This document shows, in pieces, positions 1-64,000 of a DNA stretch of 64,000 nt. The stretch spans positions 34,433 to 98,432 of IMG/VR virus record IMGVR_UViG_3300042863_000214. The stretch is one strand, 5' to 3'. The notes under the pieces are model-generated. The model was given only the letters and a program-made list of their open reading frames with translations, had not been told where the DNA came from and ran no database searches. The position numbers and the translations under genes are program-made. The DNA is from a virus. Numbering within the stretch: position 1 is the stretch's first letter; every line of letters begins with the position of its first letter.

Positions 1-804
1 TCGTCTATTAGATAATGGAACATCTAGTATCCATCCGTTCTTTGTTGCGTCAGCCGTAGTATAAGGGGGAATATAATCAAAATCTTTAAACAATGGGTTA
101 GGGATTGTACGGTTAGTTGGTAGCTGATCAGTTACGTCAATCCATTCTGGATTTAAATGTTTAATTAGTGCATACTCTAAACCAGATGCATCTATGAACA
201 AATCACTAGTAATAGTATCGCCCGATGCTAATACTAAATTTGTAATTTCTCTATGTTCAACATTAACTTGTTGCACAATGCCGTCAACAATATTAATTTT
301 ATCTTTGAATTTTGATTCAATATATCTTCCAACAAGATTAGCATCTATGTGCATGGCATGTCTATAAGACAAATTATCTACCCCGAATATTAAATTATTA
401 TCATAGTAAAAACTATCATAGTTGTATGAATTTTCATATTGGTCGTGCAATATATCATACGCATCTACTGCATTAAAGTCTGCAATTGTAGGATCAGTAG
501 CATTAATTGCTTGATTAATTGGAAAGCTATGATGCCACTCGCTGCCTTCGTGCGTCCAGTTTTTAAATTTTAAACCTAGTTTAATAGTTGCATTGCAGTT
601 CTGTATCAGCTCAACGGTGGTTATGCCAACTGTTTTTAAATAGTTGTCAAAAATAGGAGTCAGACTTTCGCCAACACCTATTCCGGGTTTCTTATGATCA
701 TATATCATAGTAACATCAACTAGGTCGCCCCAATAAGACTTGAAATATGTTGCTGCCATAACACCGGCGGTGCCTCCGCCTACTACTGTAATTTTATAAG
801 TCAT
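1..804 (-). CDS. Tryptophan-halogenase-like FAD-dependent protein (C-terminus cut by window edge)
   Basis: I translated this from the reverse strand: 268 codons are open from an ATG at 804 and run off the left edge. The N-terminus has a dinucleotide-binding GGGTAG (residues 9-14) and the halogenase motif GIGVGES (41-47). A lysine at residue 75 lies in TIKLGLKF, the position of the catalytic lysine in PrnA/RebH/PyrH. The usual WxWxIP box is present only as GWILDVP (257-263), so the two-tryptophan signature is relaxed. Flavin halogenases use FADH2, O2 and halide to make a hypohalous species that the lysine carries to the substrate. The start directly abuts the stop of the upstream oxygenase gene at 805, so the two are probably translationally coupled. 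The family is clear; the substrate, and whether it halogenates at all, are not. Confidence 0.85.
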   Translation of the reverse strand, partial: MTYKITVVGGGTAGVMAATYFKSYWGDLVDVTMIYDHKKPGIGVGESLTPIFDNYLKTVGITTVELIQNCNATIKLGLKFKNWTHEGSEWHHSFPINQAINATDPTIADFNAVDAYDILHDQYENSYNYDSFYYDNNLIFGVDNLSYRHAMHIDANLVGRYIESKFKDKINIVDGIVQQVNVEHREITNLVLASGDTITSDLFIDASGLEYALIKHLNPEWIDVTDQLPTNRTIPNPLFKDFDYIPPYTTADATKNGWILDVPLSNRR

Positions 805-1431
805 TTATTGGGCATCCTTTGCCATTCCGTAGGCAATATTTATTATTACGCGACGATCTACATCGTTGGGAGTCGCGCTCGCATGATAGTGTCCGCCATC
901 AAACCCTAACAATCTATTTCGTTGAGGAGTTACAGTTTGTAATACCGTTTCCTTTCCTAGATAATTTTCTTTAAAATATTCAAAACTTGCTGAAGCAAAA
1001 TCTTCATATTTTGATTTGTCTAAATTAAAATCGTATTTTTCGTTATATATTACTGTAGGAGAATTTGAATCAGTTAGATATAATATTCCCACTCGATGAG
1101 GAAATGGTAGATCAATATGCGGATCGTTAGTATATTGGCCGCAAGTACGCGGCTGTAGTACTACTCGCACTCTAAATATTTGATCTGCAGGTTGCCCTAT
1201 TTTATCTATACAGTCAAACAGTATAGGTTGTAGTAATACTCCGATGTCATTCTGAGTTTGTCCGTCAATAATTGGATAATTTGTAAAATTAAAAGGGTGA
1301 GGATTGGTACTAGTAAGTTTTCCAAAAGGATACGTAATTGGACTATAGTGCCAAGGAAAGTCATATTCTAAAATTTTATTTTCTAATAAATTAAGAACTG
1401 ACAGGGAAAGTGCGTTGTCTATTATTTTCAT
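805..1431 (-). CDS. 2OG-Fe(II) oxygenase-like protein with canonical HxD
   Basis: A 208-residue protein. It shows a classical facial-triad pattern: H105-x-D107 in DPHIDLPF, a distal histidine in GGHYHAS (H181 or H183), and an arginine (R193/R194) about ten residues later that could bind the 2-oxoglutarate carboxylate. Such enzymes couple oxidative decarboxylation of 2-oxoglutarate to hydroxylation or related oxidation of a substrate, often a protein side chain. It overlaps the preceding gene by four bases (ATGA) and its stop abuts the next ATG, so it sits inside the leftward operon between another oxygenase and a halogenase. It is the only one of the five oxygenase-like proteins here with an obvious HxD. 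The substrate cannot be inferred. Confidence 0.75.
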   Translation of the reverse strand: MKIIDNALSLSVLNLLENKILEYDFPWHYSPITYPFGKLTSTNPHPFNFTNYPIIDGQTQNDIGVLLQPILFDCIDKIGQPADQIFRVRVVLQPRTCGQYTNDPHIDLPFPHRVGILYLTDSNSPTVIYNEKYDFNLDKSKYEDFASASFEYFKENYLGKETVLQTVTPQRNRLLGFDGGHYHASATPNDVDRRVIINIAYGMAKDAQ

Positions 1432-2090
1432 GGTAGCACCGACCTAACATTTCCGGCCACGGATATCCTGTAACCGTCACTTGTGTAAAAAGGATTTACA
1501 CTGTGATTTAATTTTGACGGGAATAATATAATTGTCCCTTCGTGATTCTTATCTACTTCAATCATAAAATGTCGGTGTTGCCCCATTAAATTTGAATAAT
1601 GAAATGTAAATTTAGATGTTCTATTAGCGTTGGGGCCGCCGCTAACTATAGGAAAATATGCTTCTTCAGCTGCTAAGTCATATGGAATATTGATCCATAT
1701 AACAAAACTTGCAATGCCCGTATGCTCATGGGGAGGATTAAATTCGTGTTTTTTTTGAATGTTTACCCATAAATCTGTTAATTTTAGATACTTAACTATG
1801 CTACTGCCAGAGTCGTCGTAATGTTCAAGCAAATTCCATTGTTGATCATACATATTAACTAAATTTAAAATATAAGGTTCAATTCTAGAAATACAATTAG
1901 ATAGATCGTATTCATGTTTCATATGGCCGAGCAACTTATGGTTGAATTGTTGCTGTGATTTAAAATCACTTGTGATTAGTTCTTGTATTTCTAAATTTAA
2001 CATGGCTAGCATATCAGTCGGAACTTGATCCGACAACACACCAATATTTGGAAGTTCGTTATATCTTACCTTAGACATATTATCTGACAT
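1428..2090 (-). CDS. 2OG-Fe(II) oxygenase-like protein (phage HxHxG type)
   Basis: A 220-residue protein of a type frequently annotated as 2OG-Fe(II) oxygenase in T4-like marine phages. The core has NPPHEHTG (H121, H123), followed by a strand SFVIWINIP. A distal histidine lies in FPSKLNHSV (H196), and R208 in GYRIS matches the usual oxoglutarate-binding arginine. There is no evident HxD/E; an HxH occupies its place, so iron ligation and activity are uncertain. The gene overlaps the carbamoyltransferase start-to-stop by 11 bases and the next oxygenase by four bases. M5 is an alternative start. It could act on the same target as the neighbouring halogenase, but that is inference. Confidence 0.65.
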   Translation of the reverse strand: MSDNMSKVRYNELPNIGVLSDQVPTDMLAMLNLEIQELITSDFKSQQQFNHKLLGHMKHEYDLSNCISRIEPYILNLVNMYDQQWNLLEHYDDSGSSIVKYLKLTDLWVNIQKKHEFNPPHEHTGIASFVIWINIPYDLAAEEAYFPIVSGGPNANRTSKFTFHYSNLMGQHRHFMIEVDKNHEGTIILFPSKLNHSVNPFYTSDGYRISVAGNVRSVLP

Positions 2091-3903
2091 AGTTATTCTC
2101 TTTCCTGTGATTTATTTTTACTGTAATTAATTTATTAAATTCTGGCAGAAACAAATATTCAATATCAGAATTTTGTAATGTCCAAATAGCATCTTCTAGT
2201 GTTTCAACTAATGGCTCTCCTCCTAAGTTAAAACTAGTATTAAATATAATAGGACATCCAGTTTGATTATAGAATTCTTTAATTAAATTATAGTAATGAA
2301 AATTTTGTTGTTCTGTAACAGTTTGTATGCGGCAACTACCGTCAACATGAATAATACTAGGTATCTTTTCTGCAATGCCAGGTCGACAATTTACTGCATA
2401 CATCATATGTGGGCTGCTATCCATACCTCTTAGATCAAACCACTCGTGTGCGTATTCATGTAAAATACTGCCAGCAAAAGGACGGAAGTATTCTCTATGT
2501 TTAACTTCATTAACATAGTCTTTACCGTCAACAAATCGCGGATCAAATAGCACACTTCGATTACCTAGCGCACGTGGGCCGTTTTCAGATTGCCCTTGAT
2601 AAATTGTTACAATATTTTTGTTAATTAATAGATTAACTACATCACTATAATACGCATCAATAATTTCTACATCACTAGCATGTGCTGTGTCTATAACATA
2701 ATCAACAGTATAATTATGTTTAGGTCCTAAGTATAAAGTTTCAAATTTTCTAATAGTCGTATCTTGGCTTACATGGCGCCATAAAAACATAGCAGCACCC
2801 ATTGCAGTGCCAGCATCATTGCTAATTGGCTCTACATAAATTTCGATACCATCATCTTTTAGTGCATCAAGATAGTGATAGTTAGCAACACAGTTTAAGC
2901 CGTAGCCGCCACTGATTACTACACGCTTATTACCTGTCATACTAACTGCTTTCTTAATTAGCTTAACAACTTCAGCTTGAGTTTGAATTTGTGTAGCATA
3001 TGCCACATCTCGTCTATTTTGAAGTAAACTAACATCTTCGTCTGCAACAGCTATGTTGTCTAAATAAGGGGCTGCAAGTTTATTAATTTTTGCTCCGGCC
3101 GGATAAGTTGGTATAACTAAATTTCTATTAGATAATGACCTAGGGCCTTCATCAATAAATAGTGCAGGAATTTCAGTAGATGGCTGTCCGTATGGAAATA
3201 ACCCCATAGTTTTTCCAGCTTCAATTTCTTGAAATCCGCAATACAGCGATGCAGCCTCGTACACTTTTACAATACCTGCCCTGTCTGAAAACAATGCCTC
3301 GTATGTATTTCCGGGCTCGCTAATCCACTCACTGTCCATTGCAGGTTCTAATTTTGGAATAATGTTAAATTTAGTAGCATGGTGTTTGTAGTGCGTTTTA
3401 ATTTCTGCAGGATACTTACAACTAAAAATTGATTCTGTTTCCCAAGTGGTAATATCTATATTATCAATAACTGTAGGGAAAAATGTTCCAGCGCCGTCTA
3501 CTACTAATGCAGTGGCAGACTCCCATCCAGATCGATAAAATGCACATGCAGCATGTAATTTATGATGTATATTACACATGTCAATAACTTGAGGATGTTT
3601 ACCAAAATTATGTGCCCTGCTAATTAATCCTAGTTTTCTAGCAAACCCAACATATATATTATCCCCAGTAAATTCTATATTACCTGCGGTGTCTAAGGGA
3701 GTAGTGTGAGAAAACACCATATAATCAAGTTTATCAGTGTACTCTAAAATTTTAAGTATACTAGCAAACGGACCTCCGTCGTATTTGCATCTAGTAAGCC
3801 TTTCTTCTTCTACAGAAAATACAATTTCACCATCTTTTAACAAACACACCCCGGCGTTATGTCCTCTGGCAAATCCTGCAATCCATACTGGTTGTTTATT
3901 CAT
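2080..3903 (-). CDS. O-carbamoyltransferase, NodU/TobZ family
   Basis: A 607-residue protein with the full two-domain layout of NodU/TobZ/CmcH carbamoyltransferases. The Kae1-like N-terminus has H15-N-A-G and EEERLTR (33-38 region), then the metal-binding HHKLHAA (H113, H114, H117) and a DGAG motif near residue 136. The later part has NGPRALGNRSVL (about 440), FRPFAGSIL (about 472) and FNTSFNLGGEPLVE near the C-terminus. Family members transfer a carbamoyl group from carbamoyl phosphate, through carbamoyl-AMP, to a hydroxyl of a sugar or antibiotic. It is central in the leftward operon, between two oxygenase-like genes and three bases from one of them. A hydroxyl made by an oxygenase or carried on a glycan could be the acceptor; that is inference. 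Confidence 0.9.
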   Translation of the reverse strand: MNKQPVWIAGFARGHNAGVCLLKDGEIVFSVEEERLTRCKYDGGPFASILKILEYTDKLDYMVFSHTTPLDTAGNIEFTGDNIYVGFARKLGLISRAHNFGKHPQVIDMCNIHHKLHAACAFYRSGWESATALVVDGAGTFFPTVIDNIDITTWETESIFSCKYPAEIKTHYKHHATKFNIIPKLEPAMDSEWISEPGNTYEALFSDRAGIVKVYEAASLYCGFQEIEAGKTMGLFPYGQPSTEIPALFIDEGPRSLSNRNLVIPTYPAGAKINKLAAPYLDNIAVADEDVSLLQNRRDVAYATQIQTQAEVVKLIKKAVSMTGNKRVVISGGYGLNCVANYHYLDALKDDGIEIYVEPISNDAGTAMGAAMFLWRHVSQDTTIRKFETLYLGPKHNYTVDYVIDTAHASDVEIIDAYYSDVVNLLINKNIVTIYQGQSENGPRALGNRSVLFDPRFVDGKDYVNEVKHREYFRPFAGSILHEYAHEWFDLRGMDSSPHMMYAVNCRPGIAEKIPSIIHVDGSCRIQTVTEQQNFHYYNLIKEFYNQTGCPIIFNTSFNLGGEPLVETLEDAIWTLQNSDIEYLFLPEFNKLITVKINHRKENNYVR

Positions 3904-3906
3904 ATT

Positions 3907-4515
3907 TTATCCTAACTCTAAATCTGCGCCAGACCATTCAGCTCTAATATTGCCTTTAACAAATGTATTAAATGCAATAGAAATTCGTTCATTCAAAGTT
4001 ACATTTTTTTTCACATAGTGAAAACATTGTGATGGAAAAATAACAATACAATTATCTTCAACAGGTAATTCCCATTCTAATGAATTAAAAAAATTGTATT
4101 CGCTTGCGTTTACATTTAGTAGTAATGGCGGAGTTAATCTACAAAATGTAATTGACGGAGTACTATCTTTAGTTTTTATGTACAATACTCCGGACACTAT
4201 GCTGTTATTATGATTATGTGCATTGTGAGATTGATTTTCTTGCGTTACATTTAACCAAGAGTTTGTCATATGCAATTTATAATCGTATTTCATAACTTCG
4301 GTGTAATATATTTGAGCATGATCTAAACAAACTTTCTTCAACCTAGAAAATACTGGATTATCTAATAATCTACTATCAAATGATGTATTATTACCCAATG
4401 CCTGTAAATGCATATCGGTTGAGTAAATAGCATTTAATTCTGGCTGTGTAAGTTCAAATGCAAGATTTTTTTTATATATTACTGACGGAAAGAGTGGAAA
4501 TATTTCATAGTCCAT
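3907..4515 (-). CDS. 2OG-Fe(II) oxygenase-like protein (2OG-FeII_Oxy_5 type)
   Basis: A 202-residue protein paralogous to the one at 5465-6073. Both begin with a short EIxPLF..P segment, have a SWLNV strand (residues 86-90), then an HxH in HNHNNSIVSG (H100, H102), and end with FPS..FH (H166) and ERISIAFN (R177). This pattern fits the putative 2OG-Fe(II) oxygenase family common in aquatic phages. The canonical acidic ligand of HxD/E is not visible. It lies three bases from both neighbours, between a glycosyltransferase-like gene and the carbamoyltransferase. Probable oxidative modification enzyme; the substrate is unknown. Confidence 0.65.
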   Translation of the reverse strand: MDYEIFPLFPSVIYKKNLAFELTQPELNAIYSTDMHLQALGNNTSFDSRLLDNPVFSRLKKVCLDHAQIYYTEVMKYDYKLHMTNSWLNVTQENQSHNAHNHNNSIVSGVLYIKTKDSTPSITFCRLTPPLLLNVNASEYNFFNSLEWELPVEDNCIVIFPSQCFHYVKKNVTLNERISIAFNTFVKGNIRAEWSGADLELG

Positions 4516-4518
4516 ATG

Positions 4519-5460
4519 TTATTCCTCTATATTTGTTTTAACAGATTGTACAACTTGGTTAAGTTGATCAGTAGTTAATTTCATAATCGATTCGTTAGTT
4601 AAATCTGCAACTTCATCATTGCACAATCTTATAGGAGAGTAAGTTTTTTTACCTTCTCCAAAATCTAAAATATCAAACCCGCCGTAATCAGGATATGATA
4701 CATTTTCTTTAAATGTGCTGCCTAGTATAACTGTTGCTTTTTTATTTAGACCAAATGCCGCATGTTGTCCCACACTATCGCATCCTAAAAAATAATCCGA
4801 TGCATTAATAATGGCAAACCACTGACGCAATGATAACCCTGTAATCTGGGCTGTATCTACATTTTCGTAACCTGCTTCTTTAAAGTTAATGTCGTGCTCA
4901 CACATCAACACAACTATATACTGTTGTTGCAACGATCTAATAATTGTTGCTACATCTCCTATGAAAAATGATTTTCCAAAAGTATCTACACCTATGCCAG
5001 TATTGTGCAGATTTGTGCCTCTACCAAATGGCTGAAATACTATTGTTTTTTTATTTCCTTTGTCTTTTTTAATAAGATTAATTGTTTCTATAGACCCAGT
5101 TAGTTCACTATTAGATAATACAATAGTAGGTGGTAACAACTTCCTTACTCCCTTGTTGTTTATAGCAATATCAAATGCTTGCGAAATTGTGGCTAAATTA
5201 TTATAGTATTCCCATACTTGATAAGGTTCTGGGAATTTATAGACTCGATCTTTAATTTTATCATGAAATAAATTTTTATGATGAAACTCAAAACATCGCT
5301 TGTATAGTGTTGGATGTCCTTTAAAAAAATTTATCCCGTGTTCGACAATTATAACAAAATCATCGTTAGGATTTTCTTGTTCGTATAACTCTAATGCAGG
5401 AATTGAACATAATACCCTTCCTGCACCTCCATTAATTAAAAATACTGTTGATCGTTTCAT
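4519..5460 (-). CDS. Glycosyltransferase family 9 (heptosyltransferase)-like protein
   Basis: A 313-residue protein with a GT-B-like plan. The N-terminal strand-loop FLINGGAGRVLCSIPAL resembles the GDxLxxxPAL opening of ADP-heptose:LPS heptosyltransferases. The second half has FQPFGRGTN (about 150), then a region ending GCDSVGQHAAFGLNKKATVILG (about 225-250), close to the D-S/T-G-x-x-H-x-A-A signature with which GT9 enzymes bind nucleotide sugar. No signal peptide or membrane span is evident, so it should be cytosolic. It sits in the operon with small spacings (3-4 bases). Possible roles are glycosylation of a virion protein or alteration of a surface sugar. The family is likely; donor and acceptor are unknown. 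Confidence 0.7.
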   Translation of the reverse strand: MKRSTVFLINGGAGRVLCSIPALELYEQENPNDDFVIIVEHGINFFKGHPTLYKRCFEFHHKNLFHDKIKDRVYKFPEPYQVWEYYNNLATISQAFDIAINNKGVRKLLPPTIVLSNSELTGSIETINLIKKDKGNKKTIVFQPFGRGTNLHNTGIGVDTFGKSFFIGDVATIIRSLQQQYIVVLMCEHDINFKEAGYENVDTAQITGLSLRQWFAIINASDYFLGCDSVGQHAAFGLNKKATVILGSTFKENVSYPDYGGFDILDFGEGKKTYSPIRLCNDEVADLTNESIMKLTTDQLNQVVQSVKTNIEE

Positions 5461-5464
5461 ATAA

Positions 5465-6073
5465 TTATAGTTTTAAATAGGTCAAACCTTTTTCAGTTCC
5501 AAATTCACCGCGAGCAAATACATTAAACGCAATACTTACTCGTTCGTATTCAGTTTCATTCTTATCAACACTATGATAGAGCGGCGACGGAAATAACACA
5601 ATTGAGTTATTTTTTACCTGCACTTTCCAAAAGTCACTATTCCATATGTTGAAAGAACTTCTCTCCATATTTAATAGGGCCACTTCAGATCTTCTATGAA
5701 AAACAATATTGTCATTATCGCTAGTTTGTAAATAAAATGTGCCACTAATAATGCTATTATAGTGGTAATGTATATGATGTTCGGTATCTTTTGGGTTAAC
5801 ATTAACCCACGACTGTGTAATATAAAATTCGTTAGAATCCCACATCATTATATTTTTAGTATAATGATTAATTTCGGTTTGTATCAACTCCCTAATTTCT
5901 GCAAACATTGGTTCAGACAAAATGTCTCGATTGTGGCTTGCAAAATTGTGGCCGGCGTTTTGATAAAATTTTAATTCTTTACAATAATTAAGAACGTGCT
6001 GAAATTTCTGCTCCGGAATATCAAGAGTTGTTGTATATACAGGAACTGAAAATAACGGAATTATTTCACTCAT
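5465..6073 (-). CDS. 2OG-Fe(II) oxygenase-like protein (2OG-FeII_Oxy_5 type)
   Basis: A 202-residue protein, the same length as its paralog at 3907-4515. It has SWVNVNP (88-94), HIHYHYNSIISG with candidate metal ligands H102 and H104, FPSPLYHSV (H167) and ERVSIAFNVF (R178). As in the paralog, an HxH stands where most 2OG enzymes have HxD/E. Its start overlaps the end of the large halogenase gene by eight bases, which suggests coupled translation and a shared target. Family assignment rests on the motif spacing and the conserved end; the function is inferred from the family only. Confidence 0.65.
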   Translation of the reverse strand: MSEIIPLFSVPVYTTTLDIPEQKFQHVLNYCKELKFYQNAGHNFASHNRDILSEPMFAEIRELIQTEINHYTKNIMMWDSNEFYITQSWVNVNPKDTEHHIHYHYNSIISGTFYLQTSDNDNIVFHRRSEVALLNMERSSFNIWNSDFWKVQVKNNSIVLFPSPLYHSVDKNETEYERVSIAFNVFARGEFGTEKGLTYLKL

Positions 6074-7655
6074 TATGTATGTTTGTTTTTAAATATTGAA
6101 ATAACGAAGGCAGATTTTTTGCAACATCTTGCCATTTTGTCTGAAGATTGCGTCGTCTAGAAACAAAGGTATCTACTTGTGATTTAACATCAGTTCTAAA
6201 AACATGTGATGCAAAAATAGTATTAAGTTTACTCATAACAAAAAAATGCATACCAGTTGCTACACAATGTATTCCGCCAAAATCTCCATGATTGAAATAA
6301 AACATTTTTCTATTTGCTAGATCATGGAACCCTTTTCCAAGAGTTGGTATTAGTTTTGTCATCTTTGGACTAAATGTTTTATTGGAAATTGTTCTCCAAT
6401 ATTCTGTATCATCTCTAATACTTAATGCATAATGCATTGCTACAAATTCTGCAAAATTGTTATATAATTCCAAGGTTGCAGAATTATATACATCTCGATC
6501 CCATTGTGTTACGTATCCTTCTCGATCCAATGTTGCAACTACTTTAAATAGGAATTCATGTACAGTAAATAATCCGTTACTTTCAAGAGGTTCAATAAAC
6601 CCTGCACTTAATCCAATTGCAACTACATTTTTAACCCAAGTGCGTTCGTGGATTCCAATACGCATAGTAATATCTTTATAAGTTAACGCTTCTACCTGCT
6701 CTTTAGTTCGTGGCACAGTCATTTTGTCGCTCATTAGATACTGTTTAAATTCTTCCTTAGCATCTTCAGGGCTAACAAATTTATCACTGTAAACATACCC
6801 GGTACCAAGTCTACTCCATAACGGAATATTCCAACACCATCCGTTATTGATAGCCGTACAATTTGTGTAGGGTTCTAATTCTTTTTCAATTTCTACGTAG
6901 GGAACTTGCACAGCCCATGCACGATTGTTAGGTAACATATCTGCATAAGAAATAAAAGGTTCCGCTAGTGCTTCGCCTAATAGCATACTTTTCCATCCAG
7001 TGCAGTCAACAAACAAATCAGCAACTATTTCGTCACCATTCTCCATAATTAATTTTTCTATGCCAGAGTCTGAAGTTTTAATGTTGGAAACAGTATCTTG
7101 AATACGGATTACGCCGCGGGGAATACAATAATGATCACATAACCATTTACCAAATAGAACTGATTCAAAATGATATGCTACATCTGTGTCAGGTCTATAA
7201 TTATCAAAGCCGGTGGGATCATTAGTAAATTTATTATTTTCTATGATTGGCATTGTTGAAAAATACGTTCTGCAATAATCTTCAACTGGGGTTTCAGGAT
7301 AAAATACCTTTTTAGCCTGCCAATCTTTTACACCGCCTCCTACGTCATCTCCCACAGGAGTACCAAACGGGTAGTGAAATGACCCTGCATCCTTATTATA
7401 AAAATCGGTAAATTTAATGCTCATTTTATAAGAAGCGTTAGTATACTTCATAAAATCTTGTTCGTCTATTCCTAAGGCATGCATCCAATGCCTAATACCG
7501 CCTAGTGTGCTTTCACCAACACCTACAATTGGAACATCTGGACTTTCTATTACTGTTATTTTCTTATTTGGAAAAAAGTTAATTAAGGTGGCAGCAGTCA
7601 TCCAACCTGCGCTGCCGCCGCCAACTACTACAATATTTTCGATTTTTTTAGGCAT
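6066..7655 (-). CDS. Flavin-dependent tryptophan-halogenase-like protein, full length
   Basis: At 529 residues it has the typical length of tryptophan halogenases and the most complete motif set of the three in this window. It has GGGSAGWM (12-19) for FAD, GVGES (45-49), K77 in SYKMSIKF at the catalytic-lysine position, the full WxWxIP box as GWCWNIPL (272-279), and IEPLESNG (354-361), where E358-S359 match the active-site Glu-Ser of PrnA-type enzymes. The ATG at 7655 has a good AGAGGA ribosome-binding site seven bases upstream. It is the first gene of the leftward eight-gene operon and overlaps the following oxygenase by eight bases. A phage member of this family (VirX1, cyanophage Syn10) has been reported to iodinate varied substrates, so free tryptophan need not be the substrate. 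Confidence 0.92.
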   Translation of the reverse strand: MPKKIENIVVVGGGSAGWMTAATLINFFPNKKITVIESPDVPIVGVGESTLGGIRHWMHALGIDEQDFMKYTNASYKMSIKFTDFYNKDAGSFHYPFGTPVGDDVGGGVKDWQAKKVFYPETPVEDYCRTYFSTMPIIENNKFTNDPTGFDNYRPDTDVAYHFESVLFGKWLCDHYCIPRGVIRIQDTVSNIKTSDSGIEKLIMENGDEIVADLFVDCTGWKSMLLGEALAEPFISYADMLPNNRAWAVQVPYVEIEKELEPYTNCTAINNGWCWNIPLWSRLGTGYVYSDKFVSPEDAKEEFKQYLMSDKMTVPRTKEQVEALTYKDITMRIGIHERTWVKNVVAIGLSAGFIEPLESNGLFTVHEFLFKVVATLDREGYVTQWDRDVYNSATLELYNNFAEFVAMHYALSIRDDTEYWRTISNKTFSPKMTKLIPTLGKGFHDLANRKMFYFNHGDFGGIHCVATGMHFFVMSKLNTIFASHVFRTDVKSQVDTFVSRRRNLQTKWQDVAKNLPSLFQYLKTNIHNE

Positions 7656-7670
7656 TTGTATTCCTCTATG

Positions 7671-7722
7671 CAGTTACTTATCACGATGTTAACAAGGAGT
7701 GAGAATTCCTGATAAGTAACTG
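7671..7722. repeat. Perfect 13-bp inverted repeat in divergent intergenic region
   Basis: The arms CAGTTACTTATCA (7671-7683) and TGATAAGTAACTG (7710-7722) are perfect complements, separated by 26 bases. The loop holds a smaller AGGA/TCCT pair and the palindromes GTTAAC and GAATTC. The repeat fills most of the 87 bases between the divergent starts at 7655 and 7743. Neither strand carries a T-run after the stem, so it is not a simple terminator. It could be an operator for a dimeric repressor, a transcript 5' stem on either side, or a recombination scar. Confidence 0.85.
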
Positions 7723-7742
7723 TACAACAAGGCTACGTTATT

Positions 7743-8471
7743 ATGAATGGTACTGTACGAGATAGTAATTGGAAATTCTCAGAATTTAAAAGCAAACCTC
7801 CTAAGAGTCCGTTTGCCCCAATTTACCATTATATATTTGCTGAAAACTTTATTGAGGGTATAGATTTTAAAAAAATTGCAAATATAATCTTAGAAAAAGA
7901 AAAGATAATTATTAACACAACTCCGCCAACAACTGCTGCGTATACCGGATTAGGTAATGATAGTTTAACCTCGCGCTGGAAGTCATTTAATGTGTTTTCA
8001 TGGACAGAACCAGAGATAGAAAAATTAAAAGTTCAAATACATGAGAAATATTTAGAATTTCTTCAAGCATATAATGTGCCTAGATCAAATGTTATGATAC
8101 AATGCTGGGCCAATGTAATGCGAGAAAGTGAAGAAATGTGTCCGCATATCCACTCAACCGATGAATGGTCATATTTAGGCGGGCACGTGACAGTGCAATG
8201 TGAAGATACTAGTACAGTTTATATAAATCCAATAAATCAAATTAACGATCCAGAAATATATGTTAGTTATAATCGGATAGGAAAAATTACACTATTTCAA
8301 CATAATATTCCGCACTACACTACTCCGCATCATAGTACAACTAACTCCGAACGAATTACCCTTGCTTTCGATATTTCTCTGTCAGAATTTGTTAATTTGT
8401 TTGAGCATAATGATCACCCCGAGTGGCATAATTATGTAATCTTTGATAACCCAACTGGAAAAGAATTATGA
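7743..8471 (+). CDS. 2OG-Fe(II) oxygenase-like protein
   Basis: A 242-residue protein, distantly like the two 202-residue oxygenases on the other strand. It has CWANV (121-125), CPHIHSTDEWSYLGG with candidate ligands H135 and H137, FQHNIPHYT (H191) and ERITLAFD (R204). The first 60 residues are extra compared with those paralogs. The ATG at 7743 has an AAGG about ten bases upstream. The last codons overlap the next gene's start as ATGA, so it forms a coupled oxygenase-halogenase pair with it. The catalytic HxD/E is again not obvious. Probable oxidative modification enzyme with unknown substrate. Confidence 0.6.
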   Translation: MNGTVRDSNWKFSEFKSKPPKSPFAPIYHYIFAENFIEGIDFKKIANIILEKEKIIINTTPPTTAAYTGLGNDSLTSRWKSFNVFSWTEPEIEKLKVQIHEKYLEFLQAYNVPRSNVMIQCWANVMRESEEMCPHIHSTDEWSYLGGHVTVQCEDTSTVYINPINQINDPEIYVSYNRIGKITLFQHNIPHYTTPHHSTTNSERITLAFDISLSEFVNLFEHNDHPEWHNYVIFDNPTGKEL

Positions 8472-9637
8472 AAATAGCTGTTATAGGTGTAGGTACTGCT
8501 GGTATAACCTCATTGAGTCATGCACTTCGTTGGCTAGGTAATGAGGATGACACTGTTACTGCAATATACGATCCGAATGTAAAAATTCTAGAAATAGGTG
8601 AATCGATGGATCCAGGATTTCCTACAGTGCTGTTCGAAGGCGCTGGCTTTACACTACTAGAAGATGCAGACAAGCTAGATGCTACACTAAAATTAGGAGT
8701 TACTTGGAAGAATTGGAGAGATACAGACTTTACTTCCCTAATGCATCCACCGCAATATGCTATGCATTTTAACAATGGTAAATTAAAAAATTTTTGTTTT
8801 GGTCGATTTAAAAAAATATGGGGCGATAGATTTAAAACAATAGAAGGATCAGTTACTGATCTTACTAGTACTGTTAATCTAGCAACTGTTACTGTTGACA
8901 ATGTCAGCCACCATTTTGATTTTGTAATCGACTGTAGAGGAACTCCAAAAGACCTAACAGATTACAATGTCATTAATGATCCTGTTAATCACTGCTTAGT
9001 AAACGTCATAAATGAACCAGGCACATGGGGAACTACAATTCATCAAGCACATGCCAACGGTTGGATGTTTGGTATTCCGTTAACTACTAGACAAGGTTGG
9101 GGTTACTTGTATAACGATAAAATTACTTCAAGAGAAGATGCAGTAGCGGATATTGAAAAAATCTTTAATACTACAGATTTAAATCTAAAAGAGTTTAAAT
9201 TTAACAGCTACTATGCAAAAAGTTTTTTTAATGGACGCATAATTAAAAATGGTAATGCCGCATTGTTCTTTGAACCGATGGAGGCGCTATCCGGCTATTT
9301 TTACAGTACAGTTATGAGAAACTTAACTGATTACATTTATGGGCAATGTTCAATAGATGATGTTAACTATAGACTAACTGAAGCTGCACAGGATATTGAA
9401 AATTTTATTAATTTTGCATATCACGGTGGCTCAACTTTTGATAGTGAATTTTGGAAAACTACGGTTGCTACTACTACTAATAAATTGCAAACTGATCAAC
9501 GATGGGCTGAGACTGTTAAAGATATAAAATCATGTATTTCTAATGGAAAAATTATTCAAGAAAGGTCTGTTGCAAGATGGTACATTAGACACTGGATTAA
9601 CTGGGATAAAAATTTAGGGTACAAATATTTTTCTTGA
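8468..9637 (+). CDS. Divergent, short tryptophan-halogenase-like flavoprotein
   Basis: A 389-residue protein, over 100 residues shorter than a typical tryptophan halogenase. The FAD fingerprint is present (GVGTAG, 7-12), as are EIGES (42-46) and K75 in TLKLGVTW at the catalytic-lysine position. The WxWxIP box is reduced to GWMFGIPL (198-205), and the active-site Glu-Ser appears as EPMEALSG, where E272 is followed by alanine. The fold is clearly related, but the changed box and the missing C-terminal part leave open whether it halogenates, works as another flavin monooxygenase, or is a partner subunit. Its ATG lies inside the stop of the upstream oxygenase (ATGA). A strong terminator follows six bases after the stop. 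Confidence 0.8.
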   Translation: MKIAVIGVGTAGITSLSHALRWLGNEDDTVTAIYDPNVKILEIGESMDPGFPTVLFEGAGFTLLEDADKLDATLKLGVTWKNWRDTDFTSLMHPPQYAMHFNNGKLKNFCFGRFKKIWGDRFKTIEGSVTDLTSTVNLATVTVDNVSHHFDFVIDCRGTPKDLTDYNVINDPVNHCLVNVINEPGTWGTTIHQAHANGWMFGIPLTTRQGWGYLYNDKITSREDAVADIEKIFNTTDLNLKEFKFNSYYAKSFFNGRIIKNGNAALFFEPMEALSGYFYSTVMRNLTDYIYGQCSIDDVNYRLTEAAQDIENFINFAYHGGSTFDSEFWKTTVATTTNKLQTDQRWAETVKDIKSCISNGKIIQERSVARWYIRHWINWDKNLGYKYFS

Positions 9638-9642
9638 TCATA

Positions 9643-9670
9643 AAAAAACGGACTATACAGTCCGTTTTTT
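9643..9670. terminator. Bidirectional intrinsic terminator
   Basis: A stem CGGACT / AGTCCG with an ATAC loop is flanked by six A on the left and six T on the right, so each strand has a hairpin followed by a U-run. It lies between the convergent genes ending at 9637 (+) and 9679 (-) and separates the enzyme pair from the fibre genes. Confidence 0.93.
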
Positions 9671-9678
9671 ATTAATAA

Positions 9679-10233
9679 TTATACCGGTTCTACTGGTGGT
9701 ATTATTAGTGCAAGTGGATCCAATCTTGGTAGCGGTGGTGGAGCTATTGCATACTTGGTATCTTTTGACGGTTTTGTCGGCGGCTCTGGCCAGGGTACAT
9801 CAATTCTATCTTTTAAGATATCAATATCAGTAGTATCGGTAATGTTCCTGAGAGCTGCTCGATAAATTGTCCATTGTGCCCTTTCTTCATCACTAATTGG
9901 AGCATCAGGGAGTTGAGTCCAGTCGCAAGATATTAAGTAATATTCTCGTGGGCCTAGAATCCATCTTCTTATTTTTTCTTCTCGTGAAATTTCCGTAACA
10001 GACCACATCTGCTCAATTTTACCTTGGGCGTTTTTAACAATTTCACCTTTTGTAACTTCGGTGTATGTTTCAAGTGCGGGCATTTCAGAATTATTAACTA
10101 CAGAAAACCCTTGCGTCAAGGCAAATTCGTCATCCCAGTCGGTACCCATTCCAAAGACATGATTTAAATTTTCTTGGGTTATTGGGTATGATGCAGGATC
10201 TCCATTCTCATCAATCTTTACATATATTTTCAT
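9679..10233 (-). CDS. Tail-fibre assembly/chaperone-like protein
   Basis: A 184-residue protein. Near the middle it carries a segment typical of phage tail assembly chaperones: CDWTQLPDAPISDEERAQW, followed by RAALRNI (about 122-150). The C-terminus is proline-rich (PWPEPPTKPSKD, then PPPLPRLDP). Proteins with this CDWTQ.PD motif normally lie just downstream of a tail-fibre gene and help it fold or oligomerise. Here it follows the glycine-rich fibre gene (10257-12329) by 23 bases and is the last gene before the terminator. It is expected to act in the cytosol during fibre maturation. Assignment rests on motif and position. Confidence 0.7.
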   Translation of the reverse strand: MKIYVKIDENGDPASYPITQENLNHVFGMGTDWDDEFALTQGFSVVNNSEMPALETYTEVTKGEIVKNAQGKIEQMWSVTEISREEKIRRWILGPREYYLISCDWTQLPDAPISDEERAQWTIYRAALRNITDTTDIDILKDRIDVPWPEPPTKPSKDTKYAIAPPPLPRLDPLALIIPPVEPV

Positions 10234-10256
10234 TAGTAATTATCCTCGTTATTCTA

Positions 10257-12329
10257 TTATTGATTAGCTGTACCAGTGCTTGGATATGATCGGCCCGGTC
10301 CCCAAATGATACGGACTGCACCTTTGCCGCCCCAGCCGCCGCCTTGGCCGGTTCCGCCTCCGCCTCCGCCGCCACCATAGTTGCCACCGCAGGCAAATCC
10401 GTTACCCTGACCGTTTGAATATGGTTCTCCGTATTTGCCACAAGTTCCGCCGGATCCACCTTGGCCGGCACCGCCTGATGTACCATGGCCTGTGCCGGGA
10501 TTGCCACATGCACCGTCTGTACCTTGGCCAAGGATGCCTGTGCCGCCACCGCCTCCTGTGCCGTGAGTTGATGAGTGGTGGCTGGTTGCGCTGCCACCAC
10601 CGCCGTAGCATCCTCGATATCCAGAAGTGGCTGCATTACAGTTAGTTGGGCCATAACCGCCAGCGCCACCGCCACCTCCGGCTGTATCTGGATACGCTAC
10701 CATACCACTACTACCGCAGGCAGCAGTGTACGAACCGCCATAGGCGCAACATCCTTGGCAACATCCGCAACGACCGCCGCCGCCCATAAAGTTTGGAAAA
10801 CATGAATATCCGCCACCGTTGCCGCTCCAGCAGCCACCGTCTCCAACTTGAACTGTGTAACTGGACCCTGGGGTGACAGGTATTCCTGCTCCCCATGCCA
10901 TGCCGCCGCCTGATCCGCCGCACACAGCCCACCCATAATAGCCGCCACCGCCTGCGCCAATTACAGCCACACTCACTGTGGAAACACCAGCAGGTGCAAC
11001 CCATGTATATGCTGTTACACCGCCATTGGTACCGCTTTGAGATCCTTCATACAAAATTTGGCCTACTGGAGGCGGTATTATAAGATAAAAGGTAAATGCC
11101 CTATCAACGTTTTGCGTAGGCGATCCGCCAGTTGCTCGTAAAGTAAACGTGTAAGTAGTATTTGATGTTGCAGACGGAGTCCCACTAAGAAGACCATTTG
11201 ATGCTAGGCTCATGCCTGCTGGTACTGAACCAGATATTAAACTATATGAAACTGAATCTCCAGCAATGTTGCCCGCTGCAAAAGCATAGGACATTGAACC
11301 AGTCGTTTTAGTAAGATAAATTGTTGAAGGTGTTGACCAAGAAATTTTAGTATCAACATAGTTTTTAGATGCTGCGTGAGTTGAACTTGATGGTTCAGGT
11401 ACAATGATAGTACTAGAAAAAGTAGCTGCACCCGACATTGTAATTGTTGAGTTAGCTGCTAATGTAGTAAATGCTCCTGCTGCTCGAGTAGTACCACCAA
11501 TTGGGGTATTTTGTATGCCGCTGGATGCTGATGTAATTGTACCGCCAACGTTTAAATTTTCACTGACACCTACACCGCCTGTTACAACTACTTGACCAGT
11601 GCCAGTAGTAGTACTGGTTGTGCCACCAGTCATGGTCACTTGTGCATTTGAACCTAGTGTGGTAAATGCGCCTGCGGCCCGAGTAGTACCACCAATGTTT
11701 GTGTTATTAATGTTACCGGTAGTAGCAGGACTCATTGCTACTGTACCAGTACCAGTTGGACTGATTGTTACAGTAGCATTTGATGGGCTTAATCCCACTG
11801 CTGCATTAGCATCTAGTGTAGTAAAATTACCGGCGCCTCTAGTAGTGCCGCCAATTGCTACATTATTGATTGTACCAGCAGTTGCTGGAGCAATAGTAAC
11901 AGTACCAGATCCTGTTGGACTAGCTGTTACGTTTGCGTTTGCCGGACTTAACGATACTGTACTGTTTGCAGTTAATGCACCACTAAATGTACCAGCTGTA
12001 ACCGAAATTGGACCACCTTGATTATTAGTAATAATATAATCTGTGCCATTTGATGTTAGAGTATAAGTGGTATTATTTGGAATAATTTGAGTAGTAGCAG
12101 CCGTAAATCCATTACCAATTATATTTCCAGCTGATGTTTGAATAGTTACATTGCCACCTGTGGAGTTGTATATACTTTGAATTGTGCCCGGAAATGGTAC
12201 TGGGGTCGATAATGTTAAGGTGTAACCTGCTGTGCCGGATAATAAAATTGTAGACTTATCAAGTACGTAGGTTAGTGTAGTAGCCTCCGTTACTGAAATT
12301 GTCGATTGTGTAGTGTTAAAACGTGCCAT
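10257..12329 (-). CDS. Tail fibre/adhesin with Ig-like and Cys-containing glycine-rich tip
   Basis: A 690-residue protein in three parts. Residues about 100-310 hold imperfect ~50-residue repeats with the recurring phrase IGGTTRAAGAFTTL, typical of fibre shafts. Residues about 330-420 look like a putative Ig-like (He_PIG) domain, including SVPAGMSLASNGLLSGTPSA. The C-terminal ~230 residues are extremely glycine-rich and contain at least 14 cysteines, including the cluster GRCGCCQGCCAYGG. Glycine-rich tips occur in receptor-binding adhesins of T4-like phages such as gp38 of T2 relatives. Cysteines are unusual there. The next gene encodes a tail assembly chaperone, which supports a fibre role. 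The other long open frames in this GC-biased 3' part are shadows. Confidence 0.8.
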   Translation of the reverse strand: MARFNTTQSTISVTEATTLTYVLDKSTILLSGTAGYTLTLSTPVPFPGTIQSIYNSTGGNVTIQTSAGNIIGNGFTAATTQIIPNNTTYTLTSNGTDYIITNNQGGPISVTAGTFSGALTANSTVSLSPANANVTASPTGSGTVTIAPATAGTINNVAIGGTTRGAGNFTTLDANAAVGLSPSNATVTISPTGTGTVAMSPATTGNINNTNIGGTTRAAGAFTTLGSNAQVTMTGGTTSTTTGTGQVVVTGGVGVSENLNVGGTITSASSGIQNTPIGGTTRAAGAFTTLAANSTITMSGAATFSSTIIVPEPSSSTHAASKNYVDTKISWSTPSTIYLTKTTGSMSYAFAAGNIAGDSVSYSLISGSVPAGMSLASNGLLSGTPSATSNTTYTFTLRATGGSPTQNVDRAFTFYLIIPPPVGQILYEGSQSGTNGGVTAYTWVAPAGVSTVSVAVIGAGGGGYYGWAVCGGSGGGMAWGAGIPVTPGSSYTVQVGDGGCWSGNGGGYSCFPNFMGGGGRCGCCQGCCAYGGSYTAACGSSGMVAYPDTAGGGGGAGGYGPTNCNAATSGYRGCYGGGGSATSHHSSTHGTGGGGGTGILGQGTDGACGNPGTGHGTSGGAGQGGSGGTCGKYGEPYSNGQGNGFACGGNYGGGGGGGGTGQGGGWGGKGAVRIIWGPGRSYPSTGTANQ

Positions 12330-12342
12330 ATTATCTCACCTA

Positions 12343-12675
12343 TTATACTGTTGAAGTTTCGATGCCATATACTGTACACCCAACATTTGCAGCATCTGAA
12401 TATACCACTATATTTAGTCCGTAATTTAATACCAGACCAGTTCGCTCGAACACACCGCCTGGCACAACAATAGTATCATATTCTAACCATTCTTGTGGGT
12501 TTGGTGTTGGCGTAGCGCCACCCGAAGTTGTCATTGCTACTCGAATCCTAACTGCTGTTGCGTTTCGATTCACTAACGTCACATTACAAACTGTGTAGAA
12601 TCCCGCCGGCACGGTGTATGCCGTTGCGTTAGTTGCCACACCTACCGCAATATTACCTAATCTTCCTGTTGCCAT
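12343..12675 (-). CDS. Small virion-associated protein (~110 aa family)
   Basis: A 110-residue protein that looks all-beta. It begins MATGRLGNIAVG, has a run of alternating hydrophobics, and ends in GCTVYGIETSTV. The middle has VTLVNRNATAVRIRVAMTT and the turn VVPGGVFERTGL. Two similarly sized genes at 32083-32412 and 43224-43556 share the plan: N-terminal loop, strand with N-x-T, a VPPN/IPAG/VPGG turn, and a short C-terminal strand. I treat the three as a family. All three sit between large fibre genes, so they may be adaptors or collars of fibres. The function is unknown. Confidence 0.6.
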   Translation of the reverse strand: MATGRLGNIAVGVATNATAYTVPAGFYTVCNVTLVNRNATAVRIRVAMTTSGGATPTPNPQEWLEYDTIVVPGGVFERTGLVLNYGLNIVVYSDAANVGCTVYGIETSTV

Positions 12676-12692
12676 TTTTTATTTCTCCAAAA

Positions 12693-15600
12693 TTATCGTT
12701 GTAAAAAGAATCCCAATGCTACTGGAGCACCGTCAATTCCACCTGTAAAATTCATTTTTGCTTTTATATTTAACTGACCGCCACTGGTTGTTGAAATAGA
12801 ATCATTAGCAATATACACAACACCTGCTGTTAGGGTATTTACATTTAATGAGCTCTGTCCGCCACCAATCTGGGCTGTAATATAAGATTTAATTGCTCGC
12901 TGTGTAGGTACAATATTATCACTGTTTGCAGTAAAATACGGATCTGTACTAAACTGTGTAATAATTGCTGATCCAACACCAATATTCAATGCGCCTAACT
13001 GTAAGGATTGTAATCCCGATAAGTTAAACGCATCGGCGTTCAATGTAGCAGTACCGGTTGACTGTTGAACTCCAAACAAGTTACCAACGTTAAAGTTTCC
13101 GTCTTGGTCAGTACTTGTAAAGAACACACGCCCTCCACCTGAACTATTAGTTTGCGCCGCAATACTAGCAGTAGTAGGGTCAACAAACGGATAGTTAGTC
13201 TGTGCTTGATTTCCAGTACCAATATACAAGAAGTCATGTCCAGTTAAACGAACTTGACTATACTTAATAGTAGTAGTTATTAAATCTGCATCAATTGGCG
13301 CTTCTAATACACTAATTCCTGGGCTAATTTGGAATGTAGCAGTATACTCTCCAGCATTGCCTAGAACATTTGTTGCTGCAACTAATTTATACCAGGTACT
13401 TGGTAAAGAACCAAATACCACATTTGACCCAGCTGCTGGTACTCTGTGTAAGTTTCTAACGGCAATAAATGTACTAGGCTGATATAGATCAGCATTACCG
13501 TCACCTGCAGATGTACCAGTTGCTGTGGTAAACGTGTTTCCTCTATTGTAAAAACTTGGGTTAGCCAGTACACCGTTGCCAGTGCGTGGGTTTAGTGATG
13601 CTGTTATAACCTTGTTAGGATCAAACTGTGTTATAATCGGTCCAGCTTTATAAGTACCAGTTAACCCAGTAGCTGAGGTTAATACCACTGCTGTGCTACT
13701 TCCTGCCACTAGACTAACCTTAAATTGTGTGCTAGTTACAGTTGATCCAATTACATAATATAATTTTTCAGTTACAATGCCACTGCCGTTACAATTTGAA
13801 AATACAATTGGTTGACTATCAATCAAGTTTTCTGTAGTATCTGCAGTAATCAAGTTAGTAATATCAGTAGTTGCTGTTACAGTTCCCTGAGGATATGCAC
13901 TGCCCGGTTCAACCATTCTAACCTCAGTCATTGTGCCCGATGCTACAGCTATACGTCCTAGTGCTTGTGCTCCGGTATTAATAGAAGCTGCATTTTGTCC
14001 ACTAGTTGAACTCATAGCAATCCATAACGGTCTAGAGTTTATATTACCAAATGATAGTGTTGACCAAGTAGACGAGCTACCTGGCATAGTACGTAGTGTC
14101 CAGTTGATACCGTCTGGGCTTGTAGCACATACTGTACTACCTGTAGCAATTGCTATAAATTGTCCTTGACCATATTTAATTTTGGACCATGTCTGTGTAG
14201 ATGGTAATCCAACACCGTAGCTTCTCCATGTAGTACCGTTGTCAATACTGTAGGCAGTTGCTGTTCCAGATGCTGAACAAATTGCTACAAAACGTCCATT
14301 ACCGTAGGTAATGCTTGTACCAGTAGTAAATCCTGATGGCAAGTTACCTCCGGCTACCCATGTAGTGCCGTTTGTGCTTGTTGCGGTTGCTAGGGTAGAA
14401 CCTGTTGATATTGCTACAAACTGTCCGTTACCAAAAGCCACTGCTGAGTAGTTACCAGATCCTAATGTTGGCAATGAACGTGTAGTCCAAGATATTCCAG
14501 TTACACTAGAAGCTGCTGAACTAGATCCGGTTCCGCCTACTACTACATATGTGCTAACTCCGTTAAGAACTCCATATGCAATTCCTGTCATAGTAGATGT
14601 AGGTAAATTATTGCCTGCTGTCCATGATGCGGTGTTAGCTGAGCTAGCTAGCAAATATGCAGCATCAACTGATCCGCTGCCTGAAATTGCAACAAACTTA
14701 GCAGAAGTATCTACTACAGAAATTGTAGGTGTACTTGTATAACCCTGCCCCGGTTCTGTTATAGTTATGCTGCTTACGCCAGAATTAGTCAAAACAGCAG
14801 TTCCAGTTGCTAAGGTTCCTACATAAGTTAATGCAACACCGTATGTTCCGCTTGCGCCAGTTCCTGTTTGGAATGTAGGTGCTACTGAGCCAAACGTGCC
14901 TGTGGCACCTGCTTGGTAGTAGTTAGTTGTTGTTACTAAACCAACTACGTTAGCATGAGAATAGTAATTGCCGCTGGTTGCGGCATCACCACTAGACCAT
15001 GCAGTAGCACTGACTGGTGCGCTTACTGTAACAGTTGGCGGAGTTGTATAGTTTCTTCCCCACTGGCTTGTTATCATCTTAGTAATTTTACTAGAATCTG
15101 CAGTTACAATAGGAGGAGAATTATAACCTGAACCGTTACTAGTGCCTGGATAACCTACGTTATCAATATAGATTGCATCAATTTTTCCATTTAACACAGT
15201 ACACACTGCAACTGCCCCCAGGCCGCCATTTGTTGGAGTAAACACAATTGTTGGAGCAGTTGTATAGTTTCGGCCACCGTCGACAATAGTGACTCCGACT
15301 ACTTGGTCAGCGCCCGGCAGTCCAATGCTGTTAGCAGTTCCCATAATAGGTGTTAAGATTGCTCCGACACCGCCTAAACCACCTACTGTGATCGAAGCTA
15401 CTACACCAGATCCGCCACCAAAGATAACATCTCCCCAGTTGGCACTGACTGGCAATACTCCGCCCGATGCCCATGTTTTTCCATCTAGGCTATAGGCTGT
15501 AGCAGTGCCAGTGTTGCCAATTGCAACAAATTTATTATTACCAAATGTTGAGCCAATGTATGTATTAGCAGGTACTGTTCTTGTAGTTGCAGTATATCCA

Positions 15601-18600
15601 GGAGCAGTATAGCTAATACGCGGTTCGATAATATAACTAGAAGTTAAGTCAATTGCATTAGAAACTGTTGTTCCTGGAACAGCATGATCCCATCCTGCGG
15701 CGTACAACGGAATAGTTAATCCGCTAGCAGTAGTTGTAGTAATAGTTACTGCGGTTCCTGCAGCGCCTGTTAAACTTACAGAGAATTGCGTACTAGAGAA
15801 GTTAGCAGTTCTGACGTAATACAAAGTGTTATCAGTTAGTCCGTTAACTGTTGTGCCTAAGTAAATTGACATTCCTGCAAATAATGTAGCAGTACTTGCA
15901 ACCGTTAAAAGATTGTTGGTAACAGCAGTGCCAGTAACAGTTAACGTAGCAAAACTATCTTTATAAATTTTTACTAGTTTGGTACCGTTGTTGTAATCTA
16001 AGATATTAGCATATTGACCAACACCTGTACCAGCAGTTATCATAATTCTCATAGTAGGATATGCGGTTGCTAATGCAACATCAGAGTTAGCAATAGTTAA
16101 CTCACCTAGAGAACCACCCTGTGCAGCATTAATAGCATTTACATAGTTTGATCCGCCATACCCTGGATAGTCTGCTGTAGCACTACCATCATTAGGATCA
16201 AAAATTCTAGTATTGAATACACCACCATCACGGAATTCGTTAGTGATTGTTACTACATTAATGCCATCGCCACTAATTCCAATATCTGCATTAGTATGAT
16301 TAACGCCGGCATTAGAGTACTCTACACGAAGAATTGTCCCTAAAACACCATTTACTACAACATTGCTTATAACTGCATCTTGTTGTCTATTGTCAACGAC
16401 TGCAAAAATTGGTTGTTCGTAAGTGTCAGTTCCTTCAGCTATGGTACCGTACGTACCATATGAGCTGTTACCATTAGTAGCACGGATACGACCGCCTAGC
16501 TCTGCTAAGTACCCTGCATATCCGTAGTAGTTAAACACTGAAACTAATTCAGTTAATGAATTAGCACCCGTAACCCATACGCCCAATCCGTCGCTTAGAA
16601 TTGTTGTAAAGTCGTTTTTAACCATGCTTCGATTGCCACCGGCATGTATTGCGCCGTCAATCTTAGCACCACTACATCCGGTACCAAACATAGTAACGTT
16701 TTGTGAATAGTGTGATCTTGTTTGAACCCATACATTGCTATCATTTGGGCCAAATCCTGGATTTAATGCAACATATGCGCCTGCAGTTGGTCGTTTAGTT
16801 CCGTATTCATTTTCTTCTGTTAGTGTTCCGTTTAATCCGGTTAATGTACAGTTTCTTAAACCTGTACCGTTGCTAACATAGAACATATTAGCGAGTGTCG
16901 ATCCGCTTACTGCGTTGTTATACAATTCTGCAGCACGTAATGAACGATAGTTACCAGTATAACTTAAATCATAGATGATACCATCGATGTATTCTTTCAT
17001 GTCTCTCTTACAAGAAGTTACATCAAACGCATAATTTACAGTCATTGAGCCGCTTCCGTTAGCAGTTACGTCAACTGGAATAGGAAGAGTTTGTGATGTA
17101 CTTAGTGTAAACGTAGTAGCAGAAGGTGTTGTTAATACATAATATGTAGTATTCTGCGTTACTCCGCTACTTGTAATAATAGACCCAGTGAATCTAATAG
17201 GGTCGCTTACTATTAGATTGTGCGCTGAGCTAGTAGTAAACAGGTTAGTAGTTGCAGTAGTTGTTGTCACAGTTCCGCCAAAGTTTGCACTAATCCATGA
17301 CGTAGCTTCGCTTGCTAAGAATTCTTTATTCAATCTTAGAGACTCTGCTGCGTTATACAATCCAATATTATTTTTATAAGTTATGGTACCAGTTACTTCT
17401 GATGTAGAACCTATACCATTTAACATTGTGTTGATAATGATATCCATCAGCACTTTAATTTTTCGAGTTGCTGTAGCATCATTAGCTACAACTGTTAGTA
17501 ATAAAGTTTTTAGATATCTATAAGATGCAACAGTTGCTGTTTTTTGTGCTCCAACTACTAGCGAGGCCTGGGCTCTAAAATAGCTTCTTGCTGAGGTTAT
17601 TGTTAGATAGTTACTGTCAAACATCATATCGTAGGCAATGTAGTCAACAATCAAGCCAACGTCTCTTTCACATGTTGAAGAATTGTATACTAACGTAGTA
17701 TAGTTAGTAGCAATATATTGTGTAATCTGATTTTTAATAGTTGCTTTATTTGATTGTAATGCATTACGTAAAGTAACTAAAGATGCAGATACCCAACTTG
17801 TACTTGGTAAGTTGTTAATCTCAGCAGCGATAGTTAATCCTGTACCGTTAGTAAAGGTAGTAATTGCGGCACCGCCTTGATATGCAGCCAATGTAAATGT
17901 TGTGCCTAACGGTGTAGATGCAACATAGTATCTTGTTCCGCTAACTAGGCCAAATCCACCGTTACCTGTAGTTGGAGTAGATTGTGGTATAACAACATCT
18001 CCTACTGCAAGGTTATGTGTTCCGCTAGTAAATGTTGTGCCGCCAGCAACCGCAGAAATAGTTATCTGAGGAACACCGGTTGTAAGACCGTTGGTAATTA
18101 TATTGGTGATAACATCAACCAATGTGCCTACAGATGTAGCAGTAGCAACTGACCCAACTGTCTGGCCGGTAACTGCTCTTACTTGAGATACAGAATTACC
18201 TGCACTTGGAGTTACTGCGGTGTCTTGAACTACACTCTGTGCAACAGCCTTTAATCTGTTATAAGCTGCAATTGTAGCTGTTGAGTCGCCTGAATCTATT
18301 TGTAATACGCTTGTTAGTGCAGAGTAATATGCTTTACCTGCAATCAGTGTAGCAATTTTACCAATATTACCAACACCGTAACCATAGGTTAAATCGTATA
18401 CTAGTGCTTCAATAATTAAACCTACATCTCTTTCGCAAGCTGATCTGCTGAATTGTAATCCAACAAATCCAGAAGCGTTGGCCGCAATTTGTACATTGAT
18501 CCATGCTGTGATTTCTGCTTGAATAAATGGTGCATTGTCTCTTAACAATACGGTCGCAGCAGCATATGCACTGGTAATCGTTGATGGATTAGTCCATTGT

Positions 18601-21600
18601 ACTCGAGGAATTGCTCCGCCATTAATAAATCCAGTCACATCAGAAACAATTGCATTAATCTGTGCTACTGCGCCCGAGGCTGCAATATGCTTAACTTTAT
18701 ATTTGATAAAATTAACTGAACCTAATTCAGCTTGCCGCTGTACTGTTGCTACCACTTGGGCCGACGGTGTTGCACGTTGATAACTTCTTCCTGCTGTGAT
18801 TGCAGCAAAGTTACTGCCAAATACTAAGTCATAACTTAGCGCATCAACAATATAGCCCGCGTCTCTAGAACATAAATCAGCATTAAAGTTTAAGTTTTGA
18901 TAATTCTTGTAGACCCACCATAGCGTATCAGCTTGTATCTCAGATCTCTTTGCTTGAACTTCTGCAAATGCTGTTTGTAGTGCAGAACTAGCCCAAGCAA
19001 TACTTGGCGTAATAGTTGCATTAGCGTAACCGTTGCTAACCCAATCAATAACGTCTTGTACCCGATCTTGAGCAAAGGTTGCAGCGGTACCTACTAGGTC
19101 ACCGGTACCGCCTAAATATTGTGAAGGACCACTATAACCCACAGTAGGTGTTACTGTTTGACGTTGTGCAATTTGTCCAACGATTGTTTTAATTCTAGTG
19201 TAGGCCGCAACTGTTGCAGTAAGCTCACCAGACCCAATAGCTAAAACGTAATTTGAATAGTATGCACTACCTACAATTAGTGATTGTAAGTTACCACCGT
19301 AGGTAATATCATAGCGTACTCCGTCTAAGATGTAGCCAATATCTCGAGCACATCCTGCCTGGCCAGTTGCACCAAGTGCTACCCAAACAGCATTATAGTT
19401 AACATTTAGATATTGAGCAATTTCAGCTTTGATGAATGCGTAGTTTTCTACAATTTGTTGTCGGGCATTTAAATAATTGCTGTCATATGCATTGCCGGTG
19501 CCGCCAGTTGGTGTTGGTAATACTAGTGTTGGTATAGATCCTAACCCGCTAGCAATAATATCATACATAGTATTGGCACTAGTCTCTACTCTCGAAACAG
19601 CTAATGTGCTACCAACTGAGCCAGATTGACCGGTTGTTATTTGTCTAATCGCTGTGTCAATATATGTTATAGTATCTAATGTCGCTGCTAGTTGGTTTGC
19701 AATTACATACTGTGCAGATGCTGTTGCTCTATAGTAACTTCTACCAGCCGTAATAGATCTAAAATTACTACCAAACATTACATCGTATGCTACAGCATCA
19801 ACCATATAGCCAACATCTCGAGAACAAGTGACTGTGTTGTATGTTAATGTTGGATACTTTGTACTAATGTACTCAATTGCTCCAGCTTGTATGCCAGCCT
19901 TTAAATTTGTAATTGCTATTTTAGCTAGAACAAGATCATTGCTAACCCAACTAGTCGGAGGTTCAATTGTATCTGGAGTTACCCCTGTGTCAATTGTATT
20001 GTATATTTCTTGGATACGTGCTTGTGCAAATGCGCCCGCTGGTACAGATCCGTGTGGTAACGAATCATCCTGGTTAAGTGCATTGCCTACAGACTTAGTC
20101 CAGCCTGAATTATCTCCGACGGCAATATTATCAATGATACTCTTAATACGATTTTGTACTGCTAACGCACGAAGCTTTGAAGCAGAGTCACCAACATATG
20201 ATCCATAAGAATAGTATGCTCGAGCAGCTACAATAGTTTCCAAGTTCCCGCCATAGGTTAAATCGTATCGTAGAGCATCGACAATATACCCTACATCTCG
20301 TTCACAGTTTGTTTGATCAGTGCCACCATAAGTGAATCCAACAAACGGAGCAATATTACCTGCTATTTGTACATTAATCCATGCACTAATTTCTGCTTGT
20401 AAGAATGCCTTGTTAGCTACAACTAATCTACGTGCATTTAAATATCCAGCATCATATCCGGCAGGATCTGAAATTACAGTTGATGGAACTGAGCCAAGGC
20501 CGCCTGATAAAATTGTTGATATAACAGTAGTTTTTGCTCCAACAGCAGTTGATGTTGTTCCACTACCCGCATATCCGCCGACATAATATTGTGTTTCAGT
20601 ATTTCCTACTGTAGGAGTTACTACGATGTTTTGCACAATATCGCCGGCTACTGAGGCAATACGATTCAATGCTGATGTAGTTTTTGCTTTATCAGTAGCT
20701 AACAATGGATTTGCAGTAGCTGGTTGAATAACTGAACTACGTAATTCATCTCCTACTACCGCAGTATATGGAGAAATCACAATTGGTAGCACTTCTGTGA
20801 ACGTTCCAGTTTTAACTGAAATAGTAGTATTAGGATAAATTGCAACAGGTATAGCGGTTACTGACCCTGCAAGAATGCCGTTTGTAATAATTGACAGTAA
20901 TTCAGCTGCTGTGATAGAAGTGCCTGCTTCGGCAGTAAATGAAGTATCAACTATTTGAATTACACCTGATGTAATTCCATTCATTGCTTGGTAATTTCTC
21001 CAAGCAATATTGCCAAGGATTTTTTCTACTAGGGTACTTAGATAAGTGTATGCTGCAACGGTTTGTGTAGTTTGTGCACCAAAATTGTTATTAATGTAAG
21101 CGTTACCTGCGGCAGTATAGTATGCTTTTGCGGCAGCAGTAATTTTGCCGGTGCCTCCGTGTGTAATATCATGAATTAATGCGTCAACAATTAATCCAGT
21201 ATCTCGTTCGCAGAACGCATAGTCATACACCAATGATCCAGTCATTGTGCCCGAGCCGGTAGTTAACTGACGTAATGTACCTCCAGACAAGTCTGAAATT
21301 GTAAATGTTGTACCGTTAACAATAGTTTTAACATAATAAGTTACACCTGCTGTAACTCCTCCAATTGTTCCAGTAAAACTAATAGGCATATTTACTACTA
21401 GATTAACAGTAGTGATACAGGTGAATATGTCGTCTAAGGAATCAGCGGCTGAAATTCTAACAGTATAAGTATAATTTACCCAGTTGGTAATTTCTTTCAT
21501 CATAAACTGTTTGTTTTTAACTAACAGCATCTTAGCTTGCGGATTTAAGTATCCTTCTTCAACTTGTTTAGCTGCATACCTTACACTTTTCCAAGGTTGG

Positions 21601-23501
21601 TCAATCGTTGAGCCAGCATCAGGGTAAGCAACATCTCGGCCCAATGGTCCTACAAACACTAAGTTATTAATTAATCCGTAGTTGGCCCAGACTGGAACGC
21701 CGTCTTGGCTTCGTAACACTTGGCCGTTTGTTCCAACCGGCAGTCTTTCAGGGCCGTTGTCGCCGTAGTATACTAGATCACCTGTGGTTGTAAGAATATT
21801 ATATTCTGAACCAGCTGTTAACAGATTCCAATAGTCTCCCTGTGCGTCAGCATCTGGTCTGTTTAGTGAACTTGAAGTATGTGCATCAATGCAGATATAA
21901 CTATTCGCACCAAATGATGCAGTGTCGCCTAATAAGTAATCTGTGTCAACTGTCCAGGTTACTGATCGACCAGATGCTGTAAATGTTGCAACTGCGCTAG
22001 TTGAAACTGTTACAACAGTAATTGTAATATCATTGGCTGGACTAATGCCGCCGAGGTTGCTGCCAAGAATTTTAATTCGATCAAGAGCCGCATAATTTAT
22101 TCCAGCCTGTCCTGAAGTTAGCGTAACATTATACACAGTGCCAGTGCGAGTAACATCAAATTTAGCACCGCTACCTACTCCGGGTAACACAGCAACTGAA
22201 TCAACTGCTAGATAAGTTTCAGGTGTGTTAGTCCAGCGTAATCCACTATTCAATCTTGCCCAGTAAGTAGTTGCTGATACAGGGGTTTGCGCTAAACTAT
22301 CAAGTCTAGCAATATATGTGTATGCACCGTTACGAATAAGATCGCCAACTCGATAATTAGTAGTTTCATCATATTCACCTACAAAATTAATACCCGTAGT
22401 AAATACAGCCCAGTCACTAGGATTACTAGTTGGTTGTTTGTTGGTATGATTTGTTTTAGCAATATACGAATAGCCGCCGTACGTTATTGTATCTCCTATT
22501 TGATATACTGTTGAATTATTCCAACTATTTTCAAATTGGAATCCATTAACAAACACACTAAACTTACTAGTGTCTATTGTTGCTCCGGTTGACGTATGTG
22601 GGGTTATACAGATCCATAGATCTGCTCCCCATTTTACAATATCGTTTTGCTTATATCTAACATTGGCTCCGCCTGGAAGGCTTGCAGAATTCCAATCTCC
22701 TAGATAGGTAATTCCTTGATTAAACGTATCCCATTTTGCTGCGTCAAGTTCTAATCCCAACTGGCTTGTTCCGGATACAGTACCTAATACCGAATTAGTA
22801 TATGTACCTGTTAGCGCAAATGTTAATTGGGTTGTAGTGCAGGTTAATACAGTAAAGGTTGTATTAATATTATTTGCTGGAGAAGTAGTAGCTGCTGGAC
22901 TAAAGCCTGCTAAGGTAATTGTTGCTCCTACAGCATATGGTGCAACTACTTTTGATGCAAATGTTAGGGTAGCAGTTCCGGCAAGGACTGTAAAATTAGT
23001 TGCCGTTATGCTTGCTGAGATTGCAGCAGAAATATGCGGAGTATTACATACATAGGTAGTGCCGCCGTAAACTACAAAATCATTAAGTCTATATCGAGTA
23101 GCAGTTGTCCAAGTGCCTTCCCAGCTAAATGAAGTAGCAAACAATTCCCAGTTTACTTGATCGTCTTCTAGTCCCAAATAAGTAGGTGCTACATATGTAG
23201 CCGATGTGTGACCAGTTTTACAAATATAAACTAATGCACCGTATTTGACAACTGCACCCGGATTGTAATATGTCTCTGGTTCCCAGTTGCCATTCCATTG
23301 TGTTCCGTCGGCGACAATTTCCCATCTTGGTACTCCTGGATAGTCCAAATCAGTATCGAAAAGACTAGAAGCAGTGTGATTTACAACACAAATATAACTC
23401 TTTCCGCCGTTGCTTACCACGTCATCTATTAGATATGGAGTTCCAACGGTCCACTGACCTTTCCATACAAATCTAATTCTACCTAGTTTAAATTCAGCCA
23501 T
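12693..23501 (-). CDS. Giant modular tail-fibre protein, 3602 aa
   Basis: This 10.8-kb gene has a clear module order. Residues 1 to about 560 hold seven ~60-residue repeats of the type W.G.W...Y..gD.V.yGg..Y.C...HT, resembling small carbohydrate-binding folds. From about 760 to 2170 the phrase CxRDxGyivDalxYDl recurs eight times; five copies are spaced about 160 residues apart. About 2200-2370 is a right-handed beta-helix-like region (NVTMFGTGC, GGRIRATNGNSS). About 2670-3170 repeats SxDGxxW Asp-boxes with GNGxFVAI, suggesting a beta-propeller. The C-terminus has STDQDGNFNVGNLF and IVPTQRAIKSYI, shared with the next fibre. The start at 23501 has AAAGGA and a late-promoter-like octamer upstream. 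It is presumably a host-surface-contacting fibre; I could not assign it to a named T4 fibre gene. Confidence 0.8.
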   Translation of the reverse strand: MAEFKLGRIRFVWKGQWTVGTPYLIDDVVSNGGKSYICVVNHTASSLFDTDLDYPGVPRWEIVADGTQWNGNWEPETYYNPGAVVKYGALVYICKTGHTSATYVAPTYLGLEDDQVNWELFATSFSWEGTWTTATRYRLNDFVVYGGTTYVCNTPHISAAISASITATNFTVLAGTATLTFASKVVAPYAVGATITLAGFSPAATTSPANNINTTFTVLTCTTTQLTFALTGTYTNSVLGTVSGTSQLGLELDAAKWDTFNQGITYLGDWNSASLPGGANVRYKQNDIVKWGADLWICITPHTSTGATIDTSKFSVFVNGFQFENSWNNSTVYQIGDTITYGGYSYIAKTNHTNKQPTSNPSDWAVFTTGINFVGEYDETTNYRVGDLIRNGAYTYIARLDSLAQTPVSATTYWARLNSGLRWTNTPETYLAVDSVAVLPGVGSGAKFDVTRTGTVYNVTLTSGQAGINYAALDRIKILGSNLGGISPANDITITVVTVSTSAVATFTASGRSVTWTVDTDYLLGDTASFGANSYICIDAHTSSSLNRPDADAQGDYWNLLTAGSEYNILTTTGDLVYYGDNGPERLPVGTNGQVLRSQDGVPVWANYGLINNLVFVGPLGRDVAYPDAGSTIDQPWKSVRYAAKQVEEGYLNPQAKMLLVKNKQFMMKEITNWVNYTYTVRISAADSLDDIFTCITTVNLVVNMPISFTGTIGGVTAGVTYYVKTIVNGTTFTISDLSGGTLRQLTTGSGTMTGSLVYDYAFCERDTGLIVDALIHDITHGGTGKITAAAKAYYTAAGNAYINNNFGAQTTQTVAAYTYLSTLVEKILGNIAWRNYQAMNGITSGVIQIVDTSFTAEAGTSITAAELLSIITNGILAGSVTAIPVAIYPNTTISVKTGTFTEVLPIVISPYTAVVGDELRSSVIQPATANPLLATDKAKTTSALNRIASVAGDIVQNIVVTPTVGNTETQYYVGGYAGSGTTSTAVGAKTTVISTILSGGLGSVPSTVISDPAGYDAGYLNARRLVVANKAFLQAEISAWINVQIAGNIAPFVGFTYGGTDQTNCERDVGYIVDALRYDLTYGGNLETIVAARAYYSYGSYVGDSASKLRALAVQNRIKSIIDNIAVGDNSGWTKSVGNALNQDDSLPHGSVPAGAFAQARIQEIYNTIDTGVTPDTIEPPTSWVSNDLVLAKIAITNLKAGIQAGAIEYISTKYPTLTYNTVTCSRDVGYMVDAVAYDVMFGSNFRSITAGRSYYRATASAQYVIANQLAATLDTITYIDTAIRQITTGQSGSVGSTLAVSRVETSANTMYDIIASGLGSIPTLVLPTPTGGTGNAYDSNYLNARQQIVENYAFIKAEIAQYLNVNYNAVWVALGATGQAGCARDIGYILDGVRYDITYGGNLQSLIVGSAYYSNYVLAIGSGELTATVAAYTRIKTIVGQIAQRQTVTPTVGYSGPSQYLGGTGDLVGTAATFAQDRVQDVIDWVSNGYANATITPSIAWASSALQTAFAEVQAKRSEIQADTLWWVYKNYQNLNFNADLCSRDAGYIVDALSYDLVFGSNFAAITAGRSYQRATPSAQVVATVQRQAELGSVNFIKYKVKHIAASGAVAQINAIVSDVTGFINGGAIPRVQWTNPSTITSAYAAATVLLRDNAPFIQAEITAWINVQIAANASGFVGLQFSRSACERDVGLIIEALVYDLTYGYGVGNIGKIATLIAGKAYYSALTSVLQIDSGDSTATIAAYNRLKAVAQSVVQDTAVTPSAGNSVSQVRAVTGQTVGSVATATSVGTLVDVITNIITNGLTTGVPQITISAVAGGTTFTSGTHNLAVGDVVIPQSTPTTGNGGFGLVSGTRYYVASTPLGTTFTLAAYQGGAAITTFTNGTGLTIAAEINNLPSTSWVSASLVTLRNALQSNKATIKNQITQYIATNYTTLVYNSSTCERDVGLIVDYIAYDMMFDSNYLTITSARSYFRAQASLVVGAQKTATVASYRYLKTLLLTVVANDATATRKIKVLMDIIINTMLNGIGSTSEVTGTITYKNNIGLYNAAESLRLNKEFLASEATSWISANFGGTVTTTTATTNLFTTSSAHNLIVSDPIRFTGSIITSSGVTQNTTYYVLTTPSATTFTLSTSQTLPIPVDVTANGSGSMTVNYAFDVTSCKRDMKEYIDGIIYDLSYTGNYRSLRAAELYNNAVSGSTLANMFYVSNGTGLRNCTLTGLNGTLTEENEYGTKRPTAGAYVALNPGFGPNDSNVWVQTRSHYSQNVTMFGTGCSGAKIDGAIHAGGNRSMVKNDFTTILSDGLGVWVTGANSLTELVSVFNYYGYAGYLAELGGRIRATNGNSSYGTYGTIAEGTDTYEQPIFAVVDNRQQDAVISNVVVNGVLGTILRVEYSNAGVNHTNADIGISGDGINVVTITNEFRDGGVFNTRIFDPNDGSATADYPGYGGSNYVNAINAAQGGSLGELTIANSDVALATAYPTMRIMITAGTGVGQYANILDYNNGTKLVKIYKDSFATLTVTGTAVTNNLLTVASTATLFAGMSIYLGTTVNGLTDNTLYYVRTANFSSTQFSVSLTGAAGTAVTITTTTASGLTIPLYAAGWDHAVPGTTVSNAIDLTSSYIIEPRISYTAPGYTATTRTVPANTYIGSTFGNNKFVAIGNTGTATAYSLDGKTWASGGVLPVSANWGDVIFGGGSGVVASITVGGLGGVGAILTPIMGTANSIGLPGADQVVGVTIVDGGRNYTTAPTIVFTPTNGGLGAVAVCTVLNGKIDAIYIDNVGYPGTSNGSGYNSPPIVTADSSKITKMITSQWGRNYTTPPTVTVSAPVSATAWSSGDAATSGNYYSHANVVGLVTTTNYYQAGATGTFGSVAPTFQTGTGASGTYGVALTYVGTLATGTAVLTNSGVSSITITEPGQGYTSTPTISVVDTSAKFVAISGSGSVDAAYLLASSANTASWTAGNNLPTSTMTGIAYGVLNGVSTYVVVGGTGSSSAASSVTGISWTTRSLPTLGSGNYSAVAFGNGQFVAISTGSTLATATSTNGTTWVAGGNLPSGFTTGTSITYGNGRFVAICSASGTATAYSIDNGTTWRSYGVGLPSTQTWSKIKYGQGQFIAIATGSTVCATSPDGINWTLRTMPGSSSTWSTLSFGNINSRPLWIAMSSTSGQNAASINTGAQALGRIAVASGTMTEVRMVEPGSAYPQGTVTATTDITNLITADTTENLIDSQPIVFSNCNGSGIVTEKLYYVIGSTVTSTQFKVSLVAGSSTAVVLTSATGLTGTYKAGPIITQFDPNKVITASLNPRTGNGVLANPSFYNRGNTFTTATGTSAGDGNADLYQPSTFIAVRNLHRVPAAGSNVVFGSLPSTWYKLVAATNVLGNAGEYTATFQISPGISVLEAPIDADLITTTIKYSQVRLTGHDFLYIGTGNQAQTNYPFVDPTTASIAAQTNSSGGGRVFFTSTDQDGNFNVGNLFGVQQSTGTATLNADAFNLSGLQSLQLGALNIGVGSAIITQFSTDPYFTANSDNIVPTQRAIKSYITAQIGGGQSSLNVNTLTAGVVYIANDSISTTSGGQLNIKAKMNFTGGIDGAPVALGFFLQR

Positions 23502-23523
23502 TTGCTTTCGTCCTTTTACATTA

Positions 23524-23531
23524 TATTTATC
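23524..23531 (-). promoter_or_regulatory. T4-late-type promoter octamer GATAAATA
   Basis: On the minus strand GATAAATA lies 22 bases before the ATG at 23501. It differs by one base from the T4 late consensus TATAAATA. Its spacing matches the other octamers in the window. Confidence 0.6.
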
Positions 23532-23550
23532 TTAGTTTAATATTTCAATT

Positions 23551-26500
23551 TTATTGATCAGCACTTCCTGGGGCAAAGGACATTTGAAAGAATGCCATTG
23601 CCATTCCGTCGCCATCCCAGCCGCCAGCGCCGCCGCCGTTCCCGTCATTTACACCCGTTACATCGACTGTATTTGGCATGTTTATATGCCATCCATCGTT
23701 ACCTTCAACAATAGTACTGGCAATCTTATCAGGTCCGCCGACTAACACAGTACCAGCAATTAATTGCCCGGTAAATGTATTAGATCCACCCTGTGTTAAT
23801 TTTGCACCTAAGTATGCCTTAATTGCTTTTTGTGTTGGCACAATGCTATTAGAATTTGCAACAAACGTAGAGTCTGTACTAAACTGTGTAATAATAACAC
23901 TGTTGCCGCCGACTGCAACGCCACCAATTTTAAGTTCATTTAGTCCGCTTAGTCCAAATTGACTAGCACTTAGCGTAATAATACCAGTAGCCTGCTCAAC
24001 CGCAAATAGTTTACCAACTCGGAAGTTACCGTCTTGGTCTGTTGAAGAATAAAACACACGGCCATAGTTAGCATCAACTGCCTCATTCTCTTGCGACAAT
24101 ACTGTGCTTGCTGGTAGCAATGGATAATTTGATTCTTCAAAGTTTCCGTATCCAATGTTCAAGTAGTCATGATTAGTTAATCGTACTTGACTGTATTTTG
24201 TCCTGATTGATACAGGCACTCCCTGATTAGGTGATAAGCCAACTGTTATTTCAGGTGACACAAATACTTCAGCAATAATGTTTGGAGTAATTGATCCATC
24301 TAATAGTGTTGCAGACGTTACTTTATAGATTGTGTCGTTCCCAGCGATTGCAAGATTATCACCGGCTACTGGCAATACTATCAAATTGCTAATAATGATT
24401 CCTAGACCAGTTTGAAAACGTTCAGCATACCCATCTCCTGTAATTGTAATAGTAGTAGTATTAGTATTATATCCTGTGCCTCGATTAATAAATGTAGGAT
24501 TTCCTAATACACCAGAGCCAAGTAGTGGCGACGTTGCTGTTAAAACTGTAGCATTAGCATCGACTATGGTTACTGTTGGGGAATTTATATAATTTGAACC
24601 TGGATCCCATTCGTTAATCTCTATAATTTTTCCACCAGCAACACTGGCTCTTGCTTTAGTCTGACTGCCTGCAGTAATTACCATTGCCGTATCCTGGCCA
24701 CTAACTGATGCAAATCTTCCGTTTACACCATATAATCCATACACCATTCGTCCAACACCCGGAACGACTGCTGTTTTGGTCCATACAATTCCATCTTCGC
24801 TTGTATAACAAAATGGGTCATCTCCTGCTAAAATAAATACTCCGTTTCCATAGGCAATATTAGTTCCGAGCACACTGTATAATGATTGACTCCATGTAAT
24901 CCCATCTAGGCTATATGCTGCTTTAGATAAAGTTGATGACACTGCAACGAATCTTCCGTTTCCATACGCAACGCCCGACCATGCAGTTGAATTAGGTAAT
25001 GTGCTAGATGCCCATGTAATTCCATCAGTACTTCTTGCAGCCTGAGTTCCGCCTGTTGCTACTGCAACAAATGTGCCAGCGCCATATGTTAGTCCTGACC
25101 ATGTAGTATTAGGTAATCCTGTGCCTGCTACCCAAGTAGCGCCAAAATTTAATGAGTACGACGAACTTGCAGAATTGCTTGTGATAGCAACAAATTTTCC
25201 GTTTCCGTACGCTACTTTACTCCAATTTCCAATACTTGGCAAGTAGGATGTTTTCCATGTTGCTAAATTGCTATTTGAGTATAATACTTTAGAGCCAGAA
25301 ATACCACTACCCCCGGATGATATAATCACCCAATAACTGCTTCCGTAAGCAATACTAGACCATGTTGCAGAAGATGGTAATGATTGTGGTGTCCATAGTA
25401 CTCCATCTTCACTAACTGTTAATGTCGAATCAGCATTAGCAAGTCCGGTAAATTTACCGCCGCCGTATCCTATATCAACATAAGAAACCCCAACTGCTTG
25501 TGTAGTAGCTAATGAGCTAGTTGATGTAAAATTGGGTTTAGAATATATAATTCGTGGCTCAATACTGTACACAGATGTGGAGTCAAACGATGCTACTAAT
25601 GGTGTTCCTGGATTTATATGATCCCAGCCTATCTGCCCTATCTTCATAGAACCTACTGTATCTGTTAGTGTTACATTAGTCCCGCCGCCACTTGTAGCTG
25701 TTATTGTAAATGTATTTGATACACCCGGTGTAATAGTACGGACGTAGTAGGTGATTCCTTGAGTAATACCACCAAGTATAGGTACACTAAAAGTACCTAC
25801 CATAGAGCCTGCATCACTAGTGAATTGTTTCTTTACGGTAGTTGATGTACCGGTTAATAGGCCCGTAGCAGTTGATAAAGTGATTGTTGAGCTGGTTGTC
25901 CTAACAATACACAGCCCAATTGCAGAAGTTAATAATACTGGACTAGCACTAGCCCTAGTAGTTCCAATCATCGAACCAGTTGCTGTAGTTACTGTAGTAT
26001 TTACTGCAGGAGTTCTTGCTGTAATACTTCCGGTGCCGGCCGTTAATACCACTGCTGATCCAGTTGGCGTTGTACTAATTGTAAAGTCTGTGGGTGAGTT
26101 AACTGCAGAAATATAGTATAATTGCCCTGAAACTATACCACCAAATGATACTCCTCCAAATATTATTGGGTTGCCTGCAACAAATCCGGCAGTAGACTCG
26201 ACATGTATTAAGTTAGAGGTTGCTGATGTTTCAATTGCAGTTACTGAAATAATCGAATTAGTAATTGATATACGAGTTGAGTCATAAATCCTACTTATAA
26301 AATACGTAGTACCTGCTGTGATACTTCCAAATGTAGTCCCTGAAAATGTTACAGGATACATTGGTGTTAAATTACTCGATGATATCAATGTTAAAACATT
26401 ATTGTAGACGGTTCCACTAATGTTGATGCTAGTTGATGTATTAGTTGCAGTAATAGATAATGCCGACGACGATGAACTAACGATTAGTGATGTAGCGTTA

Positions 26501-29500
26501 TTAATGTACGAAATATAATATATTCGATCGTTAACAATACCGCCGAACGTAGTTCCTGTAAATTTAATTGCATTTCCAATAGCAAATCCAGTAGTATCTC
26601 CAACTGTTATTAACTCTCCTTCATTTTGAGTAGCAGTTGCAGTAGTAGTTAATGTACCGAGAGAAATAGTAATGTTTGTAGAGTCAACAATGTGGTTTAT
26701 ATAATACTTAGTGCTTGGTAAGATTGAGCCGAATGCAGTTCCTGCAAATTTAATAGGATTTAACGGAACTAACGTATCACTTGTATCTACAGTAACGGTA
26801 TTACTAATAGCTGTGGTGCTTGTAGCAGTAGGAGTTACTAACGTGTCTGATATAGTAAAATTATTAATGTCAATGACATCATTAATGAAATAATCAGTAC
26901 TAGCTTCGATCTCTGACAATACTGCGCCTGTAAAATATATTGGCAAATTTATATCCATATTAGTAGTCGGCGCACCTAAATACCCAGTATTTGACGGATA
27001 GTTTAATGACATGCTGCCGTCATCATTATTTAAGAAGATAGCTATGCCGCCTACTGTTAAGCCTAATTGAATTTCATTTTCGTTAAGGATTGCAATTATA
27101 TAATATGTGAAATTTGAAGTTACGCCACCATAGGTTATTCCTGAAAATGTTACCGGCATGTTAACAGTCAGCTGCGCTGTGCTGGTCACATACATAGTAT
27201 TAGTTTGACCTCCTATTGTACTAGTTGCCTCTACTGAACTTTGTCCTACCAATGTTACAATAGTGTCGTAGGTAGTAGGAACAAATTGTACTGGTTGATT
27301 ATTATATAATGAATACACATCAGCACTTGGTGCTAACGTAAAAATATTACCAATACTTGAACTTGTTGTTATTTCTAATTGAGTAAAAGATTCTTTTAAT
27401 ACTGATGCAATTTTTAATTCTGCGTCAAACGCTGAAATTGCTCCATATTGGCCTGCTCCTAAGCCGCTATTAACAAATACTCGCATTCCAAGATAGTCCT
27501 TAGGGCCGGCAATATCTGAACCAGCAATAGTAATTGTTGAGTCAGTGCCTGCTTGTGCATTATTAGTAGATAGTCTATGTCCAACTCCGCCGGTAACTCC
27601 GTTAACTTCTAATATACGAGTTTGATATATGCCACGGTCTCTAATTTCGTCTGCAACTAAATCAACTCCGGATCCTGCTCCTACAACGTCATAATTTGCA
27701 TACGCTGTATATCTTCCAGTAGTTGTTTCTTGATAAAACCCGGTGCGGGTGCCTAATTCTAACTGTGCTCCGTATATTAGTGTATAGCTGCTATTACCTA
27801 GTTGCGATCTTGGGTAGATTGTCAATTTAAGAGTATTGTTTAATCCGGATACATCATAGAATCTAAATGATAATCTAACCCATCCAGGATTAGTTGATAT
27901 AGGCGTTGCAGAAAATACAACAGGAGTCATGCCGCCTGTTGCACTACCCGGAGTTATAGTATTTGTGTTAAAGTTGTAACTGATACTACTCGATGCTGCA
28001 GAATAACCACTAAAGGTAGCTACAAGATCAAACGTAGTTGATGTGCCCTGTTTGCAGAAAATGCTTGCAGTATATGGTTGTACACTACCAATCTGTACTA
28101 CTCCAATTGAGGTAATTGTCGTAATAGTAGTTCCTGATAGTTCAGTAACTGTAATAATTAGATCATTAACTCCGGAAATTCCGCCTAGTTGAGAGCCAAG
28201 TATACGAATCTGATTTGTTGCAACATATCCAGTACCTCCATTGTTAATAGTCACTGTATATTGCGTACTAGTTACTATAATATCAAATGTTGCTCCTAAG
28301 CCACCGCCGGTAATATTAATACCAGCAATGTTAGTATATATTTCTCCCGATGGTGCAATAGTAATTGATTTTGAAAAATAGCTACTGTTAGTTCCAGAGG
28401 TATTACCGGTTGCAATCCATGCATCTGATTGATTAGCAAACGGGGATAGTATTGACTGGATTAGGGTAATATTACCGTCACTTGTCCAGTTAGTAAATGA
28501 ATTACTATATTGTAGCAAGTTAGTTGTTGATGTTATATATTCCTGCCCAGCATGACTGTATTGAAGCTTCAAAATGTTAGCAGTTGCGCCCAATGCACTA
28601 ATAGGAGTTGCACTGGCTTCGTAGTATCTATTAAATACCGTGCCAACTGATGGGATTTCAGTAGTATCAAATCCTTCAGCAATAACTCCAAAGTTACCAT
28701 ATGAGCTGTTGCCGTTAGTAGCACGTATACGGCCGCCTGCTTCGGATAAGTATCCAGCATATGCATAATATGAAAATACTGACACTGCTTCGCAAAGTGC
28801 GCCGGGTCCAGTGCAGTATATACCAACTCCGTCACTTACAATTTGTGTAAAGTCGTTACACACTATAGACTTGTTGCCAAGGGCGTGCAAGCTGCCGTCG
28901 ATTTTTAAACCAACACATCCTGTACCAAAAGTCGTTACATTTTGAATATATGGACTTCTTCTGTAAATATGAGCTGTGGTATCGGCTATGCCGGTTCCGG
29001 GATCTAAACTTACAAAACTTCCACCAGTCGGACGACGTGTAGTAAATGAATTTGGTGCTGTAAGTGTGCCTAGCAGCCCAGATAATGTCATGTTTCTAAT
29101 ACCTGAACCATTTTGAACACGGAACATGTCCTTTAATGCATCGCCGCCAAATACTTTCATTTGACTAGTAGCATTTGATAGCGTAACTGGAGGGCCGCCT
29201 GGAATTGCACTTACTGAAAATTGAGTGCTTGTGATGGAGCTGCCAATTACATAATAAGTTGTTCCGGCAACAACTCCGCCGAATACAGTATTAAATCCGG
29301 ACACTGGATTAACTGATACAAACTGAACTGCGGTATTGTTAATCATTCCTTCTGTTGTATTTACTCTAAATAAATTTGTTGCGGAAAATGATCTAGTTGC
29401 AATAGTATTAATAATTGTCTTCGGGTAAACTATTACACCCCTGAGTTCATCTCCATTAAGTGCTGTATTAGCGGGAATTACAATTGGTAATTCTTCATGG

Positions 29501-31659
29501 TAGGCTCCGGTCTTAACCATTAAAGTTGCAGTAAGACCTTGATTTCGAGCAGGTATACTGTTGATATTTTCATTAATTAGAGCAGTAATAACTATGTTTT
29601 GAAATGATTGTACTGACGTTAGGGCTTGGGATAGTCCGGCAACAGTGCCTGTTATCTGCGGATAAATTGTTTGAAACGTTGGATCAACTATTATATTATT
29701 TAAAATATCAGAGATTAGTGTAAACACTCGATTAAAGGCTGTTATAAGAACAGTAATTGAAGAGGAAACTCTGGGCGTAATAAATTTATAGCTGTACTGT
29801 TCGTCAAAAAATGAAAGAGTAAATGCAACAGTCTGACTGTTGCCGCCTCTTGCTAGATCATATGTGATTGCATCGACTAGAGATCTAATATCTCTTTTAG
29901 TTTGTATAAGGTCGAGAGGTGTTGTTGTAATTGATTGTACTGCTGGTCCGTATGTTTCTTCTACTATAAAAGTTTTATTTTGTTTTAATAATAGTGTTGC
30001 TGACGAATTTAGTGTTCCGGCGGCAATTCGCTCACAGGCATACTTAATTGTTTTATAAGGATTATCCCACGTATCACCACTGGTTAAGGCATCGGAGCCT
30101 GATGGTGCAACATAATACAATGCAGGAGACTGGAATACGTTTGCCCATGTAGGGATTTCGGTTACTGATTTTAACAAATATCCTTCAGATCCAATTGCAA
30201 GTGCGTTATTGGTACCGTCAGTGCTAACAATTATGTCACCTTTAATATTCAGTACATTATAGTAATCATGATTTAGTTCAACTACCCAATAGATTCCAGA
30301 ATTAATATCGGGGCGTTTTGTTATTTCAGATATGTGTGTTTTAATACATCTATAGGTAACATTAACCCATACAGCTAGATCACCTACAACATAATTTTCA
30401 GTAGCAGCCCATCGATTCCTCCATCGAGTTCCAGGTACAAGTGGTACCCAATAATTTCCGTTAACTCCGGAAAATGCCAATGATTGCCCGTCTATTAAAG
30501 TAGGATATGGGGCTTGACTGATTATTAATGTAGTACCATCCTCAACTGATGTAACAAATTGACCTTTATCAAATCCTTGTCCTGAAATAATCATGCCAGG
30601 GAAGATGTTAGTAGTGTTGTTGACTATTAGCGTTGTTCCGCTACTACCTAACTCGGTATATGTGGTAGTTGTTATTAACTCAGTAGGATCTTGAGATAAA
30701 TTATCTTGCAATGCTTCGAACAGATTGCCGGCTCGGCGTACTACTGACCCAATTTTATAAGAAACGCCACTTAACCAATCATCGTTAAAATCATATCCAG
30801 TAGTCAATAACTGCCATTCTGGATTTAGTCCGTCTACGTTGGTAGATGGTACAATGTTAAGATTATTAACAATTAAATTTATATAAGAATAGCCACCGTA
30901 CTTGACAGTATTACCTGGTTGGTATACTACTGTTGCTGACCATGTAGTGGCTGCACTGTAATCAATACCGGGCAACCATAATTGCCAAGTTGCAGTAGTG
31001 TTTAGCGGATCTATAGTTGCATTAAATGGAAGTGACGAACTATGATCTTGTCTTGAGATCCATAAGTCGGGTCCGTATTTAACAAGGTCATTGATCTTAT
31101 ATGATGTATTAGTAGATGTCCAGGTGCCCCTATATTCAATTCCAACATCTAAAATTTCCCAATTACTATATGTAGGATATGTTATAGAGTTAGATGAAGT
31201 ATGCTGTGTTATACAACTATAAACAATTCCACCGTACTTAACAGTGTCTCCAACTTTATAAAACTGATTAGTAGAATAGTTGCCAATCCATGTACTATTA
31301 ACAGTTGTGTAAACTTCCCAACTAGCTGGATTAAATGTTGCATCTGACAGGCCGTTTACTATTCTCTTGTACACGCTTCCGCCATATAATACAATTGCGC
31401 CCAAAGTATATAATGTATTAGGTTGCCATTCGCCTTTCCAGCTAGTACCTTCCAACATTATTACCCAGTAAGGTTTAATTTCTCCGCTTGGTTCTACATT
31501 TTCGTAATCGTCATAAAAATCGCCAGAGGTATGCGGTACTATACACACATAAGTCTTACCGTTATACGATGCGACAGCATCCCTGTTATAGAAAGTTGCT
31601 GTTGCCCATACACCTTTCCATGTATATCGTAGTCTGCCAATTTTAAATTCTGCTGCCAT
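23551..31659 (-). CDS. Giant modular tail-fibre protein, 2702 aa
   Basis: A paralog of the 3602-residue fibre. Residues 1 to about 480 hold seven W.G.W...Y..gD.V.yGg..Y repeats. About 515-545 is a pectate-lyase-like opening (YYVAPSGSDALTSG, then NPYKTIKYA). A single RDIRSLVDAITYDLARGG element lies near 590. A beta-helix-like region at about 840-985 has the shared phrase GGRIRATNGNSSYG. About 1490-2010 holds about seven tandem ~65-residue repeats of the form PI.F.GTTFGGI...YYI. An Asp-box propeller-like region lies at about 2060-2330. The C-terminus has STDQDGNFRVGKLF and IVPTQKAIKAYL, and it ends glycine- and methionine-rich. A TGTAAATA octamer lies 18 bases before the ATG. It is presumably part of the tail-fibre network. 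Confidence 0.8.
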   Translation of the reverse strand: MAAEFKIGRLRYTWKGVWATATFYNRDAVASYNGKTYVCIVPHTSGDFYDDYENVEPSGEIKPYWVIMLEGTSWKGEWQPNTLYTLGAIVLYGGSVYKRIVNGLSDATFNPASWEVYTTVNSTWIGNYSTNQFYKVGDTVKYGGIVYSCITQHTSSNSITYPTYSNWEILDVGIEYRGTWTSTNTSYKINDLVKYGPDLWISRQDHSSSLPFNATIDPLNTTATWQLWLPGIDYSAATTWSATVVYQPGNTVKYGGYSYINLIVNNLNIVPSTNVDGLNPEWQLLTTGYDFNDDWLSGVSYKIGSVVRRAGNLFEALQDNLSQDPTELITTTTYTELGSSGTTLIVNNTTNIFPGMIISGQGFDKGQFVTSVEDGTTLIISQAPYPTLIDGQSLAFSGVNGNYWVPLVPGTRWRNRWAATENYVVGDLAVWVNVTYRCIKTHISEITKRPDINSGIYWVVELNHDYYNVLNIKGDIIVSTDGTNNALAIGSEGYLLKSVTEIPTWANVFQSPALYYVAPSGSDALTSGDTWDNPYKTIKYACERIAAGTLNSSATLLLKQNKTFIVEETYGPAVQSITTTPLDLIQTKRDIRSLVDAITYDLARGGNSQTVAFTLSFFDEQYSYKFITPRVSSSITVLITAFNRVFTLISDILNNIIVDPTFQTIYPQITGTVAGLSQALTSVQSFQNIVITALINENINSIPARNQGLTATLMVKTGAYHEELPIVIPANTALNGDELRGVIVYPKTIINTIATRSFSATNLFRVNTTEGMINNTAVQFVSVNPVSGFNTVFGGVVAGTTYYVIGSSITSTQFSVSAIPGGPPVTLSNATSQMKVFGGDALKDMFRVQNGSGIRNMTLSGLLGTLTAPNSFTTRRPTGGSFVSLDPGTGIADTTAHIYRRSPYIQNVTTFGTGCVGLKIDGSLHALGNKSIVCNDFTQIVSDGVGIYCTGPGALCEAVSVFSYYAYAGYLSEAGGRIRATNGNSSYGNFGVIAEGFDTTEIPSVGTVFNRYYEASATPISALGATANILKLQYSHAGQEYITSTTNLLQYSNSFTNWTSDGNITLIQSILSPFANQSDAWIATGNTSGTNSSYFSKSITIAPSGEIYTNIAGINITGGGLGATFDIIVTSTQYTVTINNGGTGYVATNQIRILGSQLGGISGVNDLIITVTELSGTTITTITSIGVVQIGSVQPYTASIFCKQGTSTTFDLVATFSGYSAASSSISYNFNTNTITPGSATGGMTPVVFSATPISTNPGWVRLSFRFYDVSGLNNTLKLTIYPRSQLGNSSYTLIYGAQLELGTRTGFYQETTTGRYTAYANYDVVGAGSGVDLVADEIRDRGIYQTRILEVNGVTGGVGHRLSTNNAQAGTDSTITIAGSDIAGPKDYLGMRVFVNSGLGAGQYGAISAFDAELKIASVLKESFTQLEITTSSSIGNIFTLAPSADVYSLYNNQPVQFVPTTYDTIVTLVGQSSVEATSTIGGQTNTMYVTSTAQLTVNMPVTFSGITYGGVTSNFTYYIIAILNENEIQLGLTVGGIAIFLNNDDGSMSLNYPSNTGYLGAPTTNMDINLPIYFTGAVLSEIEASTDYFINDVIDINNFTISDTLVTPTATSTTAISNTVTVDTSDTLVPLNPIKFAGTAFGSILPSTKYYINHIVDSTNITISLGTLTTTATATQNEGELITVGDTTGFAIGNAIKFTGTTFGGIVNDRIYYISYINNATSLIVSSSSSALSITATNTSTSINISGTVYNNVLTLISSSNLTPMYPVTFSGTTFGSITAGTTYFISRIYDSTRISITNSIISVTAIETSATSNLIHVESTAGFVAGNPIIFGGVSFGGIVSGQLYYISAVNSPTDFTISTTPTGSAVVLTAGTGSITARTPAVNTTVTTATGSMIGTTRASASPVLLTSAIGLCIVRTTSSTITLSTATGLLTGTSTTVKKQFTSDAGSMVGTFSVPILGGITQGITYYVRTITPGVSNTFTITATSGGGTNVTLTDTVGSMKIGQIGWDHINPGTPLVASFDSTSVYSIEPRIIYSKPNFTSTSSLATTQAVGVSYVDIGYGGGKFTGLANADSTLTVSEDGVLWTPQSLPSSATWSSIAYGSSYWVIISSGGSGISGSKVLYSNSNLATWKTSYLPSIGNWSKVAYGNGKFVAITSNSASSSYSLNFGATWVAGTGLPNTTWSGLTYGAGTFVAVATGGTQAARSTDGITWASSTLPNSTAWSGVAYGNGRFVAVSSTLSKAAYSLDGITWSQSLYSVLGTNIAYGNGVFILAGDDPFCYTSEDGIVWTKTAVVPGVGRMVYGLYGVNGRFASVSGQDTAMVITAGSQTKARASVAGGKIIEINEWDPGSNYINSPTVTIVDANATVLTATSPLLGSGVLGNPTFINRGTGYNTNTTTITITGDGYAERFQTGLGIIISNLIVLPVAGDNLAIAGNDTIYKVTSATLLDGSITPNIIAEVFVSPEITVGLSPNQGVPVSIRTKYSQVRLTNHDYLNIGYGNFEESNYPLLPASTVLSQENEAVDANYGRVFYSSTDQDGNFRVGKLFAVEQATGIITLSASQFGLSGLNELKIGGVAVGGNSVIITQFSTDSTFVANSNSIVPTQKAIKAYLGAKLTQGGSNTFTGQLIAGTVLVGGPDKIASTIVEGNDGWHINMPNTVDVTGVNDGNGGGAGGWDGDGMAMAFFQMSFAPGSADQ

Positions 31660-31677
31660 TTTATATTCCTTGTTCTC

Positions 31678-31685
31678 TATTTACA
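31678..31685 (-). promoter_or_regulatory. Candidate late promoter octamer TGTAAATA
   Basis: TGTAAATA on the minus strand, 18 bases before the ATG at 31659, whose ribosome-binding site is AAGGAA. It differs at position 2 and the first T is kept; the same variant occurs at 49887. Weaker support than the exact octamers. Confidence 0.45.
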
Positions 31686-31695
31686 CGTTAATTAA

Positions 31696-32073
31696 TTATG
31701 GGGTTACGATTAATTCTGGAGGATATACGTATGCTTGATTAATACGCACAACAAATTCTCCAGCAGTATTAATGTAATAATATACATTCTTGCTGTCCCA
31801 GCGGTATTGATCCCATTGTAGGTTGCTGTATGGTCTCGAGTGATCTTCTGCTAGTCGCCCGTCAAAGAAATCTACACCATATTCAAAATCTGTATAGTCA
31901 TCTTCTGTTAGGCCTGAGTTGTTAACTATAATAGTTCCTAGATCAGTAAGTTGATCAATCTTAGCAAAGAATAATAGGCCGTCATCGTCTCGACGAATTG
32001 CATAAAAGTACCTAGGATTTCCTTCTCCAAGCACATCAGCTAGTGCGCTAGTTTGTCCAATATAATATGTCAT
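31696..32073 (-). CDS. Virion-associated protein of unknown function, 125 aa
   Basis: A 125-residue acidic protein rich in aromatic residues. It has RYFYAIRRDDDGLLFFAK (about 21-38), then DFEYGVDFFDGR and QWDQYRWDSKNVYYYI, and ends in YVYPPELIVTP. No membrane span or signal peptide is visible. It lies nine bases after a small structural gene and just before the 2702-residue fibre gene, so a small fibre or baseplate component is likely. I do not recognise the family. Confidence 0.6.
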   Translation of the reverse strand: MTYYIGQTSALADVLGEGNPRYFYAIRRDDDGLLFFAKIDQLTDLGTIIVNNSGLTEDDYTDFEYGVDFFDGRLAEDHSRPYSNLQWDQYRWDSKNVYYYINTAGEFVVRINQAYVYPPELIVTP

Positions 32074-32082
32074 AATAATTCC

Positions 32083-32412
32083 TTATATTAGTTCTACGTA
32101 ACTAATAATTGCGTCTATTGCATCTTCAAAATTTGCAGTGATACTTAAACTATTATTGGTTGATAAAATTAATTTTTCTCCGCCATTAACTACTCGCAAA
32201 CTTGAGTTAGGTGGCACTAATACTTGTTTAGCATAGTAACCAGTTACACTAGCATCGTCAGTTAATGTGATGTCAATTAACACAATCCCTGATGTTAAAT
32301 TTGCCAGACTCAACCCAATGATAGTCATACGATTGGCTCCTGAAGTTGCCAATACTTCTACAGGTGTTGTGCCTATTTCCTTAGCTACCTTGTTTCTAAA
32401 AAATGATGCCAT
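32083..32412 (-). CDS. Small virion-associated protein (~110 aa family)
   Basis: A 109-residue protein, proposed member of the same small family as the genes at 12343 and 43224. It begins MASFFRNKVAKEIGTTPVEV, has SLANLTSGIVLIDITLTDD, a turn LVPPNSSLRV and a final VELI. The composition suggests a beta-sandwich. It is placed five bases downstream of the 1962-residue fibre gene. A small adaptor or collar protein is the most economical guess; the function is not known. Confidence 0.6.
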   Translation of the reverse strand: MASFFRNKVAKEIGTTPVEVLATSGANRMTIIGLSLANLTSGIVLIDITLTDDASVTGYYAKQVLVPPNSSLRVVNGGEKLILSTNNSLSITANFEDAIDAIISYVELI

Positions 32413-32417
32413 GTTCT

Positions 32418-35400
32418 TTATCCAAATATAATTGCACTGACAATTCCGATGTCTTGTGCTTCTGCAAGTGTTACTCCGCCACCTGCTGCTTGTCCTGCAT
32501 TAACCCAGTTGCCACCATCCCATACTTCAACACGGAAGTTACCTGGGTCAGTGTTATATCTCATCATGCCAACATCAAACAACGGAGGTCTTTGAGTTGT
32601 TAATCCTGCCGGGATTACAAATCCACCGGTGCTGTTGATCTTAACATATCCATCGCCAGTTTGATTAAAATATGTTATACTGTTATTTACAGTATTTGTA
32701 ACTGTACTTCCGTTGATAGAAAAATTACCTGTGCGCAACGACCCGGTACCATTTGGTGCAAGTACTAAATTAGTATCAGTTGTAGTAGTTGATATAACAT
32801 TGTTATTAATGTTTATTACGTCAACATCTACGTTAATAACATTCAATCTAGTCGACGTTAGGTCAGCAACTTGTGTATTGTTAGTGTAAAAACGAATAGT
32901 GTTATCGTTTGCACCTGGTGTTAATTCAGCAGTGATCTTTGTATTGCCGTCTGCATCTTCAACGCCATCTAGTCTAATCCAATTTGTGCCGTCGTATCCT
33001 TCGTAGCGAGTCAGTTGACTATTAAATCGCACCATACCGGCAGCGCCTGTTGGACGAGCAGCAGTATTACCCACTGGTAATTTAATGCTTTGTGTAGAGT
33101 TAACTGTGACAATACCAATGCCGTTAGGTGTTAGTACCATGTCAGAGCCGGTATTAATTCTTATTTCATTTTCTTGTACGTCAAATTGTTCTAATACAAT
33201 ATAACCAGTGCCGGCGGCTTGCAGTTGTAGGTTGCTACTGCCAACAGTGGTCTGAATAGTATTGCCATTGATACTAATATTACCAGTGCTGAATGTTCCA
33301 GCTGTGACTGTGCCGCTGTTGTTAATATTAGCAGTAAAAGTAGTACCAGTAACTGTTAGATTATTATCAATGGTAACATTGTTAGTTGGTACAGAAATAA
33401 TACCAGTGCCTGCTGCACCTAATTGTAAATTACTGTTAGTCAATGTAGTAGTAATTACATTGTTGGTAATATTAACATCTTTAAATTGTGCAATATTTGA
33501 AACTGTTAAGTTTCCATTTAGCGTATAACTACCTGTTTGAGTAACATCGCCAGTTCTTGTTGTGGCTCCAATGTGTGTTAGTGTTCCAGTAATGTCAGTA
33601 TCAACTAACGTAGTTAAGCCTGTAACAGTTAGTGTTTTACCTAGAGTAACATCATTAAGGGGAACATAAATTCTGCCGGTGCCACTAGCTTCTAGCACAA
33701 GATCAGTATCAGCTACAGTAGTAGTAATATTGTTTGTGGTAATTCGTATATTGCCGGTGCTAAAAATACCAGATGTAACTGTTCCGGTGTTATTAATAGT
33801 AGTGGTACTAGTTGTTCCGACTACAGTAAGGGTTCCAGTTACTTCAGCATTGTCTACTGGAACAATAACTTTACCTGTGCCGGCAGCTTCTAGTACTAAA
33901 TCGTTATTACCTAATGTAGTAGTAATAATATTGTTGTCAATTTGAATATCTTCAAACTGAGCAGTTGATCCAACTGTTAGTGTGCCGGTAATTTCAGTGT
34001 TACCAGTTTGGAACAAGTCTCCAGTTTGTGTTACTCCACCGACGTGTGTAACTGTTGCGGGAGTTCCAACAACACCAATGTTAGTAGTTGCTAGATTTGT
34101 AGTTCCGTTAACTGTTAAATTGTTAGTAATCTCAACATTATTAGACGGTACGTAAATTCTACCAGTGCCGTTAGCTTGCAGAGTTAGATCTAAATTAGAA
34201 TTAGTAGTTGTAATAACATTAGTACTAATTTGAATATCAGCATTAACTAAGGTTGTAGAATACAGTGTACTCCATCGCTCTGTACTAGTACCTAGATCAT
34301 ACTGGCTGTCCAGTGCAGGTAAAATATCACTGTCAACACCTGCAACAAATCTTACAACATCAGTTGACTCATTACCAATAGTTACATTGCCGCCAACTGT
34401 AACATCGCCAGTTACTTCTAAGTTACCAGTAACTGTTACATTGCTCTGTAGGTTGATTTGATTGCTAGCAGCGTCAACATTAAAATCTTGTGTTAATGTC
34501 TGAATCGTATTACCGCTGATTCTAAAATCACCAGTTTCGATCTTAGTGGCGTCTAAGTAAGTTATATTGCCGCTACCGTCATCAAATGTTAGGCTTGTGC
34601 CAATAGTAACATTTGAGTTCGTAAAGCTAACTTCACCAGTGGCTTGGTTAACATAGAATAAATCTCCAATACGGAAATCACCTTTATGGTCCACACTGTT
34701 ATAGAAAATCTTTGCACCATCGAGTTCAACAACTTCATTGGCCTGTATAACTGTAAGAGGATCGTTAGTAGTGTCTTTACCGTTGCCAATGTAGGCTAAG
34801 TTCTGTCCAATTAGGTAGGCAATGACGCCTGGACCGTCACCGTAGATACCATAGTTTCCGTAGACAGCAGCTGAACCAATTGATCGTACCTCGACGCCGA
34901 AGTCTGAGTAGTCAGCAAAATCTATAATGCTAGCAGTGCCGCCCGCTGATGTTCTTAGGTCTTGTAGAGTAATACCGTTGTCTGCAATGGCAGTACTGTT
35001 ATTTGTGCCGTTGCAGGTAATCAATAATACTGTGCTTAGGTCGCCGGTCAGCTGTGCTGTAGGTACTGGGAATGTTGTGGTATAACGTGCTACACCTTTG
35101 CTAATTCTTACGTCATCAATGTAGCCATTAAATCCAAGAGTTCCATCAAAACGTGCGCCAATAACTAGCGGACATTGAATGTAATTGGTAATGTCGGTAT
35201 ATGTACTACCAACTTGTGTTCCGTTAACAAATAATTTAGTGCTTGTTCCGTTTCTAGCAACGGCAACGTGTGTCCAAGTGTTTAATGCTATGGTTCCACC
35301 TGATATAGCTGACACTCCGTTTACAAAATATAGTAAGCTACCGCCGGCTTGAATATTTAAAAATGGAGCTGCTTGTGGAGTTGCTGTTCTAAAATCAAAA

Positions 35401-38306
35401 ATTACCTGGACAGCACTTTGGCCGCCAGTATTATAAATCCAAGATTCAATTGTAAAACTAGTTATTGTTCCGCCAACGTCATCGGAGATGTCTGTATCTC
35501 CATGAACTAATAATTTAGTATTAACGTCGTTAGTGAATACTACAGCACTAGGGGTAAATGTTGCAGTATATCTTGCAGTATTGCTTACTCTAAAGTCATC
35601 GATATAACCAGCAAATGCTGTTGTACCGTTGTATTGAGCACCCACTACTAGAGGCTTAGTAGTTCCATAGTTGGTTGCGTCAGTGTGGGTAGTAGTAGAT
35701 ACCACACCATTTATAAAGAATCTTGTTACGCCGCCAGCGCGACAGATAGCAAGATGATTCCAAGCATTGTTAGTATGAGCATTACTAGATGTTAGTACAA
35801 ATGCGCCATTTACAAATAATCTTAAACTTCCCGAACCATTGGACTGAACGGCAATTGAATTTTCATTTAGAGTTGTTCTTGTATCAAACAAGTATTGTGT
35901 AGCTACTACTGTTTTATAGAACCAGCCTTCAATAGTAAAATCGCCTGTGCCAAATCCATAATCTGTATCTGTAGCAATGCTGAGATAGTCACCTGTGCCG
36001 TCAAACGCAATACTGCTTCCGCCAAACTTACTTTCTGTTGCGCTGACTGCGGCATTACCGTTGGCAGTAATTGTTTTAGCAATTCTTGATATAGTTGACG
36101 GAAAAGCAAAGTCAGGCTGGCTTGCAACAGAAAGATAATCGCCAGTACCATCTAATGCTAAACTTGCTGTGCCAAATTTCTTAACAGATGTGCTAAGTTT
36201 TGCATTGCCGTGAACTGTTATTGTCTTACCAGCACGGTCTTGTATTTGTTCAAATCCTAATACACGAGTATCAATATTGTAAAAATCACCGTCGATACTT
36301 TCAATAATACCTGAGGCTAATACCGTTGTACCGTCTGTGTCATAGTAGCTTAATGTATTACCAACTGCCCAGGTGCCTGTTGTGTTGACGATCTTAACTC
36401 TTGTCTTACCGTCACTAGCAAATCCGTCTGCACTGCTGTACAGATACATGCTGCGATTTGCATAGTAGGTGAATGAATTTAACCATTCTACTCGAGCACC
36501 GTTAGTAGCAACAATTACATCAACACCCGGACAGATAAATGTCGCAGAGTGGAATAACATGCTGGCTTCTTTGCTCACAGATGTTGCATAAGCACCGTCA
36601 ATGTAGGCGCCTTTACCAGCATCTCCTGCATCGTAACCTAGTGGGTCTGATAAACTAGTTACACTGCCTTTGGTTAGAACTGTAATATTTCGAATGTATG
36701 GACTACGACTAGAGACTGCAAAGTCTGTTGCAAAACGGAATGCATATCCATTATCTGGAAACACTCTATTGCCACCATTGCAGCTGAATATTAGTCCGGA
36801 TAAGAACACGGGGCTTGCACTGGTTGCATCTGGGCCTACATGATTTACTGTTAATACTCCGGTAGTGTGAGAGTATACAGCAGCAATGATACTATACGCT
36901 GTACCAGAAATATTAATAGTTCCGCTACTTACCCATGTGTGAGCAAATGGTGCAGTGCCAACATTCATTACTGTTTCGCCAACGCCTGCTGAGGTAACTG
37001 CAAAATAGTTTCCGCCGCTGAAGTAATCTGCAATGGTCACGTCTTCAACAGTTGTTTCACCATTAAGTAAAAACGCATCATTATAACGTGTAGCTGTAGT
37101 AGGAACAATTTTTACTGAACGAATGCCAGTGCCCTTGACTACTACTCCCGTTGGGACAGTTAGGGGAAATTGTTCAGTATAAGTACCTGGATAGATGTAA
37201 ACAGTATCATCAGCAGTAGCTATACTTAAGGCATGTTTAACAGAGGCAAACGGATCGTTTTGATGCTGCCCTGCATTAGTATCTGAACCGTTTGTGGAAA
37301 CGTAATAGATCTTACCCTGTACTAAATTCAAATTAATGCTGTCAACTGTGATGTCTCCAGTTACAATAGCATCAGTATATAAATTTTTAACCCATACGTC
37401 TACCCAACGCTTTTGATCAAACCTAATCGAGCTAACATTATACGTGCCGTCTAATAGACCGTCATTTGTTGTCGATACTACTTGTGGATTTGTGCCAGAC
37501 CATACGCCTGATGTGGTTACTGAGTAGCTTCCCGGTGTACCGTCTATAGCTAATTGGTAAGATTTACCAATGTCGTTATCAGTCAGTGTATCTACCCAGG
37601 TAGGGCCAGCTGCAGGGATTGATAATGTTACTATTGTTCCTGATCCGCTTACTGTAACTACAACGTCACCTAGTGTAAATTCTGTATCTGCAACATAGCC
37701 AGTGCCGCCATTACCTAATTGGTATGTAATATCAGCGTCAGGAATAATATTGCTGTTAACATCAGCGTTAATTGTGATGTTGTCTGTATTTGCATCACCA
37801 ACAGTAATGTTGCCGTCTGCACGAATATTACCTGTTACATAGACATTACCATAGACATTAGTGTCTGCATAGATGTCCACCGTGCCTGTGCCATCTGGAC
37901 GTAATTCTAAATTTGCGCCTGCGTTAGTTGAGATAACATTATTTTCAAGTTCAACATTATCAACTACTAGTTTTGCTTGATAATTAATCTGATCACCGGT
38001 GCCGTTGGCTAGATTTAGTATGCCAGTATTGCTGGTAATGGTGTCAGTGGTAAATGTTAAGTCAGCAATATCTGCTTGAGTTGTAACTTCTAACTCAGTT
38101 GTTCTTGTTGTACCGTCTACGTCTAAATCGTATTCTGGTGTTTCAGTATTAATACCAACTCTGCGGTTAGTAACGTCTAAATGAAGCAGTCCGTCTTTAG
38201 CTACAAGTGGATCAGCATCTACAATCTTGTCAAACGTTAAGTCATGGCCGTTGCGGGTTAGGTTGTCTTTTAATAATTGACCGGAAATACGACCAAGCTG
38301 GCTCAT
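32418..38306 (-). CDS. Large tail fibre with beta-helix and LamG-like domains, 1962 aa
   Basis: The N-terminus LGRISGQLLKDNLTRNG is nearly the same as in the gene at 38426 and probably anchors both to the same attachment site. At about 339 comes YYVSTNGSDTNAG with PFASVKHAL and YIYPGTYTEQFPL, a pectin-lyase-like beta-helix running to about 610. Two LamG/concanavalin-like domains follow at about 760-920 and 956-1090, with FTIEGWFY, WNHLAICR and GYIDDFRVSNTARY. An incomplete copy precedes them. About 1236-1870 is a shaft of ~45-residue repeats with NNVITTT..N.L.L.A.GTG. The end has a G.VRFNS...YEGYDG.NW motif common in fibre C-termini. The start has a strong AAAGGAG. It probably binds a sugar on the host. 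Confidence 0.82.
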   Translation of the reverse strand: MSQLGRISGQLLKDNLTRNGHDLTFDKIVDADPLVAKDGLLHLDVTNRRVGINTETPEYDLDVDGTTRTTELEVTTQADIADLTFTTDTITSNTGILNLANGTGDQINYQAKLVVDNVELENNVISTNAGANLELRPDGTGTVDIYADTNVYGNVYVTGNIRADGNITVGDANTDNITINADVNSNIIPDADITYQLGNGGTGYVADTEFTLGDVVVTVSGSGTIVTLSIPAAGPTWVDTLTDNDIGKSYQLAIDGTPGSYSVTTSGVWSGTNPQVVSTTNDGLLDGTYNVSSIRFDQKRWVDVWVKNLYTDAIVTGDITVDSINLNLVQGKIYYVSTNGSDTNAGQHQNDPFASVKHALSIATADDTVYIYPGTYTEQFPLTVPTGVVVKGTGIRSVKIVPTTATRYNDAFLLNGETTVEDVTIADYFSGGNYFAVTSAGVGETVMNVGTAPFAHTWVSSGTINISGTAYSIIAAVYSHTTGVLTVNHVGPDATSASPVFLSGLIFSCNGGNRVFPDNGYAFRFATDFAVSSRSPYIRNITVLTKGSVTSLSDPLGYDAGDAGKGAYIDGAYATSVSKEASMLFHSATFICPGVDVIVATNGARVEWLNSFTYYANRSMYLYSSADGFASDGKTRVKIVNTTGTWAVGNTLSYYDTDGTTVLASGIIESIDGDFYNIDTRVLGFEQIQDRAGKTITVHGNAKLSTSVKKFGTASLALDGTGDYLSVASQPDFAFPSTISRIAKTITANGNAAVSATESKFGGSSIAFDGTGDYLSIATDTDYGFGTGDFTIEGWFYKTVVATQYLFDTRTTLNENSIAVQSNGSGSLRLFVNGAFVLTSSNAHTNNAWNHLAICRAGGVTRFFINGVVSTTTHTDATNYGTTKPLVVGAQYNGTTAFAGYIDDFRVSNTARYTATFTPSAVVFTNDVNTKLLVHGDTDISDDVGGTITSFTIESWIYNTGGQSAVQVIFDFRTATPQAAPFLNIQAGGSLLYFVNGVSAISGGTIALNTWTHVAVARNGTSTKLFVNGTQVGSTYTDITNYIQCPLVIGARFDGTLGFNGYIDDVRISKGVARYTTTFPVPTAQLTGDLSTVLLITCNGTNNSTAIADNGITLQDLRTSAGGTASIIDFADYSDFGVEVRSIGSAAVYGNYGIYGDGPGVIAYLIGQNLAYIGNGKDTTNDPLTVIQANEVVELDGAKIFYNSVDHKGDFRIGDLFYVNQATGEVSFTNSNVTIGTSLTFDDGSGNITYLDATKIETGDFRISGNTIQTLTQDFNVDAASNQINLQSNVTVTGNLEVTGDVTVGGNVTIGNESTDVVRFVAGVDSDILPALDSQYDLGTSTERWSTLYSTTLVNADIQISTNVITTTNSNLDLTLQANGTGRIYVPSNNVEITNNLTVNGTTNLATTNIGVVGTPATVTHVGGVTQTGDLFQTGNTEITGTLTVGSTAQFEDIQIDNNIITTTLGNNDLVLEAAGTGKVIVPVDNAEVTGTLTVVGTTSTTTINNTGTVTSGIFSTGNIRITTNNITTTVADTDLVLEASGTGRIYVPLNDVTLGKTLTVTGLTTLVDTDITGTLTHIGATTRTGDVTQTGSYTLNGNLTVSNIAQFKDVNITNNVITTTLTNSNLQLGAAGTGIISVPTNNVTIDNNLTVTGTTFTANINNSGTVTAGTFSTGNISINGNTIQTTVGSSNLQLQAAGTGYIVLEQFDVQENEIRINTGSDMVLTPNGIGIVTVNSTQSIKLPVGNTAARPTGAAGMVRFNSQLTRYEGYDGTNWIRLDGVEDADGNTKITAELTPGANDNTIRFYTNNTQVADLTSTRLNVINVDVDVININNNVISTTTTDTNLVLAPNGTGSLRTGNFSINGSTVTNTVNNSITYFNQTGDGYVKINSTGGFVIPAGLTTQRPPLFDVGMMRYNTDPGNFRVEVWDGGNWVNAGQAAGGGVTLAEAQDIGIVSAIIFG

Positions 38307-38376
38307 GAGTGCTCCTTTAGACCCCGTGTTTCACGGTTAACCACCTTGCATTGCGGGTTTACCACAGTTTAATATC

Positions 38377-38398
38377 GTAAAAGTTTGCCAACTTTTAC
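38377..38398. promoter_or_regulatory. Perfect 9-bp hairpin in fibre-gene leader
   Basis: GTAAAAGTT / AACTTTTAC with a 4-base loop lies between the two long fibre genes. A second small hairpin (CCGTG/CACGG) lies nearer the ATG at 38306. No U-run follows on the minus strand, so it could be an RNA stabiliser or processing signal rather than an intrinsic terminator. A GCTAAATA octamer at 38407-38414 may be a weak late promoter placing both hairpins in the leader. Confidence 0.5.
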
Positions 38399-38425
38399 AG
38401 TAATTGTATTTAGCTGTTTTGGGTT

Positions 38426-41400
38426 TTAACCGATTACAAGGGCCCAAAGATTGGTAATCTCTTGGACTTCGTCTGCGCTGAGCAGTGCGGCATTTTCTGA
38501 AACAAAGCCAACATAGTCAACTCCGTTAAATATTTCTGGAATGCTCAAGTCTGTATTATAGCGAAGGTCACCTAGTTCTACTCCAGTAGTGTCAACTACT
38601 GTAGGACCAGCAGGTAGTGCAATACCACCTGTGCCTCCAAATCTTACATATCCACTTCCAGTGTTTTGTAAGACTAGTGCGGTATTGGCCGAGTTAATAA
38701 TTTCATTGCTTAATAATGAAATGTCATCTATCACTACCTTGCCTAGACCATTAGGAGTTAAGAACAAGTCATTATTAGTAACTGCTGTTGAAATTATGTT
38801 AGTTGCAAATGTTGTATTGTTATCAACAGTGAGTGAGTTTACAGTTAACCCAGATGCACTAACCGTCATATTGTTTAAGGTATTAGTAGTAAACAATAGT
38901 GTATTATTTGTTGGGTGCGCTAGCACTGAAGTCCGTCTGTCTGCAGAATATACTCCTGCAAAACTAACTGTAGCTGAACTGTATCCTCTAAATAAATTGT
39001 CAGTTGAGTTAAATCTAAACTCACCTTGGGTCAATGTTGGACGATCTATTGTGGTTCCAACTGGAACTTTTAAGGCAGTGGCTGCGTTAATATTAAGATT
39101 GCCACTAGGAATTGTTAAGGTAAATCCTTGATTGGTAGTTTCTGTACTAATAGTGCTTGCATTAAATTTAATTTGTTCAAGTTTAGGACCGCCAGTAGTA
39201 CTACCTGCTAAAATTAAATTGTTATTTCCAACAGTGGTTGTGATATAATTGTCGTTAATTTCTATATCACTATCTGAGAATATATCTGATGTGATTGTTC
39301 CAGTTGTAGCACTAATTGTAGAAGTTGTTGTGACGCCGTTAACAGTTAGTGGTTGTCCAAAAGCAGCACTATCTGCAATTTTAATAATTGCAGTGCCGTT
39401 GGCACGTAGCTCTAAGTTATTACTTCCTGTTGATGTTGCAATACGATTGTTAATTATACGTACATCTGTAAAGAATGCATCGGTTCCCGTGACTGTTAGA
39501 TCCGTTGATAGCTCAAAGTTTCCAGTTTGAACTACGTTACCTGTTTGCGTAGTATTACCTAGGTGATCTAGATCTCCGTTGATTGCAACATTTTTTAGTA
39601 TAGCATCGTCTTCTACAGTTAACTTTTGAGTTATTGCTACAGGATCTAAAGGTAATGATACTTTTCCTGTGCCGTTAGGGACTAGTCTAAGATCGTTATT
39701 ACCCACAGTCGTAGTAATATAGTTGTCATTAATCTCTATATCACCGTCTGTAAAAATGTCTGATGTAATCGTTCCAGAGTTGGTTAGTCCATTGGTTTCT
39801 AATGTACCAAATAGGGCTGCTTGACTAAACTGTGTATTATCATTGAACACTACAATGCCTGAACCAACTGCACGTAATTCTAAATTGTCATTAGAATTTG
39901 TGGTAAGAATTCTATTGTCAACAATGTTTATGTTATCAAAATATACGTTGTTAGTTACATCTAATGTATTGGTAATCTCTCTATTACCAGTTTGTAGAGT
40001 GTTACCTGTTTGTAAGTAATCACCGTATTGTGTTAGCTCGCCGGTTATTATTGTAGTTTTTAAAGTAGTTGTACCGTCAACTGTTAAATCTTGATCAAAT
40101 TCAGCATTGTCTTGATTTACAAAAATTCTTCCGGCACCGTCAGCTCTTAGCTCAACGTCAGCACTGCCTGCTACTGTTGAGATAGTAGCATTTTCTAATT
40201 TGTAGTTGCCGATGTACGAAGTGTCTAGGTATACAAAGTCCCAACGTTTGTTTGTTGGACCACCTAGAGTATAATCGTCATCTGTTTTGGGACGTAGATC
40301 AAATTCTACAGGAGCTTCAAATCTAACAATGTCAATGTATGCATTACCAATAGTTAGAGTACCGTCAGTGTTGAGATTGCCAGTAATATCTAAGTTATCA
40401 GTTACAGATGTGTTAGCATTTAAGTTAATCTCTCCGGTGCCGCCGACTAAATTAATTGGGCCCGATAAAGTTGTTATTAAATTATTGCTAAATTTAACGT
40501 TACCGGTAGTTACTTGTCTAGAATTAATAACTGTTTCGTCTGTGCCGTTAAGAAAATTAATCGATGTAACACCTCCAGCACTTACTGAAACTCCGTTAAT
40601 AGATATTATACCAGTTGCATGATCAACACTAAATGCGTCGCCTACTCTCCACTTGCCTCTATTATAACCTTGATAATATATTTTTCCGCTATTAAGTTCT
40701 ACTGTTTCGTTGGCTTGAATTACTAACGATATATCATTACTAAAATCTTTTCCAGTTCCAATATAGGCAAAATTATGCTGTATCAAGTACATTAGTGTAC
40801 TTGCACCATCTGCTTCGGCGCCGTAGTTACCATAGACGTTTGCAGATCCTATACTACGTAGTTCAGCGCCAAACTTTCCTAAAGTAACAACCCAGGTTGT
40901 GCCACCAGTTGATATATAATATCCGGATACAGCACCAACGTCTATGCTAACAATAGTAATTAGACCAGTAAGAGAAACATTGACGGTGACAGTTTTAGAG
41001 CCATCGCCAGTTAATACAACTCCGTTTTGTCCGTAAAATCCTACGATGCTGTCAAAACCTACAACAGAACTGCCAAACCCCAGTGTACCGTTTGTTGCAT
41101 ATAGACCTTTATTAGCAAAGTAAGTAAACGAGTTTAACCACTCTACACGAACACCGTTGGTCATTGTTAGAGCATCTACACCCGGGGTAATAAATGTTAC
41201 ACTGTGGAACAACATACTAGCTTCTTTACTAGCTGATGTTGCCAGACTACCGTCAACATAGGCGCCGCCGCCTGCATCACCTTCGTCAAATCCTCTCGGA
41301 TCAGTTGGCGATGTAACACTACCTTTTGTGAGTACTGTTATATTTTGTACATAAGGACTACGGGTAGATACAGTAAATCCAGGAGCAAAACTAAATGCGT

Positions 41401-42427
41401 AACCTGGAGCATAAAAATCCTTAACGGTTAAATCACTAACAGTAGTTTCACCGTTGAGTAAAAACGCATTGTTTGACTGTGTAAGCGCAGTAGGTTGCAC
41501 CGTTACTGAGCGAATGCCGGTACCTTTAACAGCTACCCCAACTGGGACCGTTAGCGGAAATTGTTCTGTATAGGTTCCTGGATAAATGTAAACAGTGTCG
41601 CCGGCAGATGATTCGTCGAGCGCATGTTTAATTGTGGCAAAGGGGCCACTCTGATGATTGCCAACATTTGTGTCTGACCCGTTAGTAGCAACGTACCAAC
41701 TTTTTCCAGGTCTCAATACTAAATTAACGCCGCTGGAAGATAGTCCTATTGTTGATACCTGTTCACCATTAATTAGTTCAGTATATAACCCTTCCCAACG
41801 TTGTGTAGTAGATCCTAACCGATATGTTTCATCTAGATTAGGATTAATATCAGTATTGATATCTGCATTAAACGAAATGGTATCTGCATTAGTTCCAGAT
41901 TGGTCTGTGCTGCCAAACGTAATATTACCGTCTAGGGTAATATTTCCAGTTCCAGGTCCAGCATCCCATGCTCGTAAGTTACCAGTGACATTTAACACAT
42001 TATAAATGTCTAATGATCCTGCTGGACTAAAATCTAAAGTTGTATTAAGAGTTCTAGTTGATATTACCCTGTTATCAATACGTATGTTATCAGTATGAAT
42101 AATGTTTGCATTTACTTGCGTGGCTGCGGAAAAATTAAGATTATCTCTAGAAATAATGGTAGTTCCACTAATGCTTAATTTGAGAGGGGATGCGTCTAAC
42201 GGATCGTTTAATCGATCTACAGATATTAAATTAGTAGTACGTATCTTTTCGTTAACAAATAAATCTCTTAATGTAGTGTCAGAGTTAATGCTAACATAAC
42301 GATTAGTTACATTGAGTTTTAATACGGGATCAGTAGTGCCAAGATCGTCAAATACAAGATCCTGGCCGTTGCGGGTTAGGTTATTTTTTAATAATTGACC
42401 AGAAATTCTACCTAGTGCATTCGCCAT
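38426..42427 (-). CDS. Large tail fibre with beta-helix core, about 1333 aa
   Basis: A paralog of the 1962-residue fibre without the LamG domains. I place the start at the ATG at 42427 (MANALGRISGQ) rather than the in-frame TTG at 42439, because GGAG lies six bases before the ATG and an exact TATAAATA lies 17 bases upstream. N-terminal LGRISGQLLKNNLTRNG matches its paralog. Then come SWYVATNGSDTNVG, FATIKHAL and YIYPGTYTEQFPL, opening a beta-helix, followed by the shared SKEASMLFHSVTF and VEWLNSFTYF phrases. After about residue 560 are shaft repeats with TGNN/DLxLxxxGTG. It ends with RYNTDLSIPEIFNGVDYV. It is probably a fibre attached at the same baseplate position as its paralog. Confidence 0.82.
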   Translation of the reverse strand: MANALGRISGQLLKNNLTRNGQDLVFDDLGTTDPVLKLNVTNRYVSINSDTTLRDLFVNEKIRTTNLISVDRLNDPLDASPLKLSISGTTIISRDNLNFSAATQVNANIIHTDNIRIDNRVISTRTLNTTLDFSPAGSLDIYNVLNVTGNLRAWDAGPGTGNITLDGNITFGSTDQSGTNADTISFNADINTDINPNLDETYRLGSTTQRWEGLYTELINGEQVSTIGLSSSGVNLVLRPGKSWYVATNGSDTNVGNHQSGPFATIKHALDESSAGDTVYIYPGTYTEQFPLTVPVGVAVKGTGIRSVTVQPTALTQSNNAFLLNGETTVSDLTVKDFYAPGYAFSFAPGFTVSTRSPYVQNITVLTKGSVTSPTDPRGFDEGDAGGGAYVDGSLATSASKEASMLFHSVTFITPGVDALTMTNGVRVEWLNSFTYFANKGLYATNGTLGFGSSVVGFDSIVGFYGQNGVVLTGDGSKTVTVNVSLTGLITIVSIDVGAVSGYYISTGGTTWVVTLGKFGAELRSIGSANVYGNYGAEADGASTLMYLIQHNFAYIGTGKDFSNDISLVIQANETVELNSGKIYYQGYNRGKWRVGDAFSVDHATGIISINGVSVSAGGVTSINFLNGTDETVINSRQVTTGNVKFSNNLITTLSGPINLVGGTGEINLNANTSVTDNLDITGNLNTDGTLTIGNAYIDIVRFEAPVEFDLRPKTDDDYTLGGPTNKRWDFVYLDTSYIGNYKLENATISTVAGSADVELRADGAGRIFVNQDNAEFDQDLTVDGTTTLKTTIITGELTQYGDYLQTGNTLQTGNREITNTLDVTNNVYFDNINIVDNRILTTNSNDNLELRAVGSGIVVFNDNTQFSQAALFGTLETNGLTNSGTITSDIFTDGDIEINDNYITTTVGNNDLRLVPNGTGKVSLPLDPVAITQKLTVEDDAILKNVAINGDLDHLGNTTQTGNVVQTGNFELSTDLTVTGTDAFFTDVRIINNRIATSTGSNNLELRANGTAIIKIADSAAFGQPLTVNGVTTTSTISATTGTITSDIFSDSDIEINDNYITTTVGNNNLILAGSTTGGPKLEQIKFNASTISTETTNQGFTLTIPSGNLNINAATALKVPVGTTIDRPTLTQGEFRFNSTDNLFRGYSSATVSFAGVYSADRRTSVLAHPTNNTLLFTTNTLNNMTVSASGLTVNSLTVDNNTTFATNIISTAVTNNDLFLTPNGLGKVVIDDISLLSNEIINSANTALVLQNTGSGYVRFGGTGGIALPAGPTVVDTTGVELGDLRYNTDLSIPEIFNGVDYVGFVSENAALLSADEVQEITNLWALVIG

Positions 42428-42444
42428 ATTCAGCTCCAATACAC

Positions 42445-42452
42445 TATTTATA
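42445..42452 (-). promoter_or_regulatory. T4-late-type promoter octamer TATAAATA (exact)
   Basis: An exact TATAAATA on the minus strand, 17 bases before the chosen ATG at 42427. It would give a short leader holding the GGAG ribosome-binding site. Confidence 0.75.
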
Positions 42453-42460
42453 GTAGATTG

Positions 42461-43219
42461 TTATTGGTTTAGGTTGTGAATAATATGCACAGAACGGCCT
42501 GCAGGAACCGCAGTGTAAAACTCTAAGTATGTGCCTGTCTTTCTTACTTTACCTGTAGTGCCGTTGCCACCACCGCTTGCTGGTGCAGTAGTGAAAACGA
42601 CCCCAACTGTATTTGCACTTGCACCCAATGCAATGAAGTCGGTATCGCCTACATTAGTAATTACATACTCAACGCCGTCTACAAATGCACCGGTTGTAAT
42701 TTCATCGCCTGTTCCAGTAGTAGTTGGATCTTGTACAATGTTAAAGTTTACACCACCTAGTTGCACAATAGTTTCAGTAATTACTAGTATATTTTTAGCC
42801 ATTTGGCCAGCAACCCAACCTGAAGGGTACAGTACTGAATTTGTATCTATATCAGATTGGTGGGTAGCGTATAAAAATGGATCAGGCGTTAATGGACCAA
42901 ATACAGTTTGAGTATCCGTTGGTCCATCAGCTGGTCCAACATCTTGTAAAACAACACCATTAGGTTCTTTAAATCTAAAAGGACGCCATTGACCTCCACC
43001 TGTTGCTCCTGCTACGCCGCCTTGATATCCTTCAAATTCTTTCGTAGTGGCATTGTATCGGACCATGCCGTTAACGTCACTAGTACGTTCGCCAGTAGTT
43101 CCGTAAGGTACTAACAGTGACGCAGTAGTATTCATAATGACTTCGCTATCAGTATTGATAGCTAATCTGTCATCATAAACTGATCTACGATTGAGTGTTA
43201 ACGTTTTTAAAAATCTCAT
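42461..43219 (-). CDS. Fibre-associated structural protein, 252 aa
   Basis: A 252-residue protein. The first 70 residues resemble the C-terminal parts of the neighbouring fibres: LLVPYGTTGERTSDVNGMVR, then RYNATTKEFEGYQGG and a tryptophan (QWRPFRF). The last part has EYVITNVGDTDFIALGAS, a repeat phrase often found in phage structural proteins, and ends in AVPAGRSVHIIHNLNQ. It lies between a small structural gene and the 1333-residue fibre gene. Probably a small fibre or connector; the exact role is unknown. Confidence 0.6.
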   Translation of the reverse strand: MRFLKTLTLNRRSVYDDRLAINTDSEVIMNTTASLLVPYGTTGERTSDVNGMVRYNATTKEFEGYQGGVAGATGGGQWRPFRFKEPNGVVLQDVGPADGPTDTQTVFGPLTPDPFLYATHQSDIDTNSVLYPSGWVAGQMAKNILVITETIVQLGGVNFNIVQDPTTTGTGDEITTGAFVDGVEYVITNVGDTDFIALGASANTVGVVFTTAPASGGGNGTTGKVRKTGTYLEFYTAVPAGRSVHIIHNLNQ

Positions 43220-43223
43220 TGTC

Positions 43224-43556
43224 TTATACCGGTAATGTACTTACTGTTGCTGTTATTCCAGTTCCGCTGGCATAAGCTACAACACTATCAAAGTCAGCTA
43301 ACACCATTTTTTCTTGATCAAAACTTATAGTATCCCCTGCAGGAATTGTTAAAGTTTGAACTATCATATTTCCAGTACTAGGAGTTCCTACGGCTGCACC
43401 AGAGTGTTCTACTGCATACAATGTTAATGTTCTATCTCCAGTAGTAGGAGTTGTATTAGTATTGCATACAATGATAGTTGTAATAGCATTATTTCCGCTA
43501 CTAGTATAAATTGCCGTATCAGTTGTTGCTGGAATTGCTGTATTTTTAATCGCCAT
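43224..43556 (-). CDS. Small virion-associated protein (~110 aa family)
   Basis: A 110-residue protein and the third proposed member of the small family (others at 12343 and 32083). It starts MAIKNTAIPATTDTAIYTSS, has TTIIVCNTNTTPTTGDRTLT, a turn LTIPAGDTISFDQ and a C-terminal ATVSTLPV. The composition suggests a beta-sandwich. Gaps of four and nine bases to its neighbours place it in the fibre operon. The role is unknown. Confidence 0.6.
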   Translation of the reverse strand: MAIKNTAIPATTDTAIYTSSGNNAITTIIVCNTNTTPTTGDRTLTLYAVEHSGAAVGTPSTGNMIVQTLTIPAGDTISFDQEKMVLADFDSVVAYASGTGITATVSTLPV

Positions 43557-43565
43557 GTTCTTTCC

Positions 43566-44645
43566 TTATAGTAAGATACTTAGCAATACTGCTCTGTTCT
43601 TACTTACTAATTCATCGTTGTTATATGCGTTTGCTCCATAGGCTGTATCGTTGGTAAAATAAATTCCAGTACGTCCAGGACCTTCAGCAGCTTTTGTATA
43701 TATTTGAGTTGCAGTTGTTACTGCTACGGTTATATCACTTGCTTGATTATTTAACTGTAACAATGCATTGACTTCTACAGTATTAGTAGTTGTAGCAGAT
43801 AAAATTAAATTGTTAGTTGCGTTATTAATAGTATTTGTAAAAATATTAACATTATCAACATCTAATCCTGTGGCAATAAATTTTCCTCTTAAACTGCCGT
43901 CAACTGTAAACTCAATTCTACTAGGTGAATTTAAGAAAGGTGCCTGGGCATCGTATGTTCTTACTGTAGTATCGCCTTCTGATAGCAAAGGACTTCTATA
44001 ATAGTAAAGTGATGCATCAACAAAGTCCACCAGACCTTTTGCATTTGGTATAACGTCATCGTCAACTACTGTTATCAATGCGTTAGGAATAGCATATGCT
44101 GCACGTGGACTGCCAGCGAGATTCCATGCAGTATAACTAAACGCATTGAGTTCATAATTAGTAGTACCAGATACTGTAACATAACCATTACCTGCATTAA
44201 TCAATCCAAGATTTCCGTTACCTGGCACACTAATACTGTTAGTGCTGATAGCAACTGGATCGCCGTTAGAATATTTGAATTGTATTGTGCCGCGCCCGGC
44301 AATGGCAGTTGATGGGAAGCCTGGCTCTACTTCTTTGAACACTACTAGAACATCTCTACTAGCAGCAGTATTATTAGCACCACGATGGATTAAAATTCCT
44401 GACTCTAAACTAGTGTCAGTTGGTTTAGTTGTTACTCCCGGCCCAGATTCGCCAACATTAAGTTCAATACGTTGGTCAACAATAGTTAAAGTTTCAGAAT
44501 TAACTGTTGTTGTATTCCCTCGTACTGTCAAGGAACCAGTAACAATTACTTCACCCACTTCAATGCCAGTATCTAAAGTGATACTGCCATAGTTTCTGGT
44601 TTTAATCTTATAATCACCATCGGTAATTTTTAATATCTTTGACAT
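43566..44645 (-). CDS. Short fibre/structural protein, 359 aa
   Basis: A 359-residue protein. The N-terminal phrase GSLTVRGNTTTVNSETLTIVDQRIELN (about 38-64, spanning the start of a shaft) is a well-known motif of T4-like phage fibre and structural proteins. Later parts include ESGILIHRG and GTIQFKYS. Residues 270-320 return to the N.L.L.A shaft pattern seen in the long fibres. The ATG at 44645 has AAGGA upstream, and a GGGGAC/GTCCCC hairpin sits just before that site. Probably a short fibre or whisker-like component. Confidence 0.62.
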   Translation of the reverse strand: MSKILKITDGDYKIKTRNYGSITLDTGIEVGEVIVTGSLTVRGNTTTVNSETLTIVDQRIELNVGESGPGVTTKPTDTSLESGILIHRGANNTAASRDVLVVFKEVEPGFPSTAIAGRGTIQFKYSNGDPVAISTNSISVPGNGNLGLINAGNGYVTVSGTTNYELNAFSYTAWNLAGSPRAAYAIPNALITVVDDDVIPNAKGLVDFVDASLYYYRSPLLSEGDTTVRTYDAQAPFLNSPSRIEFTVDGSLRGKFIATGLDVDNVNIFTNTINNATNNLILSATTTNTVEVNALLQLNNQASDITVAVTTATQIYTKAAEGPGRTGIYFTNDTAYGANAYNNDELVSKNRAVLLSILL

Positions 44646-44660
44646 CTATTATCCTTAGTA

Positions 44661-44676
44661 GGGGACCGAAGTCCCC
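44661..44676 (-). promoter_or_regulatory. UUCG-type hairpin between structural genes
   Basis: On the minus strand GGGGAC-TTCG-GTCCCC forms a six-pair stem with a UUCG tetraloop. No U-run follows, and it ends 15 bases before the next ATG, beside AAGGA. It may cap the 3' end of the upstream message or tune translation. Confidence 0.6.
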
Positions 44677-44684
44677 AGACCTAA

Positions 44685-45887
44685 TTAAGCGTTATCGATT
44701 AACAATGATGTTGCAGTTGCAGCAGTCATGTTCCACGGAACTGATGTACCTGTAACAAATGCTGTTTGTGTGCCAGTGCCACGAGTAATAACAGCTTTAC
44801 GTGCTGTAAGTTTAGTAGCAAAATATGTGCCGCCATCTGTGTCAAGTAACCGAACGCTGCCTTCACCTGCGGCATTGGCTAATGAATCTGTTAATTTAAC
44901 AATACCAGTAAGTGTACCATCAGTTACTCTAAAACGGTTAGTAGATACTTGTTTAATAATGTCAACTGGTAATGCTGATCCACCAGTTAAGAATGCTGTC
45001 ATCAAAATAGCATTTTCTTGATTTCCAGTTGTACGAATGTTACCACTGTCAACTAACATGTTAACTGATGTAGCTGTTACTGATTGTGTAAATGTCGGTG
45101 TTGGTGCTGCTGTGTATCCAGAACCTGCTTCTGTAATGACAACTGCTTTAGCACGATATGTTGGAGTGATTGTTAGTCCAGAACCTACACCAGCTGTAGC
45201 AACTACAGCATCGCCGCTTGCAACTAATGCTTCATATGAACCACGAGCAACTGGAGTTAATGCTGTCACTGCACCAAATGTAACACCGTGTGTAAATGTT
45301 GCACCGCCAACGCCTGTACCAGCAACAATAGTTAATGGGTTAGTTGCAGAAACTGCGTCAGCATATGTGGCATACAATGTTGCTGATGTAGTGGTACTTG
45401 GAGCACCTGTATAATAAATTTGACCAGCGGCAATTGCTACACCACCAATTGATAATGTACCTGTGATACTTGCGCCTGTAATGTGAATACTGTTACCACT
45501 TATGGCAAGGTTTGCGCTGGCAGCATCAAAACCTATTGTTGTAGCACTTGCGCGAACTACAGTTGTTAGAGCGGCGCTGGTTACGGTTGCTGTAAAGGTC
45601 GAACCGGCAGTATTGAAACCAATTGCGGCTGCGGCTGTTGGATAAGCACGAGTTTGTGTACCGCTGACTGCGGCACTAACAACTTCAGAAGTAATAGTAC
45701 CAGTAGCACGAACACCACCTGGTAGTGTTGGCACTGCAAATGTAATTGTTGGGCGAGTTGTATATGCGCCTAATGCGTTTAATGTAACACTAGCAACTGC
45801 TCCACCACCGATAGAATTATCAGCTGCGGTGCTTGCGGAACCTGTGTTGCGGTTACCAAAATATTTTTTATTTAAAGGACGTCCCAT
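44685..45887 (-). CDS. Virion structural protein of unknown role, 400 aa
   Basis: A 400-residue protein beginning MGRPLNKKYFGNRNTGS, with a strong AAGGAG before the ATG at 45887. It contains the phrases GAYTTRPTITFAVP and GSGYTAAPTPTFT, related to the GxGYTsaPTvT repeats found in the giant fibres here. A conserved-looking C-terminal ~120 residues includes LTGIVKLTDSL and RLLDTDGGTYFATKLTARKA. It lies directly after the major capsid gene but behind its own terminator and GATAAATA octamer, so it is expressed separately. A capsid decoration or fibre role are both possible; I cannot choose. Confidence 0.6.
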   Translation of the reverse strand: MGRPLNKKYFGNRNTGSASTAADNSIGGGAVASVTLNALGAYTTRPTITFAVPTLPGGVRATGTITSEVVSAAVSGTQTRAYPTAAAAIGFNTAGSTFTATVTSAALTTVVRASATTIGFDAASANLAISGNSIHITGASITGTLSIGGVAIAAGQIYYTGAPSTTTSATLYATYADAVSATNPLTIVAGTGVGGATFTHGVTFGAVTALTPVARGSYEALVASGDAVVATAGVGSGLTITPTYRAKAVVITEAGSGYTAAPTPTFTQSVTATSVNMLVDSGNIRTTGNQENAILMTAFLTGGSALPVDIIKQVSTNRFRVTDGTLTGIVKLTDSLANAAGEGSVRLLDTDGGTYFATKLTARKAVITRGTGTQTAFVTGTSVPWNMTAATATSLLIDNA

Positions 45888-45974
45888 TTTAATTTCTCCT
45901 TAAGAAAAACAGCGTTCTAGGCTGTACGCGGTTGGATTTCCGCATAAGATCTACCCTGTGTAAATCATACAAAG

Positions 45975-45982
45975 TATTTATC
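45975..45982 (-). promoter_or_regulatory. T4-late-type promoter octamer GATAAATA
   Basis: GATAAATA on the minus strand, 87 bases before the ATG at 45887 and ten bases after the gp23 terminator stem. It gives the 400-residue structural gene its own late transcript. Confidence 0.6.
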
Positions 45983-45992
45983 ACATAAAGAG

Positions 45993-46014
45993 AAAGGACT
46001 CCGAAGAGTCCTTT
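45993..46014 (-). terminator. Intrinsic terminator after the major capsid gene
   Basis: Minus-strand AAAGGACTC-TTCG-GAGTCCTTT has a nine-pair stem with a UUCG tetraloop followed by CTCTTTATG, a moderately U-rich tail. It lies 29 bases after the gp23 stop. Confidence 0.8.
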
Positions 46015-46042
46015 GTAAGTAACGTACCTTGCGGTAAGTTGA

Positions 46043-47212
46043 TTAGCTAAATGCTAGGCCAGTTAATGTAACTTTGCCTAGATAGTCAGCTGCATTACCT
46101 AGAGAAGAAGCAGTGTTGCTTAACTCTACATAACCATAACGTGTCATGAATGATACGACTGGTTCGAATGTTGCTGGATCTAGAACAACACCACTGCTCA
46201 TCAATGGAATGTATGGGCAATAGAATGCTGCTGCATCACTTTCGTTAGCACCTTTGTAACCAACTAATACATCATCATTCTGTGCATAAGTGTTTACATA
46301 GATCTTCATAGCATTGTTCAATGTACCAACAAACTTAGTGTTTGTAGGTGCTTCGAATGTGCCTTCTGTTGTACGAGCGAATGCGCTTGTAGTAGCAGAC
46401 TGAAGAACTGTCAATGCTGTTGGGCTTACAACTGCCCAGTTACCAGCACCACGACGTGTACGCTGGGCGATAGTGTTAGCAACGCGGTTGATCATAACTG
46501 CAAGAGCAGCATGTTCGTCACCAACGAATGTAGCAGTACCAGAAACAGCAGCTTGGTTATAAGCCTGCAAGTTCTGTGAACCAGCTAAAGTTGCTAAAGA
46601 ACCAAGAACTTCTTGGTCAATCTCAGCTGTGATCTCTTGTGCAAGAGCAGCCATGATTTCTGCTTCGATGTCAATACCTTGTTGGGCTTGTGCATCTTGA
46701 GCAGCTTCGAATGTCCAGCGAGCTGATAACTTACGTGTCTTAGCTTCAACTGTTTGTTTCAAGATCTGGATGCTCATACGCTTACCAGCCGCACCTTCTA
46801 GGGATGCAGTTGATGCAGCAGTAGCAGCAGAGCCATTGCTTGCGGAATAACCTTCAGCAATCTTGAATGGGCTTAGTGCTTCTTCACCAGCGTTAGCGCC
46901 AAATGTGCCGCTAACTGTGTCGCTGTAGCGAACACGTAGCGTATGGATTTGACCAACTGGTCCAGTCATTGGTTGTACACCGACCAACTCGTTAGCAATA
47001 ACTGTTGGCATGACACGTCTGATCACTGGAAGGATCACACGATTTAATGTTGCGACGTTTCCGGCAGAAGTAGCACCTGTACTTGCACTCTCAGCTAGAT
47101 ACTTACGTGTGTTCTCTAGTGTAGATGCCATTACAGATCTCTTAGTGCCTTGAAGGCCTTCAAGAAGTGCTTCTTTTGTTTCTGCCCAACGGCCTGTTAG
47201 TAGTTCTGACAT
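46043..47212 (-). CDS. gp23: Major capsid protein, T4 gp23 homolog
   Basis: A 389-residue HK97-fold capsid protein of the gp23 family. The N-terminal part has LNRVILPVIRRVMPTVIANE and then GVQPMTGPVGQIHTLRVRY (about 76-96), a highly recognisable stretch of T4-like capsid proteins. Later there is RTRRGAGNWAVVSP and the C-terminal GYVELSN. It is much shorter than T4 gp23 (521 residues), so surface insertions are probably absent. Candidate gp21 cleavage sites of the LxE type are seen at L16-L-E18 and L39-A-E41. It follows gp22 by 14 bases, as in T4 order 20-67-21-22-23. A terminator follows. Confidence 0.95.
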   Translation of the reverse strand: MSELLTGRWAETKEALLEGLQGTKRSVMASTLENTRKYLAESASTGATSAGNVATLNRVILPVIRRVMPTVIANELVGVQPMTGPVGQIHTLRVRYSDTVSGTFGANAGEEALSPFKIAEGYSASNGSAATAASTASLEGAAGKRMSIQILKQTVEAKTRKLSARWTFEAAQDAQAQQGIDIEAEIMAALAQEITAEIDQEVLGSLATLAGSQNLQAYNQAAVSGTATFVGDEHAALAVMINRVANTIAQRTRRGAGNWAVVSPTALTVLQSATTSAFARTTEGTFEAPTNTKFVGTLNNAMKIYVNTYAQNDDVLVGYKGANESDAAAFYCPYIPLMSSGVVLDPATFEPVVSFMTRYGYVELSNTASSLGNAADYLGKVTLTGLAFS

Positions 47213-47226
47213 TTATTTTCTCCTAA

Positions 47227-48321
47227 TTAATGTTTAATTCCAGCTAGACGACGCATATTGAAAATATTACTTTCGTGCTCGCTGCTACCGACGCTGTGGG
47301 TTTCTTTGTTGCCTGTGACTTCTTTTGCCTCTACTAGTGCCTTCTTCTTCTGTGGAGCTTCGCCAGCAATAACTGCTGGAAGGTACTTGTCAAAACTACT
47401 GCGTAGTTTGCCAGTTTGTACACTCTCAAGTAATTCTGTCATAATAGCTTTCTGGGTGTTGCCCAAAGGTGCTACTAATTCATTCATAATTTCTTGACGG
47501 TCTTTGCTCTCCATTAGAGCTTTAACTTGTGCTTCCTTGCTTTCTAGGATCTGAGTTGCTTGTGCTACAGCGTGATGAGCCTCTGCAACTTGTAGATCTT
47601 TCTTGTCTATGACTTTGAGCAATTTAGCTGTTTCTGATTTTTCGTTTAAGTAACTGTTTTGATATTCGCTTGCATAAGCTTCGAATAATTTACGACCAAA
47701 ATCGTTACGACGAGCTGCTTCGATGTCTTCTTTCAATTGACCAATCTCTTTGGTAAGAGTCTTTTCAACTGTATTCTCGACCAACGTAGCTGCACGTTTA
47801 ATGAATTGTTCCTTCATGGAAGCTAGTGCCTGACGGCCTTCGCGTACCAAACGTACCTTCATTTCTGCAATGTCTTGCTTGTCTGTATGGAACTCTGCGA
47901 TTTCTTGAGCCAAAGCTTCTACGACAAACTTCTCAAGTGTGTGAAACTTAGAAGCCATTTGTACTTGATCTTCGTGTAATTCTTTAACTTCACTAGCTAA
48001 TTGACGAGTAACAAACTCTTTCATTAGGTTAGCATCGTTGTGCATTTTTACTGCATACTTTGCCTTAGCTTCTGCTAATTGATTACGATCTTCTACAAAC
48101 TGCTGAATTTCCTCTTTCAACTGATCGCCTAACATGCGGTCAATTGCTTCGACCATAACCTGACGGTCATGTTCATAGCGTTGAGCAAATTCTTCACGTA
48201 GCTGTTGAGTTACTTGTGTGCGGTTCTCGACAATGCGAGCTTCCCAAGCAGCCTCAATAGATTCTTTGATCTCTTCCGAAACCACGTTGTTTTCAAACAA
48301 ATTCTTTAGTGCGTCCAACAT
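47227..48321 (-). CDS. gp22: Prohead core scaffolding protein, T4 gp22-like
   Basis: A 364-residue protein, highly charged and almost entirely alpha-helical/coiled-coil in composition: long runs of E, K, Q and A, with no glycine-rich or beta segments until about residue 280. Gene 22 of T4 encodes the main scaffold inside the prohead, later cut to peptides by gp21. Location directly between gp21 and gp23 and the start MLDALKNLFENNVVSEE support this. The C-terminal part holds PLGNTQKAIMTELLESVQTG, and ends NIFNMRRLAGIKH. Assignment is mostly by position and composition. Confidence 0.85.
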   Translation of the reverse strand: MLDALKNLFENNVVSEEIKESIEAAWEARIVENRTQVTQQLREEFAQRYEHDRQVMVEAIDRMLGDQLKEEIQQFVEDRNQLAEAKAKYAVKMHNDANLMKEFVTRQLASEVKELHEDQVQMASKFHTLEKFVVEALAQEIAEFHTDKQDIAEMKVRLVREGRQALASMKEQFIKRAATLVENTVEKTLTKEIGQLKEDIEAARRNDFGRKLFEAYASEYQNSYLNEKSETAKLLKVIDKKDLQVAEAHHAVAQATQILESKEAQVKALMESKDRQEIMNELVAPLGNTQKAIMTELLESVQTGKLRSSFDKYLPAVIAGEAPQKKKALVEAKEVTGNKETHSVGSSEHESNIFNMRRLAGIKH

Positions 48322-48334
48322 GTGATTCTCCTCT

Positions 48335-48961
48335 TTATTGGAGTTTGCTTATTATACCTAATAAGCTCTCTTTGAGATATTTTTGTGCTTTAGGGTCACC
48401 TTTAACCTCTTGCGCTATGCGTAAGCTGTTATAACCACCGCGACTATTCATCAGGTGTTCATAAATTGGTGTAGGGTATGCGCCAGGGGCACTAGGTTGA
48501 GCTACCACATCAACTGTGATAATCTCAAAATCTGATACTTCACCGGAACTGCCATCGCTGACATTTCCGGATCCGCGGCTTGATACTCCTAACTTCACGC
48601 CACTTTCTAACATAGTTTTCACTAGTTGTCCCATAGGTGTTGCTAAGATTTTTAATTTTCCGTAACCGTCTGCGCCATCCATCCACATTTCTGTGATCAT
48701 ATGGCTCACACGGTCAAGGTTGATTCTTAAGTCATCTGGATGATCTACTTCGCCAAGTACTGAGTACCCACCTGCAATTTGATCGTTCAGGGTTTTGACA
48801 GCCCTGGCAATCTCTCTTCCAGGATAAACACGCTGATTCTGATTCCTCTTGTCGCCTTGAATGAAAATTCCCTTCATGTAAAGGTTCTTTCCATTCTCGC
48901 CATCGGATTCAACGACTACTCTCGCTTGGTCGAAACTCAGGTTTTCTCGAAGATAGTTCAT
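48335..48961 (-). CDS. gp21: Prohead core protease, T4 gp21 homolog
   Basis: A 208-residue serine protease of the herpesvirus-assemblin-like family. The region NQNQRVYPGREI (40-51) is typical of the family. H74 in LGEVDHPDDLRINLDR and serine S127/S128 in KLGVSSRGSG match the catalytic His and Ser. It cleaves scaffold and capsid N-termini after LxE/IxE sites during head maturation. It lies 13 bases before gp22 and ten bases after the gp67-like gene, reproducing T4 gene order. Confidence 0.93.
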   Translation of the reverse strand: MNYLRENLSFDQARVVVESDGENGKNLYMKGIFIQGDKRNQNQRVYPGREIARAVKTLNDQIAGGYSVLGEVDHPDDLRINLDRVSHMITEMWMDGADGYGKLKILATPMGQLVKTMLESGVKLGVSSRGSGNVSDGSSGEVSDFEIITVDVVAQPSAPGAYPTPIYEHLMNSRGGYNSLRIAQEVKGDPKAQKYLKESLLGIISKLQ

Positions 48962-48971
48962 CTTTATCTAC

Positions 48972-49850
48972 TTACTTTGCTCTTCTAGGAGCGCCATTTA
49001 ACGGGCTATCAGCACTTCTGTCGCCATTGTCGCCAGTTGCTTTTTTCTCAGCGCCGTGTCCAGCTTCTTTCTTCTTAAACGCTGTCTTACCTGCGTTACC
49101 GCCTGGGACATTAACGTTACCAAAGTTTTCTTCTTTAGTTGATGGATTTAACAAGCCGCCTTTTGTGCCGCCTGTTGTGCTCTCACCACCTTTTACGATA
49201 TTAGCAGTTGTACCGCCCATATTGTTTGCTTTTGCCATAACTGACTTGGTGTTTGCGCCGTTGTCGCCATGCTTTGGGTTGCCAACTTTCTCTACGTACT
49301 CACGCATGAAGCTGTCTTCTAATTCTTCTTCGCCGCCCATGTCGTCCATTCCGCCCATGTCGCCAGCACCCATATCATCGCCGCCCATGTCGTCCATTCC
49401 GCCCATGTCGCCGCCTTCTTCGTCGCCCATTAATGCTTCAAATTCGGCACGTAGGTCGTCAAGTGCATCTTCTAGGTCAACTACGCGATCTTCAATATCG
49501 CCTTCGCCGCCCATGCCTTCTTCGTCACCTTCGTCACCAGCATCGATGTCGCTTACAAAGTCGTCACCGGCGTCGCCGCCAATGTCACCTGTGTCTTCTT
49601 CATCGTCACCTTCAGCAAAGCCAAAACTTTCTTCCATATCTTCATCATCTTCGTCTTTAGTTGCTTCTTCAAGGTCGTCTTCTTCCTCGTCATCGCCGTC
49701 GGCTTCAGTTGTGAAGTCGTCTGCTAAAATGTTTTCGTAGATTTCACGAGATTTTTCAACTACTAGTTGATGGAAAAGCTCTTTGGCTTTATCACTTTCT
49801 TCATTAACAAGATGCTCTAGCATCTGTTCGAACTTTGAACGATCAGTCAT
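48972..49850 (-). CDS. Acidic prohead core protein, T4 gp67-like
   Basis: A 292-residue, extremely acidic protein. The first ~48 residues (KFEQMLEHLVNEESDKAKEL, then HQLVVEKSREIYENILADDF) resemble the short helical start of T4 gp67, followed by Asp/Glu-rich sequence. It is far longer than T4 gp67 (80 residues): residues about 85-185 are D/E/G/M repeats with GDMGGMDDMGG, and a less acidic tail has NPKHGDNGANTKSVM. It sits between the portal region and gp21, the place of gene 67 in T4. It probably forms part of the prohead core. A late-type TGTAAATA lies 36 bases before the ATG. The long reading frames on the opposite strand are composition artefacts. Confidence 0.75.
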   Translation of the reverse strand: MTDRSKFEQMLEHLVNEESDKAKELFHQLVVEKSREIYENILADDFTTEADGDDEEEDDLEEATKDEDDEDMEESFGFAEGDDEEDTGDIGGDAGDDFVSDIDAGDEGDEEGMGGEGDIEDRVVDLEDALDDLRAEFEALMGDEEGGDMGGMDDMGGDDMGAGDMGGMDDMGGEEELEDSFMREYVEKVGNPKHGDNGANTKSVMAKANNMGGTTANIVKGGESTTGGTKGGLLNPSTKEENFGNVNVPGGNAGKTAFKKKEAGHGAEKKATGDNGDRSADSPLNGAPRRAK

Positions 49851-49886
49851 GTTTGTCTCCTAATTAGATTGTAAAGGCTGTCGATA

Positions 49887-49894
49887 TATTTACA
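49887..49894 (-). promoter_or_regulatory. Candidate late promoter octamer TGTAAATA
   Basis: TGTAAATA on the minus strand, 36 bases before the gp67-like ATG at 49850. It is the same variant as at 31678. Confidence 0.45.
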
Positions 49895-49932
49895 CTTAAT
49901 TGTAATATAAACGTTATAATGGTGGAATTTTA

Positions 49933-49954
49933 GACGATTTTAGAAAAAATCGTC
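49933..49954 (-). promoter_or_regulatory. Hairpin after the 79-aa gene
   Basis: GACGATTT / AAATCGTC forms an eight-pair stem with a six-base A/T-rich loop, 13 bases after the stop at 49968. The minus strand continues TAAAATTCC, so the U-run is short. A weak terminator or a transcript 3'-end stabiliser is likely. The 117-base gap also holds the TGTAAATA octamer. Confidence 0.55.
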
Positions 49955-49967
49955 ATCGAGTTATTTA

Positions 49968-50207
49968 TTACGCGGGCGGTGCAGCCGGCGTCATGTACAT
50001 TTGCTGTACAAGTTCTAAATCTTTTTCTTGTTCTAATATATGGCTTTCAGAAGCTTTTCTTAGTTCGTTGATCTGTCGTAAGGTTAATCTTGTCTTACGA
50101 GTATCTTTTCTTTTCAAAGGACTATCGTCTTGGCTGGCTGAATATTGCAGGTCATTTGAAATGGCCTGCATATCTTTATCAGCATAAAATAATTCTCTAA
50201 GTATCAT
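49968..50207 (-). CDS. Small conserved-position protein between gp20 and gp67-like gene
   Basis: A 79-residue charged protein: MILRELFYADKDMQ at the start, a KRKDTRKTRLTLRQINELRK basic helix in the middle and a QQMYMTPAAPPA end. The length equals T4 gp67, but it is not acidic, so the gp67 label fits the next gene better. It starts eight bases after the portal stop. Perhaps a small prohead or portal-associated factor; the function is unknown. Confidence 0.6.
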   Translation of the reverse strand: MILRELFYADKDMQAISNDLQYSASQDDSPLKRKDTRKTRLTLRQINELRKASESHILEQEKDLELVQQMYMTPAAPPA

Positions 50208-50215
50208 AGTAGTAT

Positions 50216-51937
50216 TTATGCTACCGGTGGCATTGCTGCCGGTGCCGCACCAGGAGCCGCAGGCATGCCACCTGTAATGTCTGCTCCGCCAACTTCTGGG
50301 GGAGCAGTGTCATCAGATAAGTCACCTAAGTCACTTTCAATACCTGCTGAACTAATGCCTGCGCCACGTAGTTCGCCTGAGCTGTCAGTAGGAATAGCAC
50401 TGCCTTTTCCATTCTCTTCAGCCCACATGCGCTCATTTTCCGCCATCTCTTCATCGCTCATACCTAAGAAGCGTTTCATAGCAAAACGCTTGCTCATGAA
50501 TGGGATCTGACTCATAGTTTGGAACTGTGGTACACGTTGTCCATCTAGCTCTGCTTGACGATAGGTAGCAAAGTTCTGTGGTGCTTGAAACTGTACTTCA
50601 AACAAACTTGAGTCAATGTTTACACCACGTTCATTCAAATATAATTTAAATTCTTGGTCAAAAACATCCTGCATTAGACTTTGTAAACGCTGGCAATAGT
50701 TGTTAAAACGCAGTTCTTGAATGTATGCAGTACCAACTCGTCCGTCGTTATATTGTGATTGGCTGTCATCTGCGCCTGTTGGCAAGTAGCTTGACGGAAT
50801 ACGTAGGCCACGGAATAACTTGTTAGTAAAGTACTTTAAGTCATCAATTTCACCTAAGTTAGTACCGCCCGGAAGTGTTTCTACTTTACTTCCACGACCT
50901 TCTGCTGTCTGCGGAAAGAAGTAGTCTTCGTTGATACTTAACGGATTGTAGGCACTATCAACAACGTTGTTGCCTCCACCTGTTGAACTTGGAATACGTC
51001 TTTGATGTATTTCGTTCTTTACACGCTCAACAAAGCTCATAGCCAAATGACTTGGCATATTTCCCACGTCAATATAAAAGATTCTACGTTCTGGAGCACG
51101 TTGTATACGATAGATAATGATAGCATCTTCAAGCAGTTCTTTCTGTTTGTAAACTTTAAAAATGCTTTCTAACAAGCTATTACCAAATGGATAATTGTTG
51201 TCAAGACCTTCTGATAAACTTAAATGTATAACATGCTTTGCATCAACAGCAACTTCGTCCTGTCCGCTACTAAATCGTGAACTTTGACTACTTGGATATG
51301 CGCCAGGCTGGCCGCGAGCGGCTGCTCCGCCAGCAACAAATGATGTTCCGCGGTTGTTGGTATTTTGAGAATTAGGATTGATCTGTGTAACAACTAAGTG
51401 CTGGAAGTTAGGATTTAGGTCACGGATAACATACTGTTCTGGTGCTTTACCGTCACTTTCATTCACAATGATCTTGGTAATCTTGCCAGTGTCAATGTAC
51501 ATCCATTTCTTATTTTCAGGATCGCGAACAAAGAACGCATCGCCGTATTTGAACACGTTACGCACGATACGGAAGATTCTAGTTTCAAATTTTTGTAGCT
51601 TACACCACTGCTGTAGGTACTCTCGAAGGATAGCAATTTCACTATTTGTAGCTTTATTTCTATAGAATAAACTAAATGGTGTGTTGTTTTCTTTGTTCTT
51701 TTGACTGCAGAATTCTGCTAGAATGTCTAGGGCTGCATTGACTTCGTTGTCCATGTCCATTGTATCGTACTGCAAATAGCGATCAATACGATTAGGAGCA
51801 CCTGTGTAGACGTCTGGTAAGAAACTAGAGTAGTTTGCTTGGGCTGGGCCCGGACGAGATGAACTGTTTCCTATTGGGCTATAGTTTCCGGAATCAGTGT
51901 TAACTGACGCAGGTGTAAAATACTTTTTCCATGACAT
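50216..51937 (-). CDS. gp20: Portal vertex protein, T4 gp20 homolog
   Basis: A 573-residue portal protein (T4 gp20 is 524). The segment RIDRYLQYDTMDMDNEVNAA followed by LDILAEF (about 51-77) is a hallmark of gp20. Later come KVYKQKELLEDAIIIYRIQR with APERRIFYIDVGNMP (about 265-300), and VETLPGGTNLGEIDDLKYF with FRGLRIPSSYL (about 350-385). The C-terminal ~60 residues are Ala/Pro/Gly-rich and absent from T4. It forms the dodecameric DNA channel at the capsid vertex. It lies five bases after the tape-measure-like gene. Confidence 0.95.
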   Translation of the reverse strand: MSWKKYFTPASVNTDSGNYSPIGNSSSRPGPAQANYSSFLPDVYTGAPNRIDRYLQYDTMDMDNEVNAALDILAEFCSQKNKENNTPFSLFYRNKATNSEIAILREYLQQWCKLQKFETRIFRIVRNVFKYGDAFFVRDPENKKWMYIDTGKITKIIVNESDGKAPEQYVIRDLNPNFQHLVVTQINPNSQNTNNRGTSFVAGGAAARGQPGAYPSSQSSRFSSGQDEVAVDAKHVIHLSLSEGLDNNYPFGNSLLESIFKVYKQKELLEDAIIIYRIQRAPERRIFYIDVGNMPSHLAMSFVERVKNEIHQRRIPSSTGGGNNVVDSAYNPLSINEDYFFPQTAEGRGSKVETLPGGTNLGEIDDLKYFTNKLFRGLRIPSSYLPTGADDSQSQYNDGRVGTAYIQELRFNNYCQRLQSLMQDVFDQEFKLYLNERGVNIDSSLFEVQFQAPQNFATYRQAELDGQRVPQFQTMSQIPFMSKRFAMKRFLGMSDEEMAENERMWAEENGKGSAIPTDSSGELRGAGISSAGIESDLGDLSDDTAPPEVGGADITGGMPAAPGAAPAAMPPVA

Positions 51938-51942
51938 GTTTG

Positions 51943-54900
51943 TTATCTCGCGTATATGTTACCAGCAGTGCTTTTAGTAGCTTTGGTTGTAGATTTATGG
52001 CCTTCTTCACTGACTGCTATTAGTTGGCCCATCTGTTTATTTAACGTATTCAGCGCCGATACCACGTCAGAGAGAGTAGATTCTTTAGTTGCTGCTTTAG
52101 CATCGGGCTTTTTTTCAGCCGTTTTAGCAGCTTCTGCTTTTTTCTCTTCAGCTTGTCTTTTGAATTTTGCGTCTTCTCTGGCGGCATCTGCATCTGCAGG
52201 CTTAGCTGGTATACTATTTTTAGCAGTATCAATCTTTTTCATAATTGGCATACCGTTAGGGCCAATGTCCATTCCACCTGCCATCATGTCTGCTGTGCTC
52301 ATTACTTTGCGTTTTGGTGCTTCTGATACAACCGAAGTGTTTAATTTTTCCGGAACAGCTGAGTCCCAGGCGGCTTTAGCGGCTGCAGTAATTGCATCAG
52401 TTTTCTTATCTTCAGCAGTAACATCTTTAGCTGTTTTCTGTTTGAGTTCTAATTCACGTTTAGCACTGTAGCCTTCTAAATTCTGCATAATATCAAGCAT
52501 TTCTGTTTTTTCGCCAACTCGACGTTCAAACAGTTTTTTGTTTGCTTCTTGATTTGCAAGTTCTGCCGTTTCTTCTTCTGTAGCTTGTCTATCTCCAATG
52601 TCAGCTTTCATTTTAGAAATTCGATCAGCAATTATTTTTGCAGTTTCAGTATCTTCTTTAATACCAGATTCCATAGCTTCGGCGTGGGCAACACGATTAC
52701 CTTCGCTATAACCTTTGTAGTCGTCAAGGATCTTTTGTTGACTTTCTGTAAACTGAGATTGGAATTCTTCTTGTTTAGCAGCCATATCTTTAACTGGAAG
52801 TGATTCAGCTATGTAAGATTTAATTTGTTCAGCGTTGGTTTCAACAATTTTTACTTTGGCTTCTTCTTGCTGAGTCAAAACATCATAACCCATTTTTTGT
52901 AAATTTTGTCTAGTTGATTCAGCACGTTCAGCAGCGGCAATTGATTCTCGAGCCTTGTCAGCGCCGTTAACTGTTTGATTCATCTGAGCAGTAAGTTCGT
53001 CGTATCGTTTTTTATCTTCCGATGATAGATCTTTTAAGCTCTTGCCTTCTGCTTCATATCTTTCTTCTAACGCATCTCTTGCTGTATATGCAGCTTTATT
53101 AGCTGCGTTTGCTGCTGCTTCTTCTGCTTTAAGAGATTCTAATTTTTCGTTAGCTTGTTTGTCATTTAACGACATCATTTCATCAAAGATTTTACGTTGA
53201 TCATCGTTTAGTGTCATTTTCCCCATTGACGTAACTGATTGCATTGCTGATGGTGCAGCCATAGTCTTAGATGTTGTGCCGGGTAATGAACTTGCTATAT
53301 CTGTTGCCATTTTTTTACTAGATGAAGATATTGTAGTTGAATATGACTCAACTACATTAGCAGAATCTTTAGCAGTTTTTTCCATTTTTGCCACAGTATC
53401 AGCTGAATAACTTTGTATCTTGTCGTTCATATCGACATAATAATCTTCAATCTTTGCACCTTTTGGTATCATAGAGCTGATCATGTCTTCACTCATACCT
53501 TTTACTGAAGTGCCAATTACTCCTTTAGCTAAATCAGCTTCTTTAAATGCATCAGCGTTAGTTTTCTTAGCAATATCTAGTTTAGATTTACTATCATCTT
53601 TGTACATATCGGCCAGTGTACTATTACTAGTTTTAGTAATTGCCAATTGCTCACTAACCATTTTAGTAGTTTCTTCAATGGCTGCTGCTTTCTTAGTAGT
53701 TTCAAAACTGATTCCAGCATCAATTTGTTTCTGTAACGGCTCCATCATAGCTTTATACTTTTCAGCTATTCCTTTACCTTCGTCTCCAGTTCGCATTTCT
53801 TTGGCGACTGACCCGCCACCTAGTTTACTTCCGTCACCTATTTGAGCTTTTAACTTTTCTCTAAGAGCATTTCGTTCAGCTTGCATCTGTTCTTTAATAG
53901 AGGCTAATTCTTTTTCAGCATCTTTACTACTGTCATTTTGTACTCGTTTAGTAGTAGTTTCACCGCCTCCACTAACAGAACTAATACTAGTGCTAATTGA
54001 TTTAGACATGCTAGACAAATCTAACTTAGGAGCATCCATCTTGGGCATTGCACCAGCTGCTGCTCCCATAATCTTAGCAGTGTAACTTTCAAGTTGTGTT
54101 TTATTAAAAATTGCTTCGGGGCCAGCTTCACCTGCAAGAATAAGTTCAGGTTTTTCAATTATGCCACCAACTGCTTTAGCTTTAACTCCAGTAACTTCAA
54201 CACCGCCAACAACAGAAACAAAACCTGGACTAGCAGACCTAAACAATCCGCCTAGTGCATCAATCCCTGCGCCAACTCCTTCTAACACAGGTTTTTCACT
54301 ACCAGGATTGACTAATTTTCCTGTTGATTTTTCTAACTCTGCTTTCTTTGCATCTTTATATCCAGGCTGTTCAGTAGCAGGCAACTCTTTCTTAATCTGA
54401 CTAACAAGGTCGGCCATGCCTGCACCTTTGTTTGCCATTGCACCTTTAACTACATCTTCTTTAGACATAGATTTCTCATTAGCAATCTTTTCTAAAACTT
54501 TAAGAGCAGCATCAGATTGTTTTTGGTTGCCGTTAAGTAATGCATTAAAATCTTTTACATCTTTAGAGGCTGCATCAGTTTTGCCAACACCTGTGTTAGG
54601 CCCTGATTTATCACCTGCTTCTTCTGAAGCTATTCTACTAAGTCTAGCTTTATCGTAACCTGCTCCAATAGGTTTTCCAAGTTCTTCATCAACTACTGTT
54701 GGTGAATCTAAATTCAAAGCCTTATAAAGTTTAGCTATTGCTGGGCCAACATCTTTTTGTGCTAATGGCTGTATGAGTTTATCGTTTATTGTTTTGGTTA
54801 AATCTCTTCCTCGACTTTCAACATCAACTGCAAATTTAGTAATTGCTTGGCCGCCTGTTGCATTTGGATCGTCTTTGCTGCCGGCCTGTTGTTCTTTTTT

Positions 54901-56154
54901 GACTTGATCGTCAAGTTTTTTCATTGACTCTTCAACATTGTTTATATTGCCGCCTGCATCTGCAAGAGCATTTCTAAACTTAGCACCCTGTGCATAACTT
55001 TCTTGAGTTTCTTTAATGCCTGCTTGTGCAGCCATTGTTCTGTACTGACTAGTATTTTGAAAAGCAGCTTGCTCAGCTGCGGCTTGTTTTGTCAGCATTG
55101 CCGCACGTTCTCTGTCACCACTGCGAGCAGCTTCACCTGCTTCACTCATCAATTTTTTAGCATCAGCACTTAATAGACCGTATGCTGCTTCCATACCTTC
55201 TGACGGGCGGCCCATTGAAGCCATGTCTTCTGCAAGTTTCTGAAACTGTGGTCCCATCAGTTTACCGTTAGCACTGATTGCATCAAACGCTTCTTTTGCA
55301 CCTACACCACCTTTAGCAATAGCTTCATCAATAGCGGCCATACGTTGGCCGTCAGTAGCCTTGCGACGTAATTCGTCAAGTTGTTCTTGTTTACTCTGTC
55401 CTGTTATCTTAGCAACAGCATCCATTTCAGTAGCTAGGCTCGCTGCTGCTTTAAGAGATCTATCTTGACCGTCTTTGTCTTTTAGATCTTTAAGTTTTGA
55501 TCCCGATATACTAACAGCTAACACATCGTTAAGCTCTTTGGTAGTGTAGCCCATGCCTCGAAGTTGTTCGCCTAGACCACTAGTAAAAAACGAATCAGCC
55601 ATTTTAGTAAACTTTTTAGCACCTTCAGCACTAGTTGCTCCGAATCCCAGCATTGAAGAATTATTCTTCTGCATTACTTCACTCATTTCAGCAATGCTCA
55701 TCCTAGCAGCACTTGCTTGATTTTTCATCTCTATGACATCGTTGTTAAACGATAGACCAGTGTCAGATAACTTTCTCCAAGTGTCAATATTTTTATCTAG
55801 GTTTTGTCCTAAGGATGCAAGTGCTTTAGAACCTTTTTCAAGAACTGTGCCAAAAGCTGATCCGGTAGCACCAAGGCCACCAAACCCTGCTGCCAATGCA
55901 TCAGTAGCATCACTAACTCGAGCTCCGCCTTCTGCAAGTTTTGACGCAACTGTTGCAGCCGCAGTGCCTAATCCTTTAGCGGCATCTCCAGCAGCACCCA
56001 GTTCTTTACCAAATCGACCTGATCCGATATCACTGCCGCCTCCTGTTCCACCCCCGGAAGTACCACCTCCACCTCCACCAGACATGCCTCCAAGATAGCC
56101 AAGTTTACTTGCTTCTTTAAGTGCTGCTACCATTTCATCTTTGGTTATTGACAT
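51943..56154 (-). CDS. Tape-measure-like tail protein, about 1403 aa
   Basis: I start at the ATG at 56154 (MSITKDEMVAALKEASKLG), which has AGGA eight bases upstream; the longer frame to 56229 would overlap the divergent gene and its promoter. The N-terminus is followed by a Gly/Ser-rich stretch, then long helical, alanine-rich sequence with few aromatic residues. Around residue 675 the segment VGGIIEKPELILAGEAGPEA matches the GGI..P.L.L.GE.GPEA motif common in phage tape-measure proteins. Long coiled-coil-like blocks run to the end. Tape-measure proteins set tail length and enter the host on ejection. The neighbouring gp26-type gene with a frameshift signal supports this. The T4 counterpart would be gp29, although sequence identity cannot be judged here. 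Confidence 0.8.
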   Translation of the reverse strand: MSITKDEMVAALKEASKLGYLGGMSGGGGGGTSGGGTGGGSDIGSGRFGKELGAAGDAAKGLGTAAATVASKLAEGGARVSDATDALAAGFGGLGATGSAFGTVLEKGSKALASLGQNLDKNIDTWRKLSDTGLSFNNDVIEMKNQASAARMSIAEMSEVMQKNNSSMLGFGATSAEGAKKFTKMADSFFTSGLGEQLRGMGYTTKELNDVLAVSISGSKLKDLKDKDGQDRSLKAAASLATEMDAVAKITGQSKQEQLDELRRKATDGQRMAAIDEAIAKGGVGAKEAFDAISANGKLMGPQFQKLAEDMASMGRPSEGMEAAYGLLSADAKKLMSEAGEAARSGDRERAAMLTKQAAAEQAAFQNTSQYRTMAAQAGIKETQESYAQGAKFRNALADAGGNINNVEESMKKLDDQVKKEQQAGSKDDPNATGGQAITKFAVDVESRGRDLTKTINDKLIQPLAQKDVGPAIAKLYKALNLDSPTVVDEELGKPIGAGYDKARLSRIASEEAGDKSGPNTGVGKTDAASKDVKDFNALLNGNQKQSDAALKVLEKIANEKSMSKEDVVKGAMANKGAGMADLVSQIKKELPATEQPGYKDAKKAELEKSTGKLVNPGSEKPVLEGVGAGIDALGGLFRSASPGFVSVVGGVEVTGVKAKAVGGIIEKPELILAGEAGPEAIFNKTQLESYTAKIMGAAAGAMPKMDAPKLDLSSMSKSISTSISSVSGGGETTTKRVQNDSSKDAEKELASIKEQMQAERNALREKLKAQIGDGSKLGGGSVAKEMRTGDEGKGIAEKYKAMMEPLQKQIDAGISFETTKKAAAIEETTKMVSEQLAITKTSNSTLADMYKDDSKSKLDIAKKTNADAFKEADLAKGVIGTSVKGMSEDMISSMIPKGAKIEDYYVDMNDKIQSYSADTVAKMEKTAKDSANVVESYSTTISSSSKKMATDIASSLPGTTSKTMAAPSAMQSVTSMGKMTLNDDQRKIFDEMMSLNDKQANEKLESLKAEEAAANAANKAAYTARDALEERYEAEGKSLKDLSSEDKKRYDELTAQMNQTVNGADKARESIAAAERAESTRQNLQKMGYDVLTQQEEAKVKIVETNAEQIKSYIAESLPVKDMAAKQEEFQSQFTESQQKILDDYKGYSEGNRVAHAEAMESGIKEDTETAKIIADRISKMKADIGDRQATEEETAELANQEANKKLFERRVGEKTEMLDIMQNLEGYSAKRELELKQKTAKDVTAEDKKTDAITAAAKAAWDSAVPEKLNTSVVSEAPKRKVMSTADMMAGGMDIGPNGMPIMKKIDTAKNSIPAKPADADAAREDAKFKRQAEEKKAEAAKTAEKKPDAKAATKESTLSDVVSALNTLNKQMGQLIAVSEEGHKSTTKATKSTAGNIYAR

Positions 56155-56179
56155 ATTATTTTTCCTGGAAAACTGCGTA

Positions 56180-56187
56180 TATAAATA
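56180..56187 (+). promoter_or_regulatory. T4-late-type promoter octamer TATAAATA (exact)
   Basis: An exact TATAAATA on the plus strand, 30 bases before the ATG at 56217. The leader would carry the CGGGAG ribosome-binding site at 56206-56211. Confidence 0.75.
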
Positions 56188-56216
56188 AGGATACATTATA
56201 TTTATCGGGAGTAAAA

Positions 56217-57047
56217 ATGAACCCAACAAACCCTCTACAGAAGTACTATCGCCAGCCTAAAATCTACATCTCTTTGCCCAGCAAAGGACTATTCTACGAA
56301 GAAGGTGCGTTTCACGGTGACTATAACAACGTACCAATTTTTGGTATGAACGGCATGGACGAAATTATGTACAAGACTCCAGATGCCTTGTTTACCGGCG
56401 AAGCAACAGTTAAAGTTATTGAGAGTTGCTGCCCTTTTATTAAAGATGCTAGTAAGATGCCTACACTAGATGTAGACAGCATTGTAACTGCTATCAGAAT
56501 TGCTACATTTGGTGAACTACTTGGAATTAGACACACCTGCACTAACTGCGGAACTGAAAATGAATTCGATATTGATCTGCGTACATTCTTAGAATACTAT
56601 AGCGGATTAACTTTTGATAATAAAATTCAAGTAGGAGAGCTAACAGTTACCCTACGCCCATTAAGTTACAAAGAACTTACTGAAATTAATATAGAAAATT
56701 TTAAATTACAAAAGATGTTAGCACAAGTTGGCACTATGTCAGATGAGCAAGATCAACAGGTACAAGTTGATCTAGTTTACAAAAATTTAGCAGACGTACA
56801 AACTCAATTGTTTATTAACAGTATTGACAGTGTTCAAGTACCAGACGGCATTGTTAACGAAAAAGAATTTATTGTTGAGTGGGTTAAGAATAGCGATCGT
56901 GCCCTATATGCAGCTATTAAGAAAAAATTAGAAGAAAACAAAGAAAAATGGACTATGCCCAAGTCTCATATTAAGTGCGCTACATGTGAAACTGAAGATT
57001 CAGTAACTGTTAATTTGGACCAATCAAATTTTTTCGTAACCGCCTAG
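56217..57047 (+). CDS. gp26: Baseplate hub / tail chaperone protein, T4 gp26-like
   Basis: I start at the ATG at 56217 (MNPTNPLQKYYRQPK), with GGGAG five bases upstream, giving 276 residues instead of the longer open frame. The protein fits the T4 baseplate family (gp26 type): YISLPSKGLFYEEG near the start, then MDEIMYKTPDALFTGEA (47-63). Two CxxC pairs (C108/C111 and C254/C257) probably bind zinc. T4 gp26 is needed for hub assembly; its absence from reported mature baseplate models fits a chaperone role. A slippery T TTT TTC lies at codons 272-273, and the -1 frame stays open for 77 more codons (see separate entry). It is divergent from the tape-measure-like gene. Confidence 0.8.
   Translation: MNPTNPLQKYYRQPKIYISLPSKGLFYEEGAFHGDYNNVPIFGMNGMDEIMYKTPDALFTGEATVKVIESCCPFIKDASKMPTLDVDSIVTAIRIATFGELLGIRHTCTNCGTENEFDIDLRTFLEYYSGLTFDNKIQVGELTVTLRPLSYKELTEINIENFKLQKMLAQVGTMSDEQDQQVQVDLVYKNLADVQTQLFINSIDSVQVPDGIVNEKEFIVEWVKNSDRALYAAIKKKLEENKEKWTMPKSHIKCATCETEDSVTVNLDQSNFFVTA
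57029..57035 (+). promoter_or_regulatory. Putative -1 programmed ribosomal frameshift site
   Basis: The heptamer T TTT TTC is in the exact X XXY YYZ phase of the gp26-like frame, three codons before its TAG. Slippage by -1 leads to CGT AAC CGC and an open frame to a TAA at 57266-57268. I did not find a clearly strong downstream stem, so efficiency is unknown. Confidence 0.75.
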
Positions 57048-57268
57048 GCTATGTCGAGCACTCTGACCTTGAGGACTTTTTAAAGACATTTGATCGGCAA
57101 GCGGCAGAGGTTAAAGAAGAAATATTTAAAATAAGTTGGTACATGCGTGGCGGAGTGACCAGTCAAGACTTATTCCATGTATATTCCTATGAAGATAGGA
57201 ATATTATGAGTTCTCTAATCAAAGAAAATATTGACGCTACTAAGAAAAGCGGTATGCCGTTACTTTAA
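57035..57268 (+). CDS. C-terminal extension reached by -1 frameshift (gp26/gp26-51-like fusion)
   Basis: 77 codons in the -1 frame run from RNRLGYVEHSDLEDFL to KKSGMPLL. Their composition (DRQAAEVKEEIFKISWYMRG, then VTSQDLFHVYSYEDRNI) looks like a real helical domain. In this frame a TAA lies just upstream of the slippery site. No ATG, GTG or TTG occurs before the methionine in WYMRGG, so independent initiation cannot make the first ~36 residues. The predicted fusion is 350 residues (273 plus 77). This mirrors lambda G/GT and other tail chaperone pairs encoded beside the tape measure. T4 instead has separate genes 26 and 51. The stop overlaps by nine bases the 3' end of the convergent gene at 57260. 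Confidence 0.72.
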   Translation, partial: RNRLGYVEHSDLEDFLKTFDRQAAEVKEEIFKISWYMRGGVTSQDLFHVYSYEDRNIMSSLIKENIDATKKSGMPLL

Positions 57269-58234
57269 TTCTTTTTGTAGAGCGTCAATATCGTCAGATC
57301 GAGCTTGGGCGGTCTGTTTATTATCAATAGCTGCCTGCGCTGCCTGCTTCTCTTGAGGTGTAGTGGCTGCATCTAGAGCTTTCTTGTTCTGCACATCAGT
57401 CTTTACACCAGCTTGCTTAGTGTAGTATCCAGTAACTGTATCATATACGCTACCTTCAATCTTTCCAAGACCTATAATCATCATACCAACATACCCGTTG
57501 AGTAACCAGTCACGACCTTGATCGCTGTCTAGCCATCTTTCTAACCAGATAAAGAACGCTTCGCTTGCTATCACGGCTGCTAGGCCAATACCACCTGTTG
57601 CTATAGTTGTAGCACCGCCTGCTACCCATCTAATAATTCTAGCAATCCATTTAGCTATTTTAAAACTAGTATATGCGTGTACCCCCCAGACTGCCAACTT
57701 GGCAGTCAGTACACCATTGACTTGACTTATATAACTTTTAAAAATTCTTGTACTTTCAGCTTCATCTTCACTTAGATCACCGTTCTGATAAGCATCTTCA
57801 ATTGATCCCACAACATTATAGTATTCTCGAGCAATTGCCAACAAATCAACAGCCCTAATAAACATACTAATAGGGCCGCCAACATTTTTCATAAATGTTT
57901 CTAATTTATAAGCGCCACGAGCCGATTTAACATTTTTTGCAGTTTCATAAATGTCTTTAACTGCTGCTTTGCCTCTTAGTTGTTGTACTAGTTTAGCATA
58001 CTCAACTTTAGCATCACCAATCTTTCCTTTACCTTTTAACTGATCAAGTCTCTGTACGTTTGCAGTAGTTTTAGCAGCTCTAGCAGCAGCTTGTTGAGCA
58101 GTAGTCAACGGTGCAGCAGGTGCAGCAACAGGTGGAGCAGTAGGAGTCTGCGTTCTCATCGCTTGCCTTCTAGCCAGAGCTCCAGGATTATAATTTTGAG
58201 GTGTTACTTCACTGATGATTTGATATACTTTCAT
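57260..58234 (-). CDS. Probable internal head/ejected protein with capsid-targeting-like N-terminus
   Basis: A 324-residue protein. The first ten residues MKVYQIISEV resemble the T4 capsid-targeting sequence MKTYQEFIAE of internal proteins, including an IxE site (I7-S-E9) where gp21 could cut. After a Pro/Ala-rich linker (30-55) and a helical part come four hydrophobic segments (about 119-136, 174-190, 203-231, 244-258), the third glycine-rich. This suggests membrane insertion, perhaps in the host after ejection. A Lys/Gln/Ala-rich tail follows. It overlaps convergently the end of the frameshifted gp26 frame. A CATAAATA octamer lies 21 bases upstream. The family is unknown; the internal-protein role is inferred from the N-terminus. 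Confidence 0.6.
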   Translation of the reverse strand: MKVYQIISEVTPQNYNPGALARRQAMRTQTPTAPPVAAPAAPLTTAQQAAARAAKTTANVQRLDQLKGKGKIGDAKVEYAKLVQQLRGKAAVKDIYETAKNVKSARGAYKLETFMKNVGGPISMFIRAVDLLAIAREYYNVVGSIEDAYQNGDLSEDEAESTRIFKSYISQVNGVLTAKLAVWGVHAYTSFKIAKWIARIIRWVAGGATTIATGGIGLAAVIASEAFFIWLERWLDSDQGRDWLLNGYVGMMIIGLGKIEGSVYDTVTGYYTKQAGVKTDVQNKKALDAATTPQEKQAAQAAIDNKQTAQARSDDIDALQKELK

Positions 58235-58255
58235 AGAGGTCTCTGCATTGTTATG

Positions 58256-58263
58256 TATTTATG
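58256..58263 (-). promoter_or_regulatory. Candidate late promoter octamer CATAAATA
   Basis: CATAAATA on the minus strand, 21 bases before the ATG at 58234, a one-base variant of the late consensus. No strong ribosome-binding site is visible between it and the ATG. Confidence 0.5.
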
Positions 58264-58708
58264 ATGTACTGCGTACATCTGTTCATCGCTTGCGCTCGAA
58301 CTGTTTTTCTTTTTGTATTTAATAATACTGCTGCGAAGCAGTTTAAATATTATCTAGATTGTTCAGTCACACTTTGCCCTTGCGGGCAAAGAAACATTAT
58401 CTGAGTTGAACAATATCACTTAGCGTTACAGCATTACAGAGGCGGTCATCCGGTACCTCGAGCTGTGTCTTTATATGACGGCGGCCTACATGCATACGCT
58501 AACATACATGCAAACGTGGGTATTTCTCCCTCTTTTTGCCTTTGAAATTCCTTTAAACAACCAAACCGCGGCAGCTTTGCGATCCTCGTCCTGTTAAGGA
58601 TGGTGGTTGAGTACTCTTAGCAGCTAGAGTTTCCTTCCCTGCGATCCGAGATCCAGGTATACGGGCGTCCGATGTTAGCCGACGCTTGCCTATTACTGCT
58701 TGTTGAGC
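58264..58708. ncRNA. Gene-free, GC-enriched region with several hairpins: candidate structured RNA
   Basis: No open frame of note lies in these bases. Hairpins seen: GATGTAC/GTACATC (58263-58279), ACTGCT-GCGA-AGCAGT with a GNRA-type loop (58327-58342), CTTTGCCC-TTGC-GGGCAAAG (58372-58391) nested inside an outer stem ATTGTTCA/TGAACAAT (58358-58365 with 58407-58414), GAGG-CGG/CCG-CCTC with a three-base bulge (58439-58459), and GCGTC/GACGC (58665-58685). G+C counted by hand is 34, 32 and 34 per 60 bases at 58441, 58561 and 58621, well above the AT-rich neighbours. An AT-rich genome with a GC-rich non-coding island is typical of structured RNA. I found no tRNA, RNase P, SRP or tmRNA signature. 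The strand is unresolved. Confidence 0.45.
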
Positions 58709-59137
58709 CTAAGATTTTAATATAATGTGTGAGCCATGTACACGAACTTGTATGTGTCCGTTGTAATACTCGTCTGATTCTAATACTTTACGGGAGAATT
58801 GTTCTCTGGCCTCGATGTAAGAGCATTGCGCCTTTGAGTTGCAGTAATATAAGATTTCTCTTGTGAATTTTTCTTTGCCTAATTCGTCTATGTCTTTTTG
58901 AAGATTAGGACTACTTCCGTAATAATCACGCCAGTCGCTGTCGACTTTGCTTCTAATCTTCTTTTTCTTCTTGGTACCGTTCTTTAGTTTTACAGTTTTA
59001 ACCGTAGTCTTAGAGAATTTTGCAAGTTTTTTGCCTATATATTTTCTGCCAGAGATGACATTGGTTATAAGATATACAAATCCGATACACTCTTCAGGGA
59101 GTGTTTCGATAATTTCATTCTGATAAGTCCATGACAT
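58709..59137 (-). CDS. GIY-YIG endonuclease-like protein
   Basis: A 142-residue protein. The paired motif is present as GFVYLITN (residues 19-26, FVY replacing GIY) and RKYIGKK (31-37, YIG). A basic KKKKKIRSK run follows, then SDWRDYYGSSPNLQKDI, a stretch typical of phage SegE-like nucleases, and a candidate catalytic glutamate in SYIEAREQF. Such proteins cut DNA and often act as free-standing homing endonucleases in T4-like phages; others process DNA. It lies three bases after a small gene downstream of gp46 and directly before the hairpin-rich non-coding stretch. Confidence 0.78.
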   Translation of the reverse strand: MSWTYQNEIIETLPEECIGFVYLITNVISGRKYIGKKLAKFSKTTVKTVKLKNGTKKKKKIRSKVDSDWRDYYGSSPNLQKDIDELGKEKFTREILYYCNSKAQCSYIEAREQFSRKVLESDEYYNGHIQVRVHGSHIILKS

Positions 59138-59140
59138 GCT

Positions 59141-59416
59141 TTAGTTAGCATCGTCATCCTCAATTGCCTGTTGATTCTGAGCCTGTTGTTCTGCGAGCTT
59201 TGCAGCTCTATATGCAGGTGATTTAATTTTTGGTTTAGTTTTACGTGTTTCTAATATTTCTACTCTTAATGCGCTGGCAATTCGTCTAATATCCGACAAA
59301 TGTGCGCGAGCTCGCATACCACTGGCATGCGACTCTGTAGTTGCCCAAGTTTGATAGTCCTCAAAGTATGCCCTGAGTTCTTTCATCAACTGATCGTGCA
59401 ACTCATCATAGTTCAT
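59141..59416 (-). CDS. Small helical protein of unknown function, 91 aa
   Basis: A 91-residue protein: MNYDELHDQLMKELRAYFED forms a charged helix, RARAHLSDIRRIASALRVEI a basic helix, then a KTKPKIKSPAYRAAKLAEQQ basic stretch and an acidic IEDDDAN tail. Its ATG overlaps the gp46 stop by one base (TGATG), which suggests coupled translation. A DNA-binding or nuclease-accessory role would fit the operon, but nothing in the sequence proves it. Confidence 0.6.
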   Translation of the reverse strand: MNYDELHDQLMKELRAYFEDYQTWATTESHASGMRARAHLSDIRRIASALRVEILETRKTKPKIKSPAYRAAKLAEQQAQNQQAIEDDDAN

Positions 59417-61191
59417 CAGTCAATCTCTAGATCGTTTGCATAGTAAGTGAAGCCGTTTTCTTTAATGACCTTAAGTACATTATTAACACGACCAATCAAC
59501 TCATCCTTGTGCGAGATTAAGAAAATGTTCTTCTTACGTTCACGTGCCATCTTTTTCAACACACCTAAGGCATTTTCTACACCGTTTGCATCTAATCCGT
59601 TGTCGATTAATTCGTCAACAAACAACAAGTTAATGCTTTGATACAAACTTTCCCATACATCTCGGAATGCCCAGCTCAGTCCAAGGATTAATCTGTTACG
59701 TTCACCACGTGACAAGTTATCAAAGTCAAGATCTTGACCTAGCTGTGTGATCTCAACGTTTAAGTCGTTTAAGAAACTTACTTGATGCGGCAATCCCATC
59801 TTATCAAGATAATAGGTTAATCTATTGTTCAAGTATGCAAGGTTTTGATCTATGATCTTCTTACGAATAAACGAATCTTTATTAGTCAACAACTTTAACA
59901 AGAACTCTTGGTGATCCTTCATACTGTTCAGCATGTTGACGTTATCCCAAGAGATTTCCTGTATAGCAGTATGCTTTAGATCGTCAATTTGTTCTTGATA
60001 CGGATCAACTTCATCTGTTCTCTTAATCAATGCAGCTTCAAGGCTGGTTAAATTGTTCTGATGCTTGAGTGCTTCTTCTAATGTATCATAGTAAGTTTTT
60101 GGTCTGCCATTGATATCACCAATAGTTTCTAATTCTTGCAATACACTTGTATAACTGTCACTAATACCTTGTAAGTATAACACAGAATCTGCTAGATTCT
60201 TTTCAACATTGGCAGTCATTTCTTCATGTTTATGGCTGTGCAAGCTCTGCTCGCATGCCGGACACGTTTTATTTTTTAACTGCTCTAGTTCTTTGGTATA
60301 CTTGTTAACACTCTTGTCTGCTTGAATAACCGCAGTTTCTAATGTTGCACGTTCTTTGTTAAGACTTTTTATCTTGGCAGCATGTTCATCGTATAATTTT
60401 ACTTTGGCATGTTGCTCTAACTCACCCTCAATGTCAACACTTTGCAGTTCTGTAATGCTGGCTGCAATTTTATTACAGTCTGTCTTCTGTTGCGAGTACC
60501 ATGCTGACTGTCTAGTTTCTAATCCAGTAATACTAACTTGGATTTTGTCGTTAGATTTTTTAGCAGCTTCGATATCTGCTGTTTCTTGAAAGATATTTTC
60601 TTTTGTCAGTCTAATCTGTTCTTTAAGCGTGTCTGCTTTCTCTGATAACAGAGTAATGCCCAGCAACTGCTCAATGATCTCACGTTGCTCATTGGCCTTC
60701 AAGCTGAGAAACGGTTCTGTATAGGTGTTAAGAGCTACAATATGTTTGAACATATCGTGACTCATGCCTAACAGTTCGTCAATGTCCTTTTGCGTTTCAC
60801 GCATGTCACCCTGACTGTCGTCAGTTGACTCTGCACTCTGTTCTTGATTATTAACATAGAACTTCATAATCGTAGGTTTACGCCCCCGCTCAATCTTATA
60901 CTTGTTACCGTCTTTTTCAAAAGTCAGCGTGACCAGCATGTTCTTATTGTTAATCTTATTGATCAAGTTATCTTTCTTGATATTAGTCAGGGCATTACCA
61001 TACAATGCAAAGCTAAGTGCATTTACAATGGTAGTTTTACCTGTACCATTACGTGATCCGCTGTCATCCCCACCTTGATCTAAGTTTTCACCTAGTACAA
61101 GTGTTAATTGTTCACGACCAAAGTTCACAGCTTGGGTTTGATTACCCACGCTCATAAAGTTCTTAACTGTTAAATCTTTAATTTTAATCAT
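59416..61191 (-). CDS. gp46: Recombination nuclease ATPase subunit, T4 gp46 (SbcC/Rad50-like)
   Basis: A 591-residue SMC-like ATPase. Walker A is GSRNGTGKTT (about 46-55), the ABC signature is LSRGERNRLILGL, and Walker B is INLLFVDELIDNGLD near the C-terminus. Two coiled-coil arms flank a zinc-hook motif CPACEQS in the middle. With gp47 it forms the Mre11-Rad50-type complex that resects DNA ends for recombination-dependent replication and helps degrade host DNA. It overlaps gp47 by four bases. The length is close to T4 gp46 (560). Confidence 0.95.
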   Translation of the reverse strand: MIKIKDLTVKNFMSVGNQTQAVNFGREQLTLVLGENLDQGGDDSGSRNGTGKTTIVNALSFALYGNALTNIKKDNLINKINNKNMLVTLTFEKDGNKYKIERGRKPTIMKFYVNNQEQSAESTDDSQGDMRETQKDIDELLGMSHDMFKHIVALNTYTEPFLSLKANEQREIIEQLLGITLLSEKADTLKEQIRLTKENIFQETADIEAAKKSNDKIQVSITGLETRQSAWYSQQKTDCNKIAASITELQSVDIEGELEQHAKVKLYDEHAAKIKSLNKERATLETAVIQADKSVNKYTKELEQLKNKTCPACEQSLHSHKHEEMTANVEKNLADSVLYLQGISDSYTSVLQELETIGDINGRPKTYYDTLEEALKHQNNLTSLEAALIKRTDEVDPYQEQIDDLKHTAIQEISWDNVNMLNSMKDHQEFLLKLLTNKDSFIRKKIIDQNLAYLNNRLTYYLDKMGLPHQVSFLNDLNVEITQLGQDLDFDNLSRGERNRLILGLSWAFRDVWESLYQSINLLFVDELIDNGLDANGVENALGVLKKMARERKKNIFLISHKDELIGRVNNVLKVIKENGFTYYANDLEID

Positions 61192-62201
61192 AGGCTATTG
61201 TAAATCTCCAACAGGATCTTCTTATCAAATGTATCGCTTTCGATATTGATAAGTTGATTGGAGACAATTTGATCTACACTTTCAAATGCTTGAATATCGA
61301 TGTCTGTGTTAATCTCAATTTCTTTCTTCTCGGGAATAAGTGTTAGTTCACGTATTGCGTAGTCAGTCATGAACTTTTCTTTAATAAAACTTGCTTCTTC
61401 ATAGCTAATGTCAATGTCTAAACTAACACGTAGGTGCTGGTTAGGTTTAATAATCTTATCAGCATCGTCGATGAGCTGGCTTAGTTTAACCGTACGGAAG
61501 GTAGGTTGCATAGGCCAAGTGTGGTATTCTGGTTGTCCACCCCACTCGAGTATCATCATACCACGATCGTCATCCCAGTTGTCTGCATAGTTATGCGGGA
61601 ACGCATTACCAATATAGATCATATTGCGCTGTTGCTGACGCTTGTGGAAGTGACCACTGAATCCCAACTCATAACCTTTAAAGCTATCCAGTTGAATTTC
61701 ACCGTGATCGGGCATTTGAATCATTGCGTTCATGAAGAAGCTGGGCAATTCAAAGTGACCAAAGATATATTTGCCACCTTTCTTGCCTATGGTTTTCCAT
61801 TCGTCTCCGATGAGCCACGGACATAAGGTGACGTCGCCAATAGTAGTAGGTTCGTGTACCACAGTAATTCCAGGAATATACTTTCCAAATTCGACGCTGT
61901 GAATATCCCGCTTGTCTTTGTAATAAAGATCATGATTACCAGGAAAGAAATAAAACTTATCAAAAGCCTGTCCCAGTTTCTCAAGGGCTCTAAGGCTGTA
62001 GTCCATAGTTGTAATATTAAGACTATTGCGGTTGTGATGCCAATCGCCCATAAAAATTCCTGTGTCACATCCTTGCTCCTTGGCTTTTGCAATATACCAG
62101 TCTACAAAGTCTTCGCAGTCCTGGTTATGTACTTGACTGTTAGACTTTAATCCAAAATGAATGTCAGTAAAACAGGCTACTTTCTTAAAAAGGTTGCTCA
62201 A
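61188..62201 (-). CDS. gp47: Recombination nuclease subunit, T4 gp47 (Mre11/SbcD-like)
   Basis: A 337-residue calcineurin-like phosphoesterase with all metal-binding motifs: FTDIHFG (11-17), FMGDWHHNR (about 49-57), FPGNHDLYY (about 86-94), FGHFE (about 145) and GFSGHFHKRQ (about 180). It pairs with gp46 to process DNA ends. It lies 45 bases downstream of gp55 in the same leftward operon and overlaps gp46 by four bases. Length matches T4 gp47 (339). Confidence 0.95.
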   Translation of the reverse strand: MSNLFKKVACFTDIHFGLKSNSQVHNQDCEDFVDWYIAKAKEQGCDTGIFMGDWHHNRNSLNITTMDYSLRALEKLGQAFDKFYFFPGNHDLYYKDKRDIHSVEFGKYIPGITVVHEPTTIGDVTLCPWLIGDEWKTIGKKGGKYIFGHFELPSFFMNAMIQMPDHGEIQLDSFKGYELGFSGHFHKRQQQRNMIYIGNAFPHNYADNWDDDRGMMILEWGGQPEYHTWPMQPTFRTVKLSQLIDDADKIIKPNQHLRVSLDIDISYEEASFIKEKFMTDYAIRELTLIPEKKEIEINTDIDIQAFESVDQIVSNQLINIESDTFDKKILLEIYNSL

Positions 62202-62246
62202 TATAGTATCTCCATTGAACTATTATAGTTGTTTTAAGTCTACAGG

Positions 62247-63068
62247 TCAATCGGTAGTTTCGTCGAATCGTTTGACCGCAGCCGCATGTTCTCCTGAACC
62301 GGTTCTTGAGTAACTTGGGTTCATGCCATTGATCTCTAATAGGTCGTCGCGGATGTTTTGATTGCGTTTTTCTAAGTTGATGATCCTAACAAAACTGTTA
62401 GTAACGGCGGCAGTAAAATAAGCAAAAGGATTGTCCGATTTACTTTCATCGAACTGAAGCCCAATCTGGGTTAGCTGTAAGATAGCCTGTCCACGCATCT
62501 CATCATTATAGGTATAGCCACGGACGTTGCCACGAGTAGCATAGCGTTCACACAGTTTAATGTACATACGGGCTAGTGTGTTAGTAATCTGCCCGTGGTC
62601 TTTGTCAAACTTACCTTTTTCGAGATCACCCTTCCAGTGGCTTTTACCAACGCACACTAGAATATCGTTTTCATCAAATTTCCAATGTTGGAATGGGGGA
62701 AAGTTAACTTTATCTCTATGGTCTGCAAGTGTTTTAGGATTCTTCTTGCGGGTATTGTTAAGTGGAATATGATCAAATGTCATAACACGAAATATAACAT
62801 CTGTTTTTGCAATCTTTTTATAATCAACTTCTGTGTCTGCTTGTTTGACCTTTTCACCAAGAGCTTTTCTACGTTGATATTCTTCGCTACCCTGTCGCTT
62901 AGCCTGTGCTCGTTTAGCTTCTGCAATGGTTCGAATATTGATTTTATCAACATTTGGCAAGATAAGATCGTACCTATGATATTCTGGCTGTAAGAAGCTA
63001 GAAAATGTATTCTTACTTTTATGTATTTCTTCTAGTAGATCTTTATTATTGAGATAATTAACTTTCAT
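62247..63068 (-). CDS. gp55: Late-transcription sigma factor, T4 gp55 homolog
   Basis: A 273-residue protein, longer than T4 gp55 (185) through an N-terminal part rich in Lys/Arg (AEAKRAQAKRQGSEEY). The conserved core lies at about 190-265: YTYNDEMRGQAILQLTQIGL, then FAYFTAAVTNSFVRIINLEK and DDLLEINGMNPSYSR, the sigma-2-like helices that recognise the late -10 octamer. Its target octamers (TATAAATA-like) are seen before several structural genes in this window. It is first in the gp55-gp47-gp46 operon, behind a consensus sigma-70-type promoter, consistent with early or middle expression. Confidence 0.92.
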   Translation of the reverse strand: MKVNYLNNKDLLEEIHKSKNTFSSFLQPEYHRYDLILPNVDKINIRTIAEAKRAQAKRQGSEEYQRRKALGEKVKQADTEVDYKKIAKTDVIFRVMTFDHIPLNNTRKKNPKTLADHRDKVNFPPFQHWKFDENDILVCVGKSHWKGDLEKGKFDKDHGQITNTLARMYIKLCERYATRGNVRGYTYNDEMRGQAILQLTQIGLQFDESKSDNPFAYFTAAVTNSFVRIINLEKRNQNIRDDLLEINGMNPSYSRTGSGEHAAAVKRFDETTD

Positions 63069-63087
63069 TGTAGTCCTATTTTATAAT

Positions 63088-63116
63088 ATTATAAACTATG
63101 CACTTAATTTTGTCAA
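63088..63116 (-). promoter_or_regulatory. Consensus sigma-70-type promoter for gp55 operon
   Basis: Read on the minus strand, TTGACA (63111-63116) and TATAAT (63088-63093) are separated by exactly 17 bases. Both hexamers are perfect consensus. Transcription would start around 63081, about 13 bases before the ATG at 63068. Confidence 0.9.
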
Positions 63117-63123
63117 CTAAATA
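63116..63123 (+). promoter_or_regulatory. Weak late-type octamer ACTAAATA
   Basis: ACTAAATA on the plus strand, 20 bases before the ATG at 63144. It keeps the TAAATA core of late promoters but differs at the first two positions. It touches the -35 hexamer of the divergent gp55 promoter. Confidence 0.35.
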
Positions 63124-63143
63124 GAGTAACAAAGGAGTCCATA

Positions 63144-64000
63144 ATGGCATTTGACCCAGGATCAACTATTAATTCGATTGCTAGTGCTGCAAGGTCTGTT
63201 GGGTCTGCAGTAAGCGGACTCCAAGGTGCATTAGGATCTGCCAGTCGGTTAGCCGGCGCACTTAATAATTTATCCAACCCAGCCGGACTAATCTCTGCAT
63301 TACGAAGTATTAACCTACCAGGCGGTGAAGCCTCAGGTTCGGCCGCAGCAGCTACTCGAGTCCAATTTTCTGGTCCAGGTAACTCGGACGATTGGCGTGT
63401 TCGATTATCAATACCTCCAAACTTTTTTGCTACAAGTGATGTGCTTGCTCCGCTACAACGAGCAGGCGGCCTAGTGTTTCCTTACACTCCGACGATAGCT
63501 ATTTCACACTCTGCCACTTATGATGATGTTCCGATTACACATCAAAATTATCAATTTATGGCTTATCAGAACAGTAAGGCAAATGCCATTAGTATTTCAG
63601 GCCCGTTTAACGTTGAAGATGCAGTACAGGCACAGTATTGGATTGCTGCCATGCATTTTTTAAGATCAGCTACTAAGATGTACACCGGCGACGGAGAATC
63701 TGCAGGTAGTCCTCCTCCTATCCTATCCTTAAATGGCTACGGTGATTATGTTTTTAAAAATGTGCCAGTGGTAATTACTAGCTTTAGTATTGATCTTCCA
63801 GCTGATGCAAACTATATTTCTACTACAATGGGAACAGCAGGATTTAGTGGCTTTGGCACAGCGTCAGGCGGAGCAGCATCGACTATTTCCGGAGTTGCTG
63901 CTCTAAGCTCGGGCCTTGCTGGAGTTGCAGGTGCCCTTGGCGCAGGAAGGCTAGCAACTAGTTTAGGAAGAGTTGGCGCCATTGGCGGCGCCATTGGCGG
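63144..64000 (+). CDS. Baseplate tail-tube cap/initiator-like protein (gp48/gp54 type), 3' end missing
   Basis: The frame opens at the ATG at 63144 with a strong AAAGGAG and runs past the window edge; 285 codons are visible. Residues 1-70 are Ala/Gly/Ser-rich. Then come DDWRVRLSIPPNFF (about 80-93), FPYTPTIAISHSATYDDVPI (about 111-130), AVQAQYWIAAMHFLRSATKM (about 158-177) and LNGYGDYVFKNVPVVITSF with LPADANYI. This set resembles the baseplate proteins that cap or initiate the tail tube in T4-like marine phages. The visible end is again Ala/Gly-rich. The exact choice between gp48 and gp54 is uncertain. Confidence 0.6.
   Translation, partial: MAFDPGSTINSIASAARSVGSAVSGLQGALGSASRLAGALNNLSNPAGLISALRSINLPGGEASGSAAAATRVQFSGPGNSDDWRVRLSIPPNFFATSDVLAPLQRAGGLVFPYTPTIAISHSATYDDVPITHQNYQFMAYQNSKANAISISGPFNVEDAVQAQYWIAAMHFLRSATKMYTGDGESAGSPPPILSLNGYGDYVFKNVPVVITSFSIDLPADANYISTTMGTAGFSGFGTASGGAASTISGVAALSSGLAGVAGALGAGRLATSLGRVGAIGGAIG

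Follow-up and report, generated by a model that had tools for sequence, protein, structure and literature searches.

One gene in the window, by which we mean the whole 64,000-nucleotide stretch analysed here, taken from a 98-kb viral record, most probably encodes the tail assembly chaperone (TAC) of a T4-related jumbo-type myovirus, made as a short TAC-N and a frameshifted TAC-NC in the style of lambda G/GT (probability about 0.9). A programmed -1 frameshift at the heptamer T TTT TTC near the 3′ end of this gene is strongly supported by the sequence data. Direct support for the reading comes from the site itself with its phase and deep conservation, from selection acting on the extension, from the protein family and gene neighbourhood, and from late-promoter cores. 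We infer that slippage occurs at this site and, as to its rate, that it would involve a minority of ribosomes. The majority would terminate at 57045 and yield TAC-N of 276 aa, while the remainder, whose P and A sites hold Phe-tRNAs on TTT TTC, would move back one base, re-pair on TTT TTT and translate 77 more codons to give TAC-NC of 350 aa. Both forms would coat the tape-measure protein encoded by the divergent neighbouring gene, and the few long copies would use their helical C-terminal part to bring in tail-tube subunits, in the manner of lambda gpG/gpGT.

Slip site, reading frames and conservation

The zero frame of the gene ends AAT TTT TTC GTA ACC GCC TAG, with the stop codon at 57045–57047 and the heptamer three codons upstream in the right phase for a -1 slip, exactly as the original prediction had it. 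From 57014 onward the -1 frame meets no stop until the one that ends at 57268; it adds 77 codons downstream of the slip and runs 73 codons past the zero-frame stop. Its earliest ATG, GTG or TTG is Met37 (57143), in agreement with the earlier claim that no start codon could make its first part, and the frames give the same product sizes of 276 and 350 residues. Of the 44 window ORFs that begin with ATG and have 100 codons or more, no other combines an in-phase X XXY YYZ within its last 20 codons with a long -1 extension, which argues that the arrangement did not arise by chance. The octamer TTTTTTCG as such is not enriched (2 found in the window versus 2.5 expected) and thus occurs at chance frequency; the evidence for the site lies in its phase, position and conservation. 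A second in-phase X XXY YYZ one codon upstream, A AAT TTT T (57026–57032), is not kept in the 49 related viral contigs. Coordinates of the features are collected in Table 1.

Table 1. Features around the putative chaperone gene (window coordinates)
Feature	Position	Strand	Basis
TAC-N, gp26-like putative tail assembly chaperone, 276-aa zero-frame product	56217..57047	+	Profile match, fold model
Slippery heptamer T TTT TTC, tandem Phe codons	57029..57035	+	In-phase reading and conservation
TAC-C extension, -1 frame, 77 codons and stop	57035..57268	+	Readable only via a slip
CCGCC, 5′ arm of a possible long-range stimulatory stem, 4 nt past the heptamer	57040..57044	+	Minimum-energy fold
GGCGG, 3′ arm of the possible stem, ~105 nt beyond the 5′ arm	57149..57153	+	Minimum-energy fold
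Block of 17 codons without nucleotide change	57122..57172	+	7 relatives; 0/10,000 column shuffles
Tape-measure-like protein, ~1403 aa, GEAGPEAI motif	51943..56154	-	Motif, size, position
T4 gp20-like portal protein, downstream of the tape measure gene	50216..51937	-	Pfam and PHROG profile match
TATAAATA, T4-type late promoter core, chaperone gene	56180..56187	+	
GATAAATA, divergent late-promoter-like core, tape measure gene	56199..56206	-	

Conservation of both heptamer and extension in homologs had been proposed as a check, and both are indeed kept in viral contigs, jumbo phages and cyanophages. In each of the 49 related viral contigs, whose identity ranges from 100 down to 44%, TTTTTTC stands in phase with 9 to 15 nt left to the stop, and the -1 extension is present in all of them, shortened by the contig end in two. 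At 23–30% identity, ten cultured jumbo phages were compared (Atu_ph07, Paride, PHA46, 121Q, RaK2, SCTP-2, CM1, Vibrio 2.275, Phosso and CBB): nine have TTTTTTC and the tenth has TTTTTTT, and each carries a -1 extension that begins with FFR or similar. Three of four cyanophage records likewise have TTTTTTC, the fourth, C48C1, having a longer T run. Another 79 cyanophage loci, together with four from jumbo phages, have the heptamer with zero exceptions; the sole exception among the cyanophage loci read to the stop is one longer T run. The cyanophage ORF annotated as gp51 is the -1 frame behind TTTTTTC, and in ACG-2014b this frame is unannotated. Moreover, across 30 non-redundant divergent genes the two Phe codons, TTT and TTC, form the only codon-invariant adjacent pair, whereas conserved residues in the same comparison are on average written with their commonest codon in only 64% of cases.

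The -1 extension, alternative readings and candidate RNA elements

Relative to six close relatives, the extension has dN/dS of 0.01–0.17, and its other two frames contain 3 to 15 stops. It is conserved from the first codon after the slip (an invariant Arg in 30 genes), and by these sequence comparisons it is under purifying selection. The AlphaFold model of the extension comprises three helices (pLDDT 79), and the extension profile of the window clade matches its counterparts in the jumbo phages grown in culture (hhalign 99%). No annotated record examined marks the joined frameshift product; in the jumbo phage records the extension is either a separate hypothetical gene or omitted. One such case is phrog_18291 (‘hypothetical protein’; 121Q gene 595, L054:3828-4037), which matches the -1 frame extension of the chaperone and is probably not a separate gene.

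Three other explanations of the two frames were considered. RNA polymerase might slip on the T6 run and add one U, placing the extension in frame in some mRNAs; the run itself and its longer versions in CM1 (T7) and C48C1 (T8) would allow this, but nearly all loci have exactly T6 followed by C, in X XXY YYZ phase, and the C conserved as the seventh base agrees with Phe-tRNA pairing anew on TTT. Polymerase slippage normally requires longer runs and no particular phase, which we count against a transcriptional origin, and we consider it improbable. Marginally less probable still is a small gene of its own in the -1 frame, which is how most records annotate it, with translation starting by re-initiation or coupling beyond the stop. 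Cyanophage records do give the frame as a separate gp51, and an ATG overlaps or just follows the stop in Atu_ph07, Phosso and 121Q, where a separately started C-terminal product is possible. The extension in the window, however, has no ATG, GTG or TTG before codon 37, yet is conserved from codon 1, and the fixed heptamer would have no reason under such a scheme. Finally, the arrangement could be the remnant of a frame-breaking mutation, with a decaying extension, or an assembly error. We found no point in favour of this reading, which is refuted by conservation and carries almost no weight: the same arrangement is present in dozens of independent contigs and isolates, and purifying selection acts on the extension.

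Programmed slippage at TTTTTTC, the preferred reading, might be assisted by RNA elements, and the candidates differ between lineages. A strong stem ~6 nt past the slip is found in Atu_ph07, Phosso, SCTP-2 and the loci L036, L044 and L048; as a general stimulator this stem was rejected, being weak in most cyanophages. In the window, a simple hairpin directly after the slip site is absent (z +0.46). The minimum-energy fold instead pairs CCGCC with GGCGG, and does so in 7/7 close relatives. The pairing energy is not clearly better than that of codon shuffles (p about 0.04–0.4), and a stimulatory effect of this stem on the frameshift is for that reason offered as a suggestion. The 3′ arm of the stem lies within the 17-codon invariant block, which is perhaps an RNA element; in the same seven relatives about 70% of TAC-N codons differ and only 30% are invariant.

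Protein family, neighbouring genes and late-promoter cores

The zero-frame protein matches PF12322, T4_baseplate, the family of T4 gp26/gp51 (E 7.6e-17, 62.2 bits, against a curated cut-off of 24.5 bits), as well as phrog_150 (baseplate hub), consistent with the gp26-like label it had been given. Its predicted structure (pLDDT 88.5) resembles models of viral proteins that carry the names T4-like baseplate hub or gp26. A fold search of the PDB with TAC-N and the extension matched no solved structure, solved tail chaperones included, and a sequence search of the PDB gave no match. The protein had no relative in bacterial and archaeal genomes, and no near DNA relatives were found among phage records. 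Family, position and analogy with lambda point to a chaperone role, which we infer against the ‘baseplate’ or ‘hub’ that Pfam and PHROGs use as names for the family and that count against it. Two CxxC pairs in TAC-N, at residues 108–111 and 254–257, suggest zinc binding.

The predicted tape-measure-like neighbour was found, divergent from the chaperone gene and separated from it by 62 bp. It is assigned by motif, size and position only, the motif GEAGPEAI being a familiar one in tape measure proteins; the gene had no significant Pfam or PHROG match. The promoter cores TATAAATA and GATAAATA in the intergenic region are 11 bp apart and are kept in relatives down to 44% protein identity. TATAAATA is rare in the window (two occurrences versus nine expected), and a late sigma factor (phrog_12791) is among the proteins that the window encodes. 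Together, the conserved cores, the rarity of TATAAATA and the sigma factor suggest that chaperone and tape measure are probably produced together, late. So close a bidirectional late promoter (56180–56206) is unusual.

Relation to T4 gp26 and gp51 and to known frameshifting chaperones

T4 gp26 and gp51 each match PF12322 end to end and are therefore paralogues. The original prediction is refined on this point, T4 gp51 being more than an extension: a full gp26 paralogue plus a C-terminal part. T4 gp26 (208 aa) ends in EFFELL, with the stop soon after FF, whose codons are TTC TTT; judged by these codons, the slippery run has been lost. T4 gp51 (249 aa) carries its extra C-terminal part in frame. 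This part aligns with the cyanophage -1 extension (hhalign 93%; both match phrog_634), and on this evidence the two are homologous. The 77-aa extension in the window, by contrast, gives hhalign below 1% against T4 gp51 and has no significant PHROG match, phrog_634 included, so that its description as gp51-like is right by position and architecture rather than by direct sequence comparison. Compared over the full length of PF12322, T4 gp26 resembles the short form and gp51 the long one, the difference being that T4 has two separate, divergent genes and no slippery site at the corresponding place. By sequence, T4 gp26 and gp51 are best described as the short and long forms divided between two genes, and the most economical history would start from a single frameshifting gene that was duplicated and divided later, on the T4 branch. 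A broader proposal is tentative, and we hold it to be rather unlikely as a whole: that the long-range CCGCC/GGCGG stem tunes the slip and that the -1 frameshift is ancestral to the T4-plus-jumbo assemblage, T4 genes 26 and 51 being a later duplication in which the extension would have disappeared from one copy and been joined in frame to the other.

Vladimirov, Gautam and Davidson reportedly identified the T4-like TAC genes in 2022 (Virology). Several T4-like groups are reported there to retain the frameshift and T4 to have separate genes 26 and 51, and the family concerned is reportedly that of T4 gp26/gp51, the same as that of the window gene. A 2025 paper credits these authors with the poly-T slippery sites of TAC-N genes in T4-like phages and with the TAC-N/TAC-NC scheme (PMC12846349); the window gene follows the same idea, with its poly-T slippery site in the TAC-N gene. 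The link that had been proposed between gp26/gp51 and the tail-chaperone frameshift class is thus right, although a 2022 report had made it for T4-like phages, and what is added here is modest: the possible stem, the 17-codon block and the reach into jumbo phages. With the last of these, the gp26/gp51 chaperone frameshift spans a broad set of T4-related jumbo phages, those of RaK2/121Q/PA5oct type included. Atkins et al. (2016) described G-T frameshifting as widely conserved in long-tailed phages ‘except T4’ (PMC5009743), and our comparison supports the view of this long-cited exception as a special case, with two genes derived from a single frameshifting one. The results are of practical use for better annotation and, since 121Q, RaK2 and Paride are culturable, provide a ready test case.

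With lambda gpG/gpGT, and with the wider class described by Xu, Hendrix & Duda (2004), the window gene has in common a short and a long product, the -1 slip near the 3′ end and a position adjoining the tape measure gene. It differs in being divergent from that gene, whereas the lambda gene is upstream of it on the same strand. The lambda heptamer, GGGAAAG, is also another one, and the likeness noted here is one of arrangement. The gp26 and ‘gp51’ of the cyanophages (Kyanoviridae) likewise have TTTTTTC nine bases before the stop and the C-terminal part in the -1 frame; their extension, of ~65 aa, is recognisably gp51 (phrog_634), while that of the window, of 77 aa, has diverged beyond direct detection. 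The TAC of Pseudomonas phage Adele and the Vandenendeviridae, a different phage family, has a similar arrangement, with a conserved poly-T -1 site (GTTTTT) and a start-less extension by the tape measure gene (PMC12846349).

Two further relatives depart from the common pattern. That of Bacillus phage SP-15 (L064:3063-3125) comes to its end near GAA TTT TTT CAC, and here it is the +1 frame that holds an open TAC-C-like extension, which suggests a +1 slip in place of the -1 slip. Serratia phage phiMAM1 (Ackermannviridae; L065:3095-3104) has no canonical heptamer, yet has a TAC-C-like -1 frame behind GTT TTC, a site that resembles the GTTTTT site described in PMC12846349.
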